From Sunxiuqinia dokdonensis (GTDB lineage: Bacteria; Bacteroidota; Bacteroidia; Bacteroidales; Prolixibacteraceae): DNA of 42,532 nt. The stretch's first letter is position 1. Each line of letters opens with the position of its first letter. The notes beneath the pieces were generated by a model. It worked only from the letters and a program-made list of their open reading frames with translations. It made no database searches and was not told where the DNA came from. The position numbers were made by a program, and so were the translations under genes. The stretch covers positions 1 to 42,532 of the forward strand of contig NZ_LGIA01000145.1 of assembly GCF_001270965.1 (NCBI RefSeq), given 5' to 3'. This document shows, piece after piece, positions 1 to 42,532 of the stretch.

Positions 1-32
1 CCTCTTTTTAGACAGCCTCAGCTTTTGTTAAT

Positions 33-1463
33 TTACATTTTCAGTTTCTTTTCGATCTCTTCGACAAAGAACTTGAAATTTTTGTCTGTGTCTTTCAAAT
101 TGTTCACCGTTTTGCAGGCGTGCAATACTGTGGCGTGGTCTTTATTGCCAATTTGTGCTCCAATCGAAGCCAGCGAGGTTTTGGTCAGGCTTTTGGAGAA
201 GTACATGGCCAACTGCCGGGCCTGAACAATCTCACGTTTGCGGGTTCGGGCCTGCAGCGAATCAACCGGCATGTTGAAGTAGTCGCACACCACTTTCGAG
301 ATATAATCGATGGATAACTCGCGTTTGGAACTCTTAACCAGTTTGTTAACCATGTCGCTGGCCAGTTCAATGGTGACCTCTTTCCGGTTTAAGGTTGATT
401 GGGCCAGCAACGACACCAGTGCTCCTTCCAGTTCGCGCACATTGTTTCCAATATGGGAAGCAATGTATTCCAAAACTTCGTCATTAATTTCAATACCGTC
501 TTTGTATGTTTTGCGCTTCAGAATTTCCATACGCGTTTCAAAATCCGGCATTTGCAAATCTGCTGTCAAGCCCCATTTAAAGCGCGAAAGTAAGCGCTGT
601 TCCATTCCTTTCAGTTCGATTGGCGGCTTGTCCGAGGTTAATATTAGTTGCTTTCCGCTTTGGTGTAGATGATTGAAAATGTGAAAGAAAGTTTCCTGCG
701 TTTTTTCCTTTCCTGCAAATTCGTGCACATCGTCAAGGATCAGCACATCAATCATCTGGTAAAAGTGAAGAAAATCATTTCTGTTATTGTTGCGAATAGC
801 TTCGGTGTACTGGGTTTGAAACTTGTTGGCGTTGACGTACAGAACGATCTTGTCGGCAAACCGTTCTTTTACCTCAATACCAATGGCGTGTGCCAGGTGC
901 GTCTTTCCCAGTCCTGAGTTTCCGTAAATCATCAGTGGGTTAAAAGCGGTTCCCCCCGGATTTTGAGCCACGGCATAGCCGGCACTTCGTGCCAGACGGT
1001 TGCATTCGCCTTCCACAAAATTTTCGAAGGTGTTGTCAGCTTTCAACTGCGGATCAACCTGAAGTTTTTGAATCCCGGGAATGATAAAGGGATTCCTGAT
1101 GGAAGCCTTCCCCTCTGTTTTCAGCGGAATATTAAGTGGTTTATTTTGAATTTTGCTGTTGTTGGTTGTCGGGTACTTAACCGTGTATGGCTGCGAATTG
1201 CTTTGGTTGTTTCCCATCACCACAACGTATTCAAGTTTGGCGTCGTTTCCCACTTCTTTTCGAAGGGTTTTGCGCAGCAAGTCTATGTATTGCTCTTCCA
1301 AATATTCATAGAAGAATGGACTTGGCACTTGAATGGTTAGTACTTGATCGTTAATTTTTACCGGTACGATTGGCTCAAACCATGTTTTAAAACTAATTGT
1401 AGGAACATTATCTTTAATTACAGTAAGACAGCGATTCCATACAGCAAGATGATTGTTACTCAT
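33..1463 (-). CDS. dnaA: Chromosomal replication initiator protein DnaA
   Basis: This is the AAA+ ATPase that binds DnaA boxes and opens the replication origin. The 476-residue product has an N-terminal helicase-loading domain (about 1-90, with the AVWNRCL and FKTWFEP motifs), a poorly conserved linker (about 90-140), a Walker A box GNSGLGKT at 181-188, a Walker B box ILDD near 242-245, a sensor-2 motif NVRELEGAL near 341-349, and the C-terminal DNA-binding signature around GNKDHATVLHAC (439-450). The open frame extends 21 codons further upstream, but that part is unlike DnaA. The ATG at 1463 gives the usual MSNNH-type start. No cluster of DnaA boxes (TTATNCACA) is visible in the 275 bp upstream, so the origin is probably elsewhere. 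The neighbour upstream on the same strand is the MCE-type gene. Identity is certain. Confidence 0.98.
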   Translation of the reverse strand: MSNNHLAVWNRCLTVIKDNVPTISFKTWFEPIVPVKINDQVLTIQVPSPFFYEYLEEQYIDLLRKTLRKEVGNDAKLEYVVVMGNNQSNSQPYTVKYPTTNNSKIQNKPLNIPLKTEGKASIRNPFIIPGIQKLQVDPQLKADNTFENFVEGECNRLARSAGYAVAQNPGGTAFNPLMIYGNSGLGKTHLAHAIGIEVKERFADKIVLYVNANKFQTQYTEAIRNNNRNDFLHFYQMIDVLILDDVHEFAGKEKTQETFFHIFNHLHQSGKQLILTSDKPPIELKGMEQRLLSRFKWGLTADLQMPDFETRMEILKRKTYKDGIEINDEVLEYIASHIGNNVRELEGALVSLLAQSTLNRKEVTIELASDMVNKLVKSSKRELSIDYISKVVCDYFNMPVDSLQARTRKREIVQARQLAMYFSKSLTKTSLASIGAQIGNKDHATVLHACKTVNNLKDTDKNFKFFVEEIEKKLKM

Positions 1464-1738
1464 TTTGAACAGCAGGATTAATATATATTCGACAAAAATT
1501 TTCCCTATTTGAATTCCCGAAAGCAAATTTTGTGAAAAAAAAAGTATTAAAAAAATGGAATTTCACTTGACTTTTACCAAACCAATATAACTTGCTTCGT
1601 TGTCAGGTAGTTAAAGATTTTAATTTTTTTATGCTTTATAACATTCAGAATATTAGACAATTACAGCGTCAGATATTTGAAACCATTGAATTTAGAGGAG
1701 GTTGCGTTTTTTGAATTTCTTTAAAAAGATTTCAGATG

Positions 1739-3001
1739 CTAATTTCCTAATTTCTTTAAAGCCTTCTCCAGCCTTATGTTTCGTCCGTTTTTAAAGGCTA
1801 CAATACTCGCATCGGGAAAAATCACTTTTGCCTTGGTGTGAGTTTTCATAATTTTTGCGATATCCGATGTACTGCCAGTAAGATAACTGTAGACGCCCGA
1901 TACTTCAATCTCTTCAACTTGGTCAAAGTCGTTGAAAATAGAACTTTCAGGAGAAAGCCTGGTGGGGCTTGAAATCAGATGCACTTTGAGCACGTAGTCA
2001 CTGTCGTTGCTCGGTTTGCCGGCTTGTGGCGAGACGTACACATTTTTTCCCAAATCGAAAGCTGAAAAATGTACATAGCGTTTTGGATTATTCCGGACGT
2101 CTTTTAGCAGGAAGTCCAAGCTTTGGCTCATTTCGGTTAGGTTGGCGTACAGTTCTTCATCACTCAGCAGCTTGCCGGCCGAACCTTCTCCTGCATTTAC
2201 CTTTTCAATGATGCTGTTGATACCGTCGGCTGTTCCACGCAGTTCAACAATTAAATTGGCCAAATCGGCAGCGGCAAGACTATCGCTGATGGAAGAAAAA
2301 TTGCTGACAATATTTGAAAAATCATCTGCATTTTCATTCAGATTTGCAGTCAGTTCATTGGTGTTCTGAATGATTCCTTTGAGGTTTGTCTTTTCTGAAA
2401 CCATGATGTCGCTCAACTCATTCGAAACAGTTTCGAGGTTGAGTATGGTTTGGTTGATTCGGGTAAAGCTTTCTGACAGGTTTTTCCGGGCTTCGGCATT
2501 AAACACGTAGGTAATGACGGTGATGGCCGAATCGAGGGAAGCCAGAAGCTGCTCTGCTTTATTTTTCAGCGGAAGCACCTGCATGCTGACTTGTTCTTTC
2601 AAATCCTCTTCAATACTTCCGGGAATGGTGTCGCCGGGTTGGTAGTATGCGTTGGATGGGACAATCTGAAGTTTGATCGATTTGGTCCCCATAATATCGG
2701 AAGAAACAATCCGCGCGGCAGAACCTTTGGGAATTTGGAAATCACCTTCGAGTGAAAAACTGACGACCAAACTGCCATCGTTTTGATCTGAAAAATCAAT
2801 TGTTTTCACTTGTCCAACCTGGTATCCGTTGATCATCACGGCGCTGGACTCGATCAATCCATCAATGCGCTCATAAACCACACTGTAGGTCGTGTTCTTT
2901 TTGAAAAAATCGATGCCTTTGAGGTAGTTCATCCCCCAAATGAAAATGGCAAAACTAAAGACGATTAACAGACCTAACTTGGTGTACCTGGAAAGTTTCA
3001 T
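1739..3001 (-). CDS. MCE/MlaD family lipid-transport protein with a C-terminal SPOR-like extension
   Basis: Predicted periplasmic phospholipid-transport substrate-binding protein anchored in the inner membrane. The 420-residue product has one N-terminal transmembrane segment (about 7-25), an MCE domain (about 38-115, with the GLIESSAVMINGYQVG region), then a long helical/coiled-coil stretch (about 130-310). Related Bacteroidota proteins usually finish near the NPKRYVHFS motif, which is present here. This one continues for roughly 85-90 residues. That tail resembles the C-terminus of the adjacent amidase: both have a Tyr-Gly/Thr-Gly turn, a PDA.IVAF motif and a KAL.KL ending. Start chosen at the ATG at 3001, directly before the membrane anchor; the 18 upstream in-frame codons look non-coding. 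It lies 69 bp downstream of the amidase gene on the same strand, probably in one operon. No mlaE or mlaF permease or ATPase gene is in the window. Confidence 0.88.
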   Translation of the reverse strand: MKLSRYTKLGLLIVFSFAIFIWGMNYLKGIDFFKKNTTYSVVYERIDGLIESSAVMINGYQVGQVKTIDFSDQNDGSLVVSFSLEGDFQIPKGSAARIVSSDIMGTKSIKLQIVPSNAYYQPGDTIPGSIEEDLKEQVSMQVLPLKNKAEQLLASLDSAITVITYVFNAEARKNLSESFTRINQTILNLETVSNELSDIMVSEKTNLKGIIQNTNELTANLNENADDFSNIVSNFSSISDSLAAADLANLIVELRGTADGINSIIEKVNAGEGSAGKLLSDEELYANLTEMSQSLDFLLKDVRNNPKRYVHFSAFDLGKNVYVSPQAGKPSNDSDYVLKVHLISSPTRLSPESSIFNDFDQVEEIEVSGVYSYLTGSTSDIAKIMKTHTKAKVIFPDASIVAFKNGRNIRLEKALKKLGN

Positions 3002-3070
3002 AGTTGTTTTCAGCTTGTTTAATACAATATTAGTAAGCATTCCGATAGTATACAAACATCGGTCTGCGAA

Positions 3071-4213
3071 CTATGGTTTTAATTTTCTGAGTGCCTTTTT
3101 CAGCGGAATGGTTTCATCCTGTTCAAAGGCGACAATGAAAGCATCCGGATACAGTGGGACGATTTCATTCTTAATGGCTTGTATCTCTTCAAACGATGAT
3201 GTTTTGCCATAAAAATATTTGTACACCGGATTCATTTGCTTTCGTTCCACGTCCTTCAGTCCTTTGAAGTTCGCGGCTACCGGCTCAATTTTTTTACTGG
3301 TGGCGGCCAGTTGAATGCGGAAGTACACGCCATCAACCTGACTTTCGCTTGTGATCATTTCTTGTTTCGGAGCGGCAGGGATGGCTGCTGTTGTCGTGTT
3401 TGAAGCCAGAAGTTTATAGTCGCTTTTGCTGTCGATGGCTTTTTTATAATCTCGCACAGCCCTGAAGATGGCGGAGGCCAGGTAAGCTTGTCCGTCGTCG
3501 CTGTTCATGTAGTTGGCTTCGTAGTTGTTGCTTAAAAATCCGGCTTCAACCAGTACGCTGGGCATGCTGGTACGCCGCAAAACCAAAAAACCGGCTTGCT
3601 TTACCCCGCGGTCTTTTCGACCAGCCCTGTTCTTAAATTGACTTTGAATTTCTGCCGCCAAGTCGATGCTTTGGTACAGGTGTTCGTCCTGCACCATTTC
3701 AAACATGATGTACGATTCCGAAGAATTCGGATCAAATCCCTGGTAAGTGGTGGAGTAATCATCCTCCATCAGGATAACGGCATTTTCCTTTTTCGCCACG
3801 TCCAGGTTTTCTTCTGTTCTATGTAACCCTAATACAAAGGTCTCGGTTCCGGTAATTGAAGGTGTGCCGCAATAGTTGGCGTGAAGCGAAATAAACAGGT
3901 CGGCTTTGTTTTTATTGGCTATTTCGGCCCGTTCGTGCAATGGCACGAATACATCGCGATCGCGGGTGTAAATGATTTTCACATCGGGCAGATTTTCGCG
4001 CATGTAGTTTCCAAGTTTTAATCCAATTCCCAAAACAATATCTTTTTCCCTGATCTGTTTAAATACTGCACCCGGATCTTTTCCGCCATGACCAGGATCA
4101 ATAATCACGGTGAATGGCTTGTCCGGCGTGTTTGTTCCTTGCGCAACCTGGGAAAAGAGAAAAACAAAACCGGCAAAAACAAAAATCAACTTTTGGCTAA
4201 TATTCATATTCAT
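3071..4213 (-). CDS. N-acetylmuramoyl-L-alanine amidase (Amidase_3) with SPOR-like C-terminus
   Basis: Zinc amidase that cleaves the bond between N-acetylmuramic acid and the stem peptide, used in cell separation and peptidoglycan turnover. The 380-residue product starts with a signal peptide (about 1-26). The Amidase_3 domain (about 34-260) shows the ligand pattern His41 (DPGHGGKDPGA), Glu56 (REKDIVL) and His111 (SLHAN), and the catalytic Glu223 (VEAGFLSN). A Thr/Ala/Pro linker (about 265-290) leads to a domain at about 295-377 with FRIQLAA and PDAFIVAF motifs, which looks like a SPOR-type peptidoglycan-binding fold. Two ATGs lie six bases apart at 4213 and 4207 and the first was taken. It is divergent from the LptD-like gene, with 102 bp between start codons. 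The catalytic residues are intact, so it should be active. Confidence 0.93.
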   Translation of the reverse strand: MNMNISQKLIFVFAGFVFLFSQVAQGTNTPDKPFTVIIDPGHGGKDPGAVFKQIREKDIVLGIGLKLGNYMRENLPDVKIIYTRDRDVFVPLHERAEIANKNKADLFISLHANYCGTPSITGTETFVLGLHRTEENLDVAKKENAVILMEDDYSTTYQGFDPNSSESYIMFEMVQDEHLYQSIDLAAEIQSQFKNRAGRKDRGVKQAGFLVLRRTSMPSVLVEAGFLSNNYEANYMNSDDGQAYLASAIFRAVRDYKKAIDSKSDYKLLASNTTTAAIPAAPKQEMITSESQVDGVYFRIQLAATSKKIEPVAANFKGLKDVERKQMNPVYKYFYGKTSSFEEIQAIKNEIVPLYPDAFIVAFEQDETIPLKKALRKLKP

Positions 4214-4228
4214 AATTGTAGAACGAAA

Positions 4229-4236
4229 CAAAAATA
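4229..4236 (-). promoter_or_regulatory. Candidate -7 element for the amidase-MCE operon
   Basis: On the minus strand this reads TATTTTTG, an exact match to the Bacteroidota -7 consensus TAnnTTTG, and it ends 15 bp before the amidase ATG. No clear TTTG -33 box sits 19-21 bp upstream, so the call rests on the -7 box and its position alone. Confidence 0.4.
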
Positions 4237-4289
4237 GAAATATTAAAATTATTTTGCATTTGTTCGCCCGTTTGTCTGCGTTGAATTTA

Positions 4290-4297
4290 TATTTTTG
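4290..4297 (+). promoter_or_regulatory. Candidate -7 element for the LptD-like gene
   Basis: Exact TAnnTTTG match (TATTTTTG) ending 18 bp before the ATG at 4316, which would leave a very short untranslated leader. The nearest TTTG upstream is spaced 15 bp away, shorter than the usual 19-21 bp, so the -33 box is uncertain. Together with the element at 4229-4236 it makes a compact divergent promoter region. Confidence 0.38.
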
Positions 4298-4315
4298 CAA
4301 ACCAATGTAACCGCA

Positions 4316-6946
4316 ATGGCTAACATTATACCCGATTTGATAAGATTTCGAATTACATATCTGCTGCTTTTTTTCAGTATCTGCTCCTACGCGCAGGAAT
4401 TACCGGACACCATTCCTGTGATTGCTCCTGAGGTGGAATTGCAGCCTGATTCGATACTGCTGGAACAAATGGAAGCGAATCGGGACACCCTGACAGCAGC
4501 TGCCCCGAGGCAGAAAACTGTTCTTGAGGCTCCCATTTCGTATAGTGCCGAAGATTCAATTTTGGTTTCGCTGGACGGGAAAAAGGTTTTCCTATACAAT
4601 AAGGCAGTCGTCACGTATCAAACCATTGAGTTGAAAGCCGACTACATTGAGCTAGATTTGCAAACCAAGGAGGTGTACGCCGAAGGCGTTCCGGATTCTG
4701 CAGAGGTGGTTCAGGGAACCCCCGTGTTTAAAGATGGGAGCGAAGAGTTTGAAAGTAAAACCCTGCGCTATAATTTCGAAACGCAAAAGGGAATTATTAC
4801 CGATGTGAAAACCCAGCAGGGTGACGGTTATGTGCACAGCGACCGGACAAAAAAGATTGACGCCGAATCGTTTATTCTGAAAAGAGGAAAATACACGACC
4901 TGCGATGCAGACCATCCGCACTTTTACTTGCGGATGACCAAGGCCAAGGTCATTTCAAATAAAAAAATCATCACTGGTCCGGCTTATCTGGTGTTGGAAG
5001 ACTTTCCGATCTACTTTCCCATGATTCCATTTGGTTTTTTCCCAAACTCGCCCAGTTATTCGTCAGGAATCATTATTCCGACCTATGGTGAAGAACAAAA
5101 CCGGGGCTTCTTTTTGCGAGAAGGTGGTTATTATTGGGCGGCCAGTCAATATTTCGATCTGACTGTAAAAGGAGATATTTATTCGAAAGGCTCGTGGGGA
5201 AGTAACCTGCACACCAACTATAAGAAGCGGTACAAATTCTCAGGAAGTTTTGATTTTCGTTACAATGTAAACCGGCGCAGCGATCCGGGATTGCCCGACT
5301 ATAGCCGGACTCCGGGATTCTCACTGCAGTGGTCACATTCGCAGGATGCCAAGGCCAACCCGTTTCAAACGTTTTCGGCCAACGTCAACCTGTCAACAAC
5401 AAGTTACGACAAGCAGAACTCGAATGATGTGCAAAGCTACCTGCAAACGACCAAGTCGTCGAGTATTTCCTATTCTAAAAAGTGGGAAAATTCGCCTTTC
5501 AATATGTCATCAAGTTTCAGGCACTCACAAAACTCGCGTGATTCGACCATTTCATTGAGTTTTCCGGAACTGACGTTCTCCATGTCGAAGATTTATCCGT
5601 TTAAGCAAAAGGGCAGGATCGGCGCTGCCAAGTGGTACGAAAAAATTGGTTTTAGCTACACGGGAAACATTAAAAACTCGATTACGGCGCATGAAGAAGA
5701 AATTCTGAAAAAGTCGTTGATCACAGACTGGCGCAACGGCTGGAAACACTCCATTCCCATCTCGCTGCCCAATTTCAATTTGCTGAAACACATCAACATC
5801 AGTCCAAGCATCAGTTACTCGGAGCGCTGGTACACCAATTATATTGAGCAAAATTATGCCTACGATCATATCGCTCAAAAGGGAACTTTGTGGGAGGATA
5901 CCATTTACGCGTTTAAGCGGAACTACAATTATTCGTTCTCGCTGAGTTCGCAAACCAATATTTATGGGATGTATCTGGTTAAGAACCCCAACTCGCGGGT
6001 GAAAGCCATCCGGCATAAAATGTCGCCCTCGGTGAGCCTGAGCTACAATCCCGATTTTACCGATCCTAAATACGGCTTTTGGGATACTTATATTGATGAG
6101 AATGGAAGAGAAGTTGCCTACAACCGGTTTCGCGACGGTATTTTTGGTTCGGCCACCGGACGAGAAAGTGGTTCGATCAATTTTGGGTTGACCAACAACC
6201 TGGAAGCCAAAGTCGCGGCTAAAAGTGACACGATTGCCTCGGACGAAGATAAATTTCAGAAAGTAAAAATTATCGACAACCTCGGTTTTAGCGGTTCCTA
6301 TAACCTCATTGCGGATTCGTTGAACCTGAGTAATATCCGGATTAACGGGCGGACGACCATTAAAGGAGTCAACCTGAATTTTGGTGGAACGCTGGATCCT
6401 TATGCGACGGATTTAAACGGTAACAAAATCAATAAGTACATGTGGAATGAAGCTTCCGGATTATCGAAGCTCGGGCGCTTAACCAATGCCAACCTGTCGT
6501 TTGGAATGTCTTTCAAATCAAAAAAGAAGGAAGACGAACAAACGGAAGGCGAAGGCGAGAATGTGGAGCAAATCGTTCATCCGGATGGCTACATTGAGTA
6601 TTACGATTTTGATATTCCCTGGGATTTCCGCTTCGACTACAGTTTAAGCTATTCCAAGCGAAGCCCCTACCACGATGCGCAGATTAACCAGAGTTTAAAC
6701 TTTAGCGGACGTCTGAACCTGACCCGCGAATGGAACATGTCGCTGACCACCAACTTTGATGTGCAGGCCCGCGAATTCTCCTTCACCACTTTCAATGTAA
6801 ACCGGCGGCTGCACTGCTGGAACATGAGTTTTAACTTCGTGCCGTTCGGACAGCGAAAAAGCTACAGCTTCACAATCAATGCCTCATCGGCCATGCTGAA
6901 AGACCTCAAGATTGACAAGCAACGCAGCTGGTTTGATAACCGTTGA
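4316..6946 (+). CDS. LptD-like outer-membrane LPS assembly protein
   Basis: Predicted outer-membrane barrel that inserts lipopolysaccharide into the outer leaflet. The 876-residue product has a signal peptide ending near CSYAQE. An OstA/LptA-like beta-jellyroll region follows (about 80-190, around LDGKKVFLYNKAVVTY, LKADYIELD, AEGV and TLRYNFETQKG). The rest is a long beta-barrel (about 200-870) rich in alternating aromatic strands, with a conserved IPFGFFP stretch near its beginning. This architecture is typical of the Bacteroidota putative LptD, which is longer and more divergent than the proteobacterial protein. The ATG at 4316 was preferred over an upstream in-frame ATG at 4295 because the latter overlaps the probable promoter. 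The gene is followed almost at once by the 21-bp tandem repeat, with no clear terminator. Confidence 0.88.
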   Translation: MANIIPDLIRFRITYLLLFFSICSYAQELPDTIPVIAPEVELQPDSILLEQMEANRDTLTAAAPRQKTVLEAPISYSAEDSILVSLDGKKVFLYNKAVVTYQTIELKADYIELDLQTKEVYAEGVPDSAEVVQGTPVFKDGSEEFESKTLRYNFETQKGIITDVKTQQGDGYVHSDRTKKIDAESFILKRGKYTTCDADHPHFYLRMTKAKVISNKKIITGPAYLVLEDFPIYFPMIPFGFFPNSPSYSSGIIIPTYGEEQNRGFFLREGGYYWAASQYFDLTVKGDIYSKGSWGSNLHTNYKKRYKFSGSFDFRYNVNRRSDPGLPDYSRTPGFSLQWSHSQDAKANPFQTFSANVNLSTTSYDKQNSNDVQSYLQTTKSSSISYSKKWENSPFNMSSSFRHSQNSRDSTISLSFPELTFSMSKIYPFKQKGRIGAAKWYEKIGFSYTGNIKNSITAHEEEILKKSLITDWRNGWKHSIPISLPNFNLLKHINISPSISYSERWYTNYIEQNYAYDHIAQKGTLWEDTIYAFKRNYNYSFSLSSQTNIYGMYLVKNPNSRVKAIRHKMSPSVSLSYNPDFTDPKYGFWDTYIDENGREVAYNRFRDGIFGSATGRESGSINFGLTNNLEAKVAAKSDTIASDEDKFQKVKIIDNLGFSGSYNLIADSLNLSNIRINGRTTIKGVNLNFGGTLDPYATDLNGNKINKYMWNEASGLSKLGRLTNANLSFGMSFKSKKKEDEQTEGEGENVEQIVHPDGYIEYYDFDIPWDFRFDYSLSYSKRSPYHDAQINQSLNFSGRLNLTREWNMSLTTNFDVQAREFSFTTFNVNRRLHCWNMSFNFVPFGQRKSYSFTINASSAMLKDLKIDKQRSWFDNR

Positions 6947-6975
6947 TCAACAGTTCAGGCAAACTTTAATGCCAG

Positions 6976-7206
6976 TTCCGATACGTCTAAGTGTGACATC
7001 GACATCTCTCGATGCCTCATCGATACATCTAGTTGTGATATCGACATCTCTCGATGCCTCATCGATACATCTCGATGTGACATCGACACCTATCGATACC
7101 TCATCGATGCATCTGGATGTCATATCTACACCTCTCGACGACTCATCGATATGTCTAAGCATGGCATCGACACCTCTCGATGTCAAATCGAAATGGTTGA
7201 CACTGG
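6976..7206. repeat. Eleven-copy 21-bp palindromic tandem repeat
   Basis: Eleven contiguous units begin every 21 bp from 6976 to 7186 and fill the space between the LptD-like gene and the receptor gene, ending exactly at the receptor stop codon. Two unit types alternate, roughly CATCGACATCTCTCGATG plus CCT and CATCGATACATCTCGATG plus TGA, giving a 42-bp super-period. Most units contain CATCGA...TCGATG arms separated by six bases and could form a small hairpin. Because 21 is a multiple of three, reading frames stay open on both strands and encode degenerate seven-residue repeats. These were not taken as genes. The first and last units are the most diverged, which suggests in-place expansion followed by decay. 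Confidence 0.9.
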
Positions 7207-9534
7207 CTAGTTAAACAGCTTCAGTCCAAAATAGATGGTTCGTGGTTTCGAAGGTCCGTAAACATAGTTGCTGTCGCGATATTTTCCCTGGTCAAAATCA
7301 TCCTGATATTGGTTGAAGAGGTTGCTGACTCCGCCAAAAAATTGCAGTTTCGAATCGAGGTGAGGCAAATTGAAATCGTAGGACAATTTCAAATTGGTTT
7401 CCCAAAACGGATCCGATTCAAACAGCAGATCTTGTTCCGGAGTGCCGGCGTCACCGGGCAGTCCGTAATGCGGAATGAGCATCGTGCCCGTGTACAAGCC
7501 CGATAAAGTTGCAGTAAGCGGGCTTTCGGGCGTAAACGCGATGGTATAATACCCATAGGCATTGGGACTGCGCAGAAAATCTCTGGTTCCGTCAATTTCC
7601 GTTGACCAGGCCACCGTTTGTTCGTATTGGCTTTTTTGAAGGGTCAGTCCCGCTTCCAGCTGGAGTTGCTGATTGAAGTTGGCGCGAGCCTCAAACGTTC
7701 CTCCAAGCACTTCCGATTTTCCTCCGTTTCGTTTTTCAAGAATTGAATTTCCGTCAGGGGTGTTGTCCAGCTCCTCCAAAATAAACGCATCGTTGAGTAC
7801 GGTATAAAACCCTTCGATGGTAAAGCCATAAATGTGCGTTTCTGTAGCGCGGTCCCAATTCAGCGAGCTGCTCAAGCTTTGCGAACGTTCCTCTTTTAAA
7901 TTGTCGGCCAGTTGCACCTGCTGAATGCCGCCTCCGGAAAAGGCAATGTGCATGTCGGTGTCGAAAGCCTGGGGCGCCCGAAAGCCGGTTGACCAGGACA
8001 GGCGGAACTGGCTTTCCTGGTTGAACTTATACAAGGCCGACAAGCGCGGATTCAAAATAATCCGGTCCACATAGTTGTGCTGATCGCCCCGCACGCCGCT
8101 AAGCAAGGTTAATTTTGAATTGACCGACCAATCACTTTGAAGGTAGAACCCGGTGTTTTTCGAGGTCTGATCCAGCAAATAATCGTAGGTTTCAATTTCA
8201 TCCATCACGTCATCGTAGTTGTATTCCAAACCGGTTGTGATGACGTTGAGCCCGCCCAAAAAATCATAGAGGGTGTGGTTCAACTGAATTCCTCCCATGA
8301 ACGTATTGTTTTTGGTATTCCCATAAGGCGGCAAGGCGTAATGGGCAGCCAGCTCTGTCGGGTCGTCGGGCAAAATGCCGGTGTAGTGCTTGCGCTTGGT
8401 GTACTGCCCCGCAAAAAAAGCTGCCAGGCTGGTTCTGTTATTCTCAAAATCGAGCGTATAGTCCGCACCACCCATCAAAATGTCGTGGGTGCGTTCTTCC
8501 GACTGATCGGCCAGGTAGGCGGGGTCATCATTCCGGTTTCCGCCCCGCCGGTATTCATGCAAACTGGCCATGTTGACTTCCAGTTTTTGGTTTTGGTTGA
8601 GCCTGAAATAAGAGTTAAACCCAAACGAATTGTTCTGCAATGCCGGCATCTCTGAATAGCCATCGTCGTTGTGATCGTAGGATTGACGGTCTCTTCGCGA
8701 CACGAAAATGGTTGCCCCCGCATTGCGCTGCGTGCTCAGCAGGGTGATGTTTCCATTGATGTTGTTGTCGTTGGCCTGCCCATTGATGGTGGCGTTGCTC
8801 ATGGATAAATCGTAGGCATTACGCGACGGAAACTTGGTGATCACATTGACCGTTCCTCCAATGGCACTTGAGCCATACAAAGCCGATGCGCCACCTCGGA
8901 CGACCTCAATCCGCTCAACCATTTCCGTGGGGATTTGCTCCAGCCCGTACAAACCGGTCAATGGGCTGAAAATGGGCCGGCTGTTAATTAAAATCTGCGA
9001 ATAGGCTCCGCCCAGTCCATTCATACGCAACTGGGTATAGTTGCAGGTTTGACAGTCGGTTTCCATCCGAAGCCCCGGTTGAAAACTGAGTCCTTCCGAA
9101 ATCGTATTGGCCTGCACGTAATCAAATATTTTTGAGTCGATGACGTTGACAATGACCGCCGATTCGGTTTGGCGCTTGAAGGTCTTTGTTCCGGTAACCA
9201 CCACTTCGTCAACAGCCAGGCTTTGTTTCTCGAGCTCAAAGTTCAGCTCAATACTTTGCCCCTTGACAAGGTTGACGGATTTCTTTACAGGCTTGTAACC
9301 AATCATTTTGGCCACCAGCGTGTGTTGTCCTATCGGAAGGTTCACCAGCAAGTAGTGACCGGTTTCGTCGGTTACCGTGCCATAATTGGTGCCATCCAGG
9401 TAAATGTTGACAAAAGGAATATGTTCACCGTCCGACTGCACATCGCCAAAAACATTGGCATCGGTTTTTTGTGCGGCCAGGTTGAATGGATTTAAAAGGA
9501 AGGTTATAGAAAATAACAATACAATACGTTTCAT
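7207..9534 (-). CDS. TonB-dependent outer-membrane receptor
   Basis: Predicted 775-residue active-transport receptor of the outer membrane. It has a signal peptide (MKRIVLLFSITFLL..., ending near LAAQ), then a carboxypeptidase-regulatory-like beta-sandwich (about 25-105, with YLVNLPIGQHTLVAKMIGY), a TonB-box-like DEVVVTGT segment, a plug domain (about 120-225, with RMNGLGG, VERIEVVRGGASALYGSSAIGGTVNV) and a 22-strand-type barrel ending in the aromatic tail GLKLFN. A CQTC motif sits in the plug at the usual position of the QLRMNG region. The plug resembles cobalamin/haem/siderophore-type receptors of Bacteroidota more than SusC, and no SusD partner is adjacent. The substrate cannot be assigned. 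The ATG at 9534 starts the signal peptide; the ten upstream in-frame codons were excluded. The gene appears to stand alone. Confidence 0.93.
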   Translation of the reverse strand: MKRIVLLFSITFLLNPFNLAAQKTDANVFGDVQSDGEHIPFVNIYLDGTNYGTVTDETGHYLLVNLPIGQHTLVAKMIGYKPVKKSVNLVKGQSIELNFELEKQSLAVDEVVVTGTKTFKRQTESAVIVNVIDSKIFDYVQANTISEGLSFQPGLRMETDCQTCNYTQLRMNGLGGAYSQILINSRPIFSPLTGLYGLEQIPTEMVERIEVVRGGASALYGSSAIGGTVNVITKFPSRNAYDLSMSNATINGQANDNNINGNITLLSTQRNAGATIFVSRRDRQSYDHNDDGYSEMPALQNNSFGFNSYFRLNQNQKLEVNMASLHEYRRGGNRNDDPAYLADQSEERTHDILMGGADYTLDFENNRTSLAAFFAGQYTKRKHYTGILPDDPTELAAHYALPPYGNTKNNTFMGGIQLNHTLYDFLGGLNVITTGLEYNYDDVMDEIETYDYLLDQTSKNTGFYLQSDWSVNSKLTLLSGVRGDQHNYVDRIILNPRLSALYKFNQESQFRLSWSTGFRAPQAFDTDMHIAFSGGGIQQVQLADNLKEERSQSLSSSLNWDRATETHIYGFTIEGFYTVLNDAFILEELDNTPDGNSILEKRNGGKSEVLGGTFEARANFNQQLQLEAGLTLQKSQYEQTVAWSTEIDGTRDFLRSPNAYGYYTIAFTPESPLTATLSGLYTGTMLIPHYGLPGDAGTPEQDLLFESDPFWETNLKLSYDFNLPHLDSKLQFFGGVSNLFNQYQDDFDQGKYRDSNYVYGPSKPRTIYFGLKLFN

Positions 9535-9608
9535 GATATTTAACTGTTGGATTAATCCACTCAAACCAGAATTTGCTGCAAATGTTTTTGAAAATAAAGT
9601 CGATTTGA

Positions 9609-9616
9609 CAAATTTA
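9609..9616 (-). promoter_or_regulatory. Candidate -7 element for the TonB receptor gene
   Basis: On the minus strand this reads TAAATTTG, an exact TAnnTTTG match about 75 bp before the receptor ATG. The -33 region is only T-rich (TTTTTAT), so this is a moderate call. Confidence 0.33.
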
Positions 9617-9801
9617 ATCCAAGCATAACAGTTTGCATAAAAATGTTAAAAGATGGATTTTGGTTGTTTTATATTAAACCAACAGAATTTTATGATGTTA
9701 TCATTAAATGTGAGATTTGAAGCATAGGTGTGTTTTTCATTATATCGATGTTTTTTATTTCTTTGCAAATTATTATTCAAAATCAATCTAAATAGTTTAA
9801 A

Positions 9802-10395
9802 ATGGCAATTACTAAAAACAAGATGGTTTCTTTGACTTACGATTTGAGAATCGAAGGAGCGAATGGAGAAATGATTGAACAGGCAACGGCCGAGAAACCA
9901 CTAAACTTTGTTTATGGTGCTGGCTTGATGATGCCAAAATTTGAAGCGCTTTTGGAAGGGCTGGAACAAGGCAACGACTTCAATATAAATCTTTCATGCG
10001 ACGAAGCATATGGCCAAATCGATGAAAACGCCATCGTAGATCTTCCCAAACACCTGTTTTTGGTGGAAGGAAAATTTGATGATGAAATCATAAAAGTAGG
10101 CAACACGGTTCCAATGATGAGTGCCAGCGGACAGCGTATGAATGGCTTGGTACTTGAAATTACCGACGACATTGTAAAAATGGATTTTAATCATCCGCTG
10201 GCTGGCGAAGATTTGTTCTTCAAAGGTAAAGTGCTGGAAGTTCGTGATGCAACGGACGAAGAAATTGCAGCAACTGTTCAAGGTGGATGCGGCTGCGGAA
10301 GCGGTGGCAGTTGTAACGATGGCGGCTGCGGTTGCGAAGATGAATCGTGTGCAACTGAAGGCGCTAACGCTGGTGGTTGTGGCTGCGGTTGTTAA
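9802..10395 (+). CDS. SlyD-like FKBP-type peptidyl-prolyl isomerase with Cys/Gly-rich tail
   Basis: Cytoplasmic prolyl isomerase/chaperone. The 197-residue product has the split FKBP fold of SlyD: an N-terminal half (about 1-70, with PLNFVYGAGLMMPKFEALLEG and EAYG), an inserted-flap domain (about 75-125) and the closing strand with the conserved DFNHPLAG motif (about 135-142). The last 35 residues are glycine-rich and hold nine cysteines in GCGCG-type clusters, which suggests metal binding, as in SlyD, whose tail is His/Cys-rich. In SlyD the tail supports nickel delivery; no nickel enzyme is nearby, so the metal is unknown. A rho-independent-type hairpin follows 24 bp after the stop. The start ATG at 9802 has an A-rich upstream region typical of the phylum. 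Confidence 0.94.
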   Translation: MAITKNKMVSLTYDLRIEGANGEMIEQATAEKPLNFVYGAGLMMPKFEALLEGLEQGNDFNINLSCDEAYGQIDENAIVDLPKHLFLVEGKFDDEIIKVGNTVPMMSASGQRMNGLVLEITDDIVKMDFNHPLAGEDLFFKGKVLEVRDATDEEIAATVQGGCGCGSGGSCNDGGCGCEDESCATEGANAGGCGCGC

Positions 10396-10418
10396 GAATC
10401 AGGATACGAATGCTCATT

Positions 10419-10452
10419 ATTGCTTCTGAGCAATCGGAAGCAATACTTTTTT
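10419..10452 (+). terminator. Rho-independent terminator or attenuator between the FKBP gene and aroC
   Basis: The arms ATTGCTTC (10419-10426) and GAAGCAAT (10437-10444) pair perfectly around a 10-base loop and are followed by TTTTTT at 10447-10452. The structure ends only 11 bp before the aroC ATG. It should therefore either end the FKBP transcript or control read-through into aroC. Confidence 0.75.
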
Positions 10453-10463
10453 AATCGACAGGC

Positions 10464-11537
10464 ATGAATAGCTTCGGACAAATTTTCAGGTTAACCTCTT
10501 TTGGTGAATCGCACGGTGTTGGAATTGGAGGAATCATCGATGGCTGCCCGGCAGGTGTCGAAATCGATCTTGATTTCATTCAAAATGAATTGGATCGGCG
10601 GAAACCCGGCCAATCAAAAATCACAACCCAACGACAAGAATCCGACCAGGTTGAATTTTTATCAGGTATTTTTGAAGGGAAAACCCAGGGAACACCCATT
10701 GGTTTTCTGATCAGAAATAAAGATCAACATTCGAACGATTACAATAACCTGAAAGATGTGTTTCGTCCGTCGCATGCCGACTATACTTACCTGAAGAAGT
10801 ACGGAAGCCGCGATCATCGCGGAGGTGGTCGTTCTTCGGCCCGCGAAACCATTGCCCGTGTTGTGGCCGGGTCAATCGCCAAACTGATGTTGAAGCAGTT
10901 TGATGTCAGCGTTCATGCATTTGTTCAGCGAGTGGGCGACGTGGAGCTTGCCAAGAGCTACAAAGAGCTGGATTTGAACCAGACCGACAGCAACATTGTG
11001 CGTTGTCCAGATCCTGAGACGGCTGAAAAGATGATTGCCCGGATCGAAGTGGCCGGAAAAAACCACGATACGGTTGGCGGCATTGTTCAAGGAGTCATTC
11101 AAGGTGTGCCGGTTGGATTGGGAGAACCTGTGTTTAATAAATTACATGCCGATTTGGGACATGCCATGTTGGGAATTAACGCAGTAAAAGGATTTGAATA
11201 CGGATCAGGATTTGAAGGAACCCGGCTAAGTGGTTCGGAACACAACGATGTGTTTATCAAATCGGATAGCGGTATTCGTACAAAAACCAACCACTCCGGA
11301 GGTATTCAAGGCGGAATATCCAATGGTGAAGATATTTATTTCAATGTGGCATTCAAGCCCATTGCGACCTTGCTGAAGGAGCAGCAAACCGTCGATAAAG
11401 AAGAAAATGAAGTGACGATTAATCCCAAAGGACGTCACGATCCCTGTGTGTTACCACGTGCTGTCCCTATTGTTGAAGCCATGGCAGCTCTGGTTATTGC
11501 TGATCATTATTTACTGAATAAAATAAATCAAAGTTAA
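10464..11537 (+). CDS. aroC: Chorismate synthase
   Basis: Catalyses the last step of the shikimate pathway, the flavin-dependent conversion of 5-enolpyruvylshikimate 3-phosphate to chorismate. The 357-residue length is typical. Conserved signatures include the N-terminal [17 protein letters not shown], the PSHADYTY and [10 protein letters not shown] region (about 110-135), GFEYGSGF, and the C-terminal [21 protein letters not shown] stretch, split here only by normal family variation. The ATG at 10464 matches the usual [11 protein letters not shown] start. The stop codon is directly followed by the start of the DUF134 gene, so the two are probably translated together. No other aro genes are nearby. 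Confidence 0.98.
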
Positions 11538-11948
11538 ATGCCTCGCAAAAAAAGACAAAGACGCCTTTTGGCGCCACCTTCCGTAAAAGGTTTTTCCGTA
11601 TTTGGACCGAAAAACAGAGCTGAGCAAGTCGTTCTATTCTTCGAAGAGTATGAGGCCATTAAGTTGCTGGATTTCGATAATCTAACCCAAGAGGAAGCTG
11701 CGGTGTGTATGGAGGTTTCTCGCCCAACATTAACCAGGATTTATGAAGCTGCCCGTAATAAAGTAGCCAAAGCCATGGTTGAAGGCAAGGACTTGCTCAT
11801 TCGTGGTGGTAATTTCCAATTCGACGAGAACTGGTATCGTTGCAACGATTGTAGTGCCAAGTTTAATATGGCCAAAGCCGATGAAAATTGTCCGGTATGC
11901 CATTCAAAGAAAATTATTTCATTGAACGCATATTACCAGGAAAATTAA
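11538..11948 (+). CDS. DUF134 family HTH/zinc-ribbon protein
   Basis: A 136-residue probable DNA-binding protein of unknown target. An N-terminal basic stretch (PRKKRQRR) is followed by a sigma-70-region-4-like helix-turn-helix (about 40-80, with LTQEEAAVCMEVSRPTLTRIYEAARNKVA-type sequence) and a C-terminal zinc ribbon with the cysteine pairs CNDC and CPVC (about 103-126). Family members often sit beside iron-sulfur or dinitrogenase-cofactor-like genes; here the partner is aroC, with the start codon directly abutting the aroC stop. The stop codon overlaps that of the convergent symporter gene within a shared TTAA. The function is not known, and a regulatory role is inference from the HTH. Confidence 0.9.
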   Translation: MPRKKRQRRLLAPPSVKGFSVFGPKNRAEQVVLFFEEYEAIKLLDFDNLTQEEAAVCMEVSRPTLTRIYEAARNKVAKAMVEGKDLLIRGGNFQFDENWYRCNDCSAKFNMAKADENCPVCHSKKIISLNAYYQEN

Positions 11949-13363
11949 ACTTGCAGCGATTCTCCTTCACTTTTTGCAATGATGACCGCACCGCAACTGT
12001 CGCTCCAAACGTTGGTTGCCGTGCGGAACATGTCTAAAATCCGGTCAACCGCCAGGATCAATCCAATGCCTTCCAGCGGAAGTCCCACGGCTGTTAATAT
12101 GACGGTGATCATCACCAGACCGGCCATTGGAATTGCCGCTGCACCAATAGATGCCAACAACGCAGTAGCCACAATGATGGCTTGCTGAACAATACTTAAA
12201 TCGTGCCCATAAGCTTGCGCGATAAAAATAGCCGCAACACATTCGTAAAGCGCCGTACCATCCATGTTGATTGTCGCGCCAAGCGGCAGCGTAAAACTGC
12301 TGATTTTATTAGACACCCCGGACTTAGATTCTACTGCATCGATGGTCAAAGGCAAGGTAGCGCCCGACGATGAAGTGGAAAAAGCCGTGAGCAGGGGAGT
12401 GGTCATATTTTTGAAATGCTTTCGTGGATTAATTTTTCCTGTAAATTTTAACAAAAGTGGGAGTGTGACGAAGAAATGCACGCCCAACGCCAGAATCACG
12501 GTTCCCATATAGATTCCCATGCGCGACATCAGCCCGGTCAAATCATCCTGATCGGCAATCACTTTGGCTACAATTCCAAAAATCCCCAGTGGGGTGAAGC
12601 GAATGATGAACAGCGTGATTTTCATCATGACATCGAATATGGCGTTGAACGCTTTTTTCAGGACTTCCCGGTTTACAACATCGATCTTGGTGATGAAGAA
12701 GCCAAACAGCACGGCAAAAAAGATGATGGAGAGCATATCACTATTGGTAAAAGCCTGAAAGATATTCTCCGGAACAATCTCAATTAAGATTTCACGAAAG
12801 GAACGCTGCTTTTCCACCAAGCCCTCCACTTCTTCCTGAAAGTTCAAATCGGCTCCGAGCCCCGGCTTAAACAAATTGACAAAAAACAAGCCGGTGACAA
12901 TAGCCAACATCGAGGTCAACAAATAATACCCCATCGTTTTCAAACCCAGTCTCCCTAAATTTTTGCCTGTGCCAATGTTGGTAATTCCTGAAATCAAAGA
13001 GCTTAATATCAACGGTATAATGAGCATTTTCAACGAACGAAGAAATAGATCGCCCATCCAGCTGATGGCGTTTACTTCAGGATTGTTGTAGCTCGATTTT
13101 CGAATACCTGCCTGGTAGGTATCATATTCTTCCTGCGTGAGCGCCTGGCGTAAGTTAGTTTGAAAATCCTTCATGGTCGAAAACTGCCTTCCGTCATACA
13201 CTTCAAGCTTTTCAATCACCTGAGCCGGAAGTTTTTTCTTGGCCAGCTCGTTCAGCGTTCCCTGATCGAACGTGTAGTTTGTAGGAAAAAGAATACCGTA
13301 GATAACCGACAGAACGAGTGCGATCAAAATTTGCCAGTGGAGCTCCAGTTTGAATAAACGCAT
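11945..13363 (-). CDS. Dicarboxylate/amino acid:cation symporter (DAACS/GltP family)
   Basis: Inner-membrane sodium- or proton-coupled transporter for glutamate/aspartate or C4-dicarboxylates. The 472-residue product has about eight membrane helices plus two re-entrant hairpins. The serine-rich hairpin motif [10 protein letters not shown] and the NMDG motif in TM7 ([13 protein letters not shown]) are both intact, which supports transport activity. Unusually for the family, a predicted extracytoplasmic insert of about 60-70 charged residues lies between the first two membrane helices (about 28-95, rich in Lys/Glu/Gln). The precise substrate cannot be read from sequence. A well-spaced promoter lies just upstream. 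The 3' end overlaps the convergent DUF134 gene by four bases. Confidence 0.94.
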
Positions 13364-13384
13364 GGGTAATTATTGAGATTTCTA

Positions 13385-13415
13385 CAAAACTAACTTTTTA
13401 TACCATGCTCTGCAA
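13385..13415 (-). promoter_or_regulatory. Bacteroidota-type promoter of the symporter gene
   Basis: On the minus strand a TTG -33 element (13413-13415) is separated by 20 bp from TAGTTTTG (13385-13392), an exact TAnnTTTG -7 box. The spacing and both boxes fit the Bacteroidota sigma-ABfr consensus. The -7 box is 21 bp from the symporter ATG. Confidence 0.55.
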
Positions 13416-13437
13416 CATCCTTTTTATATCTAAAACT

Positions 13438-13450
13438 TGCTATTTTAGCA
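13438..13450. promoter_or_regulatory. Palindrome upstream of fucI, possible regulator operator
   Basis: TGCTA-TTT-TAGCA is a perfect short palindrome 47 bp upstream of the fucI ATG, in the place expected for the GntR regulator encoded at the end of this block to act. A different palindrome, ATTTGT-AAA-ACAAAT, lies at 16542-16556 before fucP. The two do not share a sequence, so assignment to the regulator is speculative. Confidence 0.25.
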
Positions 13451-13497
13451 GCACAGTACAGGACAATACAAAAACTCTCAAAATAAATGATAAAACT

Positions 13498-15279
13498 ATG
13501 AATAGCAGATTAATCGGGCGTTTGCCTAAAGTTGGGATTCGGCCAGTAATTGATGGCCGGGAGCGGGGAGTCCGCGAATCATTGGAAGTTCAAACCATGA
13601 ATTTGGCCAAAGCTGCGGCCAGACTCATTGAGGAAAACCTGCGATTCCCGTCGGGGGAACAAGTGGAATGTGTGATTGCGGATACAACAATTGGCGGCGT
13701 GGCTGATGCAGCGCTTTGTGCCGACAAGTTTCAACGCGAAGGTGTCGGTGTTTCACTGACCGTTACCCCTTGCTGGTGTTACGGAACCGAAGTCATGGAC
13801 AGCGACCCGTTGATGCCTAAAGCCGTTTGGGGATTCAATGGAACCGAGCGTCCCGGTGCGGTCTACCTGGCGGCGGCCCTGGCCGGATACACGCAGAAAG
13901 GCTTACCAGCTTTTGGTATTTATGGTCGCGATGTGCAGGATGCCGGCGATACATCCATCCCGGATGATGTGCGCGAAAAGATTCTACGCTTTACAAAAGC
14001 GGCATTGGCTTCGGCTCAAATCAAAGGCAAATCTTATCTGTCCATCGGCTACACGTCCATGGGAATCGCTGGCTCCATGGTCGATGCCAACTTTTTTCAG
14101 GACTACCTGGGTATGAGAACCGAGTTCGTTGAATCGATTGAACTGATTCGCCGGATGGAAGAAGGCATTTACGACCATGAAGAGTATGAAAAAGCATTGG
14201 CTTGGGCTAAAGCGAATTGCCAGGAAGGGGAGGACCCGAATGACCAGCAGAAGCAGCACGATCGGAAACGTAAAGACTGGGAGTGGGAAACCGTGGTGAA
14301 AATGACCTTGATTTGCCGCGACCTGATGATTGGTAACCCGAAGTTGGCCGAAATGGGTTTTGGAGAAGAAGCCCGGGGTCACAATGCCATTGCCGGAGGT
14401 TTCCAGGGGCAACGCCAATGGACTGACTATTATCCGAATGCCGATTTTACGGAAGCCATTTTGAATTCCTCATTCGATTGGAACGGCCTGCGCGAAGCCT
14501 TCGTTTTTGCGACTGAAAATGACAGCCTGAATGCAGTTCCGATGCTGTTCGGCCACCTGTTAACCAATACGGCACAGATTTTTTCAGATGTTCGAACCTT
14601 CTGGAGCCCGGAAGCTGTGAAACGTGTGACGGGTAAAGAGCTGATCGGACTGGCGCGAGATGGCGTTATTCACCTGATTAATTCGGGCTCAACCACGCTC
14701 GATGCCACCGCGCAACAAAAAGATTCGGCAGGAAATGCGGTAATGAAACCGTACTGGGATATTTCTGAATCGGAAGCCCAGGCCTGCTTGGACAACACAC
14801 GCTGGTGTCCCGCTGATTTAGGTTACTTCCGTGGCGGTGGCTATTCTTCACAATTTAAAACGGCTGGCAAAATGCCCGTGACCATGTCGCGCATCAACCT
14901 GGTGAAAGGACAGGGGCCTGTGTTGCAAATTGCTGAAGGCTGGACTGTTGAACTTCCGGATGATATCCACCAAAAGCTTGATGCACGAACCAATCCAACC
15001 TGGCCAACCACTTGGTTTGTTCCGCGTTTGAATGACTGTGGAGCCTTCAAGGATGTGTACAGTGTGATGGCCAATTGGGGAGCCAATCACGGCGCCATAT
15101 CCTATGGCCACATTGGAGCTGATTTGATCACGCTGGCTTCCATCCTCCGCATTCCGGTGTCCATGCACAATGTTGATGAGCAGCAGATTTTCCGGCCCAG
15201 CGCCTGGGCTTCATACGGAACCAATAAAGAAGGTGCCGATTACCGGGCCTGTGAAAACTACGGTCCGTTATATGGTTAA
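13498..15279 (+). CDS. fucI: L-fucose isomerase
   Basis: Manganese-dependent ketol isomerase that converts L-fucose to L-fuculose (and often D-arabinose to D-ribulose) in the cytoplasm. The 593-residue product is close to the 591 residues of the E. coli enzyme. Family landmarks are [18 protein letters not shown] at the N-terminus, the [10 protein letters not shown] and [16 protein letters not shown] segments, the active-site regions ENDSLN (Glu) and DVRTFWSP (Asp), and GANHG (His) near the C-terminus. The ATG at 13498 was chosen because the 31 in-frame codons before it have no similarity to the family and cover the probable promoter. The stop overlaps the start of the lipoprotein gene by eight bases. 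Fuculose kinase and fuculose-phosphate aldolase genes are not in the window. Confidence 0.97.
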
Positions 15280-16549
15280 TCGCAAATTTTCAACTATTTT
15301 GGCAGGCCGAATCATCCTGAATCAATTTCAGTTTAAAATAATATTCAGTCTCCTAATTATCTTATCGGTAGCGGCCTGTGCCACTACCGATAAGAATAAA
15401 AAAGAATCGATGAACTCAAAAAAAGGCCAGTATGGCCATGATTTAGAGCAGCTTCAGAAATATTATTCAACCATTGAACTGGTGGCGGGATCGTCGCGTG
15501 TGGTGCTGGTTCCTGAACTTCAAGGGAGGGTGATGACGAGCTCGACCTTGGGCGCAGAAGGTTTTTCATTTGGATGGATCAACCATGAACTGTTGGGAAC
15601 CACGCAACTATCCGAACAATTTAATCCGTTTGGTGGGGAGGAGCGGTTTTGGATTGGTCCCGAAGGCGGGCAGTTTTCATTTTATTTTGAAATGGGAAAA
15701 GCCATGGAGATGCATAACTGGCGTGTTCCAGAAGCGATTGACACCATGCCGTGGGAGGTGATTGAAGCCAACCAGGAAACCGCCACTTTTCAAAAAGCTT
15801 TTCGACTGAAAAATTACTCAGGTACTAACTTTCACATGGAAGCCACCCGGCGGGTCAGCATCATCGATCCAATCGAGATCGAAGAATATCTTCCCATCAA
15901 AATGGATGAATCCGTTCGGGTAGTCGCTTACGAATCGCTAAATCAGCTTAAAAATACCGGCGCCAGCGATTGGACCAAAGAAACCGGGGCGCCCTCCATC
16001 TGGATGCTTTCCATGTACCAACCCTCGCCGGAAGTGACCATTGTTATCCCTTTCAGAAAAGAGGGCGAAGGGCCCGTACTTACTGACGATTACTTTGGTA
16101 AAGTTCCTTCGGATCGACTCAAGGTGGACGACGGTGTGATCTTTTTTAAGGCTGATGGCAAGTTTCGAAGCAAGATTGGGGTGTCTCCACAGCGGGCATT
16201 GCCAACCCTGGGAAGTTACGATGCCCAAAATAAATGCCTGACCATTCTAATCTGTTCGCTGGATTCAGCATCGACTGATTTTGTCAATTCCTCGTGGAAT
16301 GAATTTCAGAAGGAGCCATTTAAAGGCGATGCCATCAATGCCTACAACGATGGACCTTTGGCTGATGGCGGTCAGCTGGGACCATTTTACGAGCTGGAGT
16401 CCTCTTCGTCGGCTGCCGTACTAAAGGCTGGCGAAGTGAAGATGCATTTTCAGCAAACTTTTCATTTTGAAGGAGACGAAACCAGCTTGAATGCGATTGC
16501 GGAAAAGCTTTTGGGCGTGTCGATCAATCAAATAAAATCAAATTTGTAA
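15272..16549 (+). CDS. Fucose-locus lipoprotein of unknown function (DUF6786-like)
   Basis: A 425-residue predicted lipoprotein with a longish N-region, a hydrophobic segment and a lipobox ending in AAC near residue 35, followed by a charged linker. The mature part is predicted beta-rich. Segments such as [15 protein letters not shown] near its beginning and WINHELL recall the galactose-mutarotase/aldose-epimerase superfold, and I believe it belongs to the Bacteroidota family DUF6786, but I cannot confirm the family by search. It starts within the last eight bases of fucI (ATGGTTAA), which implies translational coupling. Its place between fucI and fucP suggests a role in handling fucose or a fucoside, for example anomer conversion in the periplasm, which is inference. 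The palindrome ATTTGT-AAA-ACAAAT spans its stop codon. Confidence 0.75.
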
Positions 16550-16583
16550 AACAAATACACTAAACGTACCTAAACTTAACGAC

Positions 16584-17876
16584 GTGAAAACGAAAGAAAA
16601 AATTGTACCAAGGGAATACCTGTTCCCATTTATTTTAATCACCAGCCTTTTCGCCTTGTGGGGGTTCGCCAATGATATTACAAACCCCATGGTTGCGGCT
16701 TTCAAAACCGTGATGGAGATTTCAAATGCCAAAGCTGCTCTGGTTCAGTTTGCATTTTATGGCGGTTATGCCACCATGGCCATTCCGGCAGCGCTGATTA
16801 TCAAACGATACAGCTATAAATTGGGAATTATCATCGGTTTAGCCTTATATGCCACGGGGGCGTTGTTGTTTTTTCCGGCAGCACAATTTGAACTTTTCGG
16901 GTTCTTCCTGGTGTCTTTGTACATTCTCACCTTCGGTTTGGCGTTTCTCGAAACCACGGCCAACCCCTATATTTTGTCGATGGGACCTGCCGAAACCGCT
17001 ACACGCCGGTTGAATCTGGCGCAGTCATTCAATCCCATGGGTTCAATTTTCGGCATGTTTATCGCTTCCAACGTGATCTTAACAGCGCTGGAATCAGACA
17101 AACGCGATGCTGCAGGAAATCTGATATTTGATACGCTAAGCGCTGCAGAAAAAGCTGCCGTCCGAACCCATGACTTGGGCGTGATTCGCAATCCATACGT
17201 CATCCTTGGCTTTTTTGTCATCCTGATGCTGGTGATTATCGCCCTTTCAAAAATGCCCAAACGAGGAAAGGCAGATCATTCCATCAAAACAAAGGATACC
17301 TTCCGGCGACTATTTAAAAATGAAAAATACCGCGAAGGAGTCATTGCTCAGGTGTTCTATGTTGGGGCACAAATTATGTGCTGGACGTTCATCATTCAGT
17401 ATGCCGATAATCTGGGTATTGCCAAAGCCGAAGCCCAGCGCTACAATATTGTGGCCATGGCCATTTTTATTGGAAGTCGATTTGTAAGTACTTTTTTGAT
17501 GAAGTACCTCAATGCCCGACTGATGCTCACGATGTTTGCCTTGGGTGGCGTGCTGACCACAACAGGTGTTATTTTGATTGAAGGAATGCCCGGACTGTAT
17601 TTACTGATCGCAACTTCCGCTTTTATGTCGCTGATGTTTCCAACCATTTACGGAATCGCGCTTGAAGGGCTGGGTGAAGACTCAACCATTGGTGCTGCCG
17701 GCCTGGTGATGGCCATTGTTGGAGGCGCACTCATGCCGCCATTGCAAGGTTTAATCATCGATCAGGGAACCATTGGCTGGTTACCGGCAGTTAATTTCTC
17801 CTTTATTTTGCCCTTTATTTGTTTTGTGGCCATTGCCATTTACGGCTACCGCACTTTGAAAGTACACAGGGAATAG
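16584..17876 (+). CDS. fucP: L-fucose:H+ symporter (MFS)
   Basis: Inner-membrane proton-coupled L-fucose permease of the major facilitator superfamily. The 430-residue product has about 12 membrane helices and FucP landmarks: FALWGFANDITNPM in TM1 (with the Asp important for proton coupling in this family), FYGGYATMAIPAA in TM2, and FLETTANPYI with RRLNLAQSFNPMGS in TM4-5. The start codon is GTG at 16584, as no ATG precedes the first membrane helix in this frame. It follows the lipoprotein gene by 34 bp and precedes the GntR gene by 61 bp, all on one strand, in the style of the Bacteroides fucose operon. Related sugars cannot be excluded as substrates. Confidence 0.93.
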   Translation: MKTKEKIVPREYLFPFILITSLFALWGFANDITNPMVAAFKTVMEISNAKAALVQFAFYGGYATMAIPAALIIKRYSYKLGIIIGLALYATGALLFFPAAQFELFGFFLVSLYILTFGLAFLETTANPYILSMGPAETATRRLNLAQSFNPMGSIFGMFIASNVILTALESDKRDAAGNLIFDTLSAAEKAAVRTHDLGVIRNPYVILGFFVILMLVIIALSKMPKRGKADHSIKTKDTFRRLFKNEKYREGVIAQVFYVGAQIMCWTFIIQYADNLGIAKAEAQRYNIVAMAIFIGSRFVSTFLMKYLNARLMLTMFALGGVLTTTGVILIEGMPGLYLLIATSAFMSLMFPTIYGIALEGLGEDSTIGAAGLVMAIVGGALMPPLQGLIIDQGTIGWLPAVNFSFILPFICFVAIAIYGYRTLKVHRE

Positions 17877-17937
17877 ACCTTGGCTGATGTGGTTTATGGT
17901 TGGAAAGAAAAGCGGGGAGCAATAAAAAATAAGGACT

Positions 17938-18930
17938 ATGGAATTTACTTTTGAACTGGACAATTCGTCTTCTCAAACCAAGTTGCAGCAACTCATTCAT
18001 GCCATCAATGAGGCCATCAGCAATGGGACTCTGAAGGAAGGAGACTTTCTGCCCTCCGTCAATAAGTTGAGCAAAAGCAGTGGCTTGTCGCGCGATACCA
18101 TTTTCAAAGCCTACACCACGCTCAAACAACGCAGCGTCATTGCTTCAACCCCAACAAAGGGATATTTTGTGAGCAATGAATCATTTAAAGTGATGGTGCT
18201 GCTCGACGACTTCAGCGCATTTAAAGAGCAGCTTTACGGAAGTTTTCGAAACAGCTTGCCCGAAAATTATTCGGTTGATTTGCTTTTCCATCATTACAAC
18301 CCGGCTGTTTTTGAGCAGCTGGTATTGAATAGCCTCGGGCGTTACAGCATGTATGTGGTCATGAATATTCGTAACGAAGGCATGGAGCCTGTGTTGAAGA
18401 AAATCGACCCCAACAAACTGCTTGTTTTGGATATGGGTAAACCCGGCAGCCCCGATATAGCCTACATTGTTCAGGATTTTGAGCAGGCTTTTCTTGATTG
18501 CCTGAAGGAGGGGAGCCACCGGATTGCAAACTACGATGAATTTAACCTGGTGTTCCCGGAATCCACCCCGCATCCGAAAATTACCATGGAGGTATTTAAG
18601 CAGTTTTGTGAACAGCAGCAATTCAGGCACGGGCTTGTTTCAACAATCAAAAACAAAAGCATCAAAAAAGGTCAGGCTTACCTGGTGATTAAAGACGACG
18701 ATTTGGTCCATATCATCAAACAGTGCAAAAAGAAAGGCTTGTTGCCAGGCGAAGATGTTGGAATTATTTCCTACAACGATTCGCCGATGAAAGAGATTGT
18801 GGGCAACGGCATTACCGTGATTTCAGTTGATTTTGAAGCGATGGGACAACAAGCTGCCCACTTCGTTGAAAGCAAGCAAAAAATCTTTGAAACGCTCCCG
18901 AGCAGGTTGATTATGCGGGGTTCGCTGTAA
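17938..18930 (+). CDS. GntR-type regulator with LacI-like sensor domain (FucR-like)
   Basis: Probable repressor of the fucose block. The 330-residue product has an N-terminal GntR winged helix (about 10-80, with GDFLPSVNKLSKSSGLSRDTIFKAYTTL) and a C-terminal periplasmic-binding-protein-like ligand domain (about 85-325, with GIISYNDSPMKEI and VISVDFEAMGQQAA), the combination found in Bacteroides FucR and AraR-type regulators. It is the last gene of the fucI-lipoprotein-fucP run. In the B. thetaiotaomicron fucose locus the regulator is also a GntR protein encoded within the operon, and it responds to L-fucose; the same role here is inference from position. A strong hairpin lies right after its stop codon. 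Confidence 0.88.
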   Translation: MEFTFELDNSSSQTKLQQLIHAINEAISNGTLKEGDFLPSVNKLSKSSGLSRDTIFKAYTTLKQRSVIASTPTKGYFVSNESFKVMVLLDDFSAFKEQLYGSFRNSLPENYSVDLLFHHYNPAVFEQLVLNSLGRYSMYVVMNIRNEGMEPVLKKIDPNKLLVLDMGKPGSPDIAYIVQDFEQAFLDCLKEGSHRIANYDEFNLVFPESTPHPKITMEVFKQFCEQQQFRHGLVSTIKNKSIKKGQAYLVIKDDDLVHIIKQCKKKGLLPGEDVGIISYNDSPMKEIVGNGITVISVDFEAMGQQAAHFVESKQKIFETLPSRLIMRGSL

Positions 18931-18987
18931 ACCGAACGAACTGCCCAGACTGGAATAAGCTCCAGCCTCGGCAGTTCGCTTCCGGTT
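18930..18987. terminator. Bidirectional terminator hairpin between the GntR gene and corA
   Basis: Nested inverted repeats: AACCG (18930-18934) with CGGTT (18983-18987), CGAACTGCC (18937-18945) with GGCAGTTCG (18970-18978), and CTGGA (18950-18954) with TCCAG (18961-18965). The structure fills the 64-bp gap between two convergent genes. A clear T-run is lacking on either side, so the call rests on stem strength and position. Confidence 0.65.
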
Positions 18988-18994
18988 GCTTTGG

Positions 18995-19927
18995 CTAGAA
19001 CAAGTCTTTCTTGCGGAAGATAATAATTCCGGTAACCGACATTAGGCCCGAGAAAACAACAATGGCGAAAAACGCCCAGCTCTTATCTTCCAAATTATTC
19101 GGAACGTTCATGCCGTACAAACTCGCAATCAAAGTCGGGATCATCAGGATAATGGAAATGGAAGCCAGCTGCTTCATCACCACGTTCAGGTTATTGGAAA
19201 TGACCGAGGCAAAGGCATCCATCATGCCACTTTGAATGTCGGAGTAAATCTGTGACATTTCCAGGGCCTGCTTGTTCTCAATGATGGCATCCTCCAACAA
19301 ATCCTCATTCAATTCTGTCATGGTTTTCTTGAGGGCATTCCGAATTTTGGCCAATACAATTTCATTGGCCTTCAGTGACGTAATGAAAAACACCAGGCAT
19401 TTTTCCATCTTCAAAAGTTTGTTGAGCTCTTTATTTCGAATCGATTTTTCAAGCTCTTCCTCAATGCGAGCGGTTTGCTGGTTAATTTGTTTCAGGTAGC
19501 TCAGGTAGATGCTGCCCGATTTGAGGAATAATTTAATGGTGAAACTCAGCTCATCATGAATCAAATGGTTTTGACCGCGGAAAAGCGCCGGCTTTTCAAA
19601 TGGCAAAACCTCGTTGATGGTCGAGCAGATGGTGATTGTGATGTTACTGACTCGAAAAATGCCAAGCGGCACGGTATAATAGGGTACGCCATTGTTTGGG
19701 CTTTCCACCGGGATACGTAAAATAATGAGTGACCAGTCATCGTCCACTTCATAACGCGGGCGTTCGTCAACGTCCAAAATGTCCTGAATGATGTCTGCCG
19801 GAACGTCAAATTCGGTTTGTAAACGATCGGTTTCCTCCGGTGTGGGTTGAACCACGTTGATCCAGCAGCCTTCCGCTGCTTTTGGTGTTTCAACATAACC
19901 ACCAAAGCTCTTAAAAATTTTTAGCAT
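18995..19927 (-). CDS. corA: CorA family magnesium/divalent-cation transporter
   Basis: Pentameric inner-membrane channel for Mg2+ (sometimes Co2+ or Ni2+). The 310-residue product has the long N-terminal cytoplasmic alpha/beta domain (about 1-150), the extended stalk helix (about 150-245) and two C-terminal membrane helices (about 250-270 and 285-305), with the signature YGMN directly after the first. An earlier in-frame ATG at 19945 exists, but the codons between encode an excellent Shine-Dalgarno sequence (AAAGGAGG) seven bases before the ATG at 19927, so the latter is the start. Such a strong Shine-Dalgarno site is uncommon in this phylum. It is contained in a hairpin (see the leader), which suggests translation control. 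It is downstream of the GH43 gene but separated by a terminator. Confidence 0.95.
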   Translation of the reverse strand: MLKIFKSFGGYVETPKAAEGCWINVVQPTPEETDRLQTEFDVPADIIQDILDVDERPRYEVDDDWSLIILRIPVESPNNGVPYYTVPLGIFRVSNITITICSTINEVLPFEKPALFRGQNHLIHDELSFTIKLFLKSGSIYLSYLKQINQQTARIEEELEKSIRNKELNKLLKMEKCLVFFITSLKANEIVLAKIRNALKKTMTELNEDLLEDAIIENKQALEMSQIYSDIQSGMMDAFASVISNNLNVVMKQLASISIILMIPTLIASLYGMNVPNNLEDKSWAFFAIVVFSGLMSVTGIIIFRKKDLF

Positions 19928-20036
19928 GATTTTGCCTCCTTTCATTAACTGCAGGAGGCGACGGGCCCCTACAGCGAGGTTAATAATTCATTTTTATATG
20001 ACTCGGGCCTTCGTCCATGTATTTGTTATTTTATTG
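19928..20036 (-). promoter_or_regulatory. Structured corA leader that can hide the ribosome-binding site
   Basis: Read on the minus strand, the roughly 110-nt leader has two strong stems. The distal one pairs GACG-AA-GGCCC (about 20015-20005) with GGGCC-CGTC (about 19968-19960), nine pairs with a two-base bulge, and encloses possible GAG/CTC and CAT/ATG pairs. The proximal one pairs GCCTCCT (19959-19953) with AGGAGGC (19940-19934), seven perfect pairs around a 12-base loop, and takes up the Shine-Dalgarno site of corA. The design looks like a cis-acting RNA switch, plausibly metal-responsive. I do not recognise it as the M-box, mgtA leader, yybP-ykoY or another named class. Confidence 0.5.
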
Positions 20037-20041
20037 CGGCG

Positions 20042-20049
20042 CAAAGCTA
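20042..20049 (-). promoter_or_regulatory. Candidate -7 element for corA
   Basis: On the minus strand this reads TAGCTTTG, an exact TAnnTTTG match. It would start transcription near 20036, just before the structured leader. No good -33 TTG at 19-21 bp was seen. A short palindrome TTGCG-C-CGCAA sits immediately downstream. Confidence 0.4.
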
Positions 20050-20099
20050 GTTAAAACAAGAATAAGCGCGCATGCATATGGAAAGAAAAAAGCAGAAAA

Positions 20100-20147
20100 A
20101 AAGGATTTTAACCGCGCGAAAATGGTGGATACGGGTTAAAATCCTTT
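20100..20147 (-). terminator. Rho-independent terminator after the GH43 gene
   Basis: Perfect 14-bp arms (AAAGGATTTTAACC at 20100-20113 and its complement at 20134-20147) enclose a 20-base loop. On the minus strand the stem is followed by a T-run (CCTTTTTTT). It begins 15 bp after the GH43 stop codon and separates that gene from corA. Confidence 0.85.
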
Positions 20148-20162
20148 GTTTGAAGTTCATTT

Positions 20163-21200
20163 CTAATTGGGCAGGTGGCGCTTTTCAACGCCTTCGAAAG
20201 TCATTTTTATGGGTTTAATCGTTCCATCTTCGTTAAAATACATGCGGTCGATACAGACCACGCGATGATCGCGATCCTGATTCGGAATGGGACGGCGATG
20301 GTAAATGATGTACCAGTCGTCGGTTCCTGGAATATTCATCACCGAGTGGTGACCCGCGCCGGTAGCAATGTCCGGATCTTGTTCCAGAACGGTTGCGAGG
20401 CGCTCAAACGGCCCAAACGGACTGTCAGCAATGGCATAGGCCACTTTGTAGGTCGAATTGCCCCAGCCGCCTTCCGACCACATGAAATAATACTTTCCGT
20501 CGCGGATAAAAAAAGTAGGACCTTCCACATAACCTTCAGGGGTAATCTCCTTCACCATATCGCCATCTTCAAATGGAATCAGGTGGGTAAAATCATCGCT
20601 GATTTGTCCGATGTTGCAATGGCCCCAGCCGCCGTAAACGATGTAATACTTGCCATCCAAGGCTTTAAACACGTACTGATCGATGGGTTGGGCTCCGTTG
20701 TAAAACTCCTGAATCAGCGGGCGGCCGAGCAGATCGACGTACGGTCCTTCGGGATTTTTGGCCACACATACGCCAATACCTCCCTGCTTGTTTTTGTCAC
20801 CCAGGCTGGCATCGTACATTGGGCCACTTTCATTTTGAATGTCGTTGCCGGCAAAAAACAGGTAGTAATTGCCATCCTTTTCAATGATTGAGGGCGCCCA
20901 CATGGCTTTGTTCACCCACTTGACGGTGGTGGTATCAATCACGCGTTTGTGTTTGGTCCAGTTCACCAAATCATCCGACGAAAAGGCATCCAGGAACACC
21001 TGGTCTTCGTATCGGGCCGAGTAAGTCGGGAAAATCCAATATTTTCCATCCAGAATGGCCACTTCCGGATCAGCGTACCATTCTTCGGAAATGGGGTTGC
21101 CCGAGGTTTCGGCTTCCGCGGTTTGCTCATTTTGTTTCTCTTTCGTTTGGCCACAGGCCATCAGCGCTGCCATGGTCAGCAGTAAAATTGAGTTCTTCAT
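20163..21200 (-). CDS. Glycoside hydrolase family 43-type lipoprotein
   Basis: Surface or periplasmic lipoprotein predicted to cleave arabinofuranosyl, xylosyl or related glycosides. The 345-residue product has a lipobox LMAC (Cys16), a short Glu/Gln-rich linker and a five-bladed beta-propeller. The three GH43 acidic residues are visible: the general base Asp44 (WYADPEV), the pKa modulator Asp174 (QPIDQYVF) and the general acid Glu226 (GYVEGPTFF). WAPSI near residue 101 and the GAGHHS motif near the C-terminus are also family-typical. Substrate specificity cannot be read from sequence. No SusC/SusD pair or other glycosidase is adjacent, so it is not part of an obvious polysaccharide locus. 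It is transcribed alone and ends in a strong terminator. Confidence 0.9.
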   Translation of the reverse strand: MKNSILLLTMAALMACGQTKEKQNEQTAEAETSGNPISEEWYADPEVAILDGKYWIFPTYSARYEDQVFLDAFSSDDLVNWTKHKRVIDTTTVKWVNKAMWAPSIIEKDGNYYLFFAGNDIQNESGPMYDASLGDKNKQGGIGVCVAKNPEGPYVDLLGRPLIQEFYNGAQPIDQYVFKALDGKYYIVYGGWGHCNIGQISDDFTHLIPFEDGDMVKEITPEGYVEGPTFFIRDGKYYFMWSEGGWGNSTYKVAYAIADSPFGPFERLATVLEQDPDIATGAGHHSVMNIPGTDDWYIIYHRRPIPNQDRDHRVVCIDRMYFNEDGTIKPIKMTFEGVEKRHLPN

Positions 21201-21240
21201 TCGTAATTGTGATTTAGGTATTTGTATAAAGCTTGTTTGT

Positions 21241-23709
21241 TTAATTAAACAGTTTCTTCAACTTGTCTCCCACGTTTTTGATCGACTTATCCAGTTCTTC
21301 CTTGGTGGACTTCTTCACTTCGTCCTGAATTTGCTTTTTGGCTTCGCTCATGTCCATCGACACTTTGGGCTCTTTTAAATTGCCTGATATGCCCACGGTA
21401 ATTGGTAGGACCGTGATGTTTTGCGATCCGGGTAAAAATCCGAGCGCACTGTTAATATCATCGCTGATGTCTTCGCGATTGACTTTGAAATCCATCTTCA
21501 GATCCAGCATTTGGGCTACCGAAAGGTTTCCGTAAATGGACACTTCCTGGTCGGCTATTTTCGTCTGGAAAGGCTTCATTTCCACATTGCCGTCATTCAG
21601 GCTAAAATGAGCCGTGAAGTCATCGACCCGCACATTTTGCAATTTTTCCTTTTTGATGAAATTTTTGATTTGATCGAAAGTTGGCGAATCAACAATCTGT
21701 AGATTTTGGGTGTTGAACAAGCCACTGCCGTCCAGGCTCGACGGAATGATGTCGAGTGTTTCGCTCAGTTGCCCGTTAAATTTCAGCTTGGTCGAAATCT
21801 CGCCCTGGCTGCGCGCTGCAATGGGGAGGTACTGCTGCACCAATCCAAAAGAACGATAGAAAGCCGGAATTTGAACGGTGCTCAGGTCAATATCAAAATC
21901 GAAAAGTGGCTGGTTGGCATCGTTACTTTTATACGAGCCGTCTATGGCCAGTTTTCCTTGCAAAATATCCATGTTCAGTTGCTTCAGTTCAAGCATGCGG
22001 TCTTTCACCACAATAGAACCAACGATGTTTTTGATGTCCATTTTGTCGAAGCTGGCCCGGTTAATTTTCGAGTTGAAAGCCAGGTTCAGGTTGGCCGGAA
22101 CCTGGAAGGCAATCACGCTGTCAGTGGCTGTTGTGGCCACGGTGTCTTCAGCCATCAGGTTGGCCAGCTCGTTAAAGTTCAGGTAGTTTGAGTTGAGCGT
22201 AAAATCACCTTTCAACGTTTTATCCATCAAAAAGTAAGGGAGGTAGTTCGACAGTTTTCCTTTCAGCTGAAAATCACTTTGTCCGGTCTTTCCGTCAAAC
22301 GAAGTCAGCGTAATGGCGGTATTGTCCACTTTTACAGCGCCGGAATTAATCTCAACAGCTTGGGTGATTTGCGGTGTCTTCACTTTGAAATTGCGGAAGT
22401 TGAAGGCACCCGACGAGGCAATCTTTTCGTAATCTTCGTTTTCTATAGCCGACATTCTGCCTTTAACGGACAGGTTTCCATCCATAAATCCTTGCAGTTC
22501 GATGCTGTCCATTGGAATGATCTCAGCCAGTTGTGTGAAATCAATTTTCCCGTTAAAATAGGCGTCAAACTGCGGGTCACTCATCGGGTGGGTGAGGGTC
22601 AGACGCGCATCCACCGGATTTTCACGAATCTGAATGTGGGCGTTCGAGACATTCACGGTTAGCAGGTCGAAATCGCCCTCGGGTTTGGTAATTTGTCCAT
22701 CCAGCGATATTTGTTCGATCTTTTCGGGCGATCCGGCATATTGCAGGGTCGCATTGTTCACATAGATTCGCGTGTTGATTTCCGGATAGGTTTCTTCGTA
22801 GAACCAGCCTTTCACATTCCCTTCGAAACCAGCTTCGCCGGTGGTTTCAATGTCTTCCAAATACGATTGATAGCTTTGCGGTACCAGGGCCAGCAAGGTT
22901 GCAAAATCGCTTTGCGGCTGCTTAAACTGCAAGTCGAAATACATGCTGTCGGATGGCATTTCAAAACGTCCGCTCAAATCCAGCGGCAGCTCATTCAGGT
23001 GCAGGGTCGATTCGCCAAACTCAAAAACCATTTTGTTGTAGTCGGCCATCAGCTGGCTGTTCACCTTCAGCACCGTATTCGCAATGTATTGGGTGGAATC
23101 GTATTCGAGTTTGAATTCGCCAATTTCGGCATCGAGATCAAAGTGGGTAATGGTGCCCTCCATCCGTCCGCTGGCATCCAGGTTCGAATTCAGCAAGGCC
23201 ACAACCGTTGCGGTTGCCGCGTCTTTGTAAATCAGGCTTAAATCGCGCACTTCGATATCCTGAAGCGAAATGGCCATGCTTTCGCCCGACTCATCCTCCT
23301 GTGTTGCTGTACTTTCTTTGGCAATGTCCCAGTTCACTTGTTCCGAGCTGTTCGAAAGCAAGTTGACCTGTGCCTGGCTCAATCGCAGGCTTTGAATGGT
23401 AAAATCTTCTCCCTTGAACAAATCGCTGAGGGAAATATCAGTCGCCAGCGATTGCATGGACACCAGCGTGTCGTTTTCAAACTCACCCAGGCCAACTACG
23501 GTTAAACCTTTCAGTTCCATCATCACGTTGGGAAAACTTCTCCACAGGTTGAGCTTGAAATCGGCAAATTCAACTTTCGCGTTCACATTGTCATTGATCG
23601 TTGTTTTCACCTTGTTTAGCAGCGGGCCTTTGAAAACAACCGGTAAAACAATCATCGCTGCCATTAACAGGACCAGGATGGTCCCTATGGTAATCAGTAC
23701 TTTTTTCAT
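21241..23709 (-). CDS. AsmA-like inner-membrane-anchored protein
   Basis: Large periplasmic protein of the AsmA superfamily, relatives of which bridge the envelope and are implicated in phospholipid or outer-membrane biogenesis. The 822-residue product has one N-terminal membrane anchor (about 3-23), an AsmA N-terminal domain (about 25-200, with VEFADFKLNLWRSFPNVMMELKGLTV), a long repetitive beta-strand region that would form a groove, and an AsmA-type C-terminal part (about 590-790, with LDGSGLFNTQNLQI and GNLSVAQMLDLKMDF). A Lys/Glu-rich helical tail ends it. The ATG at 23709 directly precedes the anchor; 25 upstream in-frame codons were excluded. It lies downstream of cinA but is separated by a hairpin. 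The lipid-transport role is known for relatives, not shown here. Confidence 0.88.
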   Translation of the reverse strand: MKKVLITIGTILVLLMAAMIVLPVVFKGPLLNKVKTTINDNVNAKVEFADFKLNLWRSFPNVMMELKGLTVVGLGEFENDTLVSMQSLATDISLSDLFKGEDFTIQSLRLSQAQVNLLSNSSEQVNWDIAKESTATQEDESGESMAISLQDIEVRDLSLIYKDAATATVVALLNSNLDASGRMEGTITHFDLDAEIGEFKLEYDSTQYIANTVLKVNSQLMADYNKMVFEFGESTLHLNELPLDLSGRFEMPSDSMYFDLQFKQPQSDFATLLALVPQSYQSYLEDIETTGEAGFEGNVKGWFYEETYPEINTRIYVNNATLQYAGSPEKIEQISLDGQITKPEGDFDLLTVNVSNAHIQIRENPVDARLTLTHPMSDPQFDAYFNGKIDFTQLAEIIPMDSIELQGFMDGNLSVKGRMSAIENEDYEKIASSGAFNFRNFKVKTPQITQAVEINSGAVKVDNTAITLTSFDGKTGQSDFQLKGKLSNYLPYFLMDKTLKGDFTLNSNYLNFNELANLMAEDTVATTATDSVIAFQVPANLNLAFNSKINRASFDKMDIKNIVGSIVVKDRMLELKQLNMDILQGKLAIDGSYKSNDANQPLFDFDIDLSTVQIPAFYRSFGLVQQYLPIAARSQGEISTKLKFNGQLSETLDIIPSSLDGSGLFNTQNLQIVDSPTFDQIKNFIKKEKLQNVRVDDFTAHFSLNDGNVEMKPFQTKIADQEVSIYGNLSVAQMLDLKMDFKVNREDISDDINSALGFLPGSQNITVLPITVGISGNLKEPKVSMDMSEAKKQIQDEVKKSTKEELDKSIKNVGDKLKKLFN

Positions 23710-23765
23710 TGGATCAGACTTTTTTTTAAAATTCAACTCGTGTCCTCTACTTATTACAGTCAAAT

Positions 23766-23790
23766 GGCCCGATTTACTTACCACCGGGCC
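23766..23790 (-). terminator. Hairpin between cinA and the AsmA-like gene
   Basis: GGCCCG (23766-23771) pairs with CGGGCC (23785-23790) around a 13-base loop, 43 bp after the cinA stop. On the minus strand only a weak T-rich stretch follows, so it may be a weak terminator or a processing structure. Confidence 0.45.
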
Positions 23791-23833
23791 TTATTTTCCG
23801 TCTATTTTTTTGTTCCTCTAAGTTATGAAAGAA

Positions 23834-25090
23834 TCATGCCAAATGCGGATTTTCTGTCAACAATAATTGGCGCAGCAGGTTAATGGTCGCTTGTGAGGAC
23901 CGCATAATATTACGTTCGCGGTTGTGTGCGAAGGTATAACGTTCCAGTTTGATGTTCTGTTTACTGATTACCGCAATCCAAACCGTGCCGACCGGTTTTT
24001 CGTCAGTGCCACCATCAGGCCCCGCAATGCCGGTGGTAGCCACGGCGTAGTCGGTATGCAGCGCTTGTTGAACGCCCTGCGCCATTTCCAGGGCCACTTC
24101 CTTGCTCACGGCACCATGGGCTTCCAGCGTTTCGGATTTCACGCCCAGGATCGCCATTTTTACTTCGTTGGAATAAGCCACAACTCCGCCCTTCAGATAG
24201 ACTGAGCTTCCGGCGTTGGCGGTAAACATGTGGGCAATCATGCCGCCGGTGCAACTTTCGGCAATGCCCAGTGTGGCGCCGGCTTTGACCAGCAAACGAC
24301 CGGTGACACCCGCCAGCGAATCGCCGTTGTAGCCAAAAATATGCTCGGGAATGAGCAGCTTGAGTTGATCAATTTGCCGGCTGACTTCCTCTTGCAAGCT
24401 TTCCATTTGCTCGCCGTACGCGCTTAAGCGCAGGCGAATCATGAGTTGGCTGGGCAAATACGCCAGCTTGATAAAGTCGGGCAGGGCGGTCTCCCAGGCT
24501 TCAATCTTTTCGGCCAGCATGGATTCAGGAATGCCGTAAACCAACACCGTTTGGTGGTAGATGGATTTGGCTTTCCCGCTTTTCGCCAGGCGGGGCAGCA
24601 CTTCCTCGCTCATGATGCTTTTCATTTCGAAAGGCACGCCGGGCATGGAAACAAAGAGCGTGTCGTTCTTTTCGAACCACATGCCGGGGGCTGTTCCGGT
24701 TGAATTGTTTAAAACGGTGCATTTCGATGGAACCAGCGCCTGGTCCTTGTTGAGCTGGTTCATGCTGACCTTGCGTTTGGTCAGCCGCTCGGTCACATTC
24801 GCCAGCACCTGCTCATTCAGCACCAATTCGCAATCAAAGTAATCGCACAGTACTTTTTTGGTGATGTCGTCCTTGGTTGGGCCCAGTCCGCCGGTGATGA
24901 GCACCAGGTCGGCGTGTTTTTCGGCGTTGGCCAGCGCTTCCAAAATGTGCTCGTGCTGGTCGTGTACCGAGGTGATTTGAAAAACTTCAATGCCGTGCAG
25001 GTTGAGCTGTTCGCCCATCCATGCTGAGTTCGTGTCAACGATTTGACCGATTAATATTTCGTCGCCTATGGTGATAATTTCTGCCTTCAT
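23834..25090 (-). CDS. cinA: CinA-like protein (ADP-ribose pyrophosphatase / NMN amidohydrolase)
   Basis: Two-domain protein linked to NAD salvage. The N-terminal COG1058/MoaB-like domain (about 1-165, with MKAEIITIGDEIL, ITGGLGPTKDD and PGVPFEM) acts as a pyrophosphatase in characterised members, and the C-terminal CinA domain (about 255-415, with GIAESCTGGMIAH and ATTGIAGPDGG) deamidates nicotinamide mononucleotide. The 418-residue length is typical of full-length CinA. The in-frame extension upstream of the ATG at 25090 is a translation of the GA/CT microsatellite and was left out. The gene's own upstream region is thus entirely repeat, which raises the question of where its promoter lies. 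Confidence 0.95.
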   Translation of the reverse strand: MKAEIITIGDEILIGQIVDTNSAWMGEQLNLHGIEVFQITSVHDQHEHILEALANAEKHADLVLITGGLGPTKDDITKKVLCDYFDCELVLNEQVLANVTERLTKRKVSMNQLNKDQALVPSKCTVLNNSTGTAPGMWFEKNDTLFVSMPGVPFEMKSIMSEEVLPRLAKSGKAKSIYHQTVLVYGIPESMLAEKIEAWETALPDFIKLAYLPSQLMIRLRLSAYGEQMESLQEEVSRQIDQLKLLIPEHIFGYNGDSLAGVTGRLLVKAGATLGIAESCTGGMIAHMFTANAGSSVYLKGGVVAYSNEVKMAILGVKSETLEAHGAVSKEVALEMAQGVQQALHTDYAVATTGIAGPDGGTDEKPVGTVWIAVISKQNIKLERYTFAHNRERNIMRSSQATINLLRQLLLTENPHLA

Positions 25091-25094
25091 GATT

Positions 25095-25162
25095 TGAGAG
25101 TGTGAGAGGGTGAGAATGTGAGAATATGAGAGAGTGGGAGTGTGGGAGTGTGAGAACACGAG
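25095..25162. repeat. GA-rich microsatellite upstream of cinA
   Basis: About 68 bp of degenerate GTGAGA/GTGGGA units on the plus strand, beginning five bases from the cinA start codon. The stretch TGAGAGGGTGAGA near 25102 is complementary to TCTCACCCTCTC motifs in the CT tracts at 25181-25229 and 25643-25735. Confidence 0.85.
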
Positions 25163-25180
25163 ATCATTGGCTTTTCAACA

Positions 25181-25229
25181 TCTCTCCATCTCTCCATCTC
25201 TCTCTCTCTCTCTCTCTCACCCTCTCTCA
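25181..25229. repeat. CT microsatellite abutting the four-helix-bundle gene stop
   Basis: TCTCTCCA units pass into an uninterrupted CT run, then TCTCACCCTCTCTCA, and end next to the stop codon of the four-helix-bundle gene. With the GA tract 19 bp away this could fold into a long imperfect GA/CT hairpin. Confidence 0.85.
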
Positions 25230-25230
25230 T

Positions 25231-25605
25231 TCAGATGCTCCATTTTTCAGGAGATCGTTGCATGTTCACCAACATTCCAATAATGTTTTCGTATTCCTCA
25301 TCGAATTCTTTATACTGATCCTGTGAGATATATTGACATGCTACTGCAAAATCGAGCCAATTTTGAGTCTCGGCCGCTTCCGCTTCGCTTTCATTTAATT
25401 TGTTGACAAATGATTTTGGGTATTTTCTTCGGCGAAAAGCTTCTGAAATATTGCTGGAAACTGAACGCGATGATCTTCGGATCTGATCTGTCAGCGAGTA
25501 AGTTTCATCTTTAGGGAAAGATCTTGATAAAACAAAAATCTTCATGGCTACTTCGAAGGATTTCTTATAAACCTTTAGTTCCCGATGCGTTTTGATTCGT
25601 TCCAT
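25231..25605 (-). CDS. Four-helix bundle protein (S23/IVS-encoded family)
   Basis: A 124-residue all-helical protein of the family first met as the protein encoded by 23S rRNA intervening sequences, and structurally related to the Avd accessory protein of diversity-generating retroelements. Family signatures are the LKVYKKSFE start, IRRSSRSVSSNISEAF in the second helix, and the Glu-rich third helix NESEAEAAETQNWLDFA. No reverse transcriptase or variable repeat is nearby, so a retroelement role is not supported here. The gene occupies its own island between cinA and the M48 gene and both sides are CT/GA microsatellite. That arrangement suggests insertion as a unit. Biochemical function is unknown for free-standing members. 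Confidence 0.92.
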   Translation of the reverse strand: MERIKTHRELKVYKKSFEVAMKIFVLSRSFPKDETYSLTDQIRRSSRSVSSNISEAFRRRKYPKSFVNKLNESEAEAAETQNWLDFAVACQYISQDQYKEFDEEYENIIGMLVNMQRSPEKWSI

Positions 25606-25642
25606 AGTTTTATTATTGAATGGTTATTGTCTTTTTTAAATC

Positions 25643-25728
<86 letters not shown>

Positions 25729-25735
<7 letters not shown>

Positions 25736-26955
25736 CTCATCGCCGCCAGGCGCTCCAGCAGCGGTGGGTGCGAATAGTGCACAAACACATAGGCCGGGTG
25801 GGGGCGCAGGTTGCTGAGGTTTTTCACCGAGAGTTTTTTCAGGGCCGAGGCCAGGGGCTGGCCATTGTAATGTTGCGCGGCAAAAGCGTCAGCTTCGTAC
25901 TCATTCTTACGCGAAAAAAGATTCATGCCGATGCCGATCACGGAGGACAGCGGCGAGTACAAGATGCCAAAGGCAATCAGCCCGATGTGGAAGCTGGGTT
26001 CGCTGACGCCCAGGGCTGCCGAAAGGGCCGGACTGTCAATCAGCAGGGAGAAAATGTACAACATCAGCCCGGTTTGGATGATGCCGATGAGCAAACTCCA
26101 CAAGACATGTTTTTTCTTGTAATGCCCGATTTCGTGTGCCAGCACCGCTACCAGTTCCGGTATTTCCATGTCCTTGATCAGCGTGTCGTAAAGGACAATG
26201 CGTTTTTTCGGGCCCAATCCCGAGAAATAGGCGTTGGCTTTGGTGGAGCGTTTGCTGCCGTCAATCACATAAATATTGTCGAGCTTGAAGCCCACCTTGG
26301 AGGCAAAGCTTTGGATGGCCTGCTTCAGCTCACCGTCTTCCAGCGGCGTTTGCTTGTTGAACAGCGGTACGATGAGCGAGGAGTAAAACATGGCCATGAA
26401 AATGGAAAAGCCGCTGACCACCAGCCACACGTACAGCCAGAACCATTCGCCCGTTTTCAGGTAAATGAAAATGATCAACGCCAGCAAACCGCCGCCAATC
26501 AGTGCACCCAGCAACCAGCCTTTCAGCTTGTCGAGCACATAGGTTTTGGGGGTGGTTTTGTTGAATCCGTATCTTTCTTCAATCACAAAAGTGCTGTACA
26601 AGTCGAATGGCGTGCTGAGCAGATCGGAGGCCAGCAGCAAAATTCCGAAGAAAACTAGAGCCGACCACACCGGGCTGGCCGACACGGAAAGCGCCCACTG
26701 GTTAACCAGGGCAAAGCCTTCGAAGAAAAGCATTAGCACAATCAGCACAAAGCTGAACGAGCTGGTGAGCATGCCAAAGCGGTGGTTGGTTTTCGAGTAA
26801 GCTTGCTGGCGGCGGTATTTATCTTCGTCGTAAATGCCTTTTACTTCGTCGGGTAGCTGGCTTGTCCAGCGTGTGGTGTTCAGGTAATCGAGTACCCGTT
26901 CAACCACAAAATCCAAGATCAGGATACCCAGAATAATCCAGAATAGGGTTGTCAT
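25729..26955 (-). CDS. M48 family (Ste24/CAAX-type) zinc endopeptidase
   Basis: Integral-membrane zinc metalloprotease. The 408-residue product has about six to seven membrane segments, the catalytic box HEIGH (274-278) and the NEYEADAF motif (351-358) that supplies the third zinc ligand. The FNKTTPKTYVLDKLKG segment (about 131-146), the ANAYFSG motif (about 241-247) and the C-terminal YSHPPLLERL box match the Ste24-like group. In bacteria the role is probably membrane-protein quality control, since these cells lack CAAX-prenylated proteins. The ATG at 26955 directly precedes the first membrane helix; the 38 in-frame codons before it derive from an AT-rich repeat. Its 3' end runs into the CT microsatellite. 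Confidence 0.94.
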
Positions 26956-27428
26956 GTTGTGCAATTTTAAAAATGCTTTCAAAGGTAAGAAAAACCGGGA
27001 AGCTGATAGATCAAATTTCAAATTCCAAAAAAAAGAACAAACTCCAAAATCCAAAAAAACAAATTCCATCCGGCAGCTGCCGGATCAAGTTCTGTTTGTC
27101 AGTTGGCTGATAAGATTCAAAATAATTATTCAGGCTGGCGTAATTTTGAATTACGCATGCATGTAATCGTTGATTAAAAACTGATGCACCTGAAGTGGCA
27201 ACGTTTGGTGTTCAACTCCCAAACTCGCCTCGTCTGAGTGCTGCGATAACAACTTGCCCCGGAGAATTTCTGGAAGGGGGCGCTGCCGGACCCCGATGCT
27301 ATCGGGGTAGGCTGTTTGTAGCGGCAATACGCAGACCTATTGCATTGAGCAACATTTTTCAATGTCTTCAAATCAAAAAAAGTACCTGCCTACGCGTGTC
27401 TTATCACCAATCAGAATGCCGTTACGTC
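26956..27428. other. Gene-free interval with palindromes and a REP-like hairpin
   Basis: This 473-bp stretch has no convincing gene. It contains an AT-rich run of CAAATTCCAAAA-type near-repeats (about 27013-27066), an 18-bp perfect palindrome ATCCGGCAG-CTGCCGGAT (27068-27085), a tight hairpin GCGTAATT-TTG-AATTACGC (27138-27156) and a hairpin CCCCGAT-GCT-ATCGGGG (27291-27307) that looks like an interspersed REP-type element. The last could also serve as terminator for the S41 gene. A 65-codon minus-strand frame (27174-27371) covers the middle but lacks coding character. Confidence 0.7.
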
Positions 27429-28664
27429 CTATTTAAAATTTATTTCTTCGATTACCCACTCCAGCATATTGTCATTTCCCTTTAAAAAACTTTCCCATTC
27501 GTATTTTAAAGGAACATCGGGCTGAACGCCGGAGGTTGTGGTTTCCTGAATACGAAACAGGCGCTTCGAATAACAAATCACCAGTTTTGAGTTGGGTAGC
27601 TCAAAAGTATCCATGTCCTGGTAACCAGTGGGGTTTGATCCTGTGGGTTCGCCAACAACTGTTGCATTCAGCAGCTCGCGAAACAAGGCAGTATTGCTGG
27701 CCCCTGCCGAAAATGTTACCTTATCGCACAAAACGTAAACGCCCGACTTCCAGTCTATCGGATCGGCAATATTCAGCGCATTGGCCAACACCAACCCAAC
27801 ATACAAATCGCCGCCACCGTTATTTCTTAAGTCGATCACTAATTTTTGAATATTCTGCTGATAAATGTAAGCTACCATCTCTTCTGCAACAGTCATCATG
27901 TCTTCAAATTTGGGGTAACTTTCAAAATGAATATAAAGACCGTTGGTTTCAACTATAGGAGCATACCAAAAATTTTCGATTGCCGGATTTTCAGGAGCCG
28001 AAATTTCAGGAACACCAATTTCTATTTTGCTGAATGCTGTTTTATCATAGTCTTCCCAACTTAGCGGACGCAATTCTTCTCTGATTCGCTTTCCGTTGTC
28101 ATATTGAAAAGTAAAAACAGTAGCTGCATTTTGATGAGCGATTCCCAAACCATGCAACAATCCGGCATTTGTAAGATATTGTGCTGTTCTAACTACCTGC
28201 GAATATTCGTTCTCTACAAACTGAGCTACTTCACCAATTTTTTCAGCAACAGAATCAATCGGCAGGCCATTGATTTCAACCACCTTCTGACCGAGTATAT
28301 GTTTGTGGCTTTCTGAAATTGCTACAACCCGCCAACTCCCGTCAAAATTTTGCAGTTCCAGCGGAAAATTATGCAGATCAAGATTCCGGGTTGAAACAGC
28401 GGTATGCCCATCGCCTATCTTGCGGGTAAGCCGCATTAGATCGATCACGGTTTCGAAATCCGTTTTTTCTCCAACAGCAGCTTTTATTCTTTCCAACTCA
28501 GCCTCGAATTCCGCCCTTTTTATCTGGTTGTACACATCAATATGCTTTTCTTCCAGGCCGCCTTTATATGCCGCCAAATCTTCGAGCCAGGCTTCTCTGC
28601 TCAATTCTTGCGAAACTCCTGCAACCGAAAGCAGGATCATTAACGTCATCAAAATTGTCTTCAT
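27429..28664 (-). CDS. S41 family (tail-specific/C-terminal-processing) peptidase
   Basis: Secreted serine protease. The 411-residue product has a signal peptide (about 1-19), an N-terminal helical part with the IGDGHT motif (about 82-87), a reduced PDZ-like segment (about 115-150), and the S41 fold with LVIDLRNNGGGD (about 285-296). The presumed nucleophile lies in FSAGASN (about 328-334), followed by the GEPTG loop. The catalytic-lysine position of CtpA-type enzymes is not obvious, as in many S41 group B proteins. It is the last gene of the minus-strand hydrolase run, with its start codon only three bases after the stop of the acetyltransferase gene. Confidence 0.88.
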   Translation of the reverse strand: MKTILMTLMILLSVAGVSQELSREAWLEDLAAYKGGLEEKHIDVYNQIKRAEFEAELERIKAAVGEKTDFETVIDLMRLTRKIGDGHTAVSTRNLDLHNFPLELQNFDGSWRVVAISESHKHILGQKVVEINGLPIDSVAEKIGEVAQFVENEYSQVVRTAQYLTNAGLLHGLGIAHQNAATVFTFQYDNGKRIREELRPLSWEDYDKTAFSKIEIGVPEISAPENPAIENFWYAPIVETNGLYIHFESYPKFEDMMTVAEEMVAYIYQQNIQKLVIDLRNNGGGDLYVGLVLANALNIADPIDWKSGVYVLCDKVTFSAGASNTALFRELLNATVVGEPTGSNPTGYQDMDTFELPNSKLVICYSKRLFRIQETTTSGVQPDVPLKYEWESFLKGNDNMLEWVIEEINFK

Positions 28665-28667
28665 TTT

Positions 28668-29303
28668 CTACTCGTTTTTTAACCGACGAAGTGCTGCTAC
28701 ATCATTTCCAGTAAGAATTTGTGCCGATCGGGTAATTTTCTCAATATCCCAGTTCCACCATTTTAATTGCAGAAGTATCTCAATTTGCTCAGCAGAAAAA
28801 CGTTTTCGAATTGGCTTGGCAGGATTGCCTCCAACAATTGTATATGGTTCGACATCTTTTGTTACTGTTGAATTTGTTGCAATTATAGCTCCATCTCCGA
28901 TTTTCACTCCGGGCATTATCACGGCGTTGTGCCCAATCCAAACATCATTACCAACAACCGTATCGCCTTTAAATGGAAAGCTTTTCCCTTCCATGGCATT
29001 GGCCCAGTCGCCACCAAAAATTGAAAATGGATACGACGAGATGGAATCGGTTAAATGGTTGCCGCCATTCATAATAAAAGTAGCGCCGGAAGCTATCATG
29101 CAAAATTTTCCGATAATTAGTTTATCTCCTACAAAATCGAAATGATACTTTACATTCTTTTCGAAATTATGAACGTCATCAAAATCATCGTAATAGGTGT
29201 AATCGCCTACAATAATGTTGGGATTTGTAATCATGTTCTTCAGAAAACACAACTTGTTGTGGTGCGCTAGTGGAAAGGTTTTATTTTTATCCGGGATATT
29301 CAT
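28668..29303 (-). CDS. Vat-like xenobiotic acetyltransferase (CatB-related, left-handed beta-helix)
   Basis: A 211-residue hexapeptide-repeat O-acetyltransferase. Hexapeptide repeats run through about residues 60-165 (IIGKFCMIASG, VVGNDVWIGHNAVIMPGVKIGDGAIIA, NSTVTKDV). The catalytic-histidine region NGGNHLTD and the inserted loop with SISSYPFSIFGGDW match the Vat/streptogramin A acetyltransferase group; GGNPAKPIRKRF and the KWWNWD motif close the domain. The N-terminal ITNPNIIVGDYTYYDD block is typical. Housekeeping homologues in Bacteroidota are common and need not confer antibiotic resistance. It is tightly coupled to the S41 gene downstream. Confidence 0.92.
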   Translation of the reverse strand: MNIPDKNKTFPLAHHNKLCFLKNMITNPNIIVGDYTYYDDFDDVHNFEKNVKYHFDFVGDKLIIGKFCMIASGATFIMNGGNHLTDSISSYPFSIFGGDWANAMEGKSFPFKGDTVVGNDVWIGHNAVIMPGVKIGDGAIIATNSTVTKDVEPYTIVGGNPAKPIRKRFSAEQIEILLQLKWWNWDIEKITRSAQILTGNDVAALRRLKNE

Positions 29304-29347
29304 CTATCGAATCATTAATTTGTGTGTTAAGATATAAAAACATCGAT

Positions 29348-30424
29348 TTACAATTCTTTCGTTACAATGGTTTCTATAATCGAATTTCGTTTTGCCGCGG
29401 TATCATCTTGCTGATTACTTAAGGCAATTACCACTCCACTACTTTCTGGAACAAAACCAATAAGCGATGCAAAGCCATCGATATCGCCACCGTGCCAGAG
29501 AAACGTCTTTCCACTAATTTTACTTTTGAACCAGGCCAGTCCAAAAACTGTACTCTCTGCAGGCACCTCTCCTCCAAAGATAAGCTCTTTTTCATCGGCA
29601 GAAAACCATTCGTCGCCCATGGCTGCTTTGCACCATTTTTCGAGGTCGCCAACGGTACTGGTCCAACAACCCGCCCCTAAAGTAATTTCTATCGGATACG
29701 CCGAAACATTTGCATTGCCGTTGTATCCTTGTGCATACTGCTCGCCCGATATTTCGTCAGTTCCCATTTCGGTGTCGGTCATGTCCAGCGGAGTCAGCAC
29801 ATTCGCTTTTATGTAGTCTTCGTAAGTTTCGCCCGATAACTCTTCGATAAGCAAAGCCGCAATCAGAAAATTAGTGTTTGAATACGCCATCGAACTTCCG
29901 GGTTCAAAATCCAAATCAGTATCCGACAAATAAGTTTTTATCAAAGTATAAATATCTTCAGGAGAAATCTGCTCGCCACTTTTAGCTTTGGTTTCTACAA
30001 AAGGTAAATAATCCGGAACTCCAGACTGGTGGCTCAACAAATGCCGGATCGTAATCTCTTCTCCATGCGGAAAGTCAGCATCTAAATCGCTTAACGGCTG
30101 GTCGAACCCTGTTATTAGTCCATCGCGTTTTAACTGAACAACGCCCATTCCGGTTAGTGTTTTACTTACCGATCCAATCCTGAACTTTGTATCCGCATTA
30201 TTTAAAACCCCGCCACTTTTGTTGGCTTCTCCAAAACCTCGTCGCAATATATCATCGCCGTTTTTCGAGATCAATACCGAGCCGTTAAAGTCAATGTCTT
30301 CAAAAAAGGTAAGTGCATCGGTATAATCTCCGGGGTTTGGCAGCGGATTTTCATCGTCGCTACATGCAGAAAAAAGCGTTAATACAGAGAGAAAAAGGAT
30401 AAGTGTGTAAAGTCTTTTTTTCAT
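29348..30424 (-). CDS. Serine hydrolase lipoprotein, beta-lactamase/DD-peptidase (class C-like) family
   Basis: Predicted penicillin-binding-protein-like hydrolase. The 358-residue product has a signal peptide and lipobox ending FSAC near residue 20. It shows the serine-lysine motif SVSK (about 86-89), the tyrosine motif YSN (about 179-181, SMAYSNTNF) and a C-terminal HGG motif (FLWHGGDIDGF), all in the usual order of the S12/beta-lactamase superfamily. Such proteins may be peptidases, esterases or amidases, so a beta-lactam target is not implied. The ATG at 30424 starts the signal peptide; seven earlier in-frame codons were left out. It is one of two such lipoproteins in this cluster. Confidence 0.92.
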   Translation of the reverse strand: MKKRLYTLILFLSVLTLFSACSDDENPLPNPGDYTDALTFFEDIDFNGSVLISKNGDDILRRGFGEANKSGGVLNNADTKFRIGSVSKTLTGMGVVQLKRDGLITGFDQPLSDLDADFPHGEEITIRHLLSHQSGVPDYLPFVETKAKSGEQISPEDIYTLIKTYLSDTDLDFEPGSSMAYSNTNFLIAALLIEELSGETYEDYIKANVLTPLDMTDTEMGTDEISGEQYAQGYNGNANVSAYPIEITLGAGCWTSTVGDLEKWCKAAMGDEWFSADEKELIFGGEVPAESTVFGLAWFKSKISGKTFLWHGGDIDGFASLIGFVPESSGVVIALSNQQDDTAAKRNSIIETIVTKEL

Positions 30425-30449
30425 GATTAAAATTGTTTTTGTCAAGGGA

Positions 30450-31352
30450 TTAAAGCCAGATACTGTTACGAATTAATTCTGTTGTTTTTCTGTTGTCTTG
30501 TTTTGATAATATGTGCTTCGAATTGCGGAGCAAAACCACTTCGCTTAGCAATGGAAAAATCGTATTGGCACGTTTAATTAATTTCTTTCCGGGGAACAGT
30601 AAATCTTTTTCTGCGGCAATAATGTGTACAGGTGTTTTTATTTGCAGGGCTTCCTTCTTTCTGATTAAAGGAGCTTTTGACAAATCTATTTTGTAGTGCA
30701 AATACACATTGGATAAAAATGCTTTTGAAAATTCATTTTCTTCGGTGTAAAATTCTTCCAGAAACCAGTTTAGGTACTTCGTACTCTTCGTTGCCCGGTA
30801 CATTTTCAGCGGAAGAATTACTTTCATAAAAAGCTGAAGTGGGTTTCCGTTTACAATTCCTTCGGGAGTAATTAAAAACGTTCGGGCAATTCGTTTTTCG
30901 TCAAATATTAAAGTCTTCAATGCTATAAAGCCGCCCCTGGAAATTCCAACCAAAGAGGTGTTTTGAAGCCCAAATCTTGAAAGAATTTCGTACATCCATT
31001 TTCCATAGGTGTTGTCCTTCATGTTTAACCTTAATTCTTCGCTGAGGTTGGGTTGTCCCAACACATCAATGGCATAAACCCTGAAATGATATGTAAGTTC
31101 TACCATTGATTCGAGCGCGAGCGGAGCACAACTATTAGTGTCGTGCAGCAAAACAAGGGGTGGTTTCCCCTCTGGTCCGGTAATTACAAGGTTGGTATCT
31201 CCGAAAGTGGTTTCAATCATTTTCTGTTCGTAACTAATGGGTAGTTTGTCCAGTTTTTGATAGTACATTCTGATCATTTCCTTCCGCGTATCGAGGCCGT
31301 TAAAAAAAGTGTTCATGGCTTTGTGTTTTCTGATTTTAGCAGGCAATTCCAC
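30450..31352 (-). CDS. Alpha/beta hydrolase
   Basis: Predicted cytoplasmic alpha/beta-fold hydrolase of up to 300 residues. It has a long helical N-terminus before the first strand (PPLVLLHDTN, oxyanion region), the YAIDVLGQ strand, the nucleophile elbow GISRGG (about 148-153), and the late acid and histidine regions (IIAAEKDLLF and NSKHILSKQ). The longest frame begins with GTG at 31352, four bases after the upstream stop. An internal ATG at 31316 gives a 288-residue product and may be the true start. The substrate is unknown. It is the first of two alpha/beta hydrolases from the 3' side of this cluster; the other is secreted, which suggests consecutive steps in two compartments (inference). 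Confidence 0.88.
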   Translation of the reverse strand: MELPAKIRKHKAMNTFFNGLDTRKEMIRMYYQKLDKLPISYEQKMIETTFGDTNLVITGPEGKPPLVLLHDTNSCAPLALESMVELTYHFRVYAIDVLGQPNLSEELRLNMKDNTYGKWMYEILSRFGLQNTSLVGISRGGFIALKTLIFDEKRIARTFLITPEGIVNGNPLQLFMKVILPLKMYRATKSTKYLNWFLEEFYTEENEFSKAFLSNVYLHYKIDLSKAPLIRKKEALQIKTPVHIIAAEKDLLFPGKKLIKRANTIFPLLSEVVLLRNSKHILSKQDNRKTTELIRNSIWL

Positions 31353-31356
31353 TTTT

Positions 31357-32310
31357 TTACTGTTTTATTTCCGACGCTATATTCTGGATTACGATATCCT
31401 GCATTTGTGTTGCTGCAAAAGCCGGAATATTGTGCCCCACTCCCTCAATCCGGGAAAGTCTTTTTGAAGGTGCTTTTAGCTGCCCGAAATATTCTTCGGT
31501 GAGTTTGAAATATGTGGTGTAATCGTTTTCACCCAAAATAAAATACACCGGACAATCAATAGCTGTTACCGTTTCTTTGAGATCAATTGAATAAAGTTCC
31601 TGGTAAAGTGGCATCCACATTTTTCCCCAGCCTTTGAAGAATGAAAGCAACTGCTCAAACTGTTCCTCCGACATTTCTTCGCCGCCAAACGCGGTTTCCC
31701 AACGGTATTGAACAAGCATCTGTTTTACATCATCGTACGGAATTTTTACTTCCGAAAGCTGCTGAACCGCCTTTGTATTTCCTTCTAGCTGAAAGTGGTT
31801 TTTAAGAATCTGCAAGGTTGCCTGCTGGCTTCTTAGGTTGCTAACAACCGGGCTCAAAGCAATATACGCGCTTATTTTGCGGGGATATTTCTGTGCCAGA
31901 TGAAAACCTAAAACCGTTCCCCAGGAGTTGCCCAACACCATCAGTTTATCGCGTTTAAAATGACTCAAAAGGTAGTACATAACTTCTTCAGCATCTTTTT
32001 TCATTTGAGCTAAAGTTGGCGGAATTGCCGGAGTGTTTAAGCGCTGTGTTTCCCCTGAACCGCGTTGGTCCCAGTGAACCACGACAAAGTGGTCTTCAAG
32101 TTTTCCGGTAACAAAATCTTTATGTGCCGAAACCGCGGCACCAGGCCCGCCGTGCAAATAAAGTAAAATCGGCTTGTTCAAATCATTTCCGTTTATTCTT
32201 AGGTATTGTTTTATTCCGCCGATTTCAACGATCTGAGTTGTGTCTATTGCTGTTGCATCTGCTATTTTGGCAAACATGACTAAAGCAAGCAGATAGAAAA
32301 GTCTATTCAT
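31357..32310 (-). CDS. Secreted alpha/beta hydrolase, proline iminopeptidase-like
   Basis: A 317-residue protein with a signal peptide (about 1-19) and the S33 prolyl-aminopeptidase pattern: HGGPG oxyanion motif (about 53-57), DQRGSG (about 81-86), the nucleophile elbow GNSWG (about 127-131), the acid in LGENDYTT and the histidine in GVGHNIP. HGGPG and DQRG together are characteristic of proline iminopeptidases and close esterase relatives. Secretion of such an enzyme is less common and points to a periplasmic peptide or ester substrate. The gene is 11 bp from the preceding serine-hydrolase gene and four bases from the following hydrolase gene. Confidence 0.9.
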   Translation of the reverse strand: MNRLFYLLALVMFAKIADATAIDTTQIVEIGGIKQYLRINGNDLNKPILLYLHGGPGAAVSAHKDFVTGKLEDHFVVVHWDQRGSGETQRLNTPAIPPTLAQMKKDAEEVMYYLLSHFKRDKLMVLGNSWGTVLGFHLAQKYPRKISAYIALSPVVSNLRSQQATLQILKNHFQLEGNTKAVQQLSEVKIPYDDVKQMLVQYRWETAFGGEEMSEEQFEQLLSFFKGWGKMWMPLYQELYSIDLKETVTAIDCPVYFILGENDYTTYFKLTEEYFGQLKAPSKRLSRIEGVGHNIPAFAATQMQDIVIQNIASEIKQ

Positions 32311-32321
32311 TGTAATTGTTT

Positions 32322-33497
32322 TTAGTTTCGTTTTTCTATTCTTCCCAAGTCATTTATAAACGAAAGCACTTTCGCCATTAGCACAGCCGAGTTTTTCACC
32401 TGCTCTGTTTGATTGAGTGTACCCGCCAGAAAAACATCCAGTTCCGGGCAATAATACATAAACGAGCCGGTGATTCCGGAGTGGCCAACCACTGCTAAGT
32501 CGGGTAAAACGGGAAATAGTTTTTTGAACGAAATTTTTCGCAGGCCATAGCCGTATTCCATCCCACGGGTTTCGGGAATCCAGTTTTGCATTTCTTCTAA
32601 TGTTGCTTCTGAAATAATTTCTCCCGTAAACAAAGCCTGCTGAAATCTATTCAAATCACCGGCGGTAGAAACCAAACCTCCACCCGCCCAGTCGGCACTC
32701 AGGCTTTTCATGCTGCTAACTTCTGTTTCTCCTGCATAGACTTCGGCCATTCTAGCTGTTTCAGCTGCTGGTTCGGAACGTAAAAACATGAAGCTGTTTT
32801 TCATGCCAAGCGGCTCAAAAAAATGCGTCCTGAAAAATTCGTGCAATGAAACTTCACTGAGCTTTTCAATAATCAAACCCAGCAAAACATACTCGGTATC
32901 GGTATAGTTATAATTGGTATCAGGCACAAACAAGGGCTGCATCTTTTCTTTAGCAAAGCGAACTGTTTCGTTCGGATTCCAGAACTTTTCGGGATTGGCG
33001 AACAAAAGCTCCATCACGTTTTTACTGCCATCAATGGTTTCACCTTCAAAATAATCGGGCAAACCCGATGTGTGCTGCAACAATTGGGCAATGGTAATTT
33101 CGTTCGAATAATCTTTTCCTTCAAAAACATGCAAGTTCTCCATAACTGAATCGGGAAGAAATAGTGCGATTTTATCGTTGAGCTTTAAACGGCCTTCTTC
33201 TGCCAAAACAGCAATAGCCGTGGCTGTAAAAGTTTTTCCAATGCTGGCGGTATAAAACGGGTTGACTGCCGTAACAGCTTCCCCGTTTTGAAATTGTCCA
33301 CCAACAAAATTCCAGTCGATTTTCTGCGAAGGCGAGTAAACCTGCAAAAATGCGTTGTGTACATCGTCTTTTGCCAGTTCTTTTAGAAATAGCTTTTCCG
33401 TTCTCTTGCGGGCTTTATCCCTGTTTAGGTCAGAAGAACATCCGCTTAGAAATAAAAGCACAAAAAGAATAACTGTTGCCAAATAAAGCTGTTTCAT
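32322..33497 (-). CDS. Second serine hydrolase lipoprotein, beta-lactamase/DD-peptidase family
   Basis: A 391-residue lipoprotein with lipobox ending LSGC (Cys20). The serine-lysine motif is SIGK (about 87-90, TASIGKTFTA), the tyrosine motif is YTD (about 197-199, YNYTDTEY; Asp replaces the usual Asn), and the third motif is HSG (VVGHSGITG). The fold matches the S12 family of class C-like serine hydrolases. It is clearly diverged from the other serine hydrolase of this cluster and so probably has a different substrate. It starts one base after the DUF4386 gene ends, a sign of co-translation. Confidence 0.92.
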   Translation of the reverse strand: MKQLYLATVILFVLLFLSGCSSDLNRDKARKRTEKLFLKELAKDDVHNAFLQVYSPSQKIDWNFVGGQFQNGEAVTAVNPFYTASIGKTFTATAIAVLAEEGRLKLNDKIALFLPDSVMENLHVFEGKDYSNEITIAQLLQHTSGLPDYFEGETIDGSKNVMELLFANPEKFWNPNETVRFAKEKMQPLFVPDTNYNYTDTEYVLLGLIIEKLSEVSLHEFFRTHFFEPLGMKNSFMFLRSEPAAETARMAEVYAGETEVSSMKSLSADWAGGGLVSTAGDLNRFQQALFTGEIISEATLEEMQNWIPETRGMEYGYGLRKISFKKLFPVLPDLAVVGHSGITGSFMYYCPELDVFLAGTLNQTEQVKNSAVLMAKVLSFINDLGRIEKRN

Positions 33498-33498
33498 G

Positions 33499-34242
33499 TT
33501 ATTTTTCTGAGTTAATTGCGGTATAAACTACTCTGTGTTTGTCTTTTCGGATTGCTCCTTTAAAAATCAGCCAGATACAAAGTGAGAGTTCGCCCAAATT
33601 GGCAGGAATGGTAGCAAATTCTGATATTGCTCCGAAGTAAGCGGGAAAAAGGAAATAGCTCAGAAAATCGATCTCGTAACCAACGGCCCCGGCAATTAAC
33701 AAACCACCGAAAATTTTCGCCCAAACGCCCGGGAACAAGTCCGATTTCATTACCAAATAGCCTAAAGCGAACAACCAAAGTCCATAAAACAAGTGCCCAA
33801 TGTGTACTCCGTGCGTGTGTAAATCGAGGAAAAATAACGACAGCGCTTGCAACTGCTGTTCTGAAAACACCGCTAAATATTCGTTTCCACCTAAAACAAA
33901 CTGAGCGGCAAACTGATTCAGTACATTAACCCCCATCATGGCGCCTGAAACCAGAACTACTGCAAGCAATGCGCGAGCGTAGTGTTTATTGGTTGTTTGA
34001 AACATTCGGTAAAAAATCAAACCAAGAAAAATAAAACTCACTATAAACATCAGATCAGAAACCAGCCCCAGTCTGAAAAAGAAATCTCTATTCAGAATAT
34101 TTTGAGCGGTAGCTGCTGCATTTCCGGGTTCGATAATCCCTGCCCGAACAAAAAAGTGGGCAAAAATACCGGTTAATATCAATGTCAGGTAAACTGAACC
34201 TGCTTTTGCAATTAATTGGTGTTTTGGACTTATTGTTTTCAT
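33499..34242 (-). CDS. DUF4386 family membrane protein
   Basis: A 247-residue polytopic inner-membrane protein with about six membrane helices. The pattern of a first helix followed by NRDFFFRLGLVSDL, a central HTHGVHIGHLFYGLW segment and GYLVMKS is typical of DUF4386, a family of unknown function often found near regulators and hydrolases in Bacteroidota. It ends one base before the second serine hydrolase gene. No transport or enzymatic motif was identified. Its role in the cluster is unknown. Confidence 0.87.
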   Translation of the reverse strand: MKTISPKHQLIAKAGSVYLTLILTGIFAHFFVRAGIIEPGNAAATAQNILNRDFFFRLGLVSDLMFIVSFIFLGLIFYRMFQTTNKHYARALLAVVLVSGAMMGVNVLNQFAAQFVLGGNEYLAVFSEQQLQALSLFFLDLHTHGVHIGHLFYGLWLFALGYLVMKSDLFPGVWAKIFGGLLIAGAVGYEIDFLSYFLFPAYFGAISEFATIPANLGELSLCIWLIFKGAIRKDKHRVVYTAINSEK

Positions 34243-34300
34243 TGTTGATGAATTTTTTCCCCGAAAATTCCCTTTTCAGAAACCCAGGGCAAGTTTATTT

Positions 34301-34951
34301 TTAAAAAGTATAGCCAATCGAGAATTCTCCCAGGAAACCATTCATAAAAGCATAATCATCGCGGAACACATCGATTGCATCAATCGCAGCCTGGCTCGAC
34401 TTATTCACTTTCAGCTCATCATAAGCATAACCATAACCAAGCGCAAAGTTCAAGGTAAATCCACTCTTCCAAATCCAGCGTTTTCCCACATTCAAACCAA
34501 CGGTACATTCGGGCAGTTTGAAATCGAAATCGCCCGATTCCAAAGTTCCGTCGCCTTTTATTTTTCGATAGCGTGCAAAAGCACCGGCATAAAACGAATT
34601 TAAACCTCCGCCAATGTGATAGCGGTAATTCAGGATCATAGCTTTTCCACTGGCATCGATTTTTGCGTCGGAATAGGTTTTCGGAATGGTTTCCAAATCG
34701 CCTCGTAATACAAGCCCATGATTTTCGCCAAACAGATGCTCGATGTTGGCCGAGTAAAACCCGAAAGCAACTCCTCCCGGACAAACATTGATTGCTGTTT
34801 TGGCAGGACTTATCCATCGTTCTGATTCATTTTTTTCATGGCTTTGGGCACTTGCATTTCCCGCTAATAAAACAGCGAATAAAAATACTGCTGAGTAAGA
34901 CATTCTTTTTACTCTTCTGAACATGTTGTTTTTCCTGATTCTTGTTTTCAT
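34301..34951 (-). CDS. Predicted outer-membrane beta-barrel protein (DUF3575-like)
   Basis: A 216-residue exported protein. A basic N-terminus and hydrophobic segment ending NASAQS form a signal peptide; the mature part has alternating strands (VAFGFYSANIEHLF, MILNYRYHIGG, FTLNFALGYGYAY) and ends in the aromatic GYTF, as for small outer-membrane barrels. The resemblance to DUF3575 is by overall pattern and not certain. The most upstream ATG at 34951 was used; in-frame ATGs at 34924 and 34903 are equally possible and would give a more standard signal peptide. It sits 58 bp upstream of the DUF4386 gene. Confidence 0.75.
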   Translation of the reverse strand: MKTRIRKNNMFRRVKRMSYSAVFLFAVLLAGNASAQSHEKNESERWISPAKTAINVCPGGVAFGFYSANIEHLFGENHGLVLRGDLETIPKTYSDAKIDASGKAMILNYRYHIGGGLNSFYAGAFARYRKIKGDGTLESGDFDFKLPECTVGLNVGKRWIWKSGFTLNFALGYGYAYDELKVNKSSQAAIDAIDVFRDDYAFMNGFLGEFSIGYTF

Positions 34952-34990
34952 TCAATAAAAATTGTTTATTGAGAACTTACAATCGCTGTT

Positions 34991-35671
34991 TTAGAAATTT
35001 ATTCCGATATATATATTTGGCTCAAGAAGGAAATAGTTTCTCCATTTGTCATCCAATTCTTTGAAACCTTCCGGTGCTTTAGTTTCGAACGCCCAAAATT
35101 GCGAATGGACCTGAGGTTCTATGAAAAATCGTTTTTTCTTGCCAAATTCGAAATGGTAGCCTACGTGAAAGGAATTATAAACTTTAAAACCATTTCCAAG
35201 CTTATTACCGTCAAGATCCATGTAGGTTTGAAATTGCGGTAAAACTTCAATCGTTGCAAATAGCCCTTTCCATAGCATACGTTGGTACGTTATACCAATT
35301 CCTGATTCTCGTACATGCCCCGGATAAAATTCACTTTCTGTTTCTAACTTATCCAAAAGACCATCCCACCATAGAATTCCCATAGGTTGAAACAATCGCC
35401 AGGAGGCAAGCTTCAATCCTATGATATTCTTATTATCCAGGTTACGCTTTACATGAAGCTCTATCATTTGTGTACTTGTTCGATCGTTCCAGCCCCCTTC
35501 AATAGGATCTGTTATAATAAAATAAGGTAAGCTTACACTGTACTTATGAGCTACTTCTGTCTCTTTGCCCGAGGTTGGCTTTTTTTGTGCAAAAGCACCA
35601 AATGTGCTTGATGTTAAAACAAGAATTAGTAGAAATTTTCCTAACATCCGTGGTTCTATAGAATTTTTCAT
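34991..35671 (-). CDS. Predicted outer-membrane protein of unknown function
   Basis: A 226-residue exported protein with a signal peptide ending near GAFAQ. The mature part is strand-rich with many aromatics (IIGLKLASWRLFQPMG, FHVGYHFEFGKKKRFFIEP) and ends in IYIGINF, with a terminal Phe typical of barrels recognised by the BAM complex. I do not recognise the family. It is the first gene after the TPR-AraC regulator gene, with 149 bp between, and may mark the first gene of the regulated run. Confidence 0.72.
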   Translation of the reverse strand: MKNSIEPRMLGKFLLILVLTSSTFGAFAQKKPTSGKETEVAHKYSVSLPYFIITDPIEGGWNDRTSTQMIELHVKRNLDNKNIIGLKLASWRLFQPMGILWWDGLLDKLETESEFYPGHVRESGIGITYQRMLWKGLFATIEVLPQFQTYMDLDGNKLGNGFKVYNSFHVGYHFEFGKKKRFFIEPQVHSQFWAFETKAPEGFKELDDKWRNYFLLEPNIYIGINF

Positions 35672-35732
35672 TTTAAAGAGTTTTAGATTATTTCATTGAT
35701 GATGCAAAGATGCAGCACAAAAAAGAGTAGAT

Positions 35733-35756
35733 CGTCCGAAATTGTAATTCGGGACG
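35733..35756. promoter_or_regulatory. Imperfect palindrome between the regulator and the hydrolase run
   Basis: CGTCCGAA and TTCGGGACG face each other across seven bases, about 62 bp upstream of the first outer-membrane protein gene and 65 bp downstream of the regulator stop. It could be an operator for the run or the end hairpin of the regulator transcript. Confidence 0.3.
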
Positions 35757-35820
35757 TATTGGTGAGAATCCGAACTTGGATGAGGTTTCGAACTGCGAGA
35801 AAAAGAGAAGCTAAAAAAGA

Positions 35821-37617
35821 TTACTGCCTGGCCTGCTTTAACCAGATCCCGGGAGTGGTATTTTCAATCTTTTTGAAGTAAGCATTAAAAACTGTCTTCG
35901 AATTAAAACCACTTTCGTAGGCCAATCCTAAAATAGTTATATGAGCGTTTTTATCATCAACAGCAATTTCTTTAAAATGTGCCAATCTGAATTGGTTGAC
36001 AAACTCGTTAAAATTCATGCCCGTTTTTTCGTTAATCAGGAAAGAAAGCCGGTTTGGGTGCAACTGTACACTTCCGGCCAAACGACTGAGGTTAAGCTGC
36101 GCATCGAGAAATGGTTTTTCAGCATCAATAAAATCCATCAGTTTTTTCATCTGAACATCAAGCTCCGATCGGCTGGGTTTTGAATCTGCCGTTTTATCGG
36201 TTGATACTTTCTCCACTTCCTGATATTCGAAATTGGAACAATGAAGCTTGGCAAATCCATCAAATTCGCGCAAAGGCTCCAACGAGGGATCTTGCCGGAA
36301 GTTGATAATTTGCCCCCTTTTCTGTTCAATATATTCTTTCAGCAGCTCAAAAGCTTCTTCTTTGTGATTGGCATTGGCAAGAATAAACAATTCATAGGGA
36401 ACCATCTGGCGTTCGTCTTTTGCCACCTCTCGCCATTCTTCTATTGTTGCTGAAGGTAAAACTTTCTTACTGCCATTAATTACCTTGAAAAGCAAACGTT
36501 TGGTAGCCGCATTTTCATGATCGGAAATAAACGCTTCAAAAATATCCTTTTGGTTGAGCCAAATCAGGCACAGGGTTTTCAGTTCGTAGGCCAACACAAA
36601 TTCAGGATTGATGTATAAGGCTTTTTCCACCAGCTCCAAGGCAAGCTCAAATTTCCGTTGGTAATAATTAATGTTCGCCAGTGTATAATAATGGTTCGCC
36701 GAAAGCGGATCCACGTCCATCGCTCTTCGAATATACTCTTCGGCCTGCGGCCAATAGCCATGCGCCAGGAAAAGCTCGGCCATCGCTTCCAGGGCATCGG
36801 TATATTTTGGATAAAGTTCGAGTGTTTCGCACAACTGCGTGTAGGTAGGCTGAAAATCCCAATTCTTCCAAAAAGTACGGCCAACAAACGACATTCCGTA
36901 TTCGGGTAAAGACTTATCGATATCGGCAGCAATCATAAAATTATGAGTGGCTTTGGAAAAACCCTCCTCTGCGGGCATGTAGCCCCAGGCCGCCAACAAA
37001 CCGTAACTCTGCACCAGTCCGTAATATGCTCGAGCAAACCCGGGATCAAGTGCTACCGAGGCTTCGTAGTATTTTGTGGCTTCACGGATGGAATCAGCGT
37101 CCCATTTTAGCTGGTAAAAATGCCCCTTCAGGTACAACTCATAGGCTTGCATGTTTTTGGTTGGTTTGCCCACCAAATGTTCCTGGATATTAAAGTGGCC
37201 GAAGTTTTCGCGAATCTGGTTGGCAATCAGCAGACTGATTTCATCCTGAAGTTCGAAAATATCTTCCAGGTTACGGTCAAAGTTTTTTGACCAAAAATGT
37301 GTGCCGTCTGCCGCATTAATTAACTGAGCGGTTATACGCACCCGGTTTTGAACTTTCCTCACGCTGCCTTCTAACACAGCCGAAACAACCAGCTGACGGC
37401 CAATCTCGCGCACATCGATATTTTTCCCCTTAAACGAGAACGACGAAGTGCGCGCAATTACTTTCAAACCTTCAATACGTGTTAATGCATTGATTATTTC
37501 TTCCGTTATTCCATCGCTAAAATATTCGTTTTCAACATCGGCACTCATATTCACAAAAGGAAGCACTGCTATCGATTTTACTTCTGTTGAAGGAGGGGAG
37601 TATTTTTCAGCATTCAT
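35821..37617 (-). CDS. TPR-containing AraC-type transcriptional regulator with TolB-like N-terminus
   Basis: A 598-residue cytoplasmic regulator of a composite type. The N-terminal domain (about 12-150, with SIAVLPFVNMSADVENEYFSDGITEEI) is the CyaE/FlgO-like domain seen in adenylate-cyclase-linked TPR proteins. The middle (about 165-440) is a set of TPR-like helical repeats (AYELYLKGHFY, YYEASVALDPGFARAYYGL, VEKALYINPEFVLAYEL). The C-terminus (about 490-598) is an AraC/XylS helix-turn-helix pair (LSRLAGSVQLHPNRLSFLINE and ITILGLAYESGFNSKTVFNAYFKK). No cyclase catalytic domain is present. It heads the minus-strand run of hydrolase and membrane genes and is the obvious candidate regulator. The ATG at 37617 was chosen over a frame 25 codons longer. 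Confidence 0.9.
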   Translation of the reverse strand: MNAEKYSPPSTEVKSIAVLPFVNMSADVENEYFSDGITEEIINALTRIEGLKVIARTSSFSFKGKNIDVREIGRQLVVSAVLEGSVRKVQNRVRITAQLINAADGTHFWSKNFDRNLEDIFELQDEISLLIANQIRENFGHFNIQEHLVGKPTKNMQAYELYLKGHFYQLKWDADSIREATKYYEASVALDPGFARAYYGLVQSYGLLAAWGYMPAEEGFSKATHNFMIAADIDKSLPEYGMSFVGRTFWKNWDFQPTYTQLCETLELYPKYTDALEAMAELFLAHGYWPQAEEYIRRAMDVDPLSANHYYTLANINYYQRKFELALELVEKALYINPEFVLAYELKTLCLIWLNQKDIFEAFISDHENAATKRLLFKVINGSKKVLPSATIEEWREVAKDERQMVPYELFILANANHKEEAFELLKEYIEQKRGQIINFRQDPSLEPLREFDGFAKLHCSNFEYQEVEKVSTDKTADSKPSRSELDVQMKKLMDFIDAEKPFLDAQLNLSRLAGSVQLHPNRLSFLINEKTGMNFNEFVNQFRLAHFKEIAVDDKNAHITILGLAYESGFNSKTVFNAYFKKIENTTPGIWLKQARQ

Positions 37618-37692
37618 CAATTTGGTTCTATTTGTTGGTAAGTAGCCAGATTGGAAACATTCGGTTATTAGGAATGGTTGAATCACAAACAA

Positions 37693-38509
37693 AATTCCGA
37701 ATATTTTATCAAATAATCAATCTGGCATGGCCTGTTGAATCTGCTCTTCTTCCTATGGTCTAACCACAGCCGATGCAGGCTAGTGTATCATGCTCGCCGA
37801 AATCCACCAGGCAGACCTGCCCGTTTGAAACAGAAATTCCTGATTCAACCAAAGGATTCGATAATCGACAAACTCCTGCTGCCCGGCTTGTGCGCCCGTG
37901 TTGGCATTTGCTCGTCGGGCTTTGTACGCTGGAAAAACAAATCCCGGTCCAGCCTGGCTCGTTGCTGTTTACGACCATCTGCGTTATTATTTAAACTCAT
38001 TCCAAATACAATAGGGCTACCCACTTTTTTAAGCTATTTCATAGGTCAGTACCATTAAAATGATAGTTTTGTTTAACCATTGCAATTCTGAACAATCGAT
38101 TCCCGGCCGGGGAAAGAGACCATTCAATAGGAGGACTTGATAGAATGCCTGTTTTGGCAGACCAAGCGGAACGAATTGATACCCTTGGGCAGGCATTGCC
38201 AAGTGAGCAGCGCAGATCGAAAGAACAAAGGATGGGGCGGGGAGGTGGCATCGAGCGGTGCAGACGGATTGATGGCAACCGTGTGCAATTGCTCAACATA
38301 TTGTAGCTGCTGTGGTCAAACCAAAAAATTAAATCAAACATCTGGATGCAACGGAACAGTTGGCAAAAAACAAGGAAGCCAGAACGGGCGGATGACCGGG
38401 AACACGGTGAAGGCCCCAGAAGAACAGCGCAAACCACGGGGCAGCGCTGCAAGCCGTCGCCCGAATCGGTGCATACCTGCCGGAAATGGAAGAAGTACGG
38501 TCTTGTTGC
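37693..38509. other. Gene-poor stretch without a recognisable gene
   Basis: About 800 bp, visibly richer in G and C after 38100 than the flanking genes. Open frames exist on both strands but share no recognisable motif and their Cys/Arg/Ser-rich products lack coding character. The run between 38130 and 38500 may be a decayed mobile or coding segment. No terminal repeats or transposase motifs were seen. Confidence 0.5.
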
Positions 38510-38833
38510 AATTCCAGGCGGTCGTGTCACAATTCCAGACGGAATTTTCCAATTCCAGGCGGTATTGTCGCAATTCTGGATGGTAGCTCGTAATTCTGAG
38601 CGGTCGTGTCGCAAAACCAGGCGGAATTTTCCAATTCTGGCCGGTATTGTCGCTTTTCCAGGCGGTAGCTTGCAAATCCAGCCGGTATGGAGTAATTCCA
38701 GCCGGTATGGAGCAGTTCTGGATGGTATGGGGCAGTTCCAGGCGGTAGCTTGCAGTTCCAGATGGTATGGAGCAGTTCCGGATGGTATAGAGCAGTTCCG
38801 GGTGGTAGCTTCCAATTCCAGCCGGTATGGGCA
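38510..38833. repeat. Sixteen-unit modular 20/21-bp tandem array
   Basis: Units start at 38510, 38531, 38551, 38572, 38592, 38613, 38633, 38654, 38674 and then every 20 bp to 38814. Each has a 12-bp core near AATTCCAGGCGG followed by one of five tails: (1) TCGTGTCRC, (2) AATTTTCC, (3) TATTGTCGC, (4) TAGCTYGY, (5) TATGGAGC. The tail order is 1-2-3-4-1-2-3-4-5-5-5-4-5-5-4-5. Tails 1 and 3 are 9 bp and the others 8 bp, which explains why spacing alternates between 21 and 20 at first and then stays at 20. Units 1-4 and 5-8 form an 82-bp higher-order duplication. Several frames stay open through the array on both strands; none is taken as a gene. Confidence 0.92.
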
Positions 38834-38951
38834 AAATCAAAACCGGGGGGCCTTGCCGGATTTTGGGAACGCTGAAAAATGAGGCTTTGCTTAAGGAGTG
38901 GTGGGAGAAAATTCTTGTTTCTGATCACCCTCTAACTTAAATAAAAACATC

Positions 38952-39599
38952 ATGAACAAAGAGATTGATGAATTATTATTGAAAGCGAACACTGGCATCA
39001 ACAATGCGTTGAGCCACCCGGATGTGTCCGGACTGATGAGTCCGTTCGGCTATACGTCCGAGAAGTTGACCGCCGGCAAAGCCATTTTGACCCACGCTCA
39101 AAATCTGCAGGCGCTGCAGGTGAAAGAGGCAGGCGAACAGGATGGTGCCAGCAATGAGCTCCAACGAAAATGGTCGGAAGCTCATCATATTTACATGACC
39201 TACGTAACAATTGCCCGAATTACCTTTAAAAACGAACCGGGCATGTGGACCAAGCTGCAGATCGGCGGCAGGCGTAAACAAAGCTACTCTGGCAGGATTA
39301 GCCAGGCGCGGATGTTTTACGTTAACCTGATGGCCGACGAAGCAGCCATGACTAAAGTGAGCGAGTTTGGTGTGACCACGGAGAAACTACAGGCCGGATT
39401 GGCACTGGTAGAGGAAGTGGAAAATCAACTGGCCATTTATACGAAGGAAACCGGCGAATCGCAGGACGCTACCAAGGCCCGCGACGAAGCGGTGGACGTA
39501 TTGCATGAGTGGTACTCCGATTTTAAGGCCATTGCCCGCCTTGCGCTGCAAGAACGTCCGCAGTTGCTCGAAATTCTGGGAATCATAGAACCATCTTAA
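38952..39599 (+). CDS. All-helical protein with two-fold internal duplication, function unknown
   Basis: A 215-residue protein without signal peptide or membrane segment. Two homologous halves are visible: residues about 33-105 (FGYTSEKLTAGKAIL, KEAGEQDGASNELQRKW, YVTIARITFKNEP) and about 139-210 (FGVTTEKLQAGLALV, KETGESQDATKARDEA, FKAIARLALQERP). Each half would form a short bundle of helices. The connecting segment holds GGRRKQSYSGRI, a basic patch. I do not know a characterised homologue. The gene begins 118 bp downstream of the modular tandem array and is followed by its own terminator, so it is a single-gene unit. The ATG at 38952 follows an A-rich leader. Confidence 0.88.
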   Translation: MNKEIDELLLKANTGINNALSHPDVSGLMSPFGYTSEKLTAGKAILTHAQNLQALQVKEAGEQDGASNELQRKWSEAHHIYMTYVTIARITFKNEPGMWTKLQIGGRRKQSYSGRISQARMFYVNLMADEAAMTKVSEFGVTTEKLQAGLALVEEVENQLAIYTKETGESQDATKARDEAVDVLHEWYSDFKAIARLALQERPQLLEILGIIEPS

Positions 39600-39605
39600 T
39601 TAAAA

Positions 39606-39639
39606 AACCCCCGGTCTATTTGGGTGATGGCCGGGGGTT
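39606..39639 (+). terminator. Rho-independent terminator after the duplicated helical protein gene
   Basis: AACCCCCGG (39606-39614) pairs perfectly with CCGGGGGTT (39631-39639) around a 16-base loop, six bases after the stop codon, followed by TCATTTC. The stem is very GC-rich; the T-tract is short. Confidence 0.78.
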
Positions 39640-39762
39640 CATTTCAAATTCCGAATTTCAGGAACTAAAGGCCTATTACCGAAATCCGTTCGATCAAATG
39701 CGGTCTTTAAAACAATAAATCCTTACTTTTAGCAAGCAAATTTCAATTCAAAAATTTACCAG

Positions 39763-39898
39763 ATGATAGACCTTAATCAATTTTAAACCCCGACATTAAA
39801 ACCAGAAAACCAGAAAATTATCGTCGAGTATAATAGCGGAATATATTTAGTTGGTTAATATACAGAGACGTTGGGGAAAATACTAATGAACCGAACTA
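39763..39898 (+). pseudogene. Possible short gene relic
   Basis: An ATG at 39763 opens MIDLNQF-stop. Further pieces in shifted frames read LKPENQKIIVEYNSGIYLVG and then WLIYRDVGENTNEPN up to a stop, as if a small protein had suffered a stop and a frameshift. The pieces join smoothly if the frame is corrected, but the evidence is thin and no family was recognised. Confidence 0.25.
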
Positions 39899-39909
39899 AT
39901 GACTAAAAT

Positions 39910-41427
39910 ATGAGGATAATATTGAAAATAATACTGATGCTCCCTTTCTTGATTTTATCAGGAGCTTTATATTTTATTATTCAAGATGGCAATTTCCAAA
40001 CCTATAATCGAGCTTTTATAACTGCGAGTATAACAATCGCTATTTTTGCAATTAACTTTTCATTTTTGCAACTTCAAAACAATAAGTATAAACAGTTACA
40101 GAATAAGATATCTGGGCAACAACTTACCTTTTCGATAATAACTTTGTTTGTTTCTCTTGCTCCACTAATCACCTTAGCAATAAATGAAACTTATGTGCCA
40201 ACAGTTAGTTTTATCGCAATCCCGATACTTGCGTATAGCAGTATTTTATTATGGCAAATATCCTATGATACTATAAATCCTATATTCTTAATAAACAGAA
40301 ATAACAAGGAAAGAAAACTAAAACGATTTTTAAGACGCTTTGATAAAGCCAATCAAGAAAAACAACTTTTCCTAAAAAAGTATGATTCAACTATTCCAAC
40401 AGAAACACCAATGCATGATTTTGGAAGCTCAAAATTTGCAACAATTTCTGTAAAGAATGACCCATTTTTCAGGATTAGAAACATTTGCATACTATCATTA
40501 GAAAATGGTGATATAAGTGTTTTTATTCAAGCAATTGAAAGCTTTTTTGAGCTCATCGAAAAATATTTAGACTATGAACTCAAAGAGAAAAAAGATAGTC
40601 GATTCAAATTATATCAGCACATTGAGAATAATCTTAGCTCAATTTTTAACAAGGCTATCGGAACAAATGAAAAAACAGACTTTCAAAATAAGTTAATCGA
40701 AACAGCAACAATCTTTTTTAAGAAATCTTCTGAAAAGTTCCTTCAGACTCATGAATTAGTCAGAAATCTTCTTGGGTCACAGTTTAAATTTTCAATGAAA
40801 ATTGTTGAAAATGGGAATATCTCGGGTGCCATGATTTTTACTTCAACATGTAGATATTTAGTTCAGAATGGGATTATTAATCCTCCTCCTAAAAAGGAGA
40901 ATGATTTTTTCATGGTCCATTTACCATTCCTATCTGGATACATTAAGGAATTAGGTTCAAAGGCTGTCGTTGTAAACGATTCAGATTTTCTTTATAGATG
41001 TTTGGAAGAGTTGGGTTATTTAGGATGTACAGGAGTAAAAAACAATGATGTTTCAACTGGAAAGTTAGCACTCCAATATATTGTACAACTTGGTCGTGAA
41101 TCACGAGCGAAGAAAATGAAATGTTTTTGGACTCATTGTGCATTAGAACCATGGGAACATGCTCACGAACGAATTTGGTGGTTGCTCTCTTGGGTAGCTA
41201 CATTGGATGAATCGACACATCGCCATTGGCTTGATATCTTCGAAACTGGCTACTCTCGAATTTTAGGATTCAAAGTTGAGTTGTCGTCAGAAGAAAAAGA
41301 TGGTAAGGTTGGATTCAGGATAAAGGAAACAAATGAAAAATACGTAGAGGGATTCTCAAGTGATGGATATACTAAGAATGTTGATTATTCCGATTTTAAT
41401 GAAATAAAAGAATTGAAACTATGGTAA
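39910..41427 (+). CDS. AT-rich membrane-anchored protein of unknown function
   Basis: A 505-residue protein. Four hydrophobic segments occupy the N-terminal third (about 5-25, 32-52, 72-92, 98-118), followed by a basic stretch (NRNNKERKLKRFLRRFDK) and a large, mostly helical cytoplasmic region (about 150-505) with no catalytic motif that I recognise; WTHCALEPWEHAHERIWW near residue 415 is the most distinctive segment. Codon use is strongly AT-biased compared with the genes before 39.6 kb, which suggests recent acquisition. The start ATG at 39910 follows several stops. It precedes a hairpin repeat and a RhuM-Doc gene. A defence or toxin role is possible from context only. Confidence 0.75.
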   Translation: MRIILKIILMLPFLILSGALYFIIQDGNFQTYNRAFITASITIAIFAINFSFLQLQNNKYKQLQNKISGQQLTFSIITLFVSLAPLITLAINETYVPTVSFIAIPILAYSSILLWQISYDTINPIFLINRNNKERKLKRFLRRFDKANQEKQLFLKKYDSTIPTETPMHDFGSSKFATISVKNDPFFRIRNICILSLENGDISVFIQAIESFFELIEKYLDYELKEKKDSRFKLYQHIENNLSSIFNKAIGTNEKTDFQNKLIETATIFFKKSSEKFLQTHELVRNLLGSQFKFSMKIVENGNISGAMIFTSTCRYLVQNGIINPPPKKENDFFMVHLPFLSGYIKELGSKAVVVNDSDFLYRCLEELGYLGCTGVKNNDVSTGKLALQYIVQLGRESRAKKMKCFWTHCALEPWEHAHERIWWLLSWVATLDESTHRHWLDIFETGYSRILGFKVELSSEEKDGKVGFRIKETNEKYVEGFSSDGYTKNVDYSDFNEIKELKLW

Positions 41428-41460
41428 TAAAGTACTTTGCCTAATAAATTGTATATGGCA

Positions 41461-41541
41461 GGCGGGGGTTTTAGCGGTCTGACAAGTCCGACCAGTGTTG
41501 CCTTCTGCAGGTCTGACAGGATTTCTCTTAGAAATCCCGCC
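41461..41541. repeat. Nested-hairpin intergenic repeat
   Basis: Outer arms GGCGGG (41461-41466) and CCCGCC (41536-41541) enclose two smaller hairpins: GGTC-T-GAC with GTC-C-GACC (41476-41493) and GGATTTCT-CTT-AGAAATCC (41519-41537, sharing its last bases with the outer arm). GGTCTGACA occurs twice (41476 and 41510) as a direct repeat. It resembles the GGTCTGACAGG-type interspersed elements of Bacteroidota genomes; this resemblance is from memory and unverified. Confidence 0.6.
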
Positions 41542-41608
41542 CGACAACTTACAAGTGACCGTTAACGTGCATTATGGAAAAAGACAAAAAAGTCACTTAA
41601 AGATTGGC

Positions 41609-41616
41609 TATATTTG
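41609..41616 (+). promoter_or_regulatory. Candidate -7 element of the RhuM-Doc gene
   Basis: TATATTTG is an exact TAnnTTTG match 13 bp before the ATG at 41630, which implies a very short leader. No matching -33 box was found. Confidence 0.4.
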
Positions 41617-41629
41617 AGAAAAATCAAAT

Positions 41630-42532
41630 ATGAATAATTCCGAAATTCAAATATTTACGACCAAAGACGGAAAGACTGAAATTGAAGTTCAGCTTGAAAA
41701 TGAGACAGTTTGGTTAAATCAATATCAACTTGAATCATTGTTTGAAACCGACAGGACTTCTATTAACCGACACATTTCGAATATTTATAAAACCCAAGAA
41801 CTTGAGGAAAAGTCAACTTGTGCAAAAATTGCACAAGTTCAAAAAGAAGGTGACAGAGAAATTAAACGAAAAATCAAATACTACAATCTTGACATAATAA
41901 TTGCAGTCGGATATCGAGTAAATTCAAAAAGAGGAACCGAGTTTAGAATCTGGGCAAACAAAATTTTAAAAGACTTTTTAATAAAAGGATTTTCAATAAA
42001 TGAAAAACGGTTGTCCAAACAAAATGAGCAATTACGGGAATTAAAGGAATCCGTAAAAATTTTAGGGAATATTGTAAACCAAAAGGAATTATCAAGTGGA
42101 GAAAGTATTGGATTACTAAAAATAATTTCGGATTATGCTTTTGCGCTCGACATTCTAGACCAATATGACTACCAAACTTTAAAAATTGAGGGAACCTCAG
42201 GAAAAGAAAAATACCAACTCACTTACGACGAAGCAATTAAACAAATTCGACTGGTAAAACAAAAATATGGGAACAGTGAATTGTTTGGTCGCGAAAAAGA
42301 CAATTCATTTAAAAGTTCAGTTTCAACAATTTACCAAACTTTCGACGGAAAAGATTTATATCCAAGTATTGAAGAAAAAGCTGCAAACCTTCTTTATTTG
42401 GTGACAAAAAACCATTCATTTTCAGATGGAAATAAAAGAATTGCTGCTTTCTTATTTCTGTACTTCCTCGAAAGAAATGGAATTCTTTATCACGAAAATG
42501 GAGAAAAGAGAATTGCAGATAACGCTTTGGTC
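41630..42532 (+). CDS. RhuM-Fic/Doc family protein (3' end outside the window)
   Basis: The frame starts at the ATG at 41630 and is open to the window end (301 codons). The N-terminal half (about 1-150) is the RhuM virulence-protein domain (TVWLNQYQLESLF, RTSINRHISNIY, YYNLDIIIAVGYRVNSKRGTEFRIWA), related to KilA-N/phage antirepressor folds and likely DNA-binding. A helical linker with KLLKII-like sequence leads to a Doc-type Fic domain with the core motif HSFSDGNKR at about 279-287, which holds the catalytic His and nucleotide-binding residues. Doc toxins phosphorylate EF-Tu and Fic enzymes add AMP to targets; the activity here is unknown. The gene is AT-rich like its upstream neighbour, has its own -7 box, and shows no separate antitoxin gene before it. 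Confidence 0.92.
   Translation, partial: MNNSEIQIFTTKDGKTEIEVQLENETVWLNQYQLESLFETDRTSINRHISNIYKTQELEEKSTCAKIAQVQKEGDREIKRKIKYYNLDIIIAVGYRVNSKRGTEFRIWANKILKDFLIKGFSINEKRLSKQNEQLRELKESVKILGNIVNQKELSSGESIGLLKIISDYAFALDILDQYDYQTLKIEGTSGKEKYQLTYDEAIKQIRLVKQKYGNSELFGREKDNSFKSSVSTIYQTFDGKDLYPSIEEKAANLLYLVTKNHSFSDGNKRIAAFLFLYFLERNGILYHENGEKRIADNALV

Follow-up and report, generated by a model that had tools for sequence, protein, structure and literature searches.

Tandem arrays of 20–21-bp units upstream of PQLLE family genes hint at a protein-and-repeat partnership in Bacteroidota

Tandem arrays of 20–21-bp units lie directly upstream of most of the PQLLE family genes tested here, and the sequence of their units turns over to background similarity while the period and the protein family both stay recognizable. 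Unit motifs are similar among close PQLLE relatives, and the motif type of the window (the whole 42,532-nucleotide stretch of Sunxiuqinia dokdonensis DNA analyzed) occurs in dispersed arrays only in genomes with the matching PQLLE clade (E ≤ 1e-3). We interpret the window array, tentatively and with a probability of about 0.4, as a DNA platform that belongs to the neighboring PQLLE gene and carries helically phased, putative sites for protein binding. Array-plus-gene layouts are in themselves already known; nonetheless, neither an account of PQLLE nor a description of its pairing with arrays was found in the open-licence PMC papers searched, hinting at an undescribed partnership of protein and repeat. 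The initial annotation did not include the association with the downstream gene family, which becomes visible only by comparison with other genomes.

The window array and its gene

The array occupies positions 38510..38833 of the forward strand and comprises 16 units, each with a 12-bp core and an 8- or 9-bp tail, giving a period of 20/21 bp. Cores start at 38510, 38531, 38551, 38572, 38592, 38613, 38633, and 38654, and thereafter in 20-bp steps to 38814, corresponding to a spacing of 21, 20, 21, 20, 21, 20, and 21 bp with all the rest at 20. These positions bear out the initial annotation as to the 16 units with a constant core and the 21/20-bp spacing being set wholly by tail length (9 or 8 bp), and its tail order, 1-2-3-4-1-2-3-4-5-5-5-4-5-5-4-5, was correct if small differences within a class are allowed; such differences are present, the least typical tail being the last one (TATGGGCA). 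The 20-bp period of this array (L001) reached z = 15.8 against dinucleotide shuffles, none of 200 shuffles equaling it (p = 0.005, the floor of the test). Tandem Repeats Finder (TRF) returned periods of 82, 60, 41, 40, 21, and 20 bp, recovering the 82-bp duplication of the first eight units that had been annotated (38518-38670, 81% matches) as well as higher-order copies of 60 and 40 bp. The motif is antisense to the PQLLE gene and reads ACCGNCTGGAATTGC in its own sense.

The element begins earlier than the annotated position 38510, at about 38472. Its head (38472..38509, forward strand) consists of an inverted unit, CATACCTGCCGGAAATG, at 38472-38488 (z = 3.8), followed by a 20-bp junction (GAAGAAGTACGGTCTTGTTG) plus C and then by the first direct unit. 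Heads resembling it were recognized by eye at L003, L010, L060, and L061, as a variant at L002, and in shortened form at L062. Across the 58 PQLLE-linked arrays called in the survey below, an inverted unit outside the array was detected at z > 3 in 11, nine of which are among the 16 arrays of the window's protein clade (clade A). At the other end, a 118-bp leader (38834..38951, forward strand) separates the array from the start codon. A coding repeat was rejected, as dimers of 41 bp shift the reading frame and none of the ORFs continues across the array; structured RNA (0 Rfam matches at gathering score in the window, no folding excess) and tRNA (none in the window) were rejected as well. Elsewhere in the window, low-complexity TGAGAGTG, TC, and CTCTCTCC repeats (25095-25163, 25181-25228, and 25648-25738) lie around a 124-aa ORF (25231-25605).

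Among published minisatellites of the phylum, the closest that we found is BrickBuilt, which, with MITE464/PgRS of Porphyromonas gingivalis, is described in the sections of PMC4596501 considered here as a group of MITEs with IS5-type terminal repeats and units of 23 and 41 nt. Like BrickBuilt, the window array is an intergenic Bacteroidota minisatellite with leader ends and with conserved and variable unit halves arranged strand-wise; unlike it, the window array has a period of 20/21 bp rather than 23 nt, and it has a protein gene beside it, whereas those sections describe no protein partner for BrickBuilt (PMC4596501). A BrickBuilt-type element was rejected, the IS5-type terminal inverted repeat GAGACCTTTGCA occurring four times in the window at ≤2 mismatches (4.08 expected) and never at the array.

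The gene downstream (38952..39599, forward strand) encodes a PQLLE family protein of 215 aa (NCBIfam NF052641.1, E = 1.8e-74; 250 bits against a cut-off of 80 bits), and the same model was matched by all 29 aligned members. At E ≤ 1 the window protein had no Pfam family, and none of the 29 members had a convincing Pfam domain, with no transposase among the matches listed (25 of 43 families). Nor did searches of Pfam and NCBIfam connect the window protein with DNA-binding families of the Rep or ParR type, or PQLLE with a transposase or nuclease family. The AlphaFold2 model is all-helical (mean pLDDT 95.2), with a pattern of helix, short helix, 56-residue helix, and short helix that occurs twice, and a fold search against PDB and viral models gave nothing at E ≤ 0.001. 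The repeated helix pattern agrees with an apparent internal duplication of the sequence at an offset of 107 residues (residues ~29-45, SPFGYTSEKLTAGKAIL, and ~136-152, SEFGVTTEKLQAGLALV). Net charge at pH 7 is negative in 28 of the 29 aligned members. By contig context PQLLE is chromosomal, and a plasmid or phage origin was rejected as the one clade-C member queried matched nothing in plasmid and phage records. In the nearest relative (G001), a PQLLE gene 77% identical to that of the window is accompanied by a diverged array in the same place, at a locus that is partly syntenic.

Arrays next to and away from PQLLE genes

The survey covered 76 PQLLE ORFs retained at E ≤ 1e-4, unique by sequence and including fragments (L029 and L173 contribute two each, giving 74 loci). 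An array was called when the 450 bp upstream showed a period of 19–22 bp at z ≥ 3.5 against shuffles, provided that, of all periods from 10 to 35, the best was 20 or 21. Such arrays were found upstream of 58 of the 76 ORFs, downstream of none (0/75), and at 550–1000 bp upstream of one (1/73). Background rates were low, with 18 arrays in 1,740 random windows of two PQLLE-bearing genomes (G000, G035) and 7 upstream of the 459 non-PQLLE genes sampled from random stretches of four such genomes, a difference from PQLLE genes of Fisher p = 2e-53 if relatedness is ignored. TRF, an independent method, gave the same picture for the first 37 PQLLE ORFs and for distant homologues. Linked arrays were found in seven families (f1, f3, f16, f25, f57, f72, and f79); the f16 example is an almost exact match to one in G028 and may therefore reflect transfer or contamination.

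A called array was absent from 18 of the 76 ORFs, including several whole sub-clades of genus g7, and from all three out-of-sample homologues of two further families (f30 and f104), one of which had a downstream period-21 signal (z 4.3) with a best period there of 14; adding these loci gives arrays in 58 of 79. Borderline values in the period test were obtained for L145 (z 2.9) and L165 (z 2.6), and L113 carries a 42-bp-period array by TRF that was not called. Three further loci (L119, L123, and L124), outside the 76 as they failed the E ≤ 1e-4 cut, have 21-bp arrays by TRF at 420–700 bp upstream. The median number of units in a linked array is 9.4 and the median distance from its end to the gene is 86 bp, many arrays ending within ~60 bp of the start codon and several at 3–30 bp. 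In being intergenic, direct, and often placed before start codons the linked arrays resemble the TAACTGA repeats, which are reported also from some Bacteroidetes; unlike the PQLLE arrays, those repeats have a 7-bp unit and, in the parts of PMC4679880 drawn on here, no linked gene family.

Arrays also occur away from PQLLE genes, and we refer to these as orphans. A model of the window's repeat type (R2), trained on G000, G001, and G035, was searched at E ≤ 1e-3, and genomes were scored as cognate if they carry a PQLLE gene of the same clade in a tree of 70 of the 76 ORFs (those of ≥180 aa). Orphans were detected in 7 of 16 cognate genomes (four loci in G000, two in G001, one in G006, three in G035, two in G419, three in G424, and one in G451) versus none of 45 others (Fisher p = 2.6e-5), and in 4 of 13 versus none of 45 (p ~0.0017) once the three training genomes were left out. 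Two genomes with only broken PQLLE pieces (G430 and G432) were counted as non-cognate. Nine of the 16 cognate genomes had no orphan and six had no R2 match at all, while six of the 45 non-cognate genomes yielded weak single matches (E of 0.005 in G037, 0.03 in G003, 0.04 in G007, 0.004 in G433, 0.005 in G431, and 0.009 in G440) that are most likely due to chance. With a second model (R3, clade C), matches were mostly adjacent to PQLLE genes, and of three orphans at E ≤ 1e-3 one fell in clade C (G000) and two outside it (G002 and G448), so replication with this second motif is weak.

All 14 orphans examined (nine window-type and five of other sequence) lie outside ORFs of ≥140 aa, and as none has a PQLLE remnant within 2 kb they were rejected as relics of lost PQLLE genes. 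At least two are between convergent genes, and many are not in leaders. The window itself holds one, a second array of 21/42-bp period at 6979..7191, where an lptD-like gene and a TonB-receptor gene converge. No PQLLE remnant was found within 2 kb of it, and its units (CGATACATCTAGATGTGACAT / CGACACCTCTCGATGCCTCAT) are unlike those of all four PQLLE-linked arrays found in this genome. A window-type orphan at L003 (G000:C224) is located upstream of an iron/manganese superoxide dismutase gene. In G032:C1, a clade-C array (1305183-1305322) adjoins a truncated PQLLE gene (1305415-1305681), showing that an array can outlive its gene. When the period was not forced, periods of 20–21 or 41–42 accounted for 12 of the 22 non-coding arrays found in 800 kb from four PQLLE-bearing genomes, compared with 0 of 7 in 400 kb of three PQLLE-less genomes, a small sample from different lineages; the 200-kb sample from one genome, G035, contained no non-coding array. 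Repeats of other kinds were noticed as well. A different 41-bp array with a GCTGAGGCTCAGC palindrome (copies 95% identical at lag 41) is located at ~5838 of L183 and also near L061 (G001), and similar palindromes lie beside an orphan array in G001. Period-14 arrays of heptamer-like ATCAAGA/ATCCAGC units are found at ~86 and ~1028 of L184 in the window's own genome, and arrays of period 14 are present also in a sampled PQLLE-less genome.

The distribution of orphans recalls REPIN-RAYT systems, in which REP doublets are paired with their tyrosine transposases, as set out in the parts of PMC3116915 consulted. Both have a repeat beside a protein gene, cognate copies dispersed in intergenic DNA, and several protein/repeat groups per genome (PMC3116915). 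The inverted unit at the head of clade-A arrays may be comparable to an inverted doublet, the rest of the element being tandem; unlike REPINs, the PQLLE-linked repeats are 20–21-bp tandem arrays in few copies rather than singlets or doublets, and the protein has no transposase signature, Y1/HUH domains included. A selfish system of this sort, in which PQLLE aids the spread or persistence of its cognate array and orphans are non-autonomous copies, would account for the same-motif copies dispersed around a protein-linked array, intergenic in 14 of 14 cases with no PQLLE remnant nearby, for their co-occurrence with the cognate clade, and for the inverted unit, which formally resembles a REP doublet. 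We nonetheless consider it rather unlikely, as PQLLE matches no transposase or nuclease family, the model finds only one to four orphans per genome, and the window locus is orthologous to and partly syntenic with that of G001, so no movement is seen there.

A constant period with changing units

The best period is 20 or 21 in all 58 called arrays, as the definition of the call demands (range 10–35 bp), and unit sequence changes around it. Mean unit similarity between arrays is 0.71 where the proteins are more than 0.75 identical and 0.49 where they are less than 0.45 identical, as against 0.48 for shuffled units. Close PQLLE relatives have recognizable cores in common: one clade has TAAGGAA, a second has GAAGCAA or GGAAAA together with AATTGTAA, and the group that is sister to the window protein has ACCNNCGGAAATG. 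Turnover can be quick, L020 and L022 having proteins 0.90 identical and units only 0.52 similar. This speed, together with the higher-order duplications in the window array and the unlinked same-period arrays of these genomes, is what would be expected of neutral minisatellites under rapid concerted evolution that merely accumulate before the PQLLE gene. However, such an origin seems unlikely given the strong side bias (58/76 upstream versus 0/75 downstream), the recurrence in several families, and a period that is fixed despite the turnover of sequence.

An RNA-level role was also considered, in which the array in the leader of the PQLLE mRNA would be a string of RNA-binding sites for translational control. 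Arrays often end within ~60 bp of the start codon, as noted above, and the sense strand of many PQLLE-linked arrays contains a purine-rich core, GGAA or GCAA, two observations in keeping with that role. Yet the orientation of the ACCNNCGGAAATG-type motif differs between groups: it runs against the gene in the window and G001 and with the gene in the sister clade, a pattern better suited to recognition of DNA than of RNA. Moreover, folding gave no consistent signal across the arrays (mean z -0.60, 10 of 57 below -2), many orphans are not leaders at all, at least two lying between convergent genes, and it is hard to see what a strict two-turn period would mean for single-stranded RNA. We regard translational control as quite unlikely.

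Two turns of B-DNA span 20.5–21 bp, and from the retention of a 20–21-bp period we infer helical phasing, on which the reading of the window array as a protein-binding platform is built. Under it, PQLLE or a partner protein would occupy the same side of the helix at intervals of two turns and could bind cooperatively along the units, and occupancy at the PQLLE promoter would probably result in autoregulation. Orphan arrays might then act as extra docking sites, serving titration or chromosome organization. That PQLLE proteins are mostly acidic and have no recognized DNA-binding domain counts against direct binding by PQLLE itself. The platform reading as a whole is weakened by the ORFs and out-of-sample homologues that lack a called array, by the cognate genomes with no orphan or no R2 match, by the weak clade-C replication, and by the absence of non-coding arrays from the G035 sample.

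Plasmid iteron/Rep and centromere/ParR-type systems also place direct repeats of ~20 bp upstream of the gene for their binder, and are characterized by two-turn phasing, autoregulation, fast sequence divergence, residence on plasmids, and known DNA-binding folds. The two-turn direct repeats upstream of 58 of 76 PQLLE ORFs are similar in layout; unlike those systems, PQLLE is chromosomal by contig context, all-helical, and acidic, with no Rep or ParR-type match. By analogy, then, the PQLLE array may work most like iteron or plasmid-centromere arrays and be distributed somewhat like REPINs with their RAYTs, as far as the latter are covered in the portion of PMC3116915 used.

Tail classes and the meaning of the arrays

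The initial annotation centered on five discrete tail classes. Their order holds within the window, although when 15 window tails are pooled with 24 from two sister arrays of this genome (C149 and C224), the 39 tails fall into three clusters, not five, at ≤2 mismatches, each of the three being present at all three loci. Continuous tail variation, which had been named as evidence against discrete classes, is thus found in part, the classes grading into each other once the two sister arrays are added, and graded tails are possible in other PQLLE-linked arrays such as L095. Set beside CRISPR arrays, in which constant repeats are separated by unique spacers of similar length near cas genes, the window array has tails that recur. 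Identity at lag 2 exceeded that at lag 1 in 30 of 56 PQLLE-linked arrays, which does not support a general two-unit alternation. The tail classes largely reflect duplications of two, three, and four units (TRF periods of 40, 60, and 82 bp), and would for the most part have arisen incidentally, through unequal exchange of blocks of these sizes. Clusters common to three loci, and their fit with exchange of two- to four-unit blocks and copying between loci, indicate that the classes are probably a secondary feature.

Of the functions first proposed for the array, sites for protein binding remain the likeliest kind, without support for class-specific partners, and neither a substrate for site-specific rearrangement nor a template-like repeat found support. 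It is highly improbable that the tail classes are functional addresses for class-specific partners or a site-specific recombinase, for while identical tails do reappear at widely separated positions and at three genomic loci, the classes merge into three clusters with the sister arrays, other arrays have graded tails, and no recombinase adjoins the array among the neighbors tested.

The putative binding platform in the window may be one instance of a widespread chromosomal protein-satellite system of Bacteroidota, a broader and more doubtful proposal in which each PQLLE paralogue would have its own array, two-turn spacing would stay fixed while sequence races, cognate arrays would be dispersed, and several distinct protein/array pairs would coexist in a cell. 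If true, this would be a bacterial counterpart of fast-evolving centromere satellites and their binding proteins. For the uncharacterized PQLLE family, the array before its gene provides a testable physical partner. The arrays further constitute a natural experiment in which repeat spacing is constant while repeat sequence is replaced, so that the cause of unit-length conservation in bacterial minisatellites, whether helical phasing or neutral drift, becomes testable in closely related species.
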